A stretch of DNA of 64,000 nt from Mytilus galloprovincialis (lineage: Eukaryota; Mollusca; Bivalvia; Mytilida; Mytilidae), in the NCBI RefSeq assembly GCF_965363235.1, contig NC_134840.1:96360416-96424415 (forward strand), in the 5' to 3' direction. Positions 1-64,000 of this stretch are shown here, piece after piece. A model generated the notes under the pieces. That model saw only the letters and a list, made by a program, of their open reading frames with translations, did no database searches and was not told the DNA's origin. Each line of letters starts with the position of its first letter. Position 1 is the stretch's first letter. The translations under genes and the position numbers were made by a program.

Positions 1-146
1 ATTTAAAAATGTCTGTACCAAGACAGGAATATGACAGCTGTTATCCATTCGTTCGATGTGTTTTATCATTTGATTTTGTCATTTGATTAGGGACTTTCCG
101 TTTTGAATTTTCCTCGAGTTCAGTATTTTTGAGATTTTACTTTCAA
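1..146 (+). repeat. Dispersed repeat family B, copy cut by the window edge
   Basis: This stretch matches 45530-45668 on the same strand and, inverted, 51703-51885 and 52385-52600. Shared landmarks in order are a CTGTACCAAGNCAGG-type block, a CATTCGTTCGATGTGTTTT-type block, GATTAGGGACTTTCCGTTTT, and an end in TTTTACTT. No coding potential is seen. The family looks like a short non-autonomous mobile element; its class is not evident from the sequence. Confidence 0.7.
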
Positions 147-1513
147 GCTTTATTCTAGTGAATCTCTTGTTGGAAAATCACACAATTGCTATACATAGCT
201 ACCATCAGAGACATTCATAGTTATAGTAAGATGTTTATGTTATATGATAAATTTAATACAAGTTATTATGTATGATGTTATACAATACAATTATACCCGT
301 ATATCTGTACCAAGCGATGTACGAGAAGGACTGGGAACGATGTCTCTAACGAGCGATGAACGAGTAAGACTATAAATGTTGAACGGATCCCGTAATTAGA
401 TGACATCATTATGATATCGTTACTACAAAATGTTGGTGTTTATAACTAATCATTATACCGTTACAGGAAAATATAAATTACTTGACTGGTGGCATTTCTA
501 GAATAATTAGAGCTTAATTATTGGATAAATTAACGAGAATAATGTTTGCGGCATTTCGTTCAGCGGGAGATTCATAGCAATAGGGAGTGGGCGTGGCTAT
601 TAAGACACGCTACCAAGTAAATCACAGCACGGTCTAACCGTTGTCAGCGACGTCACCTGTCCTTAAAGAAATATCAAACAACAGTTTTCTTCTCATTAAC
701 AGAACTGACTAATTGCCGTAAAAATTAATCACTCAGCTTTAAACACAGAAGTCAGAATACTGGCTTACAAATTTTTAAATCTTAATTAAGAACAGGAAAA
801 TATTTTACTTTTATGCTCAATTGGATTAATTTGACAGGGCCTAATTTAAATTCACAAAGAACTATTAAATGGGAAGGATTTCCTTTCTTATCTTTTGGTA
901 GTTGTCAAGAATTGTGTCATCTTAATTATTTTTAAACCGTTTTAAAATTTATTAAATGTTTTCCAAATAAAAGTTAAAAGATTATTGTAACTCAATATAA
1001 ACTTTTATCGAATAAGTCCCCCTATTTTATACTTTAGAGATACTGCTCTCTTGTGTATTTTAATGGGTGGTATTTTAAAATGTATTCGAATAGACGAAAA
1101 GGAAAATTTTAATAACAGTACTTCATTGAAGAGACGTATAAAGCCAATGACCCTGCATTTGCAAAGTTTCACTCGCAGGATCAATATTGAAAACTGCTAA
1201 AATGTGCACGTGAATTATTACAGAGCCAACACAATATACTCATATAATCGTCAAAAATAGGGAAAATGTAGATCTATAAAACGAGAGTTCATACAACAAT
1301 ACATACATGTTTATATGGTTGTTAAATCTAATAGGGATTCTATTTGCAGAATTTTAAAAAAGCGATGGACATTAATACTTTATATCAAGAGAAAAATAAA
1401 TAGTTTGATCTGAATGCACTCATGGTTTGTTAAAGATGGTCTTCTTTTTTTAATATTGTTGAGAAAAAATTACTTAAGATTTGCAACAATTTTTAGATAA
1501 AAAATAATATTGC
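147..1513. other. Gene-free AT-rich sequence
   Basis: I see no gene, RNA or clear repeat here. It may hold distal regulatory DNA for Vsx copy A, but nothing visible supports that. Confidence 0.5.
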
Positions 1514-2083
1514 CGCTCTGTGACATCGTTATAGGTACGTGAGTATATTGCTCACAACATAAATATACACAGCTCTGTGACAGCGTTATAGGTACGCGAG
1601 TATATTGCTCACATCATAAATATACACAGCTCTGTGACAGCATTAGGTACGCGAGTATATTGCTCACATCATAAATATACACAGCTCTGTGACACCGTTA
1701 TAGGTACGCGAGTATATTGCTCACATCATAAATATCGCAGCTCTGTGACATCGTTATAGGTACGTGAGTATATTGCTCACATCATAAATATACACAGCTC
1801 TGTGACATCGTTATAGATACGTGAGTATATTGCTCACATCATAAATATACACAGCTCTGTGACACCGTTATAGGTACGCGAGTATATTGCTCACATCATA
1901 AATATACACAGCTCTGTGACACCGTTATAGGTACGCGAGTATATTGCTCACATCATAAATATAGACAGCTCTGTGACATCGTTATAGATACGCGAGTATA
2001 TTGCTCACATCATAAATATACACAGCTCTGTGACATCGTTATAGATACGTGAGTATATTGCTCACATCATAAATATACACACG
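1514..2083. repeat. Tandem array, ~57-bp unit, 10 copies
   Basis: Each unit starts near GCTCTGTGACATCGTTATAG and contains GTGAGTATATTGCTCAC, an imperfect hairpin with GTGAG and CTCAC arms and a 7-nt loop. Copies differ at a few recurrent sites (ATCG/ACCG/AGCG, TACGTGAG/TACGCGAG, GGTACG/GATACG). The third copy is about 2 bp short and the fifth begins after a short deletion. Variants are shared between non-adjacent copies, as expected from unequal exchange. Confidence 0.95.
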
Positions 2084-2848
2084 ATGATTGGTATATTATT
2101 GGTTGCTAAACGTCCAGTGGCAAATATGTCATCGTGTTCAAGCAGATAGATACACACGAAAATATAATTCTGTAAATTTTAGCAAGTTTGAAGGATGTTT
2201 TCAAAAACGTCCAATAGGCTGTATACATATACTATTGATCAGATCAGATCATGCACCTACACCCAAACAGTTAAGAATCCTTAAATGCATTAGTTATGAA
2301 TAACGTGAAAATTCAAGATCAATCATAATCCTATCAGTGCCTATATAAGTATTGTAAATATACTGAGAGGATTTAACTGTAGGGGACATAACTACGGCTT
2401 AGCATCATGTGGTGGTGCTGACCATGCGATGTTCGATTGACATTCCTTATCAGAGGCTACAATCTTTCTGTCCGTTACTCTGACAGGCGCTTCGGAAATG
2501 GACCCCCTTGTTTTTTAAATGTTTTTGTTTTAATTTCTGAAAAGTATATTTAATATTTAAACCACATTTAACCTATTTAATATGATGTTGATCTTATCCA
2601 TATGATATAACAATAACAGCTGTTTAAATTTTATGTTGCTTATTTTCTTGATTAAAACACAAAAATGAGGGAGAGAAAACAAGTAGTGTCCCTTCCTCAA
2701 CCGTCTGTGGTTATTCCAAACCAAAGTTGCCTCGATCTGGCACATCGAATCTCAACAATATAAATTAATTACAGTTGATTTCGTGGTGTCACAGATTTTA
2801 TGAAGAATTGGATAACATATTTGCAAAAATATATATGTCGTATACATT
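2084..2848. other. Gene-free sequence
   Basis: No supported gene. Near 2108 there is a short AAACGTCCAGTGGCAAATAT motif that also occurs, diverged, near 20230 and 43205, so it probably belongs to another dispersed repeat. Confidence 0.4.
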
Positions 2849-4702
2849 TTATTATTTTGTACAGGATATTACTTGTACAAAAACTTTGTACGAGTAATTA
2901 CTTGTATGATGCCATCATGCAAGTTATTACCTGTACAAATATTATTGTACCAGCAATTACTTGTACAATATTTGGTGAGAAAAAGATAATAACTTGTACA
3001 ACACAATATATTTGGGTTATATTTGTTTCTTCTTTTGCATTTTATGTATTATTCTTTCTTTTTCTTTGGGTTTTTTAAGTCGGGAAATTTTTGTCAATAG
3101 TTCATTTGTCAATTACCGATTTGATTCTGTTATTACACACTTTTTAAACGAATTACTTCCCTTTGTCAATCGTAAACTTGTTCCATACCGGACAAAAATG
3201 GGTTTTGCCATTGCAAAGCATGATGCATTGAAAGTGATGTATCGTCGGTTTAACTAATTTTTCATAAAATTAATTTTTGATGAAGTATTTAGCTGAATGT
3301 TCAAATTGGTGTAATTAAAAGATTTAAAAACCTTAAAGATAACTCACATTATGCACAGGTAAATTTGCTCTTTCTGCTGTCTCTCCATTGTAAATAAAAG
3401 GTGTCCCTCATACGGGAGACAACTAAAAGAAGGGATCTTTAATTTCAGGGTCAACAACGGGAGATGGAAAATAGCCTATTGTTGGGTATTTACTTATTCG
3501 TTCTTTTTTTATTTATTGTAATCATTCAGCGTATGTTTTTTTAATCTATATCGGATTTGTTTTTCTTTCCTTTTTTTATCAACTGAGTATCGATGATATT
3601 TTTTTTAAATATTAGAAGATTACAAAAAATTAACGGACGCAAAGACAAAACATAAGGTAACATGACAGCTTGTTGCCACATACAGACTACTGGTGCAAAG
3701 TGACAAAGTCCTTAAAATCAAGAACAAACTAAAAACCCTTCTATTCATTTTCAAACATAAATCATGATAAAAAGTTGCATATGTAATATCCTATATTGGA
3801 AACAAAAGTAAAGCTTGATAAATTGAATAACCTATTGGTTAGCACAAGACAAGGACGCATGACATCTAAAACTACACAATAAGCTCAATCTTTAGCATTT
3901 ACAGCCACTTTGACAGCTGTAGTGATCATGGCCATGGTCACCACTTAAAGTAAGCAATTGTACTTCTTTCATGCACGTTAAGCTCGGTGTTCTCTTGTAT
4001 GTCCCACGTTGTCTCTGAATCTTTTCGATTGATTTTGACTCATTAAACCAATCATGATTCCAGGTTTTGTTTCTATTTTGTATCTTTTTTTAGGCAATAT
4101 TTAGCACTTTTGATATTTCTACAGTCATTCGGACCCTCGGTCTATCAACTGTACAACAACAAATAATTTCGTCTCATTTGCGAATGAGTATTTTGATTTC
4201 TGCTACATTCAAAACAACATACTGCCGTAAGAAATATCTTTGATGTGCTGTCTTTTTGGAACTTAATTTTACTTCCTTACATAAATAATATTCTTACGTG
4301 TGTGAATGTCAGAATATTTGAAGAGTTATTGTCATGCCAAAATTAATCATTTCATCATGCTATTTTGTTTCTACACTGTTTTTCATCTTACACTTTAGTT
4401 TTAACTTTTTCTTAAAGTTTTGCTCGTATATTTGAGAAACAAAAAGTACACACATGTTGAATGGTTATACATTTAGGTGTTATTCATACATTATTTGTTA
4501 AATACGAAACGATTGTTGAGAACATCACATAGGCCAATGTAGAATAATGATTTGTATAAGTTATTATCTTTTTCTCAGTAAACATTGTACAAATAATTAA
4601 TTATACAATTGATTTGTACACGTAATAACCTGTATGATGGCTTCATACAAGTAAATACTTGTATAAAATGCTTGTACAAGTAATAACGTGTACAAAATAA
4701 TA
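2849..4702. mobile_element. Foldback-type DNA element with ~150-bp inverted terminal repeats
   Basis: The left end (2849-3002) and the inverted right end (4551-4702) align over about 150 bp. Both begin TTATTATTTTGTACA, carry repeated TTACTTGTACAA-like blocks and a GCCATCAT palindromic centre, and end in GAGAAAAAGATAATAACTT. The 1.55 kb interior has no transposase reading frame that I can recognise, so this is a non-autonomous element. Superfamily is unknown and no clean target-site duplication is visible. Confidence 0.8.
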
Positions 4703-4714
4703 ACGGGCGTATGG

Positions 4715-5396
4715 CATTTGCGACGATTTTGAAAATTTTCATTCTTTCATTTGCGCCGATTTAATTTTTTCATTTGCGCCGATTTTATATTTTTTCCTAA
4801 TTAGATTTACAGGTAAGTTACAGGTAAGTTCATACTTTTACATTGGCTGAGCACAGAGTATAAAGACAAATCAAGTGACATTGCAATTGGTAAATGGCTA
4901 TCCCAATGTTTCGGGTTACCATTCCTTTCCCTAAATGAATTTGATGACTGCTTCACGTTTGACATTGTCTGACGCTCCTTCTGATGACAAATGTCATACA
5001 TTCTTAGACAACGTACAAGTACACATTCCATAACGGTCAACCAATTCGTGATGGCGTCCATAAACTTTGGATTTGAATACTGTACATACATTGTTTTTGT
5101 ATATTTTTAATTCGTCATTTTAGTATAAACAAAGTGCTTTTATCTTAGGTTTTTAAGCAGGAGACAACAGTTATATACATGATATGATTGACAATTCTTA
5201 ACATATGTACAACTGACTAACGGAAGAGGTCTTTAATGATAAATGAAAATAACATTACTGGGATGGAGAGTTGTCTCATTGGCACTCATACCACATCTTC
5301 TTATATCATTTCACCTGTAATTTACCTGTTATTTACCTGTAAAAAAATCGGCGCATATGAAATGCAGGTCGGCGCAAAACTAAACGCCGATAATAA
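4715..5396. mobile_element. Second inverted-repeat element beside the first
   Basis: The left end has two ATTTGCGCCGATTT blocks (near 4750 and 4775) followed by TTACAGGTAAGTTACAGGTAA (4808 on). The right end (5308-5396) carries the same parts inverted: three TTACCTGT blocks, then AATCGGCGCATATGAAA and GGCGCAAAA. The interior holds a fragment of dispersed family A (5261-5308). No coding sequence is seen. It starts about 12 bp after the 2849-4702 element, so one probably inserted beside or into the other. Confidence 0.65.
5261..5308 (+). repeat. Family A dispersed repeat, end fragment
   Basis: This carries the characteristic end of family A: a GGAGAGTTGTCTCATTGGCA block, then ACTCATACCACATCTTCTT. 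The same end recurs at least ten times in the window in both orientations. Confidence 0.8.
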
Positions 5397-8300
5397 CATA
5401 TACACGACATATATAAATATGTCGGTAACGGTATTCATATTTTTTCCTATTACATTGCTTTCTAATATTGATATCAAATCTGTAAGATTGCTAGAAAATC
5501 GAACTGATTGAAAAATATTTTTAATTTGTTTTTAATATATAACTATCTACTTCTTGTATAAATAAATCCATTTAGTGGATAGAATATACTTATGTTTCTG
5601 TTGTCAATGCTGAATATATAAAGAAAGATGAGGTATGAGGGCCAATGTGACAATTCTCAATCCAAGTCAAACGTTTATTTGGAGAAAAATGGATGATTTT
5701 TAACTAGAAATTAATTTTAAAATATGAATATACAAGATAATCAAATAGAAGTACATTTTGATTTCTTACATCAGTAAAGGACAAGGTTCACTAATGGCAC
5801 AATATGGCATTTTATTTTTATTAAATATCAACTTTATCATTAAACACCAAAAAGGTCACGATTTGATTCGTAAATGGGTCTATTTCAAAAGACTTAATGC
5901 TAAATAAATCAGTTCTTTTCAAAAAAGTACATAATATTCTCCAAAGTAGGCCCATTTTGGACATTTTGTTAAAATATGGTGATTTTGTGCAATTTTCAGA
6001 CCTAAAAGCTTTAGGAAAATATTGGCCGCCACCTACGATCCAAAATGTTTTGTAGCCAAAAGATTTCAATTTTGATATAGAATTCATCAATATAAAGACA
6101 TTTTGGATCGTGGATGGAGGCCAAGGTTAATTATTCCAAAAACAATTAAAATTGTGGGAAAAAATGACCAAAATTGACGTAAAATACAAATAATGTATAC
6201 TTCAGGGGGTCATAGCTTCATAAATTTTAAAGGAAGGTGGCAATAAACTATATTTTTGTATTGATAGTATTATCACAAGTACTTATAAGAAAAATTTGTA
6301 ATTTATTGGCCCCATTTTAAAAACGTCAAAAATTTAGGGCCAATTTTAACCCTTCGTGGACTTTCTCCTTTATATCTTTCAAATTTAATACAAATTTAGA
6401 TCTATTAAAAGATGGTTCACGTCAATCCATATTGAAACAAATAAAACAGGCGAATGATAAGTCACCTTTTTCTTCTCGATTTTTATTCAAAATATAAAAT
6501 TTGTACGAAAATTCTTCTCAAATAACCATGGTTTCACTTATGTATTGTTATATGAATTAAAGCTTCCTTACCAAGTCTCGCTTTGGACTTTGGGTGAAAG
6601 ATTTCGAACGCTCATTAAAGCTTAGATTTCTTAATTACACTGTTTCGGCAAGACGAAAAAAAATAATAGTCAATAAAACAGGGAACCTGCACGTGCTGCA
6701 GAAAAGGAGTCTGCATTTATAAAACTAAATTGGATATAACTAAGCAATGATAGTTTTATAGACATTTTTATTGAGCATTAATAATGACTCTGCAGTTATA
6801 AAGAAATAGTTTGGACCATTTACATATATGTACCGGGTATGTGATATGGAAGCATTTGGATGAAATTCTGTGTACTTTACTGTATAAGTACGAAGTTCAT
6901 TTTTTATTACAAACCAGAAATTTGAAATTTAGATTGAATCAGATTCGATTAAAGGATTTTTTCTAAAGGGGGAGACGTACTTCCCTAAAACAAAGCATGT
7001 GTTATGTGTAGATCAACAAGCATAGCGAGGTGAACAAAGTTTTTGACAATTTTCTGCAAAAAAAATATGTTTTATCCCGATCAAAGTGTTAAATACGCTA
7101 CCTGAATCCGCCATTGATCCATAGAGATAAAATAAAGTGACAGATAATAGTATCCTCAACCCTATATCATACATTCGGGTAAATACGATTAATTTTCTAT
7201 TAAATCTGTCAATAGAAGTGATGACAGAGGATTCTGGAAAAATCAACTTAAAATAGCACATTTATATTTGGTGTGTAAGTTTTTCATATGCTTGGGCTAT
7301 ATAGGTGCCTGTTACAACTTTATATGCTTGTCATATGCTTGGGCTATATATATATGCCTGTTACAACTAAGAGAAAGTCCTGTGTAACAATCTAATCTGT
7401 GTATCCAAAATGCCTTCTCTGTTGGAGTTTTATTAATCCTACCTATACCTCCATCCGAGTCGAACCACTTAGCATAAATTTATTGCTGGAGTAGTGCTTG
7501 GTCTGAATTTACATGAAATGTGCGCTACTGGACGTTAGATAGACAAAACAAACCCATTCATCTTTAAGAAATTAGCTGTATTGCCTCCATTCATGTCATA
7601 TTATTTTACAAATATTCCTTTGAATGTTTCACTGTTTGTTAGTAAAACATTTACTCTGGTCCACCTAAAGCTTCATTGTAAAAAAAGGGGCTTGCATGTA
7701 TACACATGTAAGATTTCTATGAAAAAGGGTCATTGTACGTAGTGTCAAGTTAATTGTGAAACTGAAATTAAAAAAAAAGATATCACGGTGTAAAATATTT
7801 TTCTTTATTAAAACAATATTTAAAAAGAAAAGCATTCATTTCTTTCAGGCAAATCATTTAACTGTATTTGTTAGCATCATAATAATATATGTATTTACCT
7901 ACTATATGTTCTTCGGGGAGAGAACATCTACCTTCATTATATACCGTTGTTTAATGAGAAAGAAGTTAAGTTACTTTGTTCTGTTTTAATAAATGTTTAC
8001 AGGATTGTTTCAGAAAAATAAACAATAGCTATCTCTTAGTCCATAATTATCACTAACTACAGTATAGTTACTTAGTAAGTTAGACTTAAACTATTTTGAA
8101 TTCCATTTGTGGTTTTACGTAATAAAACAAATTTCTTAATCTTTGATCCTTATTTTTATAAATTAAAAATCTTATTCGTTTTTCTTATTATTCTATCGTA
8201 AATAAGTTATCACAATGGAGTTATCTCTAAACTATTAGAGTGAATTGCATTTATTTTTTTCTTGGAGAAGCCTCAAACCTTAAAACTGAGGTCTTAAAAC

Positions 8301-8499
8301 TATGAGTGGTACTTTTGGTCGTTTTATACACCATCTGTAGTTTATAATGACTTATAATAGCAAGATCAAAGTTAGAAACGCGTCTCGTCCTGTACCATGA
8401 ACTTTATTGTCAAAACTCTTAAAATCTAAAATGGCAAAAGATGTTTTCTTAACAAGCAGTCAGACGTTATGCTAAATTAGTTAGTTAAGAAGTAATCAA
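5397..8499. other. Gene-free AT-rich sequence upstream of Vsx copy A
   Basis: No gene is supported; open frames here are short and unlike known proteins. Near 7283-7367 a ~45-bp stretch (CATATGCTTGGGCTATATA, then GCCTGTTACAACT) is present twice. Around 5950-6360 there are runs resembling a diverged dispersed repeat, but I found no second copy in the window to confirm it. Confidence 0.4.
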
Positions 8500-9068
8500 C
8501 AAATTGTTTTTCTTGCTGCCACAGTTTAAAGCCTAACCTCCCCGGGAAGACAAAGTTAAGTGGACTTGATTTTCTATTCTCCTGAGCATCACGTTCGTCC
8601 ATTGTATTCCTTTAGAACAAAAATTGAAAATATGGTAAAATTACAAATTGATAAAAAATCTATTGAAAGCTACTCAAAGTCTAGTATCGCGAGCTCGCTG
8701 AACGCCGCAAGACATCTCATTACTGCGGGAAGTCAATTTCAACGTATCAGCTAATCCGTCCCGATATTGTATTGGTTATTACAATAGATTGACAGCTATT
8801 TGTATTGATATTCAATTAGAATGGGCGTTAAATAGTTATATGCATAAAGATATAAGCTAATAAATTAATGTTTTCTGAATCTGTTTATTATAGATTTCTA
8901 AAATACTGCAAATGGATTAATTGTTTTATTATTGTAATTTGAGAGAACGGAGACTCAGCCGCTTATAAGTTTCATTTTTTCTAATTTTTCTTGTACAAAA
9001 ACCAAGAAAAATAGAGTTTTAAAAAGCATATAAATATATTTAAAATACTATATATAGACTTTGAGAAA
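8500..9068 (+). promoter_or_regulatory. Probable promoter / 5' UTR region of Vsx copy A
   Basis: This lies directly upstream of the copy A start codon. It contains CTCCCCGGGAAGAC and GATCGCGAGCTCGCTG-like stretches that are richer in GC than the surroundings, then a homeodomain-like CAATTAGAATG and a TATATAAG-like AT tract. An in-frame TAG at 9012-9014 shows that the reading frame does not extend further upstream in this exon. The transcription start cannot be fixed from sequence alone. Confidence 0.35.
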
Positions 9069-9477
9069 ATGATGAATTTTGCCCATCATCCAAGCTATGC
9101 TGCCGCGCTCGGGATGACAGCCGCTAGTTCTTTAGGATTCTCGACCAATTTTGCTTCACATAATCTACACACTGCCGAAAACTCAGACCGATCATTTTCA
9201 CATTCTAGAAATTCATTCGCTATACAAGAACTTTTAGGACTTCGGAGTGAGGATGAAGAAAAAGTCAGGACAACTCACAGTGACGCTTTGATTTCTCCTT
9301 CTGCGTATTTGGCTACGTCCCTGGCACCTTTAGGGAGTCCGGGGCTTAAGGAATCTGCTGCTAGCCTCCCTTATTCCAGTTGGCGATCGACATTTATAAA
9401 TGCTCTAAATAGCTCTGCACAAACTGTATTCGGCATTGGAGCTGGTCAAGGTTTACCAAAAGGCGATATTAAATCAA
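9069..9477 (+). CDS. vsx: Vsx copy A, coding exon 1
   Basis: This encodes residues 1-136 plus one base of the next codon: a low-complexity N-terminus rich in Ala, Ser and His, with the octapeptide at 49-58. The first of two adjacent Met codons is taken as start; an in-frame stop lies 57 nt upstream. The exon ends at a strong GTAAGT donor (9478-9483). Its protein matches copy B only around the octapeptide and in scattered Ser/Tyr/Pro stretches. Confidence 0.9.
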
Positions 9478-12400
9478 GTAAGTAAAAATTTCAATATTTT
9501 ATTGTAAATAAATAATTTAAAATTGCAATTGTGTTTTGTACAAGCACAATAAAATATACTCATTGTAAAAAACGACTTTGTCATATTTCTGTTTCTTTTT
9601 AAACTATATATTTTTAATGGAAAAAATATAAAAGAATGAAATTTAATAAAAGAAAGTAAGTAAAAGACACTTTTTGTTTATTTATATACCTTAATTATCG
9701 TAAACCAATACAAAAAATAGTGTATGCTCCACTATTGCATTGGAGATACAATGTAGTTCGGTTTTATATTTATTTTTGAGTGCTTAAATATACAACAGTT
9801 GTATTTTCAAATGTAATATTTAAATTAAAAATTATATATATTTGTATTTCTTTCTTTTCTTTCTTTTTTGTTTGCTTTGTGAATAAATACGCTAAATCAA
9901 TGCTATAAACGACCCATGGAAAAAATAATAATGATTTAATAGTAATTTAATTTTACGAAAAAACAATTGTTTCATCAATACACCGTAAATCTGAAAGCTA
10001 ATTTCTATTTTATGATTTTTATTTATTAGTGACATTTACATAGTAATTTATTTCACGCGGAAATATACTGATTTTTGTATATTTCAGCGAAATCTTCACT
10101 GCTTGTCATTTTGATAATGCTAACGGTTTCTGAAATAATAGGCTTAACAATTGACACATCGCTGCCTATGTTTACTGGGGTTCATCCTTATAACAAATAA
10201 ACATTCATTAGCCAAACCAAGATTAATAGTAACGATGGCAATTTTCTAAAAGCCTGTTGTCCGAGATAAGATCACTGGATGCCAACCTTAACCTGAAGCC
10301 ATTTCGATGGTACCAGTTTGAGCGATCTATATTTCTGATAATATACATATAAAATACGTTTAATTAAATTATCAACAGTTTTCATTTTGTATTAATGCTA
10401 TCATAAAAAAAATGAACTAATTTCAAAAGCATTCGTAATGTTTATACCTGCAAAAAGATAATTTCTAGAATGGCAATCCCTGCAGGGCTTCAAAGTGTAT
10501 TCAGGTATTAAATATCTTCATATTACTCATTATCAAATATTAATTTGCTAATTTAACTTTTTATTATCGCTAGTTATTCCATTTGGCTGATTGACAAAAG
10601 ATGTAGCAATAAAATTATTATTCATATTTCTCGGATATTACGGTTACCTGTTCAATTAATTTAAAACAGGTAAGCACGTGCTGGATCTCCGGGATTCACC
10701 GGTGTTTGTCCTCGAGTGTCACATTATATACACTTCAAACGCACAGAGGACTAGATTGTTTTCTACTCGCGGGTAAACTCAGGAAACGCTTTCAAAATTA
10801 TCATCTTGCACGTGAAAAGATAACATTTAATTTTGTAGATGACAAAGTTGTGGTTTTTCCTACGGGAATAATCCAGAATTTACTAACAATGAAATCATTC
10901 AGAAGAAAAAACTTTTAAAACTTTTGAAATTAGTCATATTGTATAACGTCTAATAGGAAATTATTTAAGATATAATTCTTAATTATTATGATATTTGTAA
11001 TTTCGTTTGTTTTCGCTTCGATAAATATGTTACTTTGAATTTTGAAGACACAATATATACTTTTACAAGTTTTTACTTCGATTCTTGCGTATTATACATA
11101 AGTTGATTTAAAGAAAAAAAATCAAAAACATAAGACTTCACAAATTCGTTTTTTACATATCTATTTGTGGTGGGAATTTTTGAACTATATTTCTAGCCTG
11201 TTCTTTGAATTATCACGTGAAAATAAAACCTATATTAAATTTTTCATTTATATAATTTTAATTGCCGACAGATTTAAAACATTTTGTACCATTATTATTC
11301 TCAAAATTTATTAAGTCTTACTATAATTGAAAAATAAAAGATATGAAATATCATAATCGCAGAATAGACGAAAGTTTAAAACGGAACAAAGTGTGCAACA
11401 TTGAATTATAAATTATATATTAAAGCAGAGACCAAATCCTTGCAGAGACATATAATATAATTTATATGTCTCTGATTAAAGACAACGCATTTGACACATG
11501 TGCTTTTTCTACAGTAAGACCTTCAGTTCATATACCAGAAACATAGTCCGTGTAATTGATTGCATGTACTTTTTCTACAGTATAAGATCTCAAGTTTATA
11601 TACCAGAAACAAATTTCGATTTAGTGATTAAATTATATACAGTCAGTTCTCTGATAAAATTGGTCGCAATTAAACTATACAAATATACAGATGACGAAAA
11701 ATATCATAAAGTAGACAAACACACTGTTATATTTTAAGCATAGCTCGGATTCCTTGTCCGAGTTTGTCTTTTTTGTCCTTTTTTTCATCAGCTCTTCGAC
11801 GTTTGTGTCAGGTTAATAACTTTCAAAAATTATTGTGGTTCTAGTATCACTGAAGAGACATGCAATGTCTAAATGGGCATCTGTTGCACGAAAATTACTA
11901 ACTTAATATTTCAACAGACTATATAACTATATGCATGGTGGTCGTGTTTTGAAAATAAATTAATACTTTCATGGACAAAGAATAAAATAAAAATATATTC
12001 AAAGTTGAATCTCTCAATTTGACGCATTTTTAATTATTTTATTTTTGTTTAACTTTACTTTTACGGATCATAAAATTATTTAATATCTTTTTTTTTATTT
12101 TTAGATTTAGAACATAGTATTGGAGATAAAGGAAGTGTTGACAGTCTAGATGGAACGACGGTTGGAGGGAAGAAAAAGAAGAAGAAGCGACGACATAGGT
12201 CTGTGTAATTTTATAATTCTGACAATATAAAACAATATCTATGTCTAGTAGACAATTTCATAAATTTTCCTTTAGACAATTGTTTTGTATTATCTTAGTA
12301 CATCATTTAGACAATTGGTTTGTACATCTTAGTACATCAAATTCTGAAACTGTACTCTGCTCTACTTTGGATAAAATTATGAAATCTGTTTAAATCGCCA

Positions 12401-15400
12401 TCCTTAGATTTTGCCTCTGTAACGGCAATAAATTAGGTGACTGAAGACGTTTTCAAAAAAGCATCGCGTAGGTTTACTATTTTTATATCCAATCTTAAGT
12501 GTATCTGCTACTAGCTGCAAAACTTCACTGAGTGCCAAGTTATGTACTTATCAGTATAAATCTGTGATGGCACGTCCCAAACTCCAATCCGGACCGTAAT
12601 TTTAATGAGTGCGTCGTTTATACGTGCTGTTAACTAAACAGTGATGTAAAACTTTTATGGGATTAGGTCTTGAAATTTACATAAGCATCTATATATTATA
12701 GTTTTATTTTGAGAAGTTTATGGGATGTTTCAATTTTTAATACAATGCAATATGAGGCAGTTTATCATATATAATTTCCAGAAATACTTTTTACGTGTTG
12801 TCCTGTGAAATTTGATGATTCTTTTAAGGAATGTGGAATATCCAATTCTCCCTTAAATAGCTTAATATAGAACCAGATGCTCACATAAATCACCATTGTT
12901 AGATCCATACCTTTTCAAAAGTATTGGAATTTTCCCTAACATTTGTAAATTTTATAAACGAGGTTTTATCATTGTTCTCTTATAGTCGTATCATGACAAT
13001 TTCTAATTAGTTAAAATTGAGAAGATAATAATTTGTTAAGGTAATTTTGTAGGATATCATTCTCTACCTAGAATCAATAAATACGGCTAGTTTAAAATAC
13101 AATTTAATAAATATTATGTTCATTCCTTTAGCTGTATAACACAGAACCGTCGCGTGTCTATGCTTATGCCATGAAAACTTGTGAAATATAAAACCAGAAT
13201 TGCCGTCCTGGTATAATAACCTAATTATTGTCAAGTCAGTTGTATATTGTTGTTCTGTGGATTTGACGTGCGATATGATAATGACAGCCATAATTGAAGT
13301 ATACCCAGGGAGGCATTCGTTTGCATTTTACACATTGTTAATACAATAGAGAAGCATTAACAGATTAGCACGGTAAATGCTACGATTGTTCCCGGTCCCT
13401 AACAAACAATGGGATGACATTTTTTCTAATTGTTGCGTTGTCTGCTTGATTCGTTTATTAATTTCGATTGATAAATTGTCTAATTTTAGCTAATTTTCCG
13501 AGTAACCTTTATCAATTGGTATAATTCGAAACTTTCCGCCATAGCAGAATAAAGTACATTATTCACGTATCATTCAAAGGCTTAGCTTACACGAAAATAC
13601 TCTTTCTTTTATAACTTTACAGGATGTTGTTTTAATTAGTTAGGATTACTTATTTTGTGTATATCATTTGTATTACAAAGCACGCTCCATCAAACTTGTT
13701 TTTTGTGAAACTGTTTTATTATCACAGTCCATAGTCTGGTTTAGGTGTACTTTTAGTTACTTTAAAGAAATATAATTTCGCGGCATTCTATTATTGCGAT
13801 AATCATTTCCCCCCTATACTTTAAATGCAAAACCAGAATTATCGCGATAATTCAGTTTCGCGGTTTTGTTTTTGTTCGGGAAGCTATGATTTGTAGCTAT
13901 GAAAATCTCTCGGGAATGAAATTTAGTTAACAATAATTTTGATATAATGCTCTTAGCTTTGAAACTAAATTAAGACAAGAAGACAAATTAGGGATTATTT
14001 ATGATTTCAGCCTTTGTTAAATGGAAAAAATATATAAATTGTCCTTCATTTCTTCTTCGATAGGATCACATTTTCTTTCTTTAACTTATATTTAAGCGTT
14101 TGCTTTTATATTTTCTCTGCATGTATCTCGTAGGTCACGACGGGTATCATATACTAGCTAGAAATGCTTACCCTTCCGAATCCCAGGAGTCCACCCTTGG
14201 TTTTTATAGTTGCACCATATCATGATTTCTATGTCGTTTGTCGCTGACTGCGATATATCTCTTTGTCTTTTATCTTTGAAAATTGGTATACCAATTTTTT
14301 TCAACTTAAATGTATATATTTGTAGACAGCCTCGTTTGTATCTATTCTCCCTTTTTGAAACGTATCTCAATTTTTATAATTGCATATCATTTTAAATTAT
14401 TAATAAAACATGTATATATCAACATACACGTGTATGCATGTCCTGAGTCTTTGAGTTAAAAAGAAATTAAAATTAAGATGAGAGAGTTATCTTTCTTGTT
14501 GTAACTTTTCCAAGTGCTTTCCATACAATCTACATTGTATACTATATATTTGCCTTAAAGAATTTCAAATATAAAAAAGAAGATGTGGTATGATCACCAA
14601 TGAGACAGATTTCCACAATAGACCAAATGACACAGAAAGAATGTTTAGCAAATTAACAATTAAGGTTTATACTTTTTGGTGTTCAAAATGGCTGTATAAG
14701 TTGTTAAGACAAATTACATGAAACTTGAGTGATGATTTTTTTTCTTTGGAATGATTTTTCAATGACAAAATAACCGTCTGTATGTGCTTCTCAATAAAAT
14801 GATGAACATATTATTTTGTTAATCCATGCAATAAATAGATTAACTTGTCAAAGTTATCGAAATTTGTAACAGAAAATGTCGATTAATAAGTTTAATTTTA
14901 GGTCATGTCATCGACGTCAAAACACAATTATACATGTAACGAATGCACATATATAGTAATTTCAAATGAATTATCATTTACTTTCTAATAATAAAATTGT
15001 AACATTAACTTGTTTTATTTCTATAGAACAATTTTTACAAGTTATCAACTTGAAGAACTTGAAAAAGCTTTCAAAGAGGCCCACTACCCGGATGTGTACG
15101 CACGTGAGGTCCTAGCACTCAAAACAAGTCTCCCCGAGGATAGAATTCAGGTTTGTGTACATTTTTTTGTCAAGCTCATGCGTTATACTCTTTTAGTATG
15201 TTTTTCTGCAATATAGCTTGACTCAGAGATTACGGAAAAAGTATAAGAATAATGTAAAGAAGGTTTGATTGGGATTATTTGCATTGATATATTTTTTTGT
15301 GTACATGCGGTTTTTTGTTGGACTTTTTAATGAGTCTGGCCAAACTTGGACAGATCATTTTTCAATCTCCGAATGAAGACATAAAGAGCAGTTTTTATCC

Positions 15401-18400
15401 ATGCTTTTTAGACAGGGAAACGGTATTTTATTGTTTCTATGATATATCTTATGTACCATGATTAACTACATGTACCATTTAAAATACAGCAGTTGAGGGA
15501 ATATTCGTAAATGAGTGCCCAAGTGTGACAAGTTATTTCTGAAAGCGATGACATTTTACCAAGTCAGAAGCCTGTATAGTGCATTGCTTGTCATTTGTTT
15601 ATTTCTGTAAATGTTTTTTTGTAAATGATTTTATTATGCATTAGGCCGTTTAGTTTACTTGTTTGAATTGATTCATTTTTTCATGTTGGAGCATTTTATA
15701 GTCGACCATACGTTAAGGTTTTTTTTTTCTCATTGATGAAGGCCGTATGGTCGCCTTTAATTGCTTACTATATATACATGTATGTACCTCTTCATTTTAA
15801 CTCCGGTGGATAGCTGTCTCATTGTGACCATGCCACATCGCCTCATTTTTAACAAAAATGCATTTTTTTCTTTCTTATAACTTTTTGTCAGCGTATAGTT
15901 AGCGATAGGAGGCCAATGCAAGCATACACGATGTGACTCATCTCAAAAGTGAAATATATATATATACCTAAGTTCTTGTTCATGACAACCAGTGGTTTTA
16001 CCCATAAATCGAGCATACAGAAGAGGATCTTCTGTCGTGCTGAATAGTATACAATTTTGGAGACCATTTAGGACAAATGAACATTCGACCACAACCAAAA
16101 AATAATTAAGTTTATTGTGATGTATATTCTAAAAATTAAAAGGCCGGGCATTTTTTAATTTAGAGAGAGCATAAGTATATCCATAGTGAGGTTAAGTAGT
16201 TAATCTGTTTTAATGGTGATTTTAGGAGAAAATACTGTATAATATTTTCGAATAGATTTGGCTAAAATTTATCATATGTGTGGTTATAAAATGTATCCAA
16301 ATGATCAACCTAGTTTTAAATGCACGTAGATTTTAAGTTAGCATTCATTTGATAAAATCATAATTTGTATAGTTGTAGAAGATACGGAATTATAAATTCT
16401 ATAAATTTGCGCAATATAATGAATGTTAACTTAAATAAGCTGAATAAAGCAATTTGGTTTCTTTTTTCGGTGATGTATCTTTATTCTATATATCTGTAAA
16501 ACATGCATATATTTTCCCTCCATTTATTAGCTTTTATCTGTCATTGAAGAAGAAAACCCATCGACAACATGGACATTTCATTTACAAGTGCGTCCAATAA
16601 CATTGTACAGGATAATTAATAGTCGTTCAAACAGAATAAAGAATATCACGTTAGAACTATTATCTTTTCTAAGGTCGAAATAAACACCCCTGGAGACGAA
16701 TTTGTCAAATTGTATTTTGCTAAGCAGAATATTTGAAACCCAACGAGTGCAATGATGTCTAGAATTTTCAATTTATCTAATAGATTAGCTGTATTCTCCA
16801 ATGAATCTTTTAACAATTATGTGATTCCAATTAATAGATTTGTTATAGCACTCCAATCTCATCTGTCGTGACCATATTCAATTAAAAGCTAATTGCAGTG
16901 ATCACCACGCGGCAAGGTAGCCATATTGCTTTTCATTGGTGTTAGATCCGGTTTGGAAATTGGAAACAATGTATCGTATTTATTAACTGGTATAGCTACA
17001 CTGCTGTCTTCCGAATGCTAGGTCGATCATTGTCCGGGTTTTAGATTTTATCTTAATAGTTCAAACCGGTCTCGTACTCTTCATTAAAGCACAATGAGAA
17101 TAGCGTACATTAACATCTTGCTGTTGTGTTTATTAAAGCGTGACCGTTTCCTTGTTACACCCTATTAGGTTTTGTTCAGTTCGAACAGTTTGTACCATTC
17201 TCTCTGTATTGCTAACTTAGATTTAATTAGTTTAGTTTGTCACATTTTATCTGTAGCTTTTGATGTAATGGATTATAATGGGATAGTGTAACCTATTTAT
17301 TCTATATATTATAAAACTGTGTTGGTTAATTTAGAAAATAATTAAGAAACTGAGGTCCAAAATCCCTCAGACAAAGCTAATGAAAGTTATGTTTATTTTT
17401 GTCATACCGTTCTTCCGGTTTCCACATAATTATATAGGCATCCTGGTCCTCAAATGTAAAATTTATAAAGTTTTTGACTTTATACAGAGGAATAGCACCG
17501 TGTTGTTATAGAACATTAAAAAACCTTTCTTAATTTAAAGATTATTTACACAAGTTATAGAACACATTTAGACTAAATGTTATATCAATTGAGAAGTCGG
17601 CATTGAACATCTAGATCTACGTAAAAAAATGCAAATCTTTTTGACCTACTGACAAGTAACAACAGTACGTCATTATGGAACGGCTCATTCAGGTTCATTA
17701 TCAGATAAGCGATTCGTACGCATGAATTTATAACATGTTGTTTTCATTTTTTTTCTCATATATTTTGAATAAAAAGTCTCATAGTGCAATAAATATGACA
17801 TATCTCATATTTTGAAGTTGTTGTCGATAAAAAAAAATAAGTTCTGCTTTTACTTCATTCATGAATTTATATATTGATTTATTTCCGACAGTATCGTATT
17901 TTGATTTACGATAAAATAACGATATATAGGTCTCCTTAGGTCATTTAGCCTTAACCTTCAAATGCTTAGGTTTGGGCGTACTTGAAGAAGGTAATCAAGA
18001 AAAGCTCTTCAAAATTTATTGAGTTTTGTTTTCATTTCGTGTAGATAAAACATGTAGGGGTACAAATATTGTCCATGTAAGGAGCCTCTTCAGTGATTGT
18101 AATTCGGCTTTTATGATGTCATATTTGGAATTTTGTTTTGATGGTAGAAATTTGATAGCCTCGGTTTAATATTTAAATGGATGTCTAATTTTGATGACCG
18201 TATTCTTCCGGATTTGTTGAATTGTAAGATTGCTGTCTCGTTGGAGTATACCGTAATCGCTTGTCGCATCAACTTCATTTATATTTATTTAGTGATTCAT
18301 TTTTTATTATGAAAGCACTTTTAAAAGACATTATTTTTATGCCAATTTAAATTTTGATTTTTTTTCTTTCTCCAATCATTGATACAATTGTTATGTTTAT

Positions 18401-21400
18401 GAAAAAAGGAGACATGATTTATACGTCAATGTTGCAGTAACCCAACAACAAAAATCATAAGATAACCAACTGCTCTTTACTGGCGAATATAAAATCATGA
18501 GTTTAATCATTCAACGGTTTAATGTTAATCGGATTGTAGTACACAAGTTGAAAAAATGGCAAATGTATGGCATGCACAGATAAATTTTCACGAATAATGC
18601 GATTTAGAAAATCCAATTTCTACATGTAAACATCCCTTACCACAATACATAACAGTTAAACATAAAATCATTCCATATCTATGATATCTAAAATGTAAAT
18701 TAAATTCATACGAATATAAGATCATAAAACTTTTATTGGAGATTTGCAATAAATTTCGAAATATTTTGGTTGTCAATATTGTATTTAATAGACTTGTTTC
18801 ATCAGATATTTCAAGTTTGCCTTGTATAGAGTGTAAGATCAGATAAATACCACCTACTGAATCTGACAACCCCGTTAGACACGTTCTACCGCGAACAAGC
18901 ACGTGTTTGCACATCAATTAATAGGTTTCCAATTGGAAAACGGGATATTAGCGATGTAATGCATTTTCCTCTAATTATATTGTCAATGCATCATTGTATT
19001 TCAGATAAATTCTTTCTTCTCACGAATCCGGTCAACTGCCTTAAATCAGTTAGACTCATTTTGTTGTTTTATTGAATATTAACAAAGGAACTATATTTTC
19101 TATATGGATTAGACCGGCACTGCGGATATTTAAAACTCTTTTACGATAATAAGCCAACCAGCGGAAAATTATAACTAAATTGATGTGAACTGTAGCTAAC
19201 TAATGAGATAATTCAACGAATTTTATTGCATAAAAATATGCAAGATTAGTATAAAAATTTTAGCGGACGGGATTTGAAAAATGATGGTTAGTCTTTATTT
19301 TCAAATCGATTGAAATGGTTTTTTTTTTTTTATAATTGATTCTTCTTTAAATTAAAATATATTTGAATAAATAAATAAACGAAATTGAAATATTTTATGC
19401 AACCCCTTCGTCTATATTTTTTTTTCAAAAGAAGAACGATGAATATCTAAGCTACATCAAAATCTCTGATGACATTAAACGTTTACAATTATTTCAAATA
19501 TTCAACATCAAAGTGCATTTTAGCACTACTGTATTCTATTTTTCTTATTTCGCATGTTTAATAACTCATATTTTAAAGTGGTTCCTGTATATAATTCATT
19601 ACATATAATATGTTTTATAAGGATCCATGATTCTGATTGGCCAGTATCAATCGCGAACACTCCAATATCGTATTTTATTTCGGTATAAAGTACAGTTATG
19701 ACTGCATGTATGTAAATGATGCATTGCAAAAACAAAAAGATTGATATGACTCTCAATTTCATGATTAAAAAACAAAAATGTAGTTAAAAGAATTAAAAGT
19801 TCCTTTTTATTATTTTATAGGGTTGTAAAAACGTTGATTTTGCGCACATTTGTTTGTTAGTGTTTTTTTTTTAAACGCTTCCGATAATTGTTGCATGATT
19901 TAGGACCAGTGTCTTGTATTATGATGCAGCTACTAGACAGTCAGTATCTTACTTGTCTATATAGCACCAGTTTTTATGAATTATAAAGAAACAAAAACAC
20001 ATTATATTTATCTCTGTATATATATACTGATAGTTGAAGAGTGCTTTTTTGTTGTTGTACATATGAATTAAACACTATTTTTTGACATAAATTGACAATA
20101 ATATTTTTTTTTCAACAAATGCCTCACGTAGTTTTCTCTATCCCAAATCACTCATCAAATCAATAATGTTTTCACTGTATTACCACTTTACGTTATAAGG
20201 GAAACACATGTCCTTTTAGAACATATTTCAAACGCCCAGTGGCAAATACTACATGTATATTCCGGACACCTTTTGAATATGTCCTGTTTTGCATTTCTAT
20301 ACTGGACATGACGTTGTGAGATAAACCCTTCTCGTGTCTTGGTGGATTTTAAACGTTTAGTGGCTAATAATATAGTAATAACCCGGACATCTTTTGAATA
20401 TGCCCTGCTTTGTACTTTTACTAGACGTTATCAAGCAAACACTTATTGTTTCTTGATATGGACCATAAAAGTCCAGCGACAAATTGTTCAGGTATATTTT
20501 GAGCAACTCTTGCACATGCCCAAATTGTAACTTTACAGCCATGCCCTAAAGGATTCAGACGTATAATCTTATAGCCATGTTACGTACCAGTTAGGTTATT
20601 TATATTCTTCTTTATTTCCTTTTCATTTTAGAAATAGAATGAGCTATATATTTTACCTTTATATAAGCCTGAGTTTTTTTAGAAATAAAATAAATGTGAA
20701 GTTATTTAAAATTGTTGTTTCTTATTTAGGTTTGGTTCCAAAATAGAAGAGCTAAATGGAGAAAAACAGAGAAAACTTGGGGAAGAAGCAGTATCATGGC
20801 AGAGTATGGGCTTTATGGAGCCATGGTTAGGCATTCACTTCCGCTTCCTGAAACCATTATTAAAAGTGCTGAACGTGGAGTGATGGATTCATGTGCACCA
20901 TGGTTATTAAGTGAGTTTATTTCAAGTTTTTTTTAACTTGCATATGTCTCTGCATTGTACATTTTAAAGGCAATTAAATATACAAAAATATCAAAAATAA
21001 CATTCAATCAAAAGTTCGTATAAAGGATCACTGACATATCAAGTGAATACCATTAAACGTTTTAGGTAATCACTATAGCCTATGATTTTGAATATATTAA
21101 AGAACGACATGCTAAACATCACACATTTCATTTTTTTTTTACAAGTAAATATTTATTATACTATATAGATGAACAAACAATGGAACTGACGTTTTATATT
21201 TTATTTTACGTCGTGCAAAACAGAACAACATAAAAAACAAACAAACAAAACAACCATACTCACATGTATACACATATTATAGTGTAACTACCAATAAAAC
21301 ACACACTAATCCATGACCTATGTGCACTAACTGTTCCCAAATTCAGTGCACATATGCTTTCTTAAAGAAACTGTTTAGATACCCTCGAGACCCACTCGTT

Positions 21401-21936
21401 GAAAGCAAACGAAATAGTGAGACAATAGATAGATATGTAAGTCAAAGCATATTGCGTGGTCTCCAATACTTTGAAATGATGTTTCGTGTATGAGGAAGCT
21501 CAACAAGGCAACTGAAACAAATATAAAACAATGACACAGACTTTAAACTCAGTAGAGCAACAATGAAGCGAAGACATGTCACAAGTGTGTATATATCATA
21601 TAACTAAAGTACTCTGAACACTTACATTCAGATTTGTCCTCAGGTATGCACAAGAAGTCCATTGAAGCAGCCAAGACCTTTAAAGACGTCGATGAACAAT
21701 CATCTGATGATGGCAAGAGTACTAAAGACAAAGACGAAATGCGTTCGGAAAGTATCGCGACGTTACGAGCCAAAGCTTTTGAACATAGTGCCAAATTTAA
21801 CTGTGACCAATCTGAACACGAGGACACGAAATCTGTTAATGAACATGAACACTATGGTACATACCAAAGCAGATTCGAGGAACCTGGGAAGGATTCATTG
21901 GGTGAAAGTTCACAAGACGAGATTGATGTTGAATAA
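9069..21936 (+). CDS. vsx: Vsx/Chx10-type paired-class homeobox gene, copy A (five coding exons, 366 aa)
   Basis: Joining 9069-9477, 12105-12198, 15027-15150, 20730-20910 and 21644-21936 gives one open frame of 1101 nt. Residues 49-58 ([10 protein letters not shown]) are the eh1-like octapeptide expected to recruit Groucho co-repressors. A lysine run (159-164) leads into the homeodomain (about 164-223), which has WFQN at 211-214 and hence Gln50, as in Vsx and other K/Q50 paired-like proteins. The CVC domain follows (about 225-285; [13 protein letters not shown]), then an OAR-type motif (about 303-316; [11 protein letters not shown]). CVC plus Gln50 plus OAR identifies the Vsx family. In other animals Vsx proteins are nuclear transcription factors, mainly repressors, acting in retina/photoreceptor precursors and interneurons. 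Which of vertebrate VSX1 or VSX2 it resembles more cannot be told from reading alone. All introns are GT-AG, with phases 1, 2, 0 and 1. Confidence 0.95.
9478..12104. other. Vsx copy A intron 1 (2.6 kb, phase 1)
   Basis: No gene is seen. It contains an E-box-like CACGTG near 10676 and a perfect hairpin at 11443-11474 (arms CAGAGACATATAA, 6-nt loop). A ~67-bp segment is present twice (about 11501-11544 and 11567-11612; both run CTTTTTCTACAGTA to TATACCAGAAACA). Confidence 0.6.
11443..11474. repeat. Perfect 13-bp inverted repeat
   Basis: CAGAGACATATAA, a 6-nt TATAAT spacer, then TTATATGTCTCTG. It could form a hairpin in RNA or be the relic of a short inverted-repeat element. There is no sign that it is functional. 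Confidence 0.8.
12105..12198 (+). CDS. vsx: Vsx copy A, coding exon 2
   Basis: A 94-nt exon encoding residues 137-167 and two bases of Arg168. It is an acidic/Ser linker ending in six lysines and RRH, which begins the homeodomain. The acceptor is TTTTTAG; the donor is the non-consensus GTCTGT (12199 on). The split Arg codon restores RHRTIFTS across the junction. Confidence 0.9.
13775..13875. repeat. Short palindromic element (possible MITE relic)
   Basis: TTTCGCGGCATTC near 13786 and TTTCGCGGTTTTG near 13856 flank TATTGCGATAATC and the perfect palindrome GAATTATCGCGATAATTC (13836-13853). The layout suggests a small palindromic repeat, but no second copy was found here to prove mobility. Confidence 0.4.
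14573..14665 (-). repeat. Family A dispersed repeat, partial, inverted
   Basis: Reads AAGAAGATGTGGTATGATC, then CAATGAGACA and AGACCAAATGACACAGAAAG, matching the inverted end of family A as at 25979. It lies inside intron 2 of Vsx copy A. Confidence 0.8.
15027..15150 (+). CDS. vsx: Vsx copy A, coding exon 3 (homeodomain helices 1-2)
   Basis: A 124-nt exon completing Arg168 and encoding up to Gln209: [15 protein letters not shown], then [16 protein letters not shown] and LPEDRIQ. It ends in phase 0 between homeodomain residues 46 and 47, a classic intron site in paired-class genes. Copy B's exon 3 has exactly the same length and ends. Confidence 0.97.
15699..15848 (+). repeat. Family A dispersed repeat, diverged partial copy
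   Basis: GATGAAGGCCGTATGGTCGC near 15737 corresponds to the family block GTTGAAGGCCGTACGGTGAC, and GATAGCTGTCTCATTGTGAC followed by ATGCCACATC matches the family end. About 50 bp of unrelated or diverged AT-rich sequence separates the blocks. Confidence 0.65.
20215..20540. repeat. Imperfect tandem repeat, ~118-bp unit, about 3 copies
   Basis: Landmarks recur at about 118-bp spacing: CCAGTGGCAAAT-like at 20237, TTAGTGGCTAAT at 20355 and CCAGCGACAAAT at 20472. Each is followed by an ATTTTGA(G)-containing segment and a GCCC-ending block. The short AAACG(T/C)CCAGTGGCAAAT motif also appears near 2108. Confidence 0.7.
20730..20910 (+). CDS. vsx: Vsx copy A, coding exon 4 (homeodomain helix 3 and CVC domain)
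   Basis: A 181-nt exon encoding residues 210-269 plus one base. It starts [12 protein letters not shown] (the recognition helix) and runs through [18 protein letters not shown] and [14 protein letters not shown] to CAPWLL. The donor is GTGAGT. This is the most strongly conserved exon between the two copies (same length, the same GLYGAMVRH core). Confidence 0.97.
20911..21643. other. Vsx copy A intron 4 (0.7 kb, phase 1)
   Basis: AT-rich; no gene or recognisable repeat seen. Confidence 0.6.
21644..21936 (+). CDS. vsx: Vsx copy A, coding exon 5 (end of CVC, OAR motif)
   Basis: This encodes residues 270-366. [10 protein letters not shown] continues the CVC domain, then a Ser/Asp/Lys-rich linker, the OAR-type [16 protein letters not shown] (about 302-317) and an acidic tail. 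The codon split across the junction gives Ser270, where copy B has Gly (WLLG-M). The stop codon TAA lies at 21934-21936. Confidence 0.93.
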
Positions 21937-21937
21937 A
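21932..21937 (+). terminator. AATAAA overlapping the Vsx copy A stop codon
   Basis: The last sense codon and stop (GAA TAA A) form AATAAA. Use as a real polyadenylation signal would leave an extremely short 3' UTR, so it may be coincidence. No other perfect AATAAA is obvious in the next ~150 nt, although AT-rich variants (ATTAAA near 22049) exist. Confidence 0.25.
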
Positions 21938-22997
21938 TATGTGTCATACATTTATTGTTATATTTTGTTTTAATGTGTTTTTTTATTATTCTCATTATAT
22001 CTATATTATAAATATTATTGTTTGATTATATTGCTATATACATGACCATTAAATATCATTTGCAATATTAATTTGTATTTTTTAAACATTGATGTCAAAC
22101 GCTAATTAATAAGTTTTTAAGTATATATATATTCATTCCACCTTTAGCATATTCAAAGCTAAGCAGGGAAGGATCTAGGCAGTGTGAAAATTTGTGTGTG
22201 CTGGCGAAAATTGGCATACATGCTAAAATTTATGATAATTAGAAATATGATTCAGTCGATGCACATTTATTGCTAGTTTTCAAAAGTGTTGGTAAAACTT
22301 TTATTGTCGTCTGAACACAACAAACATGTTTAATTTAGAACAATTAAAATCGAGAGAAAAGGATTGCACAAAGAACAATGTAATATTCAATCTAGCTATG
22401 GTTGTAAAATGATTTATGTTTTTCTACTTTTTTTTTAACTGACATAAAATGCAGTATTTATCGAATTATAAGAAACTTCATGATACATATTAGGTATTCG
22501 CCAATAAAACAGCAATTAAATGCCACAAACCAAAGACATAGAGAGGGAAGAATACTGCCTTCAACAATAAAGCGGTATATACAATATGTAAAGCTTAATC
22601 CCTAGGAGTTAATAAAAGTTGTAGACAAGACTGTTGGTGAAACTTTCCATTTTGATTAAATTACTGCTGTGTGACTGAGATGCTATTTCATCGACTGGAT
22701 CATTTCGAAACTCTGTCGGAAACCATACGCACGTGTTAAAAGAAAGATTTGCTTCAGCACTAGATCGATAACGCTTCTGGATTTCAGTAGTCAGTACTAT
22801 GGTACTAAAAAGTAAAAACACAAAAATACTGAACTCCTGAACTTCTAATTCATTCAAACAGTGCTGATATTGTTTAAAGAAAAGTTAGATACATATTAAT
22901 ACTAGAAAATATTCTACAGTTATCTCCCTTAGATCGTATGAAATTCTAAAATGGCAAAATTGAGTTGTCACGCTTTCAACACAATCCAATACAAATT
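21937..22997. other. 3' flank of Vsx copy A
   Basis: AT-rich, presumably the 3' UTR followed by spacer. No supported gene or repeat. Confidence 0.4.
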
Positions 22998-23492
22998 AAA
23001 ATCACCGTGTATGGTCCGAGACCACAATTAATTCGTAGTGCATTTCTTCTAGAACATATTAAAAAAAATGAAAATTAAAAAAATCCCACCTGCGCTTTCT
23101 CAATGAGATGTTTACAGTGTGTTGTACTACTTTTGGGACAAATTATATCAAAATTATAGAAAACTTCATCGGCTCTAACTCAAAATATGGATAATTTTAT
23201 GTTTACGGCGTCTTGAAATCTTTTGACAGCTTCCGAAGTGCTATTTTTTAACGTTTTTCAGCTGAACCAAATCACTACTTTCCTTTAAAACTCTGGACCC
23301 AAATTTTTTTACAGTGTAATTTCACCCCTACTCCAATTTGAGGCATAAAACATGGAGAAATAAATTTGGAAGGGGTATGAAAAATATTGGCAAGTAACCC
23401 ACTTGTCAACACTAGGGACTATATTCGTGAAATCGAAAAACGAAAATCAAGCGACTACAATTGTGGTCTCGGACCGTATGATTTTACCACAA
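22998..23492. mobile_element. MITE-like element with ~30-bp terminal inverted repeats (~495 bp)
   Basis: The left end reads AAAATCACCGTGTATGGTCC, then GAGACCACAATT. The inverted right end (23455-23492) reads TAAAATCATACGGTCCGAG, then ACCACAATTG. The core GGTCCGAGACCACAATT is identical at both ends. The interior has no coding capacity, so this is non-autonomous. No unambiguous target-site duplication was found. Confidence 0.8.
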
Positions 23493-25109
23493 CTAAAAAT
23501 GGTTTCAATAATTGTGTTCGTTTTTGTTGTTGATCCATTTATTTAATCAGTAATTTTTTTCTTAAAATATTTGGAAAATAAATTTTATAATGAAAAACAC
23601 CCTTTAGTAACTTTATATTAAACGCATTACTGTTTTATATTTCCTCAGTGTATGAAGCCGTAATGTAGACCTACCTCAGGACCATTAAGCTTGAAATTAA
23701 GGCCTTTTATTTGTTTTTTTAAACATTTTATGCACGTTACTAGTTAATAATGTACAACCTAGAGAGGAAGAAAAAAACATAACCTCCGAATAAATACACT
23801 CTAGTACCGTTTTTGTTTAGGGGCTAGCTGATTGTTAAAGCACGCCTCCGGATGCGGGATTTGCTCTCTGTATTGAAGACCATGCATTGGTGGCTGTATT
23901 TTGCTCTTTTGTCGGGTTGTTGTCTCTGAAACATTCCACATTTCCGTTCTCAATTTTACTCAAATGTGTACATGCATGTACCTATTGGCAGTTTTAAACG
24001 CCCTATGGAGCTTATGTGTGTAATCTTCTACATATGCACCGACTACAAATAAATTTAGCTTTGAAATGTGAATTGACAATTTCTTACATAAAAAGTATTC
24101 CTGTTCAAACAAGCAAACTACACATTGGTTGATTATCTATATTTTAAACCGAATTTTGAATAAGAAAAAAAAATAGTTCATTTAAGTTTAAAGTTCAATT
24201 AAAATCTTTTTTTTCAAATAGTTTTCCAGTTTGTTTTTTTTTTCACTCGGACCATCTAAAACTCGCTAGAAGGAGAACCCAGAATATGGAAAACACAAAT
24301 TTAGCCTTACCATGTATAACAATGTTTCAATTTAAACATCTCCTTGATTTCAAATAAATTTGAAGAAAACTTTAAAATGCTGACTGGCCTTTAATTATCA
24401 TTGTCATTAACTCAGTTGCTTTTAAACCGGCTCCCTAATTACCAAAAACTACAACATGGTGCAACTTCATAAAATTGACGTCCAAACAAAATCTCTCTTA
24501 CAATGTGCACAAATATTTGTTGTTAATAAGTGATTTAGAAATTGATGCAGAATAAGGGATAATCAAGCAGATAAAAGGGTGTGGCTGAACTGACAAGGGG
24601 TGTGTGTCGTAACTACAGATCTAATATAGTGTAAATATTTAATTGTCACAAACAACTTTCCCACACTGCTGTTATTTTTATTGATCATATTTTGATCCAA
24701 TTGAACATTTCATATATTTCTTTTGCGCAATTTGATATTGACGTTATTCTCGATTTTGTTTTAGTGAAAATGACCAAAAACATTATACATGTGTATGTAA
24801 CTAAGTGTTTTTCCTAGTCAGGACGGAATCTCTCACTAGAATTTGTGTGCAAATAATTTATTTATTCATTTTCTAGTGTGTTACTTTTATCGAGCAACAA
24901 CCAATAACAAATGGGGATGTGACCTTTTATTGTAGTGCGCTGTAGATTGTTTTCGGTTTTTATTTCCTTGCATGATTATTATGTTTCAAACATGATCTAC
25001 GACTTAATCCTTTAACTTCTACATTTTCATGCTATGTTCTTACTTGTTGTAGCTGGTCCACTTTAACATTAAAATGTATAGTAATCTATTTCAATTTGAG
25101 GTAAAAACT
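23493..25109. other. Gene-free spacer with one repeat (23815-23955)
   Basis: No gene seen. Apart from the family D copy listed separately, the sequence is AT-rich and unremarkable. Confidence 0.4.
23815..23955 (+). repeat. Dispersed repeat family D
   Basis: GCACGCCTCCGGATGCGGG, then ATTGAAGACC, GTCGGGTTGTTGTCTCTGAA and a CCATTTCC/ATTCTCAATTTT-type end. The second half also occurs at 52030-52130 (CATTGAAGACC, GGTCGGGTTGTTGTCTCTTT, CCATTTCCATTCTCAATTTT). Confidence 0.7.
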
Positions 25110-25275
25110 ATTATCGCCGGGATTCGAACCCATGCTTCTGAGATATCGTGACATCTGACACTGATTCGCCTGCACTGTTACTGGCGCGCTAGACCACACG
25201 ACCACCTGGGCTTCATAGAAAATGAAGCTTTTGGTGGCCTGGTGTTACCTTTCCACGTTAGTTTTAATCTAGCGT
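25110..25275 (-). mobile_element. tRNA-derived SINE (minus strand)
   Basis: On the minus strand, GTGGTCTAGCGCGCC (around 25185-25200) is a box A-like D-arm and GGGTTCGAATCCCGGCG (around 25115-25131) is a perfect box B / T-arm. Together they form an internal pol III promoter. The segments expected to be acceptor stem do not pair (CCCAGG against CGGCGA), so this is not a functional tRNA gene but a tRNA-related SINE head. The family is known to me as common in mussels; that is recollection, not a search. Confidence 0.75.
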
Positions 25276-25389
25276 CGTACTACAGAACATGATATATAAG
25301 GCATGAAGATGTTGCATATATATATATCAGCAAACTGAACTGAAAGAAAGCAACATTTTGTTCACAAAAAAAATGGTTATTAAATTTCC

Positions 25390-25528
25390 TTTATAAAAAA
25401 GAAGATGATTGCATATGAGACAACTCTCCTTAAGAGACCAAATCACACAGAAGTTTACAACTATAGGTCACCGTACGATCTTCAACAATAAGAAAAGCCC
25501 ATACCGCATAGTCAGCAGGACGGGATTT
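25390..25528 (-). repeat. Family A dispersed repeat, partial, inverted
   Basis: AAAAAAGAAGATGATTGC, ATGAGACAACTCTCC, AACTATAGGTCACCGTACG and CCCATACCGCATAGTCAGC follow the inverted family A order seen at 25979-26100. Confidence 0.85.
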
Positions 25529-25691
25529 CGTTTTGTAATAAGGAATTTTTTTGTATATATTTTATGATAACTGTCGGTCCTTATCATTTGTGGCTACCTT
25601 CTTCGTCCCACTTCTTATTCAAACTTAACTCCACCATCGTAAGTAATATTTACAAAATGTCTTTTTTCTGCAACTTTTTTTTATAGGACAT

Positions 25692-25928
25692 TCATGTGAA
25701 AACACTTTAATAAGGAGATGCATGCAGCTTCTTACTGGTACATTATACTTAACAGTAGATTGTTTAAACCTTGACATGTGTCTCAGTTATATTCAAGAAA
25801 ACAATCTGGATCACGATGTACATGTAGGTCATATCAGATTTCAAGCCTGGCAAAGTGTATACCTAGAAAGGATAAAAAAAGAACGGGATAATCTGGAGAA
25901 TCGTATTCGGGGCAGAATGTATACTTAG
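25692..25928 (+). other. Orphan open frame behind a splice-acceptor-like tract (doubtful exon)
   Basis: A T-rich run ending TTATAG (to about 25685) precedes an open frame running to TAG at 25926-25928, containing CMQLLTGTLYLTVDCL and a charged end with KKERDNLENRIRGRM. I do not recognise the protein and see no partner exon. Compared with nearby spurious frames its composition is fairly protein-like, but it sits between two repeats and may be chance. Confidence 0.12.
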
Positions 25929-25978
25929 GAAAGACCTGCGAGAAAAGTTCGAAAGAAACAGATAATTTAGACAAATCT

Positions 25979-26580
25979 AATATAAAAAAGAAGATGTGGT
26001 ATGATTCCCAATGCGACAACTGTCCACAAGAGACCAAAATGACACAGACATTAACAACTATAGGTCACTGCACGGCCTTCAACAATGATCAAAGCCCATA
26101 CCGCATAGTCAGCTATAAAAGGTCCCGATATGACAATGTAAAACAATTCAAACGAGAAAACTAACGGTCTCATTCCTATAAAAGAATGAATGAAAAACAA
26201 ATATGTCACACATAAACAAACGACAACCACTGAATTACAGGCTCCTGACTTGGGACAGGCACATTCATAAAAATGTGGCGGGGTTAAACATGTTAGCGGG
26301 ATCCCAACCCTCCCCAAACCTGGGACAGTGGTATAACAGTACAACATAAGAACGAACTATAAAAATCAGTTGAAAAAGGCTTAATTCATCAGATTGACAA
26401 AAATACAAGTAGACGTGACCGGTAACTTATACATCCCGCTAACAAAAAGACAGTAGAAACAGATCTGAGAGTACTCGCAATTATATGACAGCTAGTTCAA
26501 AGCCACTTACAACTAATAAAAAAAATCATGCATCTTAGACTAAACTATCAATCCGTACACATCCAACATCCAATGGATTT
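25979..26580 (-). repeat. Family A dispersed repeat, near full-length, inverted (~600 bp)
   Basis: This copy reads from AAAAAAGAAGATGTGGTATG through GGCCTTCAACAATGATC, GCGGGGTTAAACATGTTAGC and CCTGGGACAGTGGTATAAC to TACACATCCAACATCC. It is the inverse of the 31894-32521 copy over its whole length, so the two define a unit of about 600-630 bp. The short open frames across it are not conserved between copies. The autonomous partner and class of the family are not evident. Confidence 0.9.
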
Positions 26581-26617
26581 AGTGTAAAGACGTTATAATA
26601 TAGTTTGTGCTCTTCTG

Positions 26618-28736
26618 CACTCTAAAAATTGTGTTTAGAGCCTAAGCACTTTCCTAAACACATTTGTGAAACCGATTTTTGACATGTTTTAAATCTAAAC
26701 ATGTTTAATGTGCTAACAGCCTAAACGTGTCAATCTATAACGTGCTTAGACTGTAAACATGTTTATATGTAAAGTGTTTAGACTAGAAACATGTTTTGCT
26801 AAACAGTGCTTAGACTGTAAACATGTTTAGTTGAAAAGTGTTGTATCTGAAAACATGTTTAGCTCTGAAGTGTTTTGTCAGGAAACACGTTTAGCTGTAA
26901 AGTGTTTTGAATGTAAACATGTTTAGACCATAAAGGGTCGTGAAGAAACATGTTTATCGTTTTAGTGCGATAAGCCGTTACTTCATTAGACCCCAAATAA
27001 ACTAATATTCCGGAAGGCTAGACTGTAAAACGTATGATAGCTCTCAATACTACATGTTTTCATACCATCACAAAAGGAGCCAAACGCATCAAACTAAGAA
27101 ACTGGAATTTCCAAATCAAATTGATTGTGACTAATACCTTTTCAATCTGAATGAGTATTTTCTTTAATTCAATTGTCGACATTCCGACTATTGCATTTTT
27201 CTTCATTTCAAATATTCACTTAACAGTCTTATATTAATTCTAGGATTAACAACAAAATTACAAAATATGAAACAAAGGAATTTATGTAATTGTTTATTTC
27301 CAGTTAATCATTGATCACAATCAAATATAAACTCATAAAATCATAAATTCATATCAACGTACATATACATAATATTGACCAATCAAAACAATTTGAAAAT
27401 GTCCTGTTTTCATTTTACAAGTCAATAAGAGCTTCTCCTTTCTTAGTACCCAACTGCTGGTCACTGGCCTGAAAGATAGAAAAATATTGATAAGCAACTA
27501 AGTAGAATTAATCTAAAAACATAAGTATACGAACTACAACACCAAAAAGTAAATGCATGATTTAAGATCAAGATAACAACATTAGAACCGTGGTATAAAA
27601 GCATAAATGTACTGATGAGTCAATTGATATTTTTAATATAAAACTTCTTTTCATGCTAAATATCATTCATTTGATCAAATATATATTGACATTTTTAAAA
27701 TCAAATACGCTTCGGATTTTTACCTAGCAATATAGTTGCTACTGTGCATTATCTCCTCTTTTAGCATGTCAAGACAAATGATTTCCTCTGCACTTCTCTC
27801 ATCTAGAATAAAACAATACATATCAATAAAAATATAAGAAAGCACAAACGCTTTTAACTATTGAAGAAAAACAAGCATCTTTTTATTTATTTTGAGCAAA
27901 TGTTCAATGGCAGTTGATCGTGCATTTTGGAAGTGCTTACTAAATCAATGAACTCGATATGACACTGGTTTTGCGAATGATGCACTCGGCAGATTCCGCT
28001 TCCCTTCATGTTCCATTATAATCTGCCGAGGAGTACCAAATGAAAATTATCCTCACAAACTCCTTTCCAAGAACATATCTATATATATATATATATATAA
28101 AATAATAAGTGCTAGCTTGCATGATAGAACATTAAACAACTCTTATCTTTACACAAGATAGTTTGAACACTAAAAGCGCTTACAAGCACTTGTTTAATGG
28201 GATGGTTCCCCTTTTTTCTTCTCCTGCATTGACTATACGGTAGTGTACTTGTAAATAATACTTATAACTGTCAATAATCGTTTAAAATTGGCAGTACAAA
28301 AGAAAAATCAGTATAATTATAACTCCTTACTTTTCTGAAACCGTTAAGTTACGGTCAGTTATGGTAAGAAGTAAACAGCGTGGCCTTTGACTTCGGGTTC
28401 TTTGTGTCTTCTTCCCGCACAAAAATTAGCACGTGGTATGCATGCCGTCTTCGGCCTAAATGTGTTGTAATTCTAAACGTGTTTAAGGAAAGTGTCTAAA
28501 TATTAAAAGTGCTTAGAATTTAAACACGTTTAGCTTCATATACTTAACGATGTAGCTAAACATGTTTAACACAACAACATGTTTATGCAAAGTGCTGAGA
28601 GCCAAAACATGTTTAGTGCGAAGTGCTGAGAGCCAAAACAGGTTTAGTTTTTAATGCTTAGAAATTAAACACTTTCCTAAGCACATAAATAAGTCTTGCA
28701 ACACGTTTAAATTCTAAGCACTATTTTTACAGTGTG
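26618..28736. mobile_element. Foldback element with inverted ends rich in AAACATGTTTAG
   Basis: The left end starts CACTCTAAAAATTGTGTTTA (26618) and the inverted right end starts CACACTGTAAAAATAGTGCT (28736). Both then carry CTAAGCACTTTCCTAAACAC-like blocks. The left arm (26640-26960) contains about eight copies of the palindrome AAACATGTTT or close variants, spaced roughly 30-60 bp apart and interleaved with AAAGTGTTTAGAC-like blocks. The right arm (28455-28736) repeats these inverted. The ~1.5 kb interior shows no recognisable transposase. It is a non-autonomous element of unknown superfamily. Confidence 0.8.
28077..28101. repeat. (TA)n microsatellite
   Basis: An uninterrupted run of about ten TA dinucleotides inside the 26618-28736 foldback element. 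Confidence 0.9.
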
Positions 28737-29149
28737 TTAATATTTGTTCTATATTATTCTTGTGTAAGCCGGGCTTATTGGAACTTTTCTTTATAACTTA
28801 CTGTTATAATAACAATTTCGGTAGATGTAGTTGCTCTTCAGCACCGAACGGCTAGAAAACATTATTGATCTCATTCAATATTTTTTCCCAGTCATAAATA
28901 AAGATCCTGTAATATGGTTTTCATTGTGACAACTATCAAACAGAGCCCAAAATAACGACGATATGACCAGGGACAGCCCATCGTACGACCTTCAGGATGG
29001 AGCAAAATTCATACTATATAGTTATAATTAGCTATATATATAAAAAGCCCGACATAATCTTATTTTTATCAACCAAAGTTGAAAAACATAGTTTGATCTC
29101 GTGTTGTACCGTTATACGCGCAAATGTAATATTAATGCGCGCAAATGTA

Positions 29150-29518
29150 ATGCGTTATACACCACTGTACCAGGTAGGGAGGAGGATTGGTGCCTTCAAA
29201 CATTTTAATCCAACCACTTTCTGTATGTGCCTGTCTTAAGTCAGGAGCCTGTAATTCAGTGGTTGTCGTTTGTTTTTGTGTTACAGATTTGTTTTTCGTT
29301 CATTTTTTTATTTAAAATAAGCCAATAAGGCCGTTTGTTTTCTCGTTTGAATTATTTTACTTTGTTTATCGGGCCTTTAATATCTGACTATGCGGTATGG
29401 GCTGTGCTCATTATTGAAGGCCGTACGGTGACCTATAGTTGTTAATGTCTGTGTCAATTTTTGTCTCTTGTGGACAGTTATCTCATTAGCAATCATACCA
29501 CATCTTCTTTTTTATATG
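29150..29518 (+). repeat. Family A dispersed repeat, 3' half
   Basis: CACCACTGTACCAGGTAGGG, TGTGCCTGTCTTAAGTCAGG, GACTATGCGGTATGGGCTGT, GAAGGCCGTACGGTGACC and ACCACATCTTCTTTTTTATA occur in family order. Part of the unit between the CCAGGT and GTGCCTG blocks is shorter than in the 31894 copy. Confidence 0.9.
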
Positions 29519-29639
29519 TAGTTCAGTATTTGCTGATGGTTCCTGTTTGTCATATTTATGTTCGTAAATTGTTAGATTATACATTCGGCTGTTATAGTAA
29601 AAACTTTTCTCGGATAAAGTGTTTCATATTTTTCATAAC

Positions 29640-30002
29640 GTATCCCTGATATCGGACTACACGGTATGAGTTTGCTCACTGTTGAAGGCCGTACAGTTGC
29701 TAATGATTGCGTACTTGATTTAACCTTTAATGGATAGTTCATTCACTGGCAGTCTTATACATATACAGACATCCATTTATTCACAGTCTCCTTGGGCCAC
29801 ACATAATGTGTTAAAAAGGTTTTAGGGCGCATAATCCTCTCCATAGAAACTGGTTCTTTCCTTTCTTATTTTAATTTCCCAGTTGTTCAAACACAATAGT
29901 TCTCAGGATCTCTAATAAAAATGTAGAATACTTACATGTATAACAATCATAGAAATCACGTCTTCTTTATAGTAAAAGTTAAAAGCATACACAAAAGTCT
30001 TT
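29640..30002. repeat. Spacer with a diverged family A piece and half of a local duplication
   Basis: GATATCGGACTACACGGTAT and GAAGGCCGTACAGTTGC (29650-29695) are diverged family A sequence. The segment ending 29910-30000 (TAAAAATGTAGAATACTTAC ... GCATACACAAAAGTCTTT) reappears almost exactly at 30288-30374, so a ~90-bp unit was duplicated, one copy on each side of the 30002-30220 family A copy. Confidence 0.6.
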
Positions 30003-30222
30003 TTCGTTCATTTTTTTACATAAATAAGGCCGTTAGTTTTCTCGTTTGAATTGTTTTACATTGTCTTATCGGAGCCTTTTATAGTTGACTATGCGGTATG
30101 GGCTTTGCTCATTGTTGAAGGCCGTACGGTGACCTATAGTTGTTAATGTCTGTGTCATTTTGGTCTTTTGTGGATAGTTGTCTCATTGGCAATCATACCA
30201 CATCTTCTTTTTTATATGGATA
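30002..30222 (+). repeat. Family A dispersed repeat, 3' third
   Basis: TTTTCTCGTTTGAATTGTTT, GACTATGCGGTATGGGCTTT, GAAGGCCGTACGGTGACC, TTTTGTGGATAGTTGTCTCA and ACCACATCTTCTTTTTTATA are all present in order, close to the consensus. Confidence 0.92.
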
Positions 30223-30499
30223 TTTTTAATTGACATTTTTTCCATTGTAACTTTATTTTGAATATATGTGGGTTCTCAGGATCTGTAACAAAAATGTAGA
30301 ATGCTTACATGTATAACAATCATAGAAATCACGTCTTCTTTGTAGTAAAAGTTAAAAGCATACACAAAAGTCTTTGAACTTTTACTGACCACTCTACACA
30401 GTAAATAAGGATAATCCAGTACACAAAATGTGTACATAAGTAATACCTATGTTGTGAGTGGGATTTATTCTCGAAAACTAGATTGGGAGCAGTTTGAAT

Positions 30500-30681
30500 T
30501 TATTCAATAGTATATTATATTGGGTATTTTTCTATATTTTTGGCTTGGTTGTACAATCTGCTTATGCTATGGTTTTGTCTTACGCAGTTCGATTTTATTC
30601 AATAGTATATTATATTGGGTATTTTTCTATATTTTTGACTTGGTTGTACAATCTGCTTATGCTATGGTTTTGTCTTACAGA
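30500..30681. repeat. Tandem duplication, ~92-bp unit, 2 copies
   Basis: TTATTCAATAGTATATTATA through GCTATGGTTTTGTCTTAC appears at about 30503-30583 and again at about 30595-30679 with one or two differences. The near identity points to a recent duplication. The open frames crossing it owe their repeated hydrophobic peptide to this duplication and are not supported as genes. Confidence 0.9.
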
Positions 30682-31487
30682 CTATCTTGTAAACGAGGAA
30701 AATTGGGTCATTGGAACCCTACAGACAATGCAGTCTGCACACCTTTTACTAATAAGTTACTAAATATATATTCGACCAGAAAGGGTTATACAATACTGGA
30801 AATACAGTATAAAAATGAGAATGGAATGGGGACTATGTCGAAGAGACAACAATCTGACCAAAGAGTAACTTAAATTTCAATTTGTAAATATATATTATAT
30901 CACAAAATGTCTGAGTAAAATATTTCTTTCCCTTTAAATTGTTGATTCTATCATTTATAAAATCTTATTCGGTTATCGTTTTATTGGTATGGTTTATTTG
31001 ATTTTTCTATATATTAAGACACTTTCGCCTCGGCACTAAAGTTTTTAAGAAATGGATATAGCGAACAGGTTTCCGATAACGACTGATCCATCCTTTCAAT
31101 ATTTCTTCTTTGACTCGTCCCTTCTTAAAAAAAAGTGGTCTTCCTTCAAATCACAGTTATATAATTTAAACAGAAACCCAAAATATGTTAAATGTCTCTG
31201 ATCATAAGAGATTATTGATTAATACACGTTGATGATAAACAAATCATGATCAGATTTCTTTTGAAGGTTAAATCTTTAATACCGGATAATCTCCTATGTA
31301 CATGTATATAATGTATAATATACATGTTGTTATACTACTTATACCGTACTAATAACATTCCGAATGGAGACTACTCCGGTCAATAGAAAAATGGGATATA
31401 GTGTATTATATAACACAAAACTACAGACACAACTTTTAAAGCCAAAAGCAAATCAACAGTGGTTTTATTGTTTTTACCATGCATTCA
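30682..31487. other. Gene-free spacer
   Basis: AT-rich; nothing recognisable. Confidence 0.4.
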
Positions 31488-31655
31488 ACTCTATCACAAT
31501 AAGGCTTCCAGGATCACTCTATCACAATAAGGCTTCCAGGATCACTCTATCACAATAAGGCTTCCAGGATCACTCTATCACAATAAGGCTTCCAGGATCA
31601 CTCTATCACAATAAGGCTTCCAGGATCACTCTATCACAATAAGACTTCCAGGATC
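31488..31655. repeat. 28-bp tandem array, 6 copies
   Basis: The unit starts ACTCTATCACAATAAGGC and ends TTCCAGGATC. Five copies are identical and the sixth has a single G-to-A change (AAGACTTCC), which implies a very young array. Confidence 0.97.
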
Positions 31656-31893
31656 ATCGGAGCCGATATCACTATAGAACATTGTACGTATACATCGCGG
31701 CCAAAGTTCAAAACGAATTTTCTAGCACCGCTTTGAGCGGAATTCTTTAAAAGATATCGTTATGGCTACATTAGTTCATTACTGGAATACAGCGTGATAT
31801 CCACAACAAACAGAATAACATCCACATCCTTTGGTCTCTGGTTGTCACATTTACAATCATACTACATCTCATTTTATATAAGTGATAATTAAC

Positions 31894-32521
31894 TATGGAT
31901 GTTGGATGTGTACGGATTGAAAATTTAGTCTTAGAAACATATTTTTTTTAAAAGTTGTTAGTGGCTTTGAACTAGCTGTCAGTAACTGCGAGTATACTCT
32001 CAGATCAGTACGTAGTGTCTTTTTGTTTTTGGGATATACAGGTACCCTGCCACGTTCACTCTGTGTTTTTGTTATATGTATTTATATTTGTACATTCTAG
32101 CATCCATCTGATGATCGAGTCAAGCCTTTTTCAACTGATTTTTATAGTTCGCTCTTACGTTGTACTGTTACACCACTGTCCCAGATTAGGGGGGGGGAGA
32201 TTCCGCAACCATGTTTAACCCCACCCATTATGCATGTATGTGCATGTCCCAAGTAAGGAGCCTGTATTTCAGTGTATGTCGTTGGAATATGATTAACATA
32301 TTTGTTTTACGTTCATTAATTGTAAATAAATTAGGCCGTTGGTTTTCTTGTTTGAATCGTTTCACATTTGTCATTTCAGGGCATTTGTTAGCTGACTATG
32401 CGGTATGGGTGTTGCTTATTGTTGAAGGCCATACGGTGACATATATAGTTGATAATTTTTGTGTCATTTGACTCTTGTGTAGAGTTGGCAATTGGCAATC
32501 ATACCACATCTTCTTTTTTAT
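31894..32521 (+). repeat. Family A dispersed repeat, near full-length (~630 bp)
   Basis: Starts GATGTTGGATGTGTACGG and runs through GTGGCTTTGAACTAGCTGTC, GTACCCTGCCACGTTCACTC, CCACTGTCCCAGATTAGG, GTGCATGTCCCAAGTAAGGA, GACTATGCGGTATGGGTG and GAAGGCCATACGGTGAC to ACCACATCTTCTTTTTTATA. The inverted copy at 25979-26580 confirms both ends. Confidence 0.92.
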
Positions 32522-32567
32522 ATGCATAATTCTGTCAAAATAATGTGTGGCAATCTAGTTGTAAAAC

Positions 32568-32665
32568 ACTCATCATAGATATCTAGTTTGTAATTTTGTA
32601 CACCATATGCGCGTTTCGTCTACAAACAACTTACCAATGACGCTCGAATAAAAAAATGTTAAAAT
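32568..32665 (-). repeat. Family C (hammerhead-bearing) repeat, decayed copy
   Basis: On the minus strand it reads TTCGAGCGTCA, then a diverged core, GTAGACGAAACGCGC, GGTGTAC and an ATCTATGATG-like tail. Stem II and the GAAAC box are kept, but the CTGATGA box is not, so this copy is not expected to self-cleave. Confidence 0.65.
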
Positions 32666-33947
32666 CCTTAACAAAGTACGCAGTTAAAGAGCATAAGATG
32701 GAGGACCAAAAATCGAAATGTTCAGAAAGAGACACAATTCAAACAAGGAAAGAATCAAGATATTTGTTAAATAGCTTGAAGTCATCATTTTTTTTTTTGC
32801 GCAACCAATGGTTCTCCGTCGACTTTCACGTAAACGATATGAAACAGAAATAATCATTTTTGATTTCATAACTTAAATATATTTTTGAGTACTTTATGAT
32901 AAAAATATAAAATCTGATAAAAATTCTTACATAAACTTGATGTCCTCAATTAGTTTGAAATTCACATGTTGTAAAACTTCACATCAATGGATTAAACACA
33001 GCAGCATTATTTATTTTGTGTTATCAGGTAACTAAAAACTTTGTGTGTTTGTAACTGGCTTAATAACTAGTGTCAAATTGCCCAGACTGTTAGTTAAAAT
33101 AACAAATGTGAGTGATGGCTACCACTGGACTACATGGGGTAATATAGTTCATACTAGTTTATCATACAACCATCTAATATACATTTTCTGTTCGTTAAAA
33201 CCGTTGCTTGTTTTGTGTTTGAAAGATAGCTGTAAAAAGTTAAATATACGACATCCGATGTGCTCTGATCCTGTCCATTGTATTGCATTCACAAAGATCT
33301 ACGAAGAAAACCATTGGCAAGATATTTATGCAGAAAGTTTTGTTTGTTAAAACCATTTTTCCAGGTTCAAAACTGACAAAGGCTAAATGTAAAACTTTTA
33401 TACATATAATATCACACCAATTAAAGAAGTTTTGACAATTTTCCCTGATCAGTGAATGAGACAATTCTTTTGGTATATATTTGTTAATTTTTATAAGATT
33501 TTTTTAAAAATCATAAATTATTATCATTGTTTGTTAGAATAAAAATAACAATGCACCAATTTAAGACATCACCTGTGTAAGTAAAAGTATCTTTGTTTTC
33601 AGTTGCATATAGGTGAGTGAAACAAATACCCGATAATGTGACTCTTCGTGTTTGTTGGGGTTTAATTTTAATAGCTAACTTTCGCTTCCGTAATTTCTTT
33701 CTAATTTCTCTTATCATTTCAGGGAAAGGCTAACTTTAATTCCACTTTTGAATATTATAATTTCGTATCACTTCATATAATATCTATATGATTTTCAAAT
33801 ATAGAAATTCGGTGCTCTCATAAAAACAAAAATTGAAATAAGAATTTTAAAAAAATAATAGCGTCATAAAAATAAAACGGTGTTATGATATTCGATAAAA
33901 ATTATAAAAAAAAATCAAACAGAGAGATTAATGAGATTGAGACATTC
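32666..33947. other. Gene-free spacer
   Basis: Several open frames of 60-100 codons exist here, but none resembles a known protein, and the sequence around them is as AT-rich as the rest. No gene is supported. Confidence 0.4.
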
Positions 33948-34397
33948 CCAAGATCTCTATAATGACCGAGCGCCAAGATTTCTATAATGACCGAGCGCCA
34001 AGATCTCTATAATGACCGAGCGCCAAGATCTCTATAATGACCGAGCGCCAAGATCTCTATAATGACCGAGTGCCAAGTTTTCTATAATGACCGAGCGCCA
34101 AGATCTCTATAATGACCGAGCGCCAAGATTTCTATAATGACCGAGCGCCAAGATTTCTATAATGACCGAGCGCCAAGATTTCTATAATGACCGAGCGCCA
34201 AGATCTCTATTATGACCGAGCGCCAAGATTTCTATAATGACCGATCGCCAAGATCTCTATAACGACCGAGCCCCAAGATTTCTATAATGACCGAGCGCCA
34301 AGATTTCTATAATGACCGAGCGCCAAGATCTCTATAATGACCGAGCGCAAAGATCTCTAAAATGACCGATCGCCAAGATCTCTATAATGACCGAGCG
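33948..34397. repeat. 25-bp tandem array, 18 copies in exact register
   Basis: The unit is CCAAGATCTCTATAATGACC followed by GAGCG. There are exactly 18 units over 450 bp with no indel, only scattered substitutions (AGATC/AGATT, GAGCG/GATCG/GAGTG). Each unit has a BglII-like AGATCT or a variant of it. Confidence 0.97.
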
Positions 34398-34470
34398 CGG
34401 TACATTGCACACATTGTATACAAAAGCAACCAAGTCAATGTGACCTAAAATGGTTTACTTTTGAAACTTG

Positions 34471-34570
34471 TGACTTGGATGGAGAGTTGTCTCATTTGCA
34501 ATAATATAATTATAATCCTGGTACTTTTGATAACTATTTGCACTCATACCACATCTTCTTATATCCAGTT
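34471..34570 (+). repeat. Family A end fragment containing a 36-bp insertion
   Basis: GACTTGGATGGAGAGTTGTC is followed by TCATTTGCA. The family end is interrupted at 34501-34535 by ATAATCCTGGTACTTTTGAT-containing sequence and resumes with ACTCATACCACATCTTCTT. ATTTGCA stands on both sides of the insert (34494-34500 and 34536-34542), a 7-bp target-site duplication. The insert matches the tail of family C (compare 59114-59146). Confidence 0.85.
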
Positions 34571-34797
34571 AGGGAATTTAAGTTGATTGCATTCAATGAT
34601 GTAAAAGATAACAATTGTCAACATACGGCCTTCACACATGAGACTGAAAACCCTCAACGAATTGTCAGCTATAACCGGCTACGCATGAAATAATTTGCAA
34701 TTGGAGCTAAGCAAATAAAAGACAAGCTCAATCTTTTTATTAGTCATTGTTACAATGAAAATTCTTTTAACTTTCTTTTTCTAAAATCTGTACAAAT

Positions 34798-35055
34798 AAA
34801 TCTAAGAAGATGTGGTATGAGTGCCAATGATACACCTCTCCGTCGAAGTTACAATTTGTAAACGAAAAAACTATTATAGATCAAAGTATGGCCTTCAAAA
34901 TGGAAACTTGTCTCACACCGAACAGCAATCTAAATAGGACCACCTAAAATGGCTAGTGTAAAACCAACGTTTTAATCTAAATTAAAAATAAACGAGAAAC
35001 ACTTATATGAACCACATCAATAAACGACAACCACTGAACAACAGGTTCCTAAAAG
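34798..35055 (-). repeat. Family A dispersed repeat, inverted, divergent subfamily
   Basis: Starts AAGAAGATGTGGTATGAGTG, then CAATGATACACCTCTCC, ATGGCCTTCAAAATGG, CACACCGAACAGCAATC and ACGACAACCACTGAACAACA. It shares both ends with family A but differs in the middle, like the copy at 47875-48001. It lies about 230 bp from the + strand fragment at 34471-34570, so the pair could fold back. Confidence 0.8.
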
Positions 35056-35284
35056 TTAATATATAGTTGATAGAGATATTATGTCGTTAAAAATCTTTAC
35101 GTATACGTACTGTTGGTAAATTAAAATAAAAATAATTTAAAGAAAGAAAACAAAATAAAACAGCCCCATCTGTATCATTATAAAAACATCATTGACAATT
35201 GTATTGAAACTTTAAAAAGAACGAAATTTTAACATTTTGTTTCATATATTTATATTTCGTGAAATGAAGTTTTCATTCTACGAA

Positions 35285-35527
35285 AAATAAATAACTCTCA
35301 GATCTGTACTTAGTGTTGTTAAATTTTTTTTACATTAATTAGGCTGTTAGTGTTCACGTTAAACTGTTAAATAATTTGTTTTACATTTGTGATTTCAGGG
35401 TTTCTTATAGCTGACCTATGCGGCATGGGTTTGTTCATTGTAGAAGACCGTATACTGACCAATAGTTGTTAATTTCTGTATCATTTGGTCTCATTGGCAG
35501 TCATTCTACATCTTCTTTTCTATATTG
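35285..35527 (+). repeat. Family A dispersed repeat, internally deleted
   Basis: CTCTCAGATCTGTACTTAGT, then directly TTAGGCTGTTAGTGTTCACG, ATAGCTGACCTATGCGGCAT, GAAGACCGTATACTGACC and TCTACATCTTCTTTTCTATA. The middle of the unit is missing. Confidence 0.85.
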
Positions 35528-36462
35528 TAAAGCTATCTATAAATAGTTTACCTGAAATTGACAATTGTATCATTCACACAGGGTTTTAATAATAAAAAAA
35601 AAGAAAATAAAGAAAATATTTTTTCAAGAGATATAGTTTCTAATAAAGAGGCAGGATTTTCAATGTTTCAATTTAATGAAGTGCTGAATTCTTTTTTTTT
35701 TTCATAATGTGACATATTTATTTTTTTGTATTTTTTTATATGAAGAAGATCTACTTAGGATTTGTTTGGCTTGTTGTCTCTTCTCTTAGTATATAAATCT
35801 TTTCTTTGTCGGAAAAAATACTAATCTTGATCTCGTCCTCAAATAAATAGTAAATATGAGGTGTAAAACAAAAATACCGTAATCTATCAGGAGATAAGAG
35901 CAGGTAAATCTAACTAATTCTGAGGTAATACGGAAGGTAAATATTTACATATGAGATGTAACAATGCGATGATTAAAACAATGAGAATGTCTGAGCAATG
36001 CTTGTAACATGTTTCAATCCGACTGTCAAATTTTGATTCGTGCAGTCAATTGACAAATTTTCTAATCGTCAAGGTCCTGCACGAGCCTTGGTATTGTAAA
36101 GTCTAAGCATACTCAATGTGTCCATGCAGTATGAAAAAAACATTTGTACATTACTTAATACTGTAATATTTGAAATGTCTGTCAAATTTCCCAAGTTTTT
36201 AGTTTGTCATATAGCTACATGTACGTCCATGTTTTGCCATGTACGAAAAAAAGAAAAAAAAAGAAAGCAAATCTTAGCTGTCATATATATACTATCTGAT
36301 AGTTTGCGATTTACAACATTCACGATGATTAAAAGTGGTAAAGTTTAATATTTGTCTACAATTGAACATTAAAAATAAATAGAAAATATTAAAAATCTGT
36401 AACATATTCCTCACAAAAGATAACTAAAAATATAAGAGAACAAATAAAATTAAAATAGAAGC

Positions 36463-37020
36463 ATTTTTATGAAAAACTAGTAAATGATAAACTATCAGAT
36501 ATAAAGGATAACAGCAAACTCACTATTTATAAACATGTAAAAATAAATAATACAGACGAAAAATATTTAACTTGCTCAAAACTTGAATTCAGAAAACTGA
36601 TAACAATATTTAGAATAACTGACCATAATTTATTATTAATAGAAAAGGGAAGATACCTTAGAATACCAAGAGAAGAAAGATCATGCAAAAACTGTAAACA
36701 AATTGAAGATGAAATTCAGTTCTTTTTATATTGTAATAGAAACCATAATAATAGAAAAGTTTATTTTGATTTTTTGATAAATGAAAATATCAACTTTATA
36801 AATTCAAATGACATAGATAAAATAAATAAACTAGGATCCTTTTTAAAACAGTCTATTGAACTGAGGACAGGGGATTCTTACAATATGTACTTTTATTGTG
36901 TATATTAATGATTTTGTTGTTATTTTTTATTTTCATTTTGTTATGTTGTGTCACAAACTATAAATTTGTAGTTTTATGGCAATCAAAATTTGAATTTGAG
37001 TTTGAATTTGAAAAATTTAC
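36463..37020 (+). mobile_element. LINE 3' end: RT C-terminal zinc-binding region and tail
   Basis: An open frame without a start Met runs from about 36463 to TAA at 36906-36908. It contains KLITIFRITDHNLLLIEKGR, YLRIPREERSCKNCKQIEDE and IQFFLYCNRNHNNRK: a CxxC ... H/C zinc-binding pattern typical of the region after the reverse transcriptase domain in many metazoan LINEs. A stop codon immediately precedes the frame and the RT domain proper is absent, so this is a 5'-truncated insert. The 3' UTR ends in a TTTGAATTTGAGTTTGAATT-like simple repeat (36985-37010), a typical LINE tail. The frame has no internal stop over ~148 codons, suggesting a fairly young copy. Confidence 0.8.
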
Positions 37021-37374
37021 TGTATATTGACCTATATAAAAGGGTTAGTCAGAATGTAGGACATCTTCAGGACCAGTTACCAGCAGCATATATACCTTAA
37101 ATGTATGATTACTATAAACATGTGTTTCAATTGGTCAAATTATTTTCGGGTATACATGATAGCCTAAGGATAGTTTACAGTGATTACAATTATTCATACT
37201 GGTTCTTTTGACAAGGAGTAGGAAAAAACCACACCAAACCTAATAACCTGGAAGGTTCAAGGCAATTGTAAGAAAAAATAATGCGAATAGAATAATTGCA
37301 TACGTGAACATGTTCAAACAGTCAAAATAAATGTCAGATAGTACATCTAAAATATGAATTATCATTCAAGCGGT

Positions 37375-37745
37375 TTGTTTTATTAGTTGTTATTGGCTTT
37401 GAACTATAGCTGTCCGTAACTGTAAGTACTTTAAGATTTGAACTTATATTGTCGTTTTGTTGTTGGGATGTACAAGTACCCATCCACGTTAACTCTGTTT
37501 TTTTTTTTTGTTAGATGTAATTGTGTTTCCATCTGATGAGTTAGCCCTTTTTTAAACCGATTTCTAAAGTTTGTTCTTACGATGTACTATCAAACCACTG
37601 TCCCAAGTTAAGGGAAGGGTTTGTGCCTTCAAACTTGTTTATTCTCGCCACATTCTGTATGTGCCTGTCCAAAGTCAGGCGCCTGTAATTCAGTGGTTGT
37701 CGTTTGTTGCTGTGTTACATATTTGTTTTTCGTTCATTGTTTTGA
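37375..37745 (+). repeat. Family A dispersed repeat, 5' two thirds
   Basis: TTATTGGCTTTGAACTATAG, GTACCCATCCACGTTAACTC, CCACTGTCCCAAGTTAAGG, GTGCCTGTCCAAAGTCAGG and TGGTTGTCGTTTG are all in family order. The copy ends before the GGTATGGGC block. Confidence 0.9.
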
Positions 37746-37869
37746 ACATAAATTATACCTTTAAATATAAAATAAGAGTGCACACGCTGAAATGTCAAAT
37801 GCCTTCTTTTACTAATCATTGATATTATGTTGATAGTCCTAAATATAACGATTTATTACAACTGTCAAA

Positions 37870-38960
37870 TAAACTTAACATTAACCAAGAAAACTAAACA
37901 TTGACCAATGAACCATGAAAATGAGGTCAAGTTCAGATGAACCATGCCAGGCAGGCATGTACGGCTAACAATTCTTCCATAAAACAAATATATTTGACCT
38001 ATTGCTTATAGGTAAGAAAAACAGACCAGAACACAAAAACTGAACACTGAAAAATGAGCCGTGAAAATGAGGTCAAGGTCAAATAAAACCTGCGCGACTG
38101 ACATATAGAACATAAAATATTTCCATTCACCAAATATAGTTGACCTATTGCATATAGTATTAGAAAAAAAGACCAAAACTCAAAAACTTAACTTTGACCA
38201 CTGAACCATGAAATTGAGGTCAAGGTCAGATGACACCTATTAGCTAGAAATATACACCTTACAATCATTCCATACACCAAATATAGTAGACCTATTGCAT
38301 ACAGTATAAGAAAAACAGACGATCAAAACATAAAAACTTAACTATAACCACTGAACCATGAAAATGAGGTCAAGGTAAGATGACACCTGCTAGCTAGAAA
38401 TGTACACCTTACAATCATTCCATACACCAAATATAGTAGACCTTTTGCATACAGTATAAGAAAAACAGACGACCAAAACATAAAAACTTAACTATAACCA
38501 CTGAACCATGAAAATGAGGTCAAGGTCAGATGACACCTGCTAGCTAGAAATGTACACCTTACAATCATTCCATACACCAAATATAGTATACCTAGTGCAT
38601 ACAGTATAAGAAAAACAGAACAAAACATAAAACTTAGCTATAACCACTGAACCATGAAAATGAGGTTAAGGTCAGATGACATATGCTAGCTAGAAATTTA
38701 CACCTTACAATCATTCCATACACCAAATATAGTACACCTATTGCATACAGTATAAGAAAAACAGACCAAAAGACAAAAACTTAAGTATAACCACTGAACC
38801 ATGAAAATGAGGTCAACGTCAGATGACACCTGCCAGTTCGACATGTACACTTTACAGTCCTTCCATACAGTAAATATACTAGACCTATTGGTTATAGTAT
38901 CTGAGATATGGACTTGACCATCAAAACTTAACCGTGTTCACTGATCCATGAAATGAGTTC
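37870..38960. repeat. Tandem array, ~147-bp unit, about 8 copies
   Basis: The unit contains CACTGAACCATGAAAATGAG, GTCAAGGTCAGATGACACC, GCTAGCTAGAAATGTACACC, TTACAATCATTCCATACACC and CCTATTGCATACAGTATAAG. Copies start near 37911, 38056, 38204, 38353, 38503, 38649, 38796 and 38946. The outer copies are more diverged than the inner ones, as expected from exchange within an array. Most copies hold AGGTCAAGGTCA or a one-base variant. Confidence 0.95.
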
Positions 38961-39295
38961 GAGGTCAAGTGAAAACCATCTGAAGGTCATGAGTACCTTG
39001 CAAGGTACGCACGTACCAAATATAATTATCCTATTACTTATAAGAGAGAATTTAACATTACCAAAAATCTTAACTTTTTTTCAGGTAGTCTCTGAGGTCA
39101 CGGACATTGGACATGTGACTGACGGAAACTTCGTAACATGAGGCATCCATTTACAAAGTATGGAGCATCCAGGTCTTCCACCTTCTAAGATATAAAGCTT
39201 TTAAGAAGTTAACTAACGCCGCCGCTGCCCCCTGTCGGTTCACTATCCTGGTGTCGTGCTCTCTGTGACAAAAATTGCAGGCTCGACAAAAAAAA
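38961..39295. repeat. Non-tandem flank/cap of the 147-bp array
   Basis: Includes GAGCATCCAGGTCTTCCACC, TAACGCCGCCGCTGCCCC and an imperfect hairpin GTCGTGC ... GCAGGCTCGAC (39252-39286). Such a cap beside a short array of ~150-bp repeats resembles non-autonomous bivalve elements with a tandem-repeat core (pearl / Helitron-like). This comparison is from memory of the family layout, and the right end is cut off by the next repeat. Confidence 0.45.
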
Positions 39296-39640
39296 GATGT
39301 GGTATGATTGTGCGACAACTCTCTACAAGAAACCTAAATGACACAGAAATTAACAACTATAGGTCGCCGTAAGACCTTCAACAATGAGCAAAGCCCATAA
39401 GTCATTTAGTTTTCTCGTTTGACTTGTTATACATTTCTCATTTCGGGAACTTTTATGGCTGACTATACGATATGGGCTTTGCTTATTACTGATGCAGTGT
39501 GGTGACAGAGCCGATAACTTATGTATCTGTTGCCTTTGGTGTGGTGTGGTGACAGAGCTGATAACTTATGTATCCTTTGCCTTTGGTGTCGTGTGGAGAG
39601 TTGTCTCATTGGAAATCATATCACATCTTCTTTTTTTATG
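39296..39640. repeat. Two family A pieces in head-to-head inverted orientation
   Basis: 39296-39395 is minus-oriented (AAAGATGTGGTATGATTGTG, TAACAACTATAGGTCGCCGT, CTTCAACAATGAGCAAAGCC). 39400-39640 is plus-oriented (TTTTCTCGTTTGACTTGTTA, GACTATACGATATGGGCTTT, GAGAGTTGTCTCATTGGAAA). The plus half contains a ~55-bp internal duplication (GTGGTGACAGAGC(C/T)GATAAC twice, near 39500 and 39548). Confidence 0.85.
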
Positions 39641-40194
39641 TTCACATCTTTTGGCGGTTAAAAAGGGAGGTGTGATTATTTATGTTAATAAGAATAATAC
39701 CTAGACGACAAAACTGGCCGCAGTAACATAGAAAAACAAAACTGAACTACTATACTTGCCCCCTGTTGGATATTTTATCCGGTATGTATATATGGCTTCT
39801 CGTTAGTAAGTTCGCATTTCTTTGACAATTTAGAATAAGACATGCATCAGTTCGTTTTGAATCACTACCATGCAGATGATGTGTTAAATATCTAAAAATA
39901 AACGTTTTATAAACTTATAATTACCATTTAAAAATGTAAAGACTTTACAAATCACACAAAGTTCATGATTTTTTTTATTAGTCATTCTTCTTTGACTGAT
40001 TTTTAACCTTTTGATATAATAAATAGATTTGAAGAAAAAATGATAACAAAATAGTGTATAACGATAAATTAATATAAATCATGTTATTCTCAATTTGAAT
40101 AAATTAACTTAAATTACATCACACATTTCATTTATATGATTTTTTTTTCTTTGTTTCAATCTTAATGGCAATGAATTGAAACTGTAAATGTAAA

Positions 40195-40365
40195 AACCAT
40201 GGTTGTTCATTCTGGACTGGCTTATCATTTTGTGTCATGTCAGTACATTTTCTGGGTCACTATAAATATACGGTTTTGTTTTTGCTCATTGTTGAGGGTC
40301 TACGCATTTTTTGTCTCTGACAAGAGTTGTCTTATTGACAATCAAGCCACGTTTTCTGATTTTTA
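40195..40365 (+). repeat. Family A dispersed repeat, old partial copy
   Basis: GCTCATTGTTGAGGGTCTAC, GACAAGAGTTGTCTTATTGA and CAATCAAGCCACGTTTTCTG track the family end with many substitutions. Confidence 0.6.
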
Positions 40366-40689
40366 AATAGAATACAAATGGCTTGTTCATCATATTATCA
40401 TAAAAACACTAAGGTTGAAATAAGGTGTAAGTAAAAAAAACTGTCAAATTTCACATGAAAAGTTTGTTTTGTTCCGAACTTTCTCTTTTTGACATCTTGT
40501 TAGGCCAGTTTGAAGTGTTACCCAATTCATTATATCACTTGGTTCGTCTCCCCCACCAGGACGTCCTTCAAAGTGCCAATTATAGTTAAAACATTTGTCC
40601 ATTTAATAAAAGCTAATTGTACTAGAAATCTCAAATACACATTTTTTAACTTATATCAAATCATTATTTATCCAAGCAATTGACAGAAA

Positions 40690-41140
40690 TTGAATATAAA
40701 GGTTGTTGCATTAAATGTGTAAAAAGGACGGATAGTAAGGCGCCCCTTTGCGAAGGTTCGTGTTTATTTCATCGCCAGTTAATCTGTTAAACCTGTCGAA
40801 TCTCACAAGTGATTGACAAATACAAGATATTTGTGTAAACAAATGGGAGGAGATAGTGACGAAAAACAAAAAGGTAATTAGGATGTGATGACCACGTGAC
40901 TTTCAAAGTGATGGGGTGGATACCTTCTTAACAGGTAATAAAATCTGTAATATGCAAATATTAATGTTGGAGAACCCATTGGTCTGTGTGCATCATAATG
41001 ATGGGATATAATTAGCGAAGTTAAATATAATTGTAACAGTTCTAAATTGGCCTGCTAAGGACGGACAAATTTACTGCTTTCCTCAACAATTAGCATAAGT
41101 GAACAATTAATTACCAACATTTACAAAGTTTATTTGGACT
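40690..41140 (+). promoter_or_regulatory. Probable promoter / proximal regulatory region of Vsx copy B
   Basis: This repeat-free stretch is richer in GC than its surroundings and lies just upstream of the start codon. Visible candidate sites are CACGTG (40893-40898), a POU octamer ATGCAAAT (40952-40959) and TAATTAGC (41009-41016), which matches the site I know as preferred by Vsx2/Chx10. There are also TAATTAGG-like and TTAATTAC motifs near 40875 and 41107. An in-frame TAA at 41108-41110 bounds the reading frame upstream. Confidence 0.45.
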
Positions 41141-41540
41141 ATGAATACACAGCAATCAATGAGCTTCCAGACCCCGTACAATAATGGGACACTTTACAGT
41201 CCACCACAACAGAGACAGTCTTTTGCAATCCATGAAATTCTAGGACTGCCAAACTGTCGACAGAACCAGAGCCCCGACTTTCTAGATGCCCAGGGCTACA
41301 CTAACATATCGTATGTACCAGGTCTAACACCGACGTCTCCATACCAAACAGGCAATGTTGGATTCGAAACACAGTCACAAAGTTTCTACAGAGACCAAAC
41401 TGTTCCACAAGGTACAAGTAGTTCGTTTTGTCCATGGAGACTGGATACGGGGACAGTTACAGCCCAAACATATACCACTGGTACACCACGGTACACAGAC
41501 AACATGGGGTACGGAGTCAAGGCACCGGCATTGGACGAAG
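41141..41540 (+). CDS. vsx: Vsx copy B, coding exon 1
   Basis: This encodes residues 1-133 plus one base: the octapeptide at 27-36, then a Ser/Thr/Tyr/Gln-rich region. An in-frame TAA 33 nt before the ATG supports the start. The donor is GTGAGT (41541 on). Reading past the donor stays open for 26 codons by chance, so intron retention would give a short truncated product. Confidence 0.9.
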
Positions 41541-44500
41541 GTGAGTTCACGTTCTTTCTGCACTTTTGGGATATGAAGTTATTGGATAAACAGCTATTAG
41601 TATGGTCAATTGTAGTGTAAGGTTGTCAAACTAATAAGTTTAAGTTTTCAGAGAGGAAAATGAACCTGATTTTTGTTTAAGAAATTCTAATTCTGAACTT
41701 TGACTCTAAAAAAATATGTCTCTTACGTAGTCAGATGTAAATGATTTTTTTCTGATATTATTTAAACAACAATTATTGATGGATAGTAAAGACAGACAAA
41801 ATTTAAATCTCAGGCGACTTGCATTTTCTTTTTAGTTTTGTTTGGAATCATACATCATTTGACTGATCTTCTTTATTTTCATTTCGATCTTCTACAAAAT
41901 AAATTACAAAAAGTAACACTTATAATTAAATGTTGTATAAGCTATATCTATAACGTCAGGACTTTTACAATCTATCACAATTCAGATAATACAAAACATT
42001 TATTAGTTAATCAAAATATCATATATTGAAGACATGATTATTTTTTCTTTTCGTCTCTCCATAGCTTTGCATATGGTGTCAACGAAAAAAAATGGGACTG
42101 CTCTTTTGTAAACCAAAAATTCAAGGCTTTAAAGTTTGCTCCAAAATTATAATTCTAAATTGTGGACTTTTTGAGACATGCATTCAATATTCGTTGCTTG
42201 GTCTGTTGTTGAGTTCTATACTTAATAGATGAAAATGAATTTAAGAAGTTTCTTTAAATAAAAAGTTAAACATATAAAAATATATTTTATAATTCATAAG
42301 TATAAATAATTAGAATTTATGTTAATTATCAGATACAAATGTTGTTGGTTCCTGTAGGTTTAAGGATTTTCTTTTGTCTAAAATGTTTTCGAACATTACG
42401 GAGAAACGTTTCCGGGTCCTCAGTACCTTTTTTTGGCAAATGACACCCCTTTTTCTATTTGATGTGATATTTTAAGCATATACATATTTTTTAACATGTA
42501 ATACATTATAGCTTCTTTAATTCATTCACAATGAATACAATTTTCAATTATCTTTTTGGTACCACTTGGTATTTTCTTTCTCTTAACATATTGTTAACAT
42601 ATTTGTTGTTCTGATTTGAGTTATAAACACGGGTCATGCCCTTGGTTTGTCAAAATGTTAAAATGATCAAGATGTTTCTCTAACGTCCGGTTTGTATTTT
42701 CACAGTTTTCTATTTTCACATTCATTCTTCTTAAGCATGTTCCGAATATGTCTTTTCTTATTTTTGTACCTTATTGATATTTTGATATTCTGGAGGGGGG
42801 ATATTTATCTGACAATAAAAAAAAAATAATTAAAATTCGTCTTTGTTAAATGAAAAACAAATGATAATTAAACAAAGAAATGAATAACTTAAAACCGATT
42901 TAAGAACAAAAGAAAATTAATGTAAAAAATAGGTGCCATGCAATAATATGCTAATATATACAGCATCACAAAATATGGAACAAAAACAAATACATGGAAA
43001 AAAGGATTATAGATAAAACAAGTTTCTTTATAAACTACAGGACTAAAGATAATACCAAGTTTGTTCAATATTGTTATCAAACGAAGGAAATAAGTTTTTA
43101 AATATCCGTATCATTATATGCTTTACATAAAAGTTTTTTGTTTGTTTAACGATTCTTTCGGTTTGAGACGAAATTCCATTCATTTAAATACATGTGGGTT
43201 ACTAAACTGCCAGCGGCAAATATTTCATGTATTATATATTAAAATAAATGTATGTTTATGATGCACGAAAGAAGAAATGTTATATTCAGTGAGATTCTAA
43301 CCATTTTTTGGAAAAAAAATATTTTTTAATATATGATACATGTAAAAATAAAAAATAAAATTAACAAAATGTTTTTTTTGAACAAGCTAATATTAAGAGA
43401 TAATTATTGATACATTTATACATATTATTATTTTTTGTTTTAAAAAGCTAAATTAGAATTAAAATTACTCAGTTTTCCCTTCTCTAATCATAAAAAATAC
43501 AGTTTTGCATTCAAATAGTTTTACATAATTAGTATAAACAGAAACAGCATGACTTATATTCCATATGTTAAACATTTATAATTTTAAAATTGATTCATAT
43601 TTTAAAATGTAGATGTAATCAGTTCAATCGGTTGAGTATTTCATTCTGTTATTTTTTAATATTTCATGTTATTTTATTCTTTTTCCCTTTCATCGCATTT
43701 CATTGAAAGAAAACAAATTATTTATCAAAATTAATTTATTTCATCTGATATTTATCAGATTTTTCGTATATTTTATTTTCAAACATTGTTTCTAACGGGA
43801 ATAGTTACAAGCAGATATCAGTATTTTCATTGCTTTACGAGTCAATATTTAGCCAATTATCGCATTATTGTAAATCCATTGAAGAATGATTTGTTAGTTT
43901 AAGGAGGATTACAACCCTAACATCAACTAATACAATTTGTTTTTATTTCCTGTAATGCGGAAGGGATTAAGTTATTCATACCTGTAAAAATGAGAGAATT
44001 TTATCAATGAACAATTTTCGAGTATTTGTAAAACTACGTTGAAGTTATGTAAATATACATGTTGGCGTTTTGTTGCTTATTCTAAAACTTTTGTTTTCGC
44101 TAAATCATGATTATGTGTAATTGAAACTAAATTTCACGACAGGGGGTTGACATAAATCAATTATAAAATTACAAAAATATAAGAGATGTGGTATACATGA
44201 TTGTCAATGAGACAATTTTTCACAAGAGACGGAGAAGACGCAAATGTAAACAGCTATTTGTCATTTTGTTCTTAAAATGCATTAAATTTGCGATGACAGT
44301 TAATATGTGTGAACGTTTTAAATTCTTGTTATTTATATGTAAGGTTTATATTTACGATGTGCCTCTAGATGTGTTACTTTAACATTGTCGTCAGGTTGCT
44401 GTCACATCGACTCATACCCGGGGTACTTCGGGCACTCAAATTCAATGAAAATAGTAAACACTTCACATTAGTTCAATAAATGTTTGAATTTGTGACATAA

Positions 44501-47500
44501 CTACTTCGTTATCAAAACTAAAATAAGAAAGTTCTGAGAAAATGATGTATCCCTTGATTTAGGAAGTAAAATTGAGGAAAACGTGTTATAATTCACACGT
44601 TATAACAACTTATTAAACAAACTAATTTGACGATTTGTCTATTAGATTAAAACCGGCAAAATTCGCCCAGTTAGCCTTCCAATTATCCGAGCCGATATTG
44701 TCATTAAACAAGTCGGTAACGACACGGTTGCCATTTGCTTATTGACATGAGTACAAAGATGGCCAATTGGGCAGAGATGATGTTTTGTGCGAGTACCACG
44801 GGACGTCGTGGTCTAGTGCGATCTTTTATACCGGAGGTGATATCGTACCGTGAACACGGACAAAATGACAATACAATTAACACTATAACCTGATGACATC
44901 TTCACGTTGGACATATAAACACCGACCATTTATTACGCGGCACTTGATCGCTCCTTCAGCTAATTCATGATGGGAACAAACGTCATGGTAACCTGTTATG
45001 TTACTGCACTGGTGTTCACGTCAAATGGTGCATTTTAATTAAAAGGAAAAAAACTGGTCAAGTAGTTTGTAAAATTCGTAATATTTGCTTTTTTCCCGGT
45101 ACGGTTGTTGACATCTTTAAGGGGGTCAAGATCGTTAAAACTTTTAACATAATATTTTGATTATCGTATGTAGTTGAAAATTAAAATATAAAACTGCATT
45201 TTATTGTTAGTCGAAGAAAAAATATTTTTGCATGAAACTATATAAGTGATTTACTTATGAAGGCTTTATTATATTTTTTATTTGTTTGTTCTTTTCTTTT
45301 GGTATGTTTTGTTTATTTCTATGATTTTAAATATTCAACGAATATGTAACATTGAATTTCTGCACGGTAAAATAATGGGTAGTATCTGAGTGTTTCCATT
45401 TGAAGCAAGTTAACTATGCATTACCAATTTTCTTTTCTTGTATTTTGTGCGCGACTGTCATACATGTAAGTGAGGGGTTAAGCTAGCTATAAAACAAAGT
45501 TTAATCTACTATTTTCTATGTACATAAGGAAATGCCTGTACCAAATCAGGCATATGGCAGTTGATATCCCTTCGTTTGATGTGTTTAGCCTTTTGATTTA
45601 GTCTTTTGATTAGGGACTTTGCGTTTTAAATTTCTTCGGAGTTCGATAATTTTGTTATTTTACTTCTTCCACGTCCTGTAAAATTTCTCCACCAGACTCT
45701 CCCCCTTTGTGTTTCAATTGGATAGAGAGCATGTACACGTCGCGGGCTTCAATGCCATGTGTTTCGTTATTAATGAAAATAGAATTTTGCGAGCGGCAGT
45801 GCCCTATGTTTCGTTATTTATTAGGATTTCGCGAGCGTCCGTGCCCTATGTTTCGTTATTTGATAGGATTTCGCGAGCGTCAGTGCCCTATGTTTCGTTA
45901 TTTTAAAAATGGGATTTCGCGAGCGTCAGTGATCTATATTTTTCGTTATAAAATAAGATTTTGTGAGCGACAGTGCCCTATGTTTCGCTATTAAATAGGA
46001 TTTCGCGAGCGTCAGATCCCTAGCTATACATGTATTTCGTTATTTAATAAAACTTCGCGAGCTTCATTGGCCAATAATAAACCTTTTGTGATAATTCCAT
46101 TTTCCAAATATAGAGCGTACATTTCTACATCTCTTCTTTTTAATAAAATTATTTTTCATACATTTGTAGATTACACACATTACCGTTTGCACATTTTTTT
46201 AACTGCAAATATATGATGTATTTCTTTGTTGACGGATGTATACGATAATTTCATGTGAAGGTCTGATAAACATTAAACTCTATTTAAAATAAATGTATGA
46301 ATTTCAATTCTTATCTTATTTCAATCAATATAAGAGATGATTAAAACTGTCACGTCTACAATTATAAGATGTTTTCTTTGTCTCTGACTTTCAACATGTA
46401 GCCACGGATAAAATGCTAGGAACTTGCAGATAAATTTTTCAAGCGCTATTTAGGCAGGTGAATTTGATCTGGTTTAGGATCGAAACCTAATTTTCCTCAA
46501 ACAAATGACAGTTACATGCTGTATTTTCCGGTTTTCTAATAAATTAACATTATGAAAAATTCAGTAAATGTTTGTTCCGTCGAATTGGGCCCCATAACAC
46601 CTGGAATTCCTTATCAGATCAAAACACAGAAAATCCATTTCCGATAGTCCGGGTGTTAAGAAAGAAAATTGGTTGTTGGAAACGTCATTGTTTGCTCAAA
46701 ATGGACAATATATCGTGTTTACAGTTGCGAACATGATAATTTGAATTCATACGGTTTGTCTAGTCACAGAAACCATATTTTTTTTCAATAAGCGCTCTCT
46801 GGTTCCGCCCTTTCTACTTGTATTACTCTCACATAAAGATGTTTTTATCGCTCACCTTTTTATGACTATTTCTCAAAAATAAACAGAAAAATTAAATCAA
46901 AGTAAAATCTGTATTTTAGACTACAAGTAATACAATTTTTACCATGTACTTTACAATGTATGTTCATTCGTGATAATACATCTTAATTTATAATTAATAG
47001 AACTAGACAGCATGCATTTCCAATCGTGTTGGGAATGATAGATATTGATAGGTTGTTTCGATCCCCTCTTACCGATTCACATTTATCTTTCTATTACATG
47101 TAATACTACATGTAAAATGAGTTACCAGTGTCAACGTCCCGCTAATTAAATTTAACTTTTAACGTATCTAGCTGTATACCAACATCGTACAACGTTCGGA
47201 ATGTTAAATCCGAAAGACTTGCGTCCGTTCTACCGGCTCTCGAGTTTGTGTATTCAGATATTACCATTTATTTGCACAGTCTTGTCTTAGTCACATTAAA
47301 GTATACTTAAGTGCTTAACTGGTACCACAGATTATCTCAAGTTTTTGACACAATCGGTTTGGCAGCCATGACACTGGGCGCCATGTTCTGTGTCGTAGTC
47401 AGTGCCTTTTCCTGTCCTTTAACGATCTTTAAATCGTATTTGTTTGTTTTTCTTTTATCATAATCAATATAATGAAGAGCTATTTAAAATACCACTTTAT

Positions 47501-50500
47501 TTTTTACTTAAGAGAAAGCAAAAAGTACGTTTGTTTACTATTTAAATTCAATATTAAGATTTCTCTTGACCTTCGACATTTTGTAGGCCCTATGAATAAA
47601 GTGGCTTGTAATAGATTTGCATGTAAAATTGATGTGGTCATTTGTCAGTCAGAAGTACTTCCGGTAAAATGAGGGGGTGTAAACAAACTATCTCTTTTTA
47701 CTAACAAACATTTAATATCTGTAGACATGCAAGTTGAATGAACTTTCCCTATGAATTGACCTTTGGCTTTCCAGAATTTTGATGTCGGTCAACATTAGTG
47801 AAACCAACTACCTGAAAGGTTGTTTGAGATGAATGGTTTAACACTAGTAATTTTTTGGGCCGATTAATTATAGCTTACTGTTCGATTTGAGTCAAGGCTC
47901 CATGTTGAAGACCGTACTTTGATCTATGATAGTTTACTTTTATAAATTGTGACTTGGATGGAGAGTTGTCACATTGGCACTCATACCACATCTTCTTAAA
48001 TCTATGAATCACTTATTCCAATTATATATTTTCCTGACTGCATATGGTTAAGTATTTATGATTTTTTTCTATGTTATATACATATGTTTATTTTGATTGT
48101 ATTTTCAGGTTTACAACGACCAGAATGTGCTCATCTTGAGAAAACAGAACAACAGTTAAATAAAAAGCAGAAAAAGCGACGAAGACACAGGTATTACATT
48201 CAAACCAACTTTATGTTCTTTTATTGAAGACTTGCTCTCTCAATGATGCTTCCCAAGATTACCTTTATTTAAGAGGGTCTGTTATACGACAGTTGGGGTG
48301 GGGATACTTCTATATTCTTTAATTTTTAAAGCCATTTTTCTCTCATCTTTATTTTATTTCATCTTCATATTTTTATCTTTCCGTAATTTGTTTATTCCCT
48401 TTTTGTATTGTCCATTACTTTTTTTACTACACACAAGGACAATGGTCTCGGGCCTTTCAGTCATTAATTAATAACAAAAATATCCAATATTATTATTTTT
48501 ATTAAGTTACAGCAATGCGTAGGTACTACTTTATTATATGTTCTTTGTGGTCACACCCTGATTAGTGGTTCTATATATATCCATTACACGGTCATGGAGG
48601 GTATATTTTCGCTGGTTAATTTTGAAAAGTTTTTTTACGTGTTTATTTTGGGGGAAGAGTGTTTCATCGAAGAAGAATATGTAGTCATCGTCAAACACCT
48701 ATTTATCAAACGGAGGATAGTTGGGATTGTTCAACCGCGGAAAAGTAGGCATTGTTTCGCATTAGCACACATTTTGTAAAGGACCTTGTGCATTTTATAT
48801 AAGACACCTCAACAAAACTGGAATTATTTAAACGAATCTGGCGTTTATATGACAAAATTGTCGTTCTACATACAATCATCCAATATCTTATATTTTTATT
48901 TTTTAAAAGATGATTTTTCTTTAACGATCTAATTGGAAAAACTAATTTTCGTCATATCAGCAAATTGATATACAATGCTTTATTATATTTCAAATTAAGC
49001 AAAACCGGAGAATAATTCAAAATTTAATAAGCGAGGCATGTGCGTTGTATATTATGTTTCTTTCCTAGCAGTAATGTGATTGACTGGATGTCATGACCAT
49101 GAAATAAACAACCTAATCATTTTCGCTCCAGCTCAGTCAATTAGTTCTTCCAGAATGCTTAATGTCCAAATTTGCTTCTTTATTAACGTTATAAGATCGA
49201 CCGGTCTTCAGTAATTAAGGATAGTTACTGAAAATAAAAGGAAGGAGTAGTTATTTCATTTTCCAATTTAATCATTTCTGCCAATAATGTTTGAACTGAA
49301 CAAATAATTGCTTGTTATGTTTCTATCTTCATTACCTTTGCTTAAACAGAAAGAAATGGCAAACGGAATCTGGATATGAATTCAACATAAGTTACAAAAC
49401 AAAACAGGAGACGTTCAGAAACTGACGGCCATTAATCATAAAGCTATTTGAAATTCACAAATGAGAAAAAAATCAGGATCGTTTCAAATGTAGTTTCCTT
49501 TCCTTCTGCCCAAATTATTTCTATTAAGAAAAGTTAAAACATGGAATAACATGGAAAAGAAAAGTTAATGTATGCAATTACGACTTATTTTCACAAAGCA
49601 TCTTGATAAATGCTGTATTTATTCCATACATGGATATGTATCTTTGAGACACGCTTGTTTAAGAAATGAAATGCATGTACAGTCTAAAATGTACAGGAGC
49701 GCTATATAGTCACTAAGTATAGTAATTTATTCCGGGTTAAAAGATAGCTGTATATCTTTAAAACTCAACATCTAAAATGATTGAAATGCATAATTTTTTT
49801 CACCCAAAGCAGCACAAAACTAATGTTATAATATACTATTCCATTGTAATTAAAATATATATCACTGTCTCAACTATAAAGTTACATTAATGGTTTCAGA
49901 CCAGCCAAGGTCAGGCAAATAAAAAAAATCGGAAGGAAGGGTTGTGCAATTTATTTGCTCTCTAAAAAACACTGGTACACATTATTAATGTACCTTTTTA
50001 CCACATCATCATTATGCTAATCAATAATTTCCACACAATCGTGAAAAAAAGAGTTCATGTCTATGAAAAAAAAAATGAATTAGTTCACATATAAGTGGCG
50101 TTTTAGTATTTTCTTTCAAATCTTAAAACAATGTCAAAGTTAATTAATTTTGTACTTTTGCAGAACAATTTTTACTGGTTACCAAATAGAAGAACTAGAA
50201 AAGACTTTCAAAGAATCTCATTATCCGGATTTGTATGCCAGGGAAGTTCTAGCTCTAAAAATAGATCTTCCAGAAGACAGAATACAGGTAAGAACACCAA
50301 TAGCAACCATTTAACCTTTTAATACCGAACTGCAAGGACAATTCAAAACGGAAACTGCTTTTTGAAATAGCAAAAAATCTAAAGCACAATCACATTAAAC
50401 GAATGGAAAACAACTTTGTACAGACCTTTCCTTATGAAGAAAACGTTGGAATTTACTACATACCCTTTTCACCAATGTACGTCAGCAGAAAATACTGAAT

Positions 50501-53142
50501 TCAACTTGATACAGATGGTTTTCGTTTCATGCAAAAAATATGCTTGACTGGATGAAAAAAAAAGATGCGCCAAACTAATAAGTACATTTGTTTAGGTTTT
50601 GCTTATCTTCGTATCATATTTTTTAAATTTTAACCAACGTTCTTACAATGTTTAATTTTCTTTTCAATCAAGTAACAAGAAATCGGACAAAGTGATGAAG
50701 ATTTTTGCCTTTATACCATCCGTATTGTTCGAAAAATAAAACTCAGTTATTTTTAATCCTAACATTTTTTAACAGTCGTCGTTGTATTTTGAAAGTTTTC
50801 TCCGTAACCTGATTAAAATTCTTTAAAGAATGTACGAAGCGAACTGAAAATTCTTTCTGAAAGTTAGAGAGGAAATTGTAGAGTTGTTATTCTTGCACCA
50901 TGCTGTGTCTTATGTTTACATTGCATTTATTTAATCAAAATTGTTCCGACAATATCGTAGATAGTGGCACGTGCATGCATGTCACAAGCGATAAGGAACG
51001 GAAACTAACATGCCAAAATATGCTAGCTAGTTTGGAAAATAAACACCGAACATCAATATACTATTTTATCGATGACCCCTAATGTGACCTTTATTTGTAC
51101 ATTTTATAATTATTTGTGTTTCTGTCGAAACTGATAACAAAAAAGCATATTCTGCATCTTTTTATAATAAATCTTTTTTTTTTATTTCACGGCCAATTTA
51201 AAAAAGTAAAACCTTTATCTAATTATGACGGATAAATATGTCTTCTAGTGTAAAATGTTTATCTTGAGTAAAATAAAGAAGTACTAATTAAAATCACTAG
51301 CTCTCATGCATACCTTTTGTAAATAATAGGTATGAATGAAACTCTTACGTGAATATATTTTTTTTCTTTTAATTTCTACTCCACGCTCCCTGATATCTTA
51401 TAAAATGGATATCTGATCTTGTTCTTTATTTTATATATTTTGCCCATTTGTTCACTTTTTCTAAACCTTGTAATTTGAAATGGGTATCTGTCTTCAAATT
51501 TCAAACTTGTAATTTCTTATATTTTTTCTCAGTTATGAAATTATCAAACTGGAACTTAATTTGTTTGTGTTATTTAAATTCCCCATCTAAATTTTATGAA
51601 ACTCAAAGCTTCCACAATGCTTAAAACCAAAACTAGTAGACAGTTGAGTTGGAATTCGGGCAGCGAGTCGCAAGTAATCGTTCTATGCCCTTTTAAAAAA
51701 GTAAAATTACAAAAATACTGAACTCCGAGGAAAATTCAAAACGGAAAGCCTCTAATCAAATGGCAAAACCAAAAGATAAAACACATCAAACGAATGGACA
51801 ACGTCCAACTGTCATATTCCTGACTTAATTACAGGCATTCTTATGTAGAAAATGGTGGATTGAACCTGGTTTTTTTTAGCACTTAAAGTTTTTTTAAATA
51901 TCAAAGCTTCAGCGGTGTCATTCGTGTCCTCACGCATTAGCTTCAGCGGTGGCATTCGTGTCCTCACACATTCTTCTTTCTTTTTTTATATGCATTCACA
52001 ATAGTTATAGGTATAACTCGCTACATTGAAGACCTGTTGGTGACCTTCTGCTGTTGTTGTTTTTTCTATGGTCGGGTTGTTGTCTCTTTGGCACATTCCC
52101 ATTTCCATTCTCAATTTTAATTTTACTATAGTTATAGGTATGTTTATTGTTTTGATAGGTTTGGTTTCAAAACAAGAGAGCCAAATGGAGAAAAACTGAG
52201 AAGAGATGGGGAAAGAGCAGCATTATGGCGGAGTATGGTCTCTATGGTGCTATGGTTAGACACGCCCTTCCGCTTCCGGAATCAATTATTAATACTGCTG
52301 ATAAAGGAATAGAGAAATCGAGTGCACCATGGCTGTTAGGTATGATGGTTTTATGTTTTCGGTCATTGAGAAGATGCAAAAAGCAAAATTACAAAAATAC
52401 TGAACTTAGAGGAAAATCAATTCGGAAAGTCCACAATCACATGGCAAAATAAAATAACAAAACGCATCAAAAACGAATGGACAAGAACTGTCATATTCCT
52501 GACTTGGTACAGGCATTTTCAAATTTAGAAAATGGTGGATTAAACCTGGTTTTATAGCGCTAACCCTCTCACTTTGATGACAGTCTCATCAAATTCCGTT
52601 ATATTTACATTGATGCGTTAACAAAGCATTTGTGCAGTTAATTCTGAAGTTATATTTTGTAAAATAATTTTAACAAGTTTCCTCCTTATATCAAGTTTCT
52701 TTTCCCGTCAAATGGGATTACAAAAGTCAAAGGTAATAGAAATGACAGAATAACCATTGTCAATATGTATATTCGCCCATTCGTACAATTACCATTCTAT
52801 GTCCCACACATTAAATAACTCAATAAAAATTTACACATATTATTTTTTTAAAGTGGCAATGTTCTTCTTGTTTTAGGAATGCACAAGAAATCGTTAGAAG
52901 CTTCGAAGAAAATACGAGAAGAAGAAGAAGATTGCGTTGATAACACGGACAATAAAAATACAGACTTCCGGTCTGAGAGTATAGCTCAACTTCGGGCCAA
53001 AGCGCAGGAGCACAATGCCAGATTATTACAGGCCCTGAACAAGACTGAAAATGATAAAGAGGAGGAGGAATGTAGTGATAATTCATTTGATGGATCATTT
53101 TTTTCTGACACAGTGGAATCTTCTGATCTTCTTAGATCGTAA
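41141..53142 (+). CDS. vsx: Vsx/Chx10-type paired-class homeobox gene, copy B (five coding exons, 350 aa)
   Basis: Joining 41141-41540, 48109-48190, 50164-50287, 52159-52339 and 52877-53142 gives an open frame of 1053 nt. Residues 27-36 ([10 protein letters not shown]) are the octapeptide, the homeodomain spans about 157-216 (WFQN at 204-207), the CVC domain follows (about 218-278; [13 protein letters not shown]), and an OAR motif lies at about 293-307 ([11 protein letters not shown]). The intron positions and phases (1, 2, 0, 1) are those of copy A, and exons 3 and 4 have identical lengths. The homeodomain has Lys at position 52 (WFQNKRAKW), where copy A and nearly all paired-class proteins have Arg. 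The N-terminus is Gln/Tyr/Thr-rich, unlike copy A, and the C-terminal tail is acidic. It is probably a nuclear transcription factor in the same pathway as copy A; division of labour between them is unknown. Confidence 0.95.
44180..44235 (-). repeat. Family A fragment, inverted
   Basis: AAGAGATGTGGTATACATGA, then TTGTCAATGAGACAATTTTT and CACAAGAGAC: the inverted family end with substitutions. Confidence 0.65.
44640..45040. promoter_or_regulatory. Candidate intronic regulatory island in Vsx copy B
   Basis: About 400 bp of complex, noticeably less AT-rich sequence in an otherwise AT-rich intron, with no match elsewhere in the window and no open frame worth noting. It carries TTCAGCTAATTCATGATGGG near 44957 and other homeodomain-like cores. 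Function is inferred only from composition and position. Confidence 0.3.
45526..45668 (+). repeat. Dispersed repeat family B
   Basis: AATGCCTGTACCAAATCAGG, then CCCTTCGTTTGATGTGTTTA, GATTAGGGACTTTGCGTTTT and a TTTTACTT end. It matches 1-146 throughout. Confidence 0.85.
45738..46075. repeat. Tandem array, ~42-bp unit, 7-8 copies
   Basis: The unit is TTCGCGAGCGTCAGTGCCCT, ATGTTTCGTTATTTA and ATAGGA. Unit length is 42 bp in the central copies and 45-49 bp in later ones. Because 42 is a multiple of three, one frame stays open and yields a repeated [13 protein letters not shown]-like peptide; there is no other sign that it is translated. Confidence 0.92.
47875..48001 (+). repeat. Family A dispersed repeat, divergent subfamily fragment
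   Basis: GTTCGATTTGAGTCAAGGCT, GTTGAAGACCGTACTTTGAT, TGTGACTTGGATGGAGAGTT and ACTCATACCACATCTTCTT. It belongs with the subfamily at 34471-34570 and 34798-35055, and ends about 107 bp before exon 2 of Vsx copy B. Confidence 0.85.
48109..48190 (+). CDS. vsx: Vsx copy B, coding exon 2
   Basis: An 82-nt exon encoding residues 134-160 and two bases of Arg161. It is a short polar linker ([19 protein letters not shown]) leading into the homeodomain, 12 nt (4 codons) shorter than in copy A. The acceptor is TTTTCAG and the donor GTATTA. Confidence 0.92.
48191..50163. other. Vsx copy B intron 2 (2.0 kb, phase 2)
   Basis: AT-rich; no gene or recognisable repeat seen. Confidence 0.5.
50164..50287 (+). 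CDS. vsx: Vsx copy B, coding exon 3 (homeodomain helices 1-2)
   Basis: A 124-nt exon encoding [31 protein letters not shown] and LPEDRIQ. It differs from copy A by a handful of mostly conservative changes (S10G, L13I, A19T, A24S, V28L). It ends in phase 0 at the homeodomain 46/47 junction. Confidence 0.97.
51703..51885 (-). repeat. Dispersed repeat family B, inverted
   Basis: AAGTAAAATTACAAAAATAC, CTGAACTCCGAGG, CAAAACGGAAAGCCTCTAAT, CATCAAACGAATGGACAACG, CTGACTTAATTACAGGC and GGTGGATTGAACCTGGTTTT. It is the inverse of 1-146 and extends the family on the far side with the GGATTGAACCTGG block, shared with 52385-52600. Confidence 0.88.
51907..51962. repeat. ~33-bp duplication, 2 copies
   Basis: GCTTCAGCGGTGTCATTCGT GTCCTCAC and GCTTCAGCGGTGGCATTCGT GTCCTCAC stand in tandem, differing by one base. 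Confidence 0.85.
52015..52130 (+). repeat. Dispersed repeat family D, second copy
   Basis: CTACATTGAAGACCTGTTGG, GGTCGGGTTGTTGTCTCTTT and CCATTTCCATTCTCAATTTT match 23867-23955. It ends about 30 bp before the acceptor of exon 4. Confidence 0.75.
52159..52339 (+). CDS. vsx: Vsx copy B, coding exon 4 (homeodomain helix 3 and CVC domain)
   Basis: A 181-nt exon encoding residues 203-262 plus one base: [44 protein letters not shown] and APWLL. The Lys at homeodomain position 52 is read from codon AAG. The donor is GTATGA. Confidence 0.97.
52385..52600 (-). repeat. Dispersed repeat family B, longest copy, inverted
   Basis: AATTACAAAAATACTGAACT, CAATTCGGAAAGTCCACAAT, CAAAAACGAATGGACAAGAA, CTGACTTGGTACAGGCATTT, GGTGGATTAAACCTGGTTTT and AGCGCTAACCCTCTCACTTT. 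It fills nearly half of intron 4 (52340-52876) of Vsx copy B and begins about 45 bp after the exon 4 donor. Confidence 0.88.
52877..53142 (+). CDS. vsx: Vsx copy B, coding exon 5 (end of CVC, OAR motif)
   Basis: This encodes residues 263-350. [12 protein letters not shown] completes the CVC domain, an acidic linker follows, then [16 protein letters not shown] (OAR, about 293-308) and a Glu/Asp/Ser-rich tail ending DLLRS. The stop is TAA at 53140-53142. The first base of the G263 codon comes from exon 4. Confidence 0.94.
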
Positions 53143-53269
53143 TCATTTGACCTCTGAATTTCTCCGTCCATTCACCATGTATTGCATAATTATTAATTTA
53201 TAGAGTAAAGTGACGTAGGGTAACTAACCGTTGACATCATATATTTTTTTTAAATATCCCATTCATGTA

Positions 53270-53275
53270 AATAAA
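53270..53275 (+). terminator. Candidate polyadenylation signal of Vsx copy B
   Basis: AATAAA 128 nt after the stop codon, the first perfect hexamer downstream on this strand. A GT/T-rich stretch follows. Confidence 0.45.
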
Positions 53276-53393
53276 GACGCAGGAACATATATTCAGGACA
53301 CAATATTGTCATTTGTATAAAAAAACAAAAATATTTCGAAGTCATACCCGCTGCGAACCGCCATTTTGAAGTTTATATCCCATCTCTAATTCA

Positions 53394-53564
53394 CCGTTTC
53401 AGAATCTAATGCATCCTGGGTAATATTTTCAAAAGTGTACACTAAAACGTCTTGATTGGTTAAAAATGTCATAAACAATGGAAATTCAACCAAGGACGTG
53501 ACGTTATTTTCATTTTGGAGTACGAACAATGAAATTACCCATGATTCTTTAGATTCTGAAACGG
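53394..53564. mobile_element. 171-bp MITE with 31-bp terminal inverted repeats
   Basis: The left end is CCGTTTCAGAATCTAATGCA then TCCTGGGTAAT. The inverted right end is CCGTTTCAGAATCTAAAGAA then TCATGGGTAAT, so 28 of 31 positions agree. The inside is 109 bp with no coding capacity. No convincing target-site duplication is visible. Confidence 0.88.
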
Positions 53565-53633
53565 CCAATTTGATTGACAGTTGTCCATATTATCATATAT
53601 TTCATTTACATCATTTGATTAAACAATGATTGT

Positions 53634-53664
53634 CTTGACCTTACTTGACCTTACTTGACCTTAC
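53634..53664. repeat. 10-bp tandem repeat, 3 copies
   Basis: CTTGACCTTA repeated three times; the inverse contains AAGGTCA, a nuclear-receptor half-site, at 10-bp spacing. The match is short and may be chance. Confidence 0.8.
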
Positions 53665-55842
53665 AACTAACTAACTTATTATTTATACCTTATTTTGTTT
53701 ATATCAAAATATTGTCTCTCGTCTCCTAAAATGTCAAAGTAGCAGGGACAGACCACACAAGATTTTTACATAAAGGACATTTTCTTATGAAATATAAGGT
53801 GTTTTTTTTTACAAAGTAAATTTTAAATTAAAAAACTTTGAAGAGATAATCAAAATTTAAAGTATAAATCTATTGAGGCTGAGAAAATACACAGTATAGA
53901 TAAAGACATATTGGGAAGAAGACATGTCCACTGTACAGATTGTTAAATGTATATGGTTTATGTGTTTTTCTTCTAAATTCTATACTTTTCTTAAATAGCA
54001 ACCTTGTTTTTCATTTACAATTCGTGTCCGAAAGCGGTTCACAAATCTCAAAGTTATTGGAACTGATACTACAATCATTTTGATGTTATATTTCATTGAT
54101 GTTTTATTTATTATTTTGTATTGCCATATGGATGTTTGATTGTAATATATATGTATGCTACAATAGTTAAATTGGTATGAAAGTACTGATATTATCAGGT
54201 TGGGTTTTTTGTGTTGTGCAATAGTACAAGAATGTTAACATATAATATAATAATAACTTTTTTATAATACTGATTTTCACCCTCTTTTGTTGACTTTAAC
54301 TACGACAGAATCAATAGGATCTGTGTCCTCGATTTCACTTTAAAAATGTTTTTACTGTATCGAATTCAGTTTGCTATTCTGAATGCATTGCAAACAATGA
54401 ATTGTGCAAAATCGTATGCAGCAGATTTTGAAATTTGTTACGCATTGTATAGTCATAACCGATAATAGGGTGTTTATTTTAATGCAAAAGAGGGGAAACT
54501 ATGTTTCCTCTTTTCATTTCACCAGAATAGTTATTTTCATAGAGTCTTTGAATCTGTTCTAAAATTTAAAGTATAAAAAAAATACAACATTCTTGCTGCT
54601 TGTATATGTGGGGTGTGACCTTTTGATAAACTAAACTGTTATGTGTAAGCTTAGGATCATTAAAAACTGCAATTTTAATAGACTTTCTTTTACAATTTTA
54701 CATATTAGAAAGGAAAAGGAAGTACATTTTAAACAAAACATTGAATTAAATGTTAAATCGGGTTAAAATGTTATATAATATAATCAAAGAGCAGATTGCT
54801 CTGAGGGATACGATTGCCATTGTTTTCATTGACACATGTACACATGTAGCTGGATAATATTATTTTCAAAACTAATTCAACTGCACATGTAAAATGTTTA
54901 ATAAAATTTATAAAAACACTAAATATAAATACTGCTTCATTCTGATTTCCCGTGTTGTTAAAAACACGCATATAAGTCAAGGGAAATATCAAACATGAAG
55001 ATAATGAAAAGAACATTATAGGAAAGTGGTTTAAGTTCAATCCCGTTGTTTGTTTTTACCTTTTAAACCAAGACAATCATAAGAATCTGAGATGGTCCTT
55101 AATGTTTAGAATAAAACGGTTGACGTGAGGGCATTGTCCTGAGCCACTGGTATAAGTCTACAGATTGCTTGAAAGCAATCGTATCCCAAAAACATAGAAA
55201 AAAATGTGTCTTGTCATATTAGATAGAAAGGGAGGTAACACTTCATATTTTTAAAGAATCTTAATCAAATTTAAGAACAAATGTTATATATTATCAGGTC
55301 ATTTTATATTACCTAAATTAATTTTATATTTATCAACTGTACCAGTTATTTGATGTAATGAAAACGTGAAATTACTGAGTTATAATTTACTCATATTATG
55401 TTTCACGATTATAGTGGATCCTACATGTTTTTTTTTAAATATAGTGTAGCTATAATTTGATATAATCTTTGATATAAGGGCTGTCTGACTGAAAATGATA
55501 CATTGGTAAATTGCCACATCTCTCTGACCTGTTGATTGTATACATTCCATATAAAACTTCAGTCAATTGCATCTTTTACTATTATGTCATTATATGTATA
55601 GCGATATTTCATCTAAACTTAAATGTTTTGAAGAAGTTAGTGCAATATGCCAGTATCTTGCTGACTACTGTAAATAGAAATAAAATGAAAAAAAATATAA
55701 TGTTCTTTATTCCTTCCAACAGATACATCAAGTTTGAAAATACAACTGACAGGCGATTGTTCGACTGAATGTTCTTTTGACTTTTCGTTACCACTGTGAG
55801 TTTGATCAGATTTATCGATAGTTTTCGATATCATTTTTTGGC

Positions 55843-55935
55843 ATTTAAAACTTTTTTGGATTCGAGCGTCACTGATGAGTCTTTTGTAGACGAAATGCCC
55901 GTCTGGCGTAAGTACAAAATTTAATCCTGGTATCT
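55843..55935 (+). repeat. Family C (hammerhead-bearing) repeat, 5'-truncated copy
   Basis: TTTTTTGGATTCGAGCGTCA leads into a complete hammerhead core and then a TTAATCCTGGTATCTATGAT-like tail. The upstream half of the family, seen at 58940 and 61168, is absent. Confidence 0.8.
55866..55909 (+). ncRNA. Type I hammerhead ribozyme motif, second-best copy
   Basis: GCGTCA (55866-55871), CTGATGA (55872-55878), GTC-TTTTGTA-GAC (stem II, 55879-55891), GAAA (55892-55895), a 6-nt TGCCCG segment, then TC and TGGCGT (55904-55909). Stem I pairs GCGTCA with TGGCGT using G-U wobbles. Stem III is only A-U plus a U-G wobble around a 4-nt loop, weaker than in the 59068 copy. The expected cleavage is after the GTC at 55901-55903. 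Confidence 0.7.
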
Positions 55936-57224
55936 ATGATGAGTTTATTTACCGTTTTTTGTTCGGTTAGATTTATTTCCCTTGGTTATTACGTTTGATG
56001 ACAAACTGGGCTAGTTTTGTTTACCACCCAAATTAAACATATGAAACAAGCATGTCTGGTAAGAGATCCTAACTAGATCGTAGTAATGAATTATACAAGG
56101 CTTAACCAACAAGGCATTCCGAAAAAGAAACTTTTCTATTGGCTAACGACCAGTACATAATGTTGAACTTGGTTGATAAATGAAGGACTTTGTGCATGGA
56201 AAGCTCCAACATTGCGACAAAGGGAAATAATTGTATTCAATATTTCCTACTCAAATTATGTCATTCGTAAACTGTAAATTGTTGGTAGTATCAATTGACA
56301 TACTTTAACGTTAAAATAATACAACATATGTTTGTTAATCGATGAAAGTTGAAAACCTATGCACTTCATATATAACATATGAACGAAAGATTTAAAGTAC
56401 AACCACCAATGGCAGCTCTGTATTCTGATAGTGCCAATATTTCAGGGGTATTTATACAAGTTACTACACATGACATTGTGTATAGTAGTGATTTGTTTAC
56501 AAGAAAGTTCTTCGTCAAACCATAGACCAACATACCAGAGAGGACGAATATGATTGTGTGATGACTGAAGTATCTTAAAGTTGGATAAACGCCAATGGTG
56601 ATTCAGATACTCGTTCATGTAGCGAGACTCATGTGGTGGTGTATTAGCTTGTTAACTTTACTAACACTAAACAACACATGAGCTAGAATTATATCTGTTG
56701 GCTGCATAACAAATGTTTTTACATGTATGTTAAAGTTTAGTTTATGCTAAATTATCAAAATTGAAAACCTGGTATCTTCAAATACCAACAGGATTCTTAA
56801 GATAGACGTTATAGGATTCTTGAGGATTTTAAATTCTAATGAAATGATTTAAAGGGAAGAATAAACCAAAAACATTAAAAACCTAAACCATGACAATAAA
56901 GAAAAATGGAGCTTCAGAAAGATAAAAGCTTGCATACAAGTTGTTTTATAAGATTGCGCTCAAGGTGAACAGACTTGCTGTACTGTGGAAAATTTAGCTC
57001 AGACTCATTTGCAATATAGAAATGTGTTTTTATCCAGGTTTGTTTTCTTAATGTTTTATTTGTACCTTTTTAACTTGCACCTTCCGATTGTCCGTTTACT
57101 ATCTTTTGTAGGTCTCTATATCACAAGTACTAATTAAAAGATAAGACACAACACGTGAATGATTAATCAAGATAGAAATGTATTGGTATTTCTAAACTGA
57201 GACTTATTAAGTAGCAAAAACAAT

Positions 57225-57230
57225 TTTATT
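57225..57230 (-). terminator. Candidate polyadenylation signal of TKFC
   Basis: AATAAA on the minus strand, 30 nt after the TKFC stop codon. If used, the 3' UTR is very short; other AT-rich variants lie further on. Confidence 0.4.
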
Positions 57231-57260
57231 AAATTGTAGTACTTATACATAGTCTGTAAA

Positions 57261-57413
57261 CTATTTGGAAAGAATGTCCAGCACTGCCGATAACCAGATA
57301 GTAACTGCCATTGCACCTGGGTCGGGATTTGTCAACCTGTCCTGACTAACGTAACTAGATCGTCCTGCCCTAGCCTTCATTGTCGCTGTACTCTTAGCAC
57401 CTTCTGTACATTT
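57261..57413 (-). CDS. TKFC: TKFC last coding exon
   Basis: 51 codons including TAG (57261-57263): KCTEGAKSTATMKARAG, RSSYVSQDRLTNPDPGAM, AVTIWLSAVLDILSK. The acceptor is CTGTTACAG on the minus strand, phase 0. It encodes the conserved C-terminal helix of DhaL. Confidence 0.95.
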   Translation of the reverse strand, partial: KCTEGAKSTATMKARAGRSSYVSQDRLTNPDPGAMAVTIWLSAVLDILSK

Positions 57414-60400
57414 CTGTAACAGGAAGAACATTTTTTAGATACATTCAAAAAGAAACACATTTTAGATCATTAAATGGTAAATTTAGTTCACTAGAGGATA
57501 ATTTAACGACTGAATTTTAAACTCAAGAAAAGATGACAGTTACACCAACGATTTCACTATTTCCTATGATGGCGTATTAAGGTTGGTTGGTCGTATCATG
57601 TATCACTGAATTTGTATATCGTATCTTAAATAGGCTTTCACCGAAACGTGACATTAAATAAACACCAATCAATCTTATGACATGATACAGCCTCGTGTCG
57701 TTTTGTATTAAAAATGAGAATTTTAGATGTTTGTTAAATAACTTTGATACCTACAATGTTGACACCTTTTATCGTAAAATTCCTCTGTTTAACCTACCTG
57801 GACGGCTGATTTAAATGCTTCTAGAGGTGACTTGTTGGCTTTTAGGCAAGATGATAATTCCTCGCTTGCAGGATACAATGCATCCAACTAAAACAAATGA
57901 GTTTTATATTATAACACTTTATTTTATAGTAGAAAAGTCTGGCTGTCGTGACAATTTGTCCATCGTCTATGTACGTATACTTTTTTAAGTGGTCACGGTA
58001 GATATTGTTGTCTTTTTATACAAAAGTAACAAATAAAGCAAAAAAAAATTAAAAAAAAATTATTAAATAGAAAAAAAAACAAATTTCTTAATATAATGGA
58101 AACGTTCAAAATTATAAAGTAATGGTGAAAAAATTTCTTTAATAAAAACTATTGAAAATAAAGGCAGCTATTAAAGATTATCATATAAAAAATGTTCACA
58201 ACATATATATCGAAGTCACAAATTAACTTAATGATGGATGTTGTCCATCGTTACTTTCACTTTCATGGTCATTGATTCAGTTGGATCTATTTGTTCATAA
58301 ATTGTTGTCAATATAAAAGGTTTTATGCGACTGTTATACACGTGAAAGATTTAGCTATACAACTAGTTTTTATCCACCATTCTCAACATAATAAAATGTT
58401 TGGTGTGTTTGAGATTTTAATTTTGCCATTTGATTAAGCACTTTCCGTTTTAAATTTTCCTCGAAGTTCGGTATTTTCGTTATATTACTTTTCTATTCAT
58501 ACGAAATAAATACTTTCTGATCTAAGATTTTTCAATATATCACAACTCATTTAAAATAGATATCGGTAATGGTATTAACCGTGTCTTGACTAAGATTTTG
58601 AATAAAAATATTAAGAGACATACAGAACATCCTTGATATACTGACTCTTATCGTTATTTTTTCATATCCTTGCAGTAATGTAAATAAATGAATATTGTTT
58701 CAAAGATCTGACGAAACCACCAATGTATGAACAATTAAAATATAAACACTTTAGATGGTTGCTTGTGATATATTTGTAGTGTCCACTGTTCTTTATTTTT
58801 TTTGTCGCTTATCGTTTTTTGACATGACATTGTCAGTATATTTTCGACATATGAGTTGAATGTCTATTTTAGTATCTTACGTCTCTCTTTTAGTAAAATT
58901 TTTATAAATTTCCTGTTTACAAAACTTTAAATTTTTCGAAAAACTAAGGATTTTCTTATCCCAGGCATAGATTACCTTAGCTGTATTTGGCACACCATTT
59001 TGGAATTTTGGATCCTCAATGCTCTTCAACTTTGTACTTGTTTGGCTTTATAAATATTTTGATATGAGCGTCACTGATGAGTCTTATGTAGACGAAACGC
59101 GCGTCTGGCGTACTAAATTATAATCCTGGTACCTTTGATAACTATTAGTACTTATCATAAATATTTAAGAAGACATTGATTATTATTACCCGACATTGAG
59201 TAAAACTGTTAGAGACAAATTTATTTCCTTACTGATTTTCATGAAAAATAAAATGGAATGAACGAATTCACGAGCTCTTTCTGTGGGTAGGAAAACAACC
59301 ACTAGTACATATAGCTACACTGTGCTATCGGTTTAATGGTGGAGACAAATAAAAATAAAGTGTTAGATACATGTATAGCTCAATAATTATATTCAATTTT
59401 TATGTATACTCTGAACAGGACGTTGAAAAGATAATGTGTAAAAATCATTACACGATTAAACGAATTCCATATATAAAACTACGAAAACGATGTATAATGG
59501 CCAGTGAAGTAACTATCATGATCCATAGCCCGAATGACGTAGAAGTAAGCAAATATTCGTCACCGTAATCATAGAACATAAATATAAGGCCACAAAAAAG
59601 ACAAATGTAAAATGATTAAAACGAAAAAGGATAGATGATATTAATTCACATGAAGCTTTACACCAAACTTAAATACGTTTTAATTATTGGTAATTGAGAT
59701 AATAACAACAAGCAATTCATACATGGATATTATGTGTTAGAATACGCAAGTGTTCGAGGAAGGGAATGTAGAAGAGTGACAAGTGTGAAAAACCATTAAA
59801 TGGTATAGTGTTCCAATTTCAAGATAGTTCTAAACTTTCACGAGTCTCAGGCTTCTTTGTTAATTTCATAATAAAATTTGACGAAAGTTTTATGAGAGGA
59901 GAGATGGACGAGAGTACACTAGCATATTCCGTCTTTCAGAGAATGAAGTAGATAATTTTTAGACACTCTTAAACAAATCAACTAGTTGGCGATGATCGCA
60001 GTAATGTTACACATTCTGAAGCAATACTACACAGGGAAACACATTTTCTATTATACCATTCTTACCATTGTTCTATCCCCAGGGTCAGCACCACCATACC
60101 TATAATGTATTAAATCAATGAGCATACACAGTACAAGGGTAACATTTCTATTAACTTTTTATTCCCAACTGACAAGTGCAAGAAAGATAACTCATATTCT
60201 CAAATAAACAAAATTGCAAAATTTTCAATATTTCAAAATTATTTTAGAACGAAATGATTTCATGTATTATATGTCTAAAATCTGAATATGCGCCAATGAA
60301 GTGAATCTACAATAATTTAAAGTGTATTAGAAAGAAATCTCATTTTCATGATATAATGAGTTGAAATATGCATCAATTATAAAATGAAATATAATGTTTG

Positions 60401-63400
60401 TCTTACTTCCGTATGGTTGTAACACCTGCAGCTAATGCACTGCTCCACGCTAAAGGAGATATTTCCTTTTGTAGTTCACCAGCTACAGTGGTGAAAAATA
60501 AGCTGTATAACTGTGAAATATAAGAACAGAAAAAATATCAAATATTTGTTATATCTAAAGCATACAAAATGAATGTCATTAACGATGTACCAGGATTATT
60601 TATATTTATAATTTAAAACTGGAATAGATTATGACGACGTTTATATCAAAGCATTGAACTGATGATACCACCAGGAATAACAGTCAATTAGATGATGTTA
60701 TATTTTTCTACACATATAAAATGAGCAACTTACCCCTCCAGATGAACCTCCCATTGACACCTCTGCAATGTTCCCCAATCTCTTGGCCAGTTCTGCAGGA
60801 TTACCAACAGGCAAAGGATTGTCTTTGCTATTTAGTTCTGATAAAACTTCTATAAAGATGAGTATTTGTTGGTTTAATGACTTTCATCAATATTCTTTCA
60901 TGTACATATAGTACATTGACCACTACAGTATAACATGACCAGTATCTTCGTGAAACGACCGATAATAATATTTTACATAAAAAAATATCACTTCGGTACT
61001 TTGGCAAACACAAGGAAACAACAGTTTTTTCTCCGTTTATTTTGAATTTTATCTTTATTTCCTATGAAAAATACATTTACGTAGCTAATTATAAACATAC
61101 AGTTATTTTAAGATTCATTACAGCAACATACCATAACATCTTTAATTGACTCAGTAATGGACATATTTTTAAAAAATTAAAGATTTTACACCCCAGGAAT
61201 AGGTTCACCTAGGTGTATTTGATATAACATTTCTGAATTTGGTTTCTCAATGGCCTTTAACTTCGTACTATATGTGTTCTTTTAACTGTCTTATTCGAGC
61301 GTCGCTGATGACTTTTAAATGTACAAAAATGTATGCCGGTTATCTTTGATGGTTTAACCAAATGTCTTCTAAAGAAAAAAAAAACGAAAGCCCTGTGTCA
61401 CAAAACATAGACAACCCTGTTTCATAAAACATCCAATACCCTATTTTATAGGACATTAAAAACACTGACGCATCTATTGTTTGTCTCTAAAACTGTTAAT
61501 CACCAAGTGATTTTATTCTTTCTTTTTTTATCACTGAATTAACACAAAATTGTTCTTACATATGAAGGTGTTAGTATTTGTAGTAATTCAGTGTTTCTTA
61601 TGTTCTGTTGTTTTCCTCTTATAGTTGGTGTGTTTCTCTCGGTCTTGTTTTGTGACCCGGATTTGTTTTCGCTTAATCGATGTATGACTATTGAACAGTG
61701 GTATACTACTGTTACTGTTATTTATCTGTTAGCATGTTCAAAAATAAATAAAAGCCTTTTTTTATTTATGCCTCATCTTATGAGGATATTGCCTTAATTG
61801 TCAACCTGGTATCGTGAATAACTTTTATGTGTTTCCTTTTAAAGAGGGACGAAAGATACCAAAGGGAGAGTCATACTCATAAATCTAAAACAAACTGACA
61901 ACGCCATGGCTAAAAATGAAAAAGACAAACAAACAACAGCACACATGACACAACATAGAAAACTAAAGAATAAACAACACGAATCCCACCAAAAAACTGA
62001 AGGTGATCTCAGGTGCTCCGGAAGGGTAGGCAGATCCTGCTCCACATGCGGCACCCGTCGTGTTGCTTATGTGATAACAAATACGGCAAATAGTCTAATT
62101 CGGTAGGTCACATTCATTTCATTCTTAAACGTACAACACTGCTATACTTAGTGAATGTTGTACAACATAACATAAACATTTCTGTTTACCTAAAGAAATC
62201 AACTTTATGTTAATTGATCTGGGTACCTTGTGCTCCACGTGCCATGGTGCTCCCACAATCACCATCACCACTTTCTTTATCTAGACCATTTAATTTCTCT
62301 TCAGATGTGATCAGCTGTTCAGCGGCCGTTTTAACCATATCGTATAGTAGTTTCTTCATATCTTAAATAGACGATCTTTTCTCATAAGTCATCCCATTTG
62401 ATCAATATATGAAACGGTAGTTTATATATAGATGACCTAAGATGCGTTCTGTATTCAATGCTTTTCAACTCCGTTGTTTTTTGTTGTTCTTTTTTAACTT
62501 TTTTAACCTGGTGTGACTGACAAGTCTTTTGTAGACGAAACATGCGTCTGGCTTTCAAGTTATTAAACCTGGTATCAATAATGAGTTTGTTTATCGATGT
62601 TTAAACAGGTATTTAAACTTTAGGTATATAAAAAAGTTATAAACCAGTAGGACATGCTTTTATCTAAAATACTATAATACTTTGTTCTACTCAAGATGTC
62701 TTTTAAAAAAGTCTATGAATCGTACTTTGCATCTACAATATAAAGATTGGCTCCTTGTTGTGTATTTTTGCTGTCTTTTATCATGCATGCACTTGACGTA
62801 TGTCTGCCTTTTTATCTTGTGTTATTATACCTGCACTGACTGTGTCTTTCACAGCTTGCTGTGTTGTGATAGTGTGTGAATCTTCTGTAACAAGCTTTTG
62901 AGGAGTTGTTCTGGTACGTTCGCCACAGGGTAAATAAGGACGAACCCAACCTGGTGCATTTGTTTCTGCATCTATAAGAAAATAATTGTTCAGAGATGAA
63001 ACATTTTAAAGATTCCTTGAGTAGTCGATACTAAGCCAGTTGAAGAGGTAGAGCTAGGGAATTACATCTATAGCTCATGCTCTCCAATTACAAAATCAGT
63101 ATTTTTATTTTCAATTATAAAACATGTTTTACTGGTAACTGATTTCGTTATTTGTATCCTAAAAAAGTAATGCCTTAATAATGTGTTCCAACTGAACATT
63201 TTTCTTTTTAAGTAGTTTTAATGAAAAATAGCTTTGCAATAAGAAAAGAAACAACACATGGACGAATATTGTGTTATCAAATAACATTATTGTAACGTTT
63301 GTCTACCAACAGTCACCTGCTCAATTCTTTATTTTACTCACCTACACAATTCCTTAGTGTTCTCACCTAAACAATTTCTTATTGTACTCACCTAAACAAT

Positions 63401-63633
63401 TCCTTATCGTACTCGCCAAAACAATTTATTATTGTACTCACCTAAACAATTCATTATTGTACTCACCTAAACAATTCATTATTGTACTCACATAAACAAT
63501 TCATTATTGTACTCACCTAAACAATTCCTAAGTGTATCGTCTAAATGCAACAGAGTGATAGAAATACCAGCCATCTCTAAGGATGTTGTAAAAGATCCGC
63601 AATAAACTCTTTCTACTGCTACGCCTCTCGATT
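57261..63633 (-). CDS. TKFC: Triokinase/FMN cyclase (dihydroxyacetone kinase family), 3' half, eight exons
   Basis: Read on the minus strand, exons 63633-63517, 62971-62831, 62361-62227, 60849-60734, 60510-60407, 60099-60066, 57887-57798 and 57413-57261 join into one open frame of 295 codons plus stop. TKFC phosphorylates dihydroxyacetone and glyceraldehyde with ATP (fructose and glycerol metabolism) and can split FAD to cyclic FMN; it is a cytosolic dimer. The first exon holds the end of DhaK (ERVYCGSFTTSLEM). The DhaL domain carries LDKESGDGDCGSTMARGA (Mg-nucleotide-binding aspartates), MGGSSGG-LYSLFF, KYGGADPGDRTMLDALYPA, TMKARAGRSSYV and a DPGAMAVTIW end, all diagnostic. The human protein is about 575 residues, so roughly half lies beyond the right edge. 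The gene converges on Vsx copy B and is functionally unrelated to it. Confidence 0.95.
57798..57887 (-). CDS. TKFC: TKFC exon (DhaL helix)
   Basis: 30 codons, phase 0 at both ends: LDALYPASEELSSCLKANKS then PLEAFKSAVQ. The acceptor is TTGTTTTAG and the donor GTAGGT. It continues the GDRTM-LDAL motif from the previous exon. Confidence 0.94.
58412..58490 (+). repeat. Dispersed repeat family B, partial
   Basis: TTTTGCCATTTGATTAAGCA, CTTTCCGTTTTAAATTTTCC, TCGAAGTTCGG and a TATTACTTT end, matching the second half of 1-146. It lies in a TKFC intron. Confidence 0.8.
58940..59146 (+). mobile_element. Family C repeat, longest copy (~207 bp), hammerhead-bearing
   Basis: Starts near AAACTAAGGATTTTCTTATC, then CCCAGGCATAGATTACCTTA, GGAATTTTGGATCCTCAATG, CTCTTCAACTTTGTACTTG, the hammerhead (59068-59111) and a tail AAATTATAATCCTGGTACCT, TTGATAACTATT. 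The order is the same in the copy at 61168-61352. It sits in a TKFC intron on the strand opposite to the gene. The short length, lack of coding sequence and built-in ribozyme fit the retrozyme / SINE-like hammerhead families known from animals. Confidence 0.8.
59068..59111 (+). ncRNA. Type I hammerhead ribozyme, intact core
   Basis: Stem I GCGTCA (59068-59073) with TGGCGT (59106-59111); CTGATGA (59074-59080); stem II GTC (59081-59083), loop TTATGTA, GAC (59091-59093); GAAA (59094-59097); stem III A59097-T59104 and C59098-G59103 with a 4-nt GCGC loop; expected self-cleavage 3' of C59105 in GTC. All core bases of the hammerhead consensus are present. Stem III is minimal, and ACGCGCGT is self-complementary, so two molecules could pair there, as proposed for minimal hammerheads of animal retroelements. 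Confidence 0.85.
60066..60099 (-). CDS. TKFC: TKFC micro-exon (YGGADPGDRTM)
   Basis: Only 34 nt: it completes a Lys codon and encodes YGGADPGDRTM, one of the most conserved motifs of DhaL, which lines the nucleotide/substrate site. The acceptor is ATTATAG and the donor GTAAGA. An exon this short is easily missed by annotation. Confidence 0.93.
60407..60510 (-). CDS. TKFC: TKFC exon (LYSLFF helix)
   Basis: 104 nt: LYSLFFTTVAGELQKEISPL, AWSSALAAGVTTIR and two bases of Lys. The acceptor is TTTCACAG and the donor GTAAGA-like (GTAAGACA). It forms the middle helices of DhaL. Confidence 0.94.
60734..60849 (-). CDS. TKFC: TKFC exon (MGGSSGG)
   Basis: 116 nt: VLSELNSKDNPLPVGNPAEL, AKRLGNIAEVSMGGSSGG. 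The GGSSG turn binds phosphate in DhaL structures. The donor is GTAAGT. Confidence 0.94.
61168..61352 (+). mobile_element. Family C repeat, second long copy with decayed ribozyme
   Basis: TTAAAGATTTTACACCCCAG, GGTGTATTTGATATAACATT, TCTCAATGGCCTTTAACTTC and TTCGAGCGTCGCTGATGAC follow the 58940 copy. After CTGATGA the stem II / GAAA region is lost. The end is GGTTATCTTTGATGG. Confidence 0.75.
61840..62115 (+). repeat. Dispersed repeat family E (recalled from mussels)
   Basis: GACGAAAGATACCAAAGGGA, AACGCCATGGCTAAAAATGA, GGTGATCTCAGGTGCTCCGG, AAGGGTAGGCAGATCCTGCT, CCACATGCGGCACCCGTCGT and CTAATTCGGTAGGTCACATT. It is less AT-rich than its surroundings and lies in a TKFC intron. No second copy is present here; that it is dispersed in mussel genomes is recollection. 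The open frames on both strands are not recognisable proteins. Confidence 0.5.
62227..62361 (-). CDS. TKFC: TKFC exon (GDGDCG nucleotide-binding motif)
   Basis: 135 nt: MKKLLYDMVKTAAEQLITSE, EKLNGLDKESGDGDCGSTMA, RGAQ. The Asp triad in D-x4-D-x-D coordinates the two Mg ions with ADP/ATP in this family. The acceptor is ATTTAAG and the donor GTACCC. Confidence 0.95.
62440..62597 (+). repeat. Family C repeat, copy with altered ribozyme core
   Basis: CTGTATTCAATGCTTTTCAA, then GTGACTGACAAGTC, TTTTGTAGACGAAACATGCG, TCTGGC and AAACCTGGTATCAATAATGA. Stem II, GAAAC and GTC remain, but the CTGATGA box reads CTGACAA, so activity is not expected. Confidence 0.7.
62831..62971 (-). CDS. TKFC: TKFC exon (DhaK-DhaL linker)
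   Basis: 141 nt: AETNAPGWVRPYLPC ends the DhaK part, then a polar linker (ERTRTTPQKLVTEDSHTITT) and QQAVKDTVSA begins DhaL. The acceptor is TTCTTATAG and the donor GTATAA. Confidence 0.92.
63311..63535 (-). repeat. 25-bp minisatellite, 9 copies, made of a 5' splice site
   Basis: On the minus strand each unit is GAATTGTTTAG followed by GTGAGTACAATAAT. The first unit is the real exon end and donor of the TKFC exon at 63517-63633 (junction 63517/63516). Plus-strand unit starts fall exactly every 25 bp at 63311, 63336, 63361, 63386, 63411, 63436, 63461, 63486 and 63511. Units nearest the exon are nearly identical and distant ones more diverged. Seven or so keep a GTGAGT-like donor; one has GCGAGT. 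Confidence 0.95.
63517..63633 (-). CDS. TKFC: TKFC exon (end of DhaK domain)
   Basis: 117 nt: SRGVAVERVYCGSFTTSLEM, AGISITLLHLDDTLRNCL. It matches the ERVYxGxFMTSLEMAG(F/I)S motif of eukaryotic DhaK. The acceptor (ATCATCAG) is chosen because it keeps the family match and frame. The donor GTGAGT at 63516-63511 is the first of a series of tandem copies (see the minisatellite). Confidence 0.9.
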
Positions 63634-64000
63634 CTGATGATTTCAAAATAGAGAGTTAGTCACGTATTGATGTAAACCTTTTTTCTCTTAACTTAGCAAC
63701 GAGATATGAATGTGACATTTCAGTGGTTGTTTCTTGCAATATTTGTTTAGCCTTGACATAAAGACAAACGTTAATGGCAGTTTTATTTTTCTTCAGATTA
63801 TGAACGACGTTTGCATGAAATAAATCTTTCGTTTCAGTTATATTCAAATAAATGAATTCAAGAAAAAAACTAAAACGCCTCTTTTTCCATTTTAAATTTA
63901 GATAGACAAAGACAAAAATTAATAATAAATAAAAACAAGCAAATTAATGAACAAACAAGAAATGATTTTTATATGTGTTTTTCCTGTCAATGTGTATTAC
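63634..64000. other. TKFC: TKFC intron up to the right edge
   Basis: No exon of the remaining DhaK domain is visible here. A 63-codon minus-strand frame (63656-63847) does not look like TKFC or any protein I know. Confidence 0.5.

Follow-up and report, generated by a model that had tools for sequence, protein, structure and literature searches.

A hammerhead ribozyme in a probable truncated retrozyme insertion of Mytilus galloprovincialis, and the fixed 3' end of its relatives

The closest described system to the repeat presented here is the retrozyme of Mytilus galloprovincialis (Cervera and de la Pena 2020, PMC7229834), from which about 5000 type I hammerheads have been reported; they fall into two related families that lack the usual loop contacts and lie in repeats of about 350-390 bp, and circular RNA is abundant and the main form. 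Retrozymes of coral and axolotl are likewise hammerhead-bearing tandem repeats giving rise to small circles, the coral unit differing in size (220-245 bp) and the axolotl ribozymes working better as dimers (PMC7229834). Penelope-like elements and Terminons share with the mussel repeat a minimal type I hammerhead with a weak stem III and a tandem arrangement, and have been proposed as helpers (PMC7229834, PMC7761336); they are autonomous and protein-coding, whereas the mussel unit has no frame longer than 86 amino acids. The circular-template route by which such repeats would be inserted is, as far as presented in PMC7229834, a model.

Here we describe a hammerhead ribozyme in a 64,000-nucleotide stretch of M. 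galloprovincialis DNA (the window) and compare the ends of the repeat that carries it with those of its relatives in the assembly. The ribozyme and its element are of an already known kind: a sequence-only reading of the window had left it undecided whether the repeat was a retrozyme, a Penelope-like element or a SINE-like satellite, and it now fits the mussel retrozyme.

The hammerhead motif and its copies in the window

Using both the Rfam model RF00163 and a descriptor scan, a type I hammerhead ribozyme was located on the plus strand at 59068..59111, with predicted cleavage at 59105|59106. The core consists of CTGATGA (59074-59080) and GAAA (59094-59097), and GTC precedes the predicted cut. 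Stem I is made of six pairs (GCGTCA/TGGCGT, 59068-59073 with 59106-59111), stem II of four pairs with the loop TATGT (GTCT/AGAC, 59081-59084 with 59090-59093), and stem III of only two, A59097-T59104 and C59098-G59103, with the loop GCGC. All features that define type I are present within 59068-59111: the conserved CUGANGA and GAAA, a UH at the cut, and three stems, of which stem I is open. The match to RF00163 (Hammerhead_1) spans exactly these coordinates, with E of 1.5e-6 in 401 bases and 2.4e-4 in the 64-kb window with all 4227 Rfam families; a Rfam scan at the curated cut-off reported no hammerhead for 59068-59111. The covariance-model search proposed in the sequence-only reading agreed in position, but at 33.0 bits it stayed just under the curated cut-off of 34. 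On both strands of the window a stem-aware descriptor found the sites 55872 and 59074 only, and 4 of 300 Markov shuffles of the window held any such site. The core and three stems claimed before are borne out by the structure and the descriptor scan, and we regard the motif as a confirmed hammerhead, its own cleavage being predicted.

This motif belongs to copy A, a putative 5'-truncated retrozyme insertion of 249 bp on the plus strand (58898..59146), which comprises unit positions 148-355 followed by 1-41, where position 1 is the first base 3' of the cleavage. It was compared with a real 355-bp unit from another locus (L009), giving 99% and 100% identity. The repeat had been taken to be about 200 bp long; it is indeed dispersed, but its true unit is 355 bp, copy A being a truncated insertion. 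A 41-nt tail (59106..59146, plus strand), ending ...TTTGATAACTATT, follows the cleavage site and leads up to the fixed point where arrays stop. Candidate target-site duplications TTAGTA lie on the plus strand at 58890..58895 and 59145..59150, the first TT of the right one overlapping the element end. Copy A appears to be young, judging by 98-99% identity to its nearest relatives among the 40 places scored of 2108 candidates. It is a single truncated unit, in contrast to the published tandem repeats (PMC7229834). With only one ribozyme and with unit positions 42-147 missing, it has no means of freeing a monomer by itself and would at most cut plus-strand RNA crossing the copy.

Copy B (55834..55960, plus strand) ends with the tail of a second subfamily, ...GATGAGTTTATT. 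Its ribozyme, at 55866-55909, keeps the same core, as had been stated before, and gives the descriptor site 55872; the model that fits it best, RF00008, scores 23.5 bits, far under its cut-off of 48.5 (E 1.6). The core is broken in copy C (62455..62602, plus strand; CTGACAA at 62517) and in copy E (32565..32718, minus strand), and the second half of the ribozyme is deleted in copy D (61166..61328, plus strand), where by eye the tail-like sequence continues for some 20 nt, so that two of the five long copies, A and B, keep the core. A further insertion of about 35 nt (34501..34535, plus strand) consists of the tail only, with 94% identity to unit positions 11-46, and splits another dispersed repeat. 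It is flanked on the plus strand by ATTTGCA at 34494..34500 and 34536..34542, a target-site duplication of 4-7 nt, as ATT may be the element's own, and an uninterrupted paralogue of the host repeat, with ATTGGCA at 34822..34828 on the minus strand, provides the empty site. With five long copies and this tail, the earlier count of at least five copies in various states of decay holds. Elsewhere in the window the mir-5014 model matched both strands, far under its cut-off, at 2867-2958 and 4608-4701, perhaps because of an inverted-repeat (MITE-like) structure.

The isolated motif of copy A reaches -5.7 kcal/mol as a hammerhead against -9.2 for its best fold, which is not a hammerhead, and that of copy B -3.7 against -12.7; the z-scores of monomer folds were unremarkable. 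Dimer-assisted cleavage had been suggested for the site. Two strands of the bare copy A 44-mer, when folded freely, form exactly a double hammerhead (-29.5 kcal/mol), but this energy does not stand above that of dinucleotide shuffles, 627 of 1000 pairing as strongly and 254 of 1000 having an equal gain over the monomers, and the double hammerhead disappears when flanks of any of four lengths from 5 to 40 nt are added. The two-strand fold of copy B is not a double hammerhead. By these models, cleavage of the copy A motif as a dimer is possible but weakly indicated. Dimers seem not to be required, because a cloned mussel repeat self-cleaves co-transcriptionally at about 0.1 per minute (PMC7229834) and most invertebrate type I motifs are reported to cut as monomers (PMC7761336).

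As for the host gene, Pfam was run on eight frames, of which four had a match, all on the minus strand, and four had none. The end of Dak1 was found at 63488..63655 (PF02733, E 1.8e-10) and Dak2 positions 127-173 at 57261..57434 (PF02734, E 7.8e-10), the last detected exon; both pass the cut-off. Frames with likely exons below the cut-off lie at 62210..62362 (PF02734, Dak2 positions 3-17, E 0.0057) and 60698..60883 (PF02734, Dak2 positions 18-56, E 0.098). The frame 60051-60158 may be another exon, by its likeness to the human protein. The name TKFC is taken over from the sequence-only reading, and the order of Dak1 and Dak2 domains fits it. Copies A, C and D, all on the plus strand, are placed between detected exons and, as the exon matches are on the minus strand, are antisense to them, so an antisense ribozyme would leave the TKFC pre-mRNA uncut. 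The repeat placed inside TKFC by the sequence-only reading, copy A, is therefore in antisense, and copy B, likewise antisense to the exons, is past the last detected one. A ribozyme in a TKFC intron is ordinary in itself. A tandem array of a 25-bp repeat occupies window positions 63297-63571.

The repeat unit and the ends of its arrays

The first search, with copy A as query in the 1.385-Gb assembly, gave 2108 candidate places; scoring 40 of them yielded 55 matches. Fetched arrays have one ribozyme per unit, mostly 355 bp apart (single-unit spacings 353-366); two arrays of a second set, described below, have units of 328 and 346 bp. The ribozyme core is intact in 81 of 91 ribozyme-bearing units, in a set fetched by a ribozyme-containing query. 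An exact pattern of the bases around the cut and the tail, excluding the ribozyme, has 6,091 matches in the genome (2972 + 3119) and none in the reversed control; counted by eye among the 100 matches listed, 20 form 10 adjacent pairs 338-356 bp apart, and the others mostly stand alone as exact matches. The unit has a GC content of 38% and, when tripled as a circle and read from stop to stop, no frame longer than 86 amino acids, in accordance with the earlier statement that the repeat is non-coding; a reverse transcriptase of its own, as expected of a Penelope-like element, is not encoded within such frames. ARAGORN found no tRNA gene in three element-bearing loci (L009, L011 and L042). Viral contigs, prokaryote genome contigs, plasmids and phages contained no match to the element, which carries little weight for these non-animal collections.

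Period, number, subfamilies and missing loop contacts agree with the report on the mussel retrozyme (PMC7229834), and because of this the element fits the published non-LTR retrozyme of M. galloprovincialis, to which we match it by description and not by letters. Shared are the type I hammerhead without the usual loop contacts, the thousands of copies, a tandem unit within 350-390 bp, related subfamilies, the absence of coding sequence and the low GC content (PMC7229834).

The 3' ends of arrays were examined in two sets. The first comprised 36 fetched loci and the window, with 41 arrays passing thresholds of 90% identity and 100 bp, older diverged copies being excluded. At unit positions 39-48 end 39 of these 41 arrays, 19 of them exactly at 41; in the remaining two the alignment halts at 355 and the sequence continues into a diverged tail. 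As this query had contained the tail, a second search was run with positions 148-310, lacking both ribozyme and tail, for which 17 further stretches were fetched; from these, L054 (duplicate of L046), the array of L050 that leaves its stretch, and three older copies below 85% identity in L046, L054 and L058 were set aside. Here 12 of 16 arrays with a readable end stop at 41-44, the other four at 175, 336, 355 and 23; the second array of L048 adjoins a match without being matched itself, and leaving it out gives 11 of 15. Nine tails of the second subfamily were present in the fetched DNA: two continue into the next unit (one by the script threshold, the other, in L016 at 2605, by eye), and six of the other seven diverge right after ...GAGTTTAT or a few bases on. 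The flanks of L046 and L054 are identical, apparently owing to duplication after insertion. Extra constraint on the ribozyme was also considered, and rejected as unproven: the lower variability of the ribozyme in the first set (1.6% against 3.1-3.3%) is biased by the ribozyme-containing query, and in the second set the ribozyme did not vary less (5.4% against 3.6-4.4%).

Target-site duplications were measured in 38 arrays with the final TT of the tail as anchor, two further arrays having been dropped for their diverged tails and a third because its stretch ended there; the two copies of L043, whose flanks are identical, apparently by duplication after insertion, were both counted. Duplications of at least 6 bp flank 9 of 38 arrays, against 0.54 expected from swapped flanks, and those of at least 5 bp flank 10 of 38 (1.44 expected), leaving 28 without. 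Duplications of more than 4 bp, where there are any, characterise metazoan non-LTR retrozymes, and these ten agree with that. The mean length of 2.9 against 1.4 exceeds that in all 500 permutations (largest 2.2); an unanchored search gave a smaller excess (mean 4.2 against 3.4). At each of the two positions following TT, C occurs in 0 of 38. At L023 the insertion adjoins telomere-like TTAGGG repeats, with the duplication TTAGGGTTA.

In contrast to the 3' ends, the 53 starts (37 from the first set, with L043 counted once, and 16 from the second) scatter round the circle, with a borderline deviation from uniformity (KS p 0.054). Only one of 53 lies within 3 nt of position 42 and one within 3 nt of position 1 (1.05 expected in each case), so there is no pile-up at 42 to mark the full-length 5' end of a linear SINE, nor at 1, where a ribozyme-cut monomer would start; positions 346-354 hold three, against 1.3 expected. 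Very short insertions are under-sampled in these figures, as the queries favour long copies. In L015, L020 and one L031 array the start at first seemed to coincide with the cleavage site, but longer alignments moved it to 347, 353 and 349, respectively. First-set arrays are 213-1963 bp long, i.e. 0.6 to 5.5 laps; of 118 internal junctions, 105 have the exact form 355|1 and 13 do not. Units diverge by a median of 1.9% within arrays (82 pairs) against 4.8% between them (3394 pairs), and in 19 of 21 arrays the units resemble one another more closely than they resemble those of other arrays (in two they do not), which fits one template molecule per array.

Tails without a nearby ribozyme were followed through 295,835 bases (36 loci and the window). 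They are truncated or diverged retrozyme copies or weak matches, and among these nucleotide matches none was seen joined to a LINE or Penelope-like gene, so that no helper enzyme came to light in this DNA. Genome-wide, 899 tails have a preceding base other than T. Among five inspected, L063, L064 and L066 are retrozyme units, while L062 and L065 match around the ribozyme and tail only. L062 (G000:C1:38165000-38165620) is a tandem family with a 434-bp unit of unrelated body; the match, with 84-86% identity, begins at position 270, crosses the ribozyme and ends at 45. Its ribozyme is presumably inactive, the core reading CTGGTGG.

How the insertions may be made

The sequences themselves show a hammerhead motif in a tandem element whose insertions have one fixed end, scattered starts and, above chance, target duplications. 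We consider it probable that copy A is a 5'-truncated, single-ribozyme insertion of the mussel non-LTR retrozyme, made by target-primed copying of circular RNA. Transcripts of tandem copies would be cut at every hammerhead, and the resulting monomers of roughly 355 nt closed into circles, the formation of which has been published for the Mytilus retrozyme (PMC7229834). A retrotransposon reverse transcriptase would begin on the circle at a fixed place, about unit position 41, probably primed by the nicked target, whose AA end may pair with UU of ...ACUAUU, since TT is common to tail and duplication. It would then go round for a partial lap to several laps, halting anywhere, and would leave insertions that share their 3' end, differ in where they begin, have tandem units meeting at the ribozyme site and are flanked by short target-site duplications. 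We favour a circular template, the published main form (PMC7229834), because copying that begins at a fixed site, meets no template 5' end and can pass the junction repeatedly accounts for these observations together. In the circular minimum-energy fold of one unit the ribozyme stems are not formed, stem I pairing at 0.001 or below and stem II at about 0.15; this agrees with the published remark that in some mussel circles, exceptionally, the ribozyme is predicted not to fold freely (PMC7229834). Once inserted, arrays could also grow by unequal crossing-over at the DNA level.

The same product might be obtained without a circle. LINEs and SINEs typically have a fixed 3' end, a ragged, often truncated 5' end and short target duplications, and the fixed end, truncation and duplications observed here would suit a linear SINE running from position 42 round to 41 and moved by a LINE, with tandems arising by template jumping or recombination and the hammerhead incidental. 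We find this unlikely. Starts are not accumulated at 42, ARAGORN gave no tRNA gene in the three loci tested, units of one array are more alike than units across arrays, and circular RNA of the mussel element has been published (PMC7229834). The mussel element differs from LINE-moved SINEs in having no preferred full-length 5' end, multi-lap tandems and a ribozyme at the unit junction.

Equally improbable to us is an uncleaved linear multimer, transcribed from a genomic array and copied from the same internal start. Copying such a multimer would likewise produce insertions with one 3' end, scattered starts, exact 355|1 junctions and units that are alike within an array, and variants do not discriminate between the two: in ten arrays with at least four units, 164 of 184 variable sites were private to one unit and 20 shared by a subset, and random units of different arrays give 8% shared. 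Such transcripts, however, should be cut, the core being intact in 81 of 91 ribozymes, and the published mussel retrozyme RNA is mainly circular (PMC7229834).

That the repeat is satellite DNA, its arrays grown by unequal exchange and its ribozyme a fossil, has a parallel in the 434-bp tandem family of L062 with its broken core, but is very improbable, since single and partial copies share the fixed end, duplications exceed chance and one insertion in the window has an uninterrupted paralogue. A chance or dead, inactive hammerhead-like motif, to which the score just under the cut-off and the non-hammerhead fold of the isolated motif might point, is hardly credible, given that only 4 of 300 shuffles hold any site, that 81 of 91 units keep the core and that a cloned mussel repeat self-cleaves (PMC7229834).

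Implications for the helper enzyme and for animal retrozymes

The main text of PMC7229834 describes tandem repeats and target duplications, but we saw no fixed 3' end or scattered 5' ends reported there; the words 'truncated', 'rolling' and 'priming' are absent from that text, and target-primed copying is named in it once, as a possibility. The insertion rule was not found in the searchable literature, including PMC7229834, PMC7761336 and PMC10886601, subscription papers, preprints and supplements being outside this scope. What is new here is one fixed 3' end together with scattered 5' starts that do not pile up at a linear 5' end.

Extended to animal retrozymes in general, our proposal is somewhat less secure than for copy A, although we still lean towards it: they would be inserted by target-primed copying of circular RNA starting about 41 nt past the junction, the ribozyme and tail would make up a transferable module, of which L062 has a diverged version in its own 434-bp unit, and the tail would be the recognition site of the helper. 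According to a 2020 review, the helper retrotransposon cannot be deduced from metazoan retrozyme repeats, as these lack a conserved motif that would point to it (PMC7761336). The fixed 3' end and scattered starts provide insertion evidence for the circular-template route, and the 41-nt tail (...CCTGGTACCTTTGATAACTATT), with the target rule of a shared TT and no C at either of the two following bases in 38 sites, offers handles for finding the helper.
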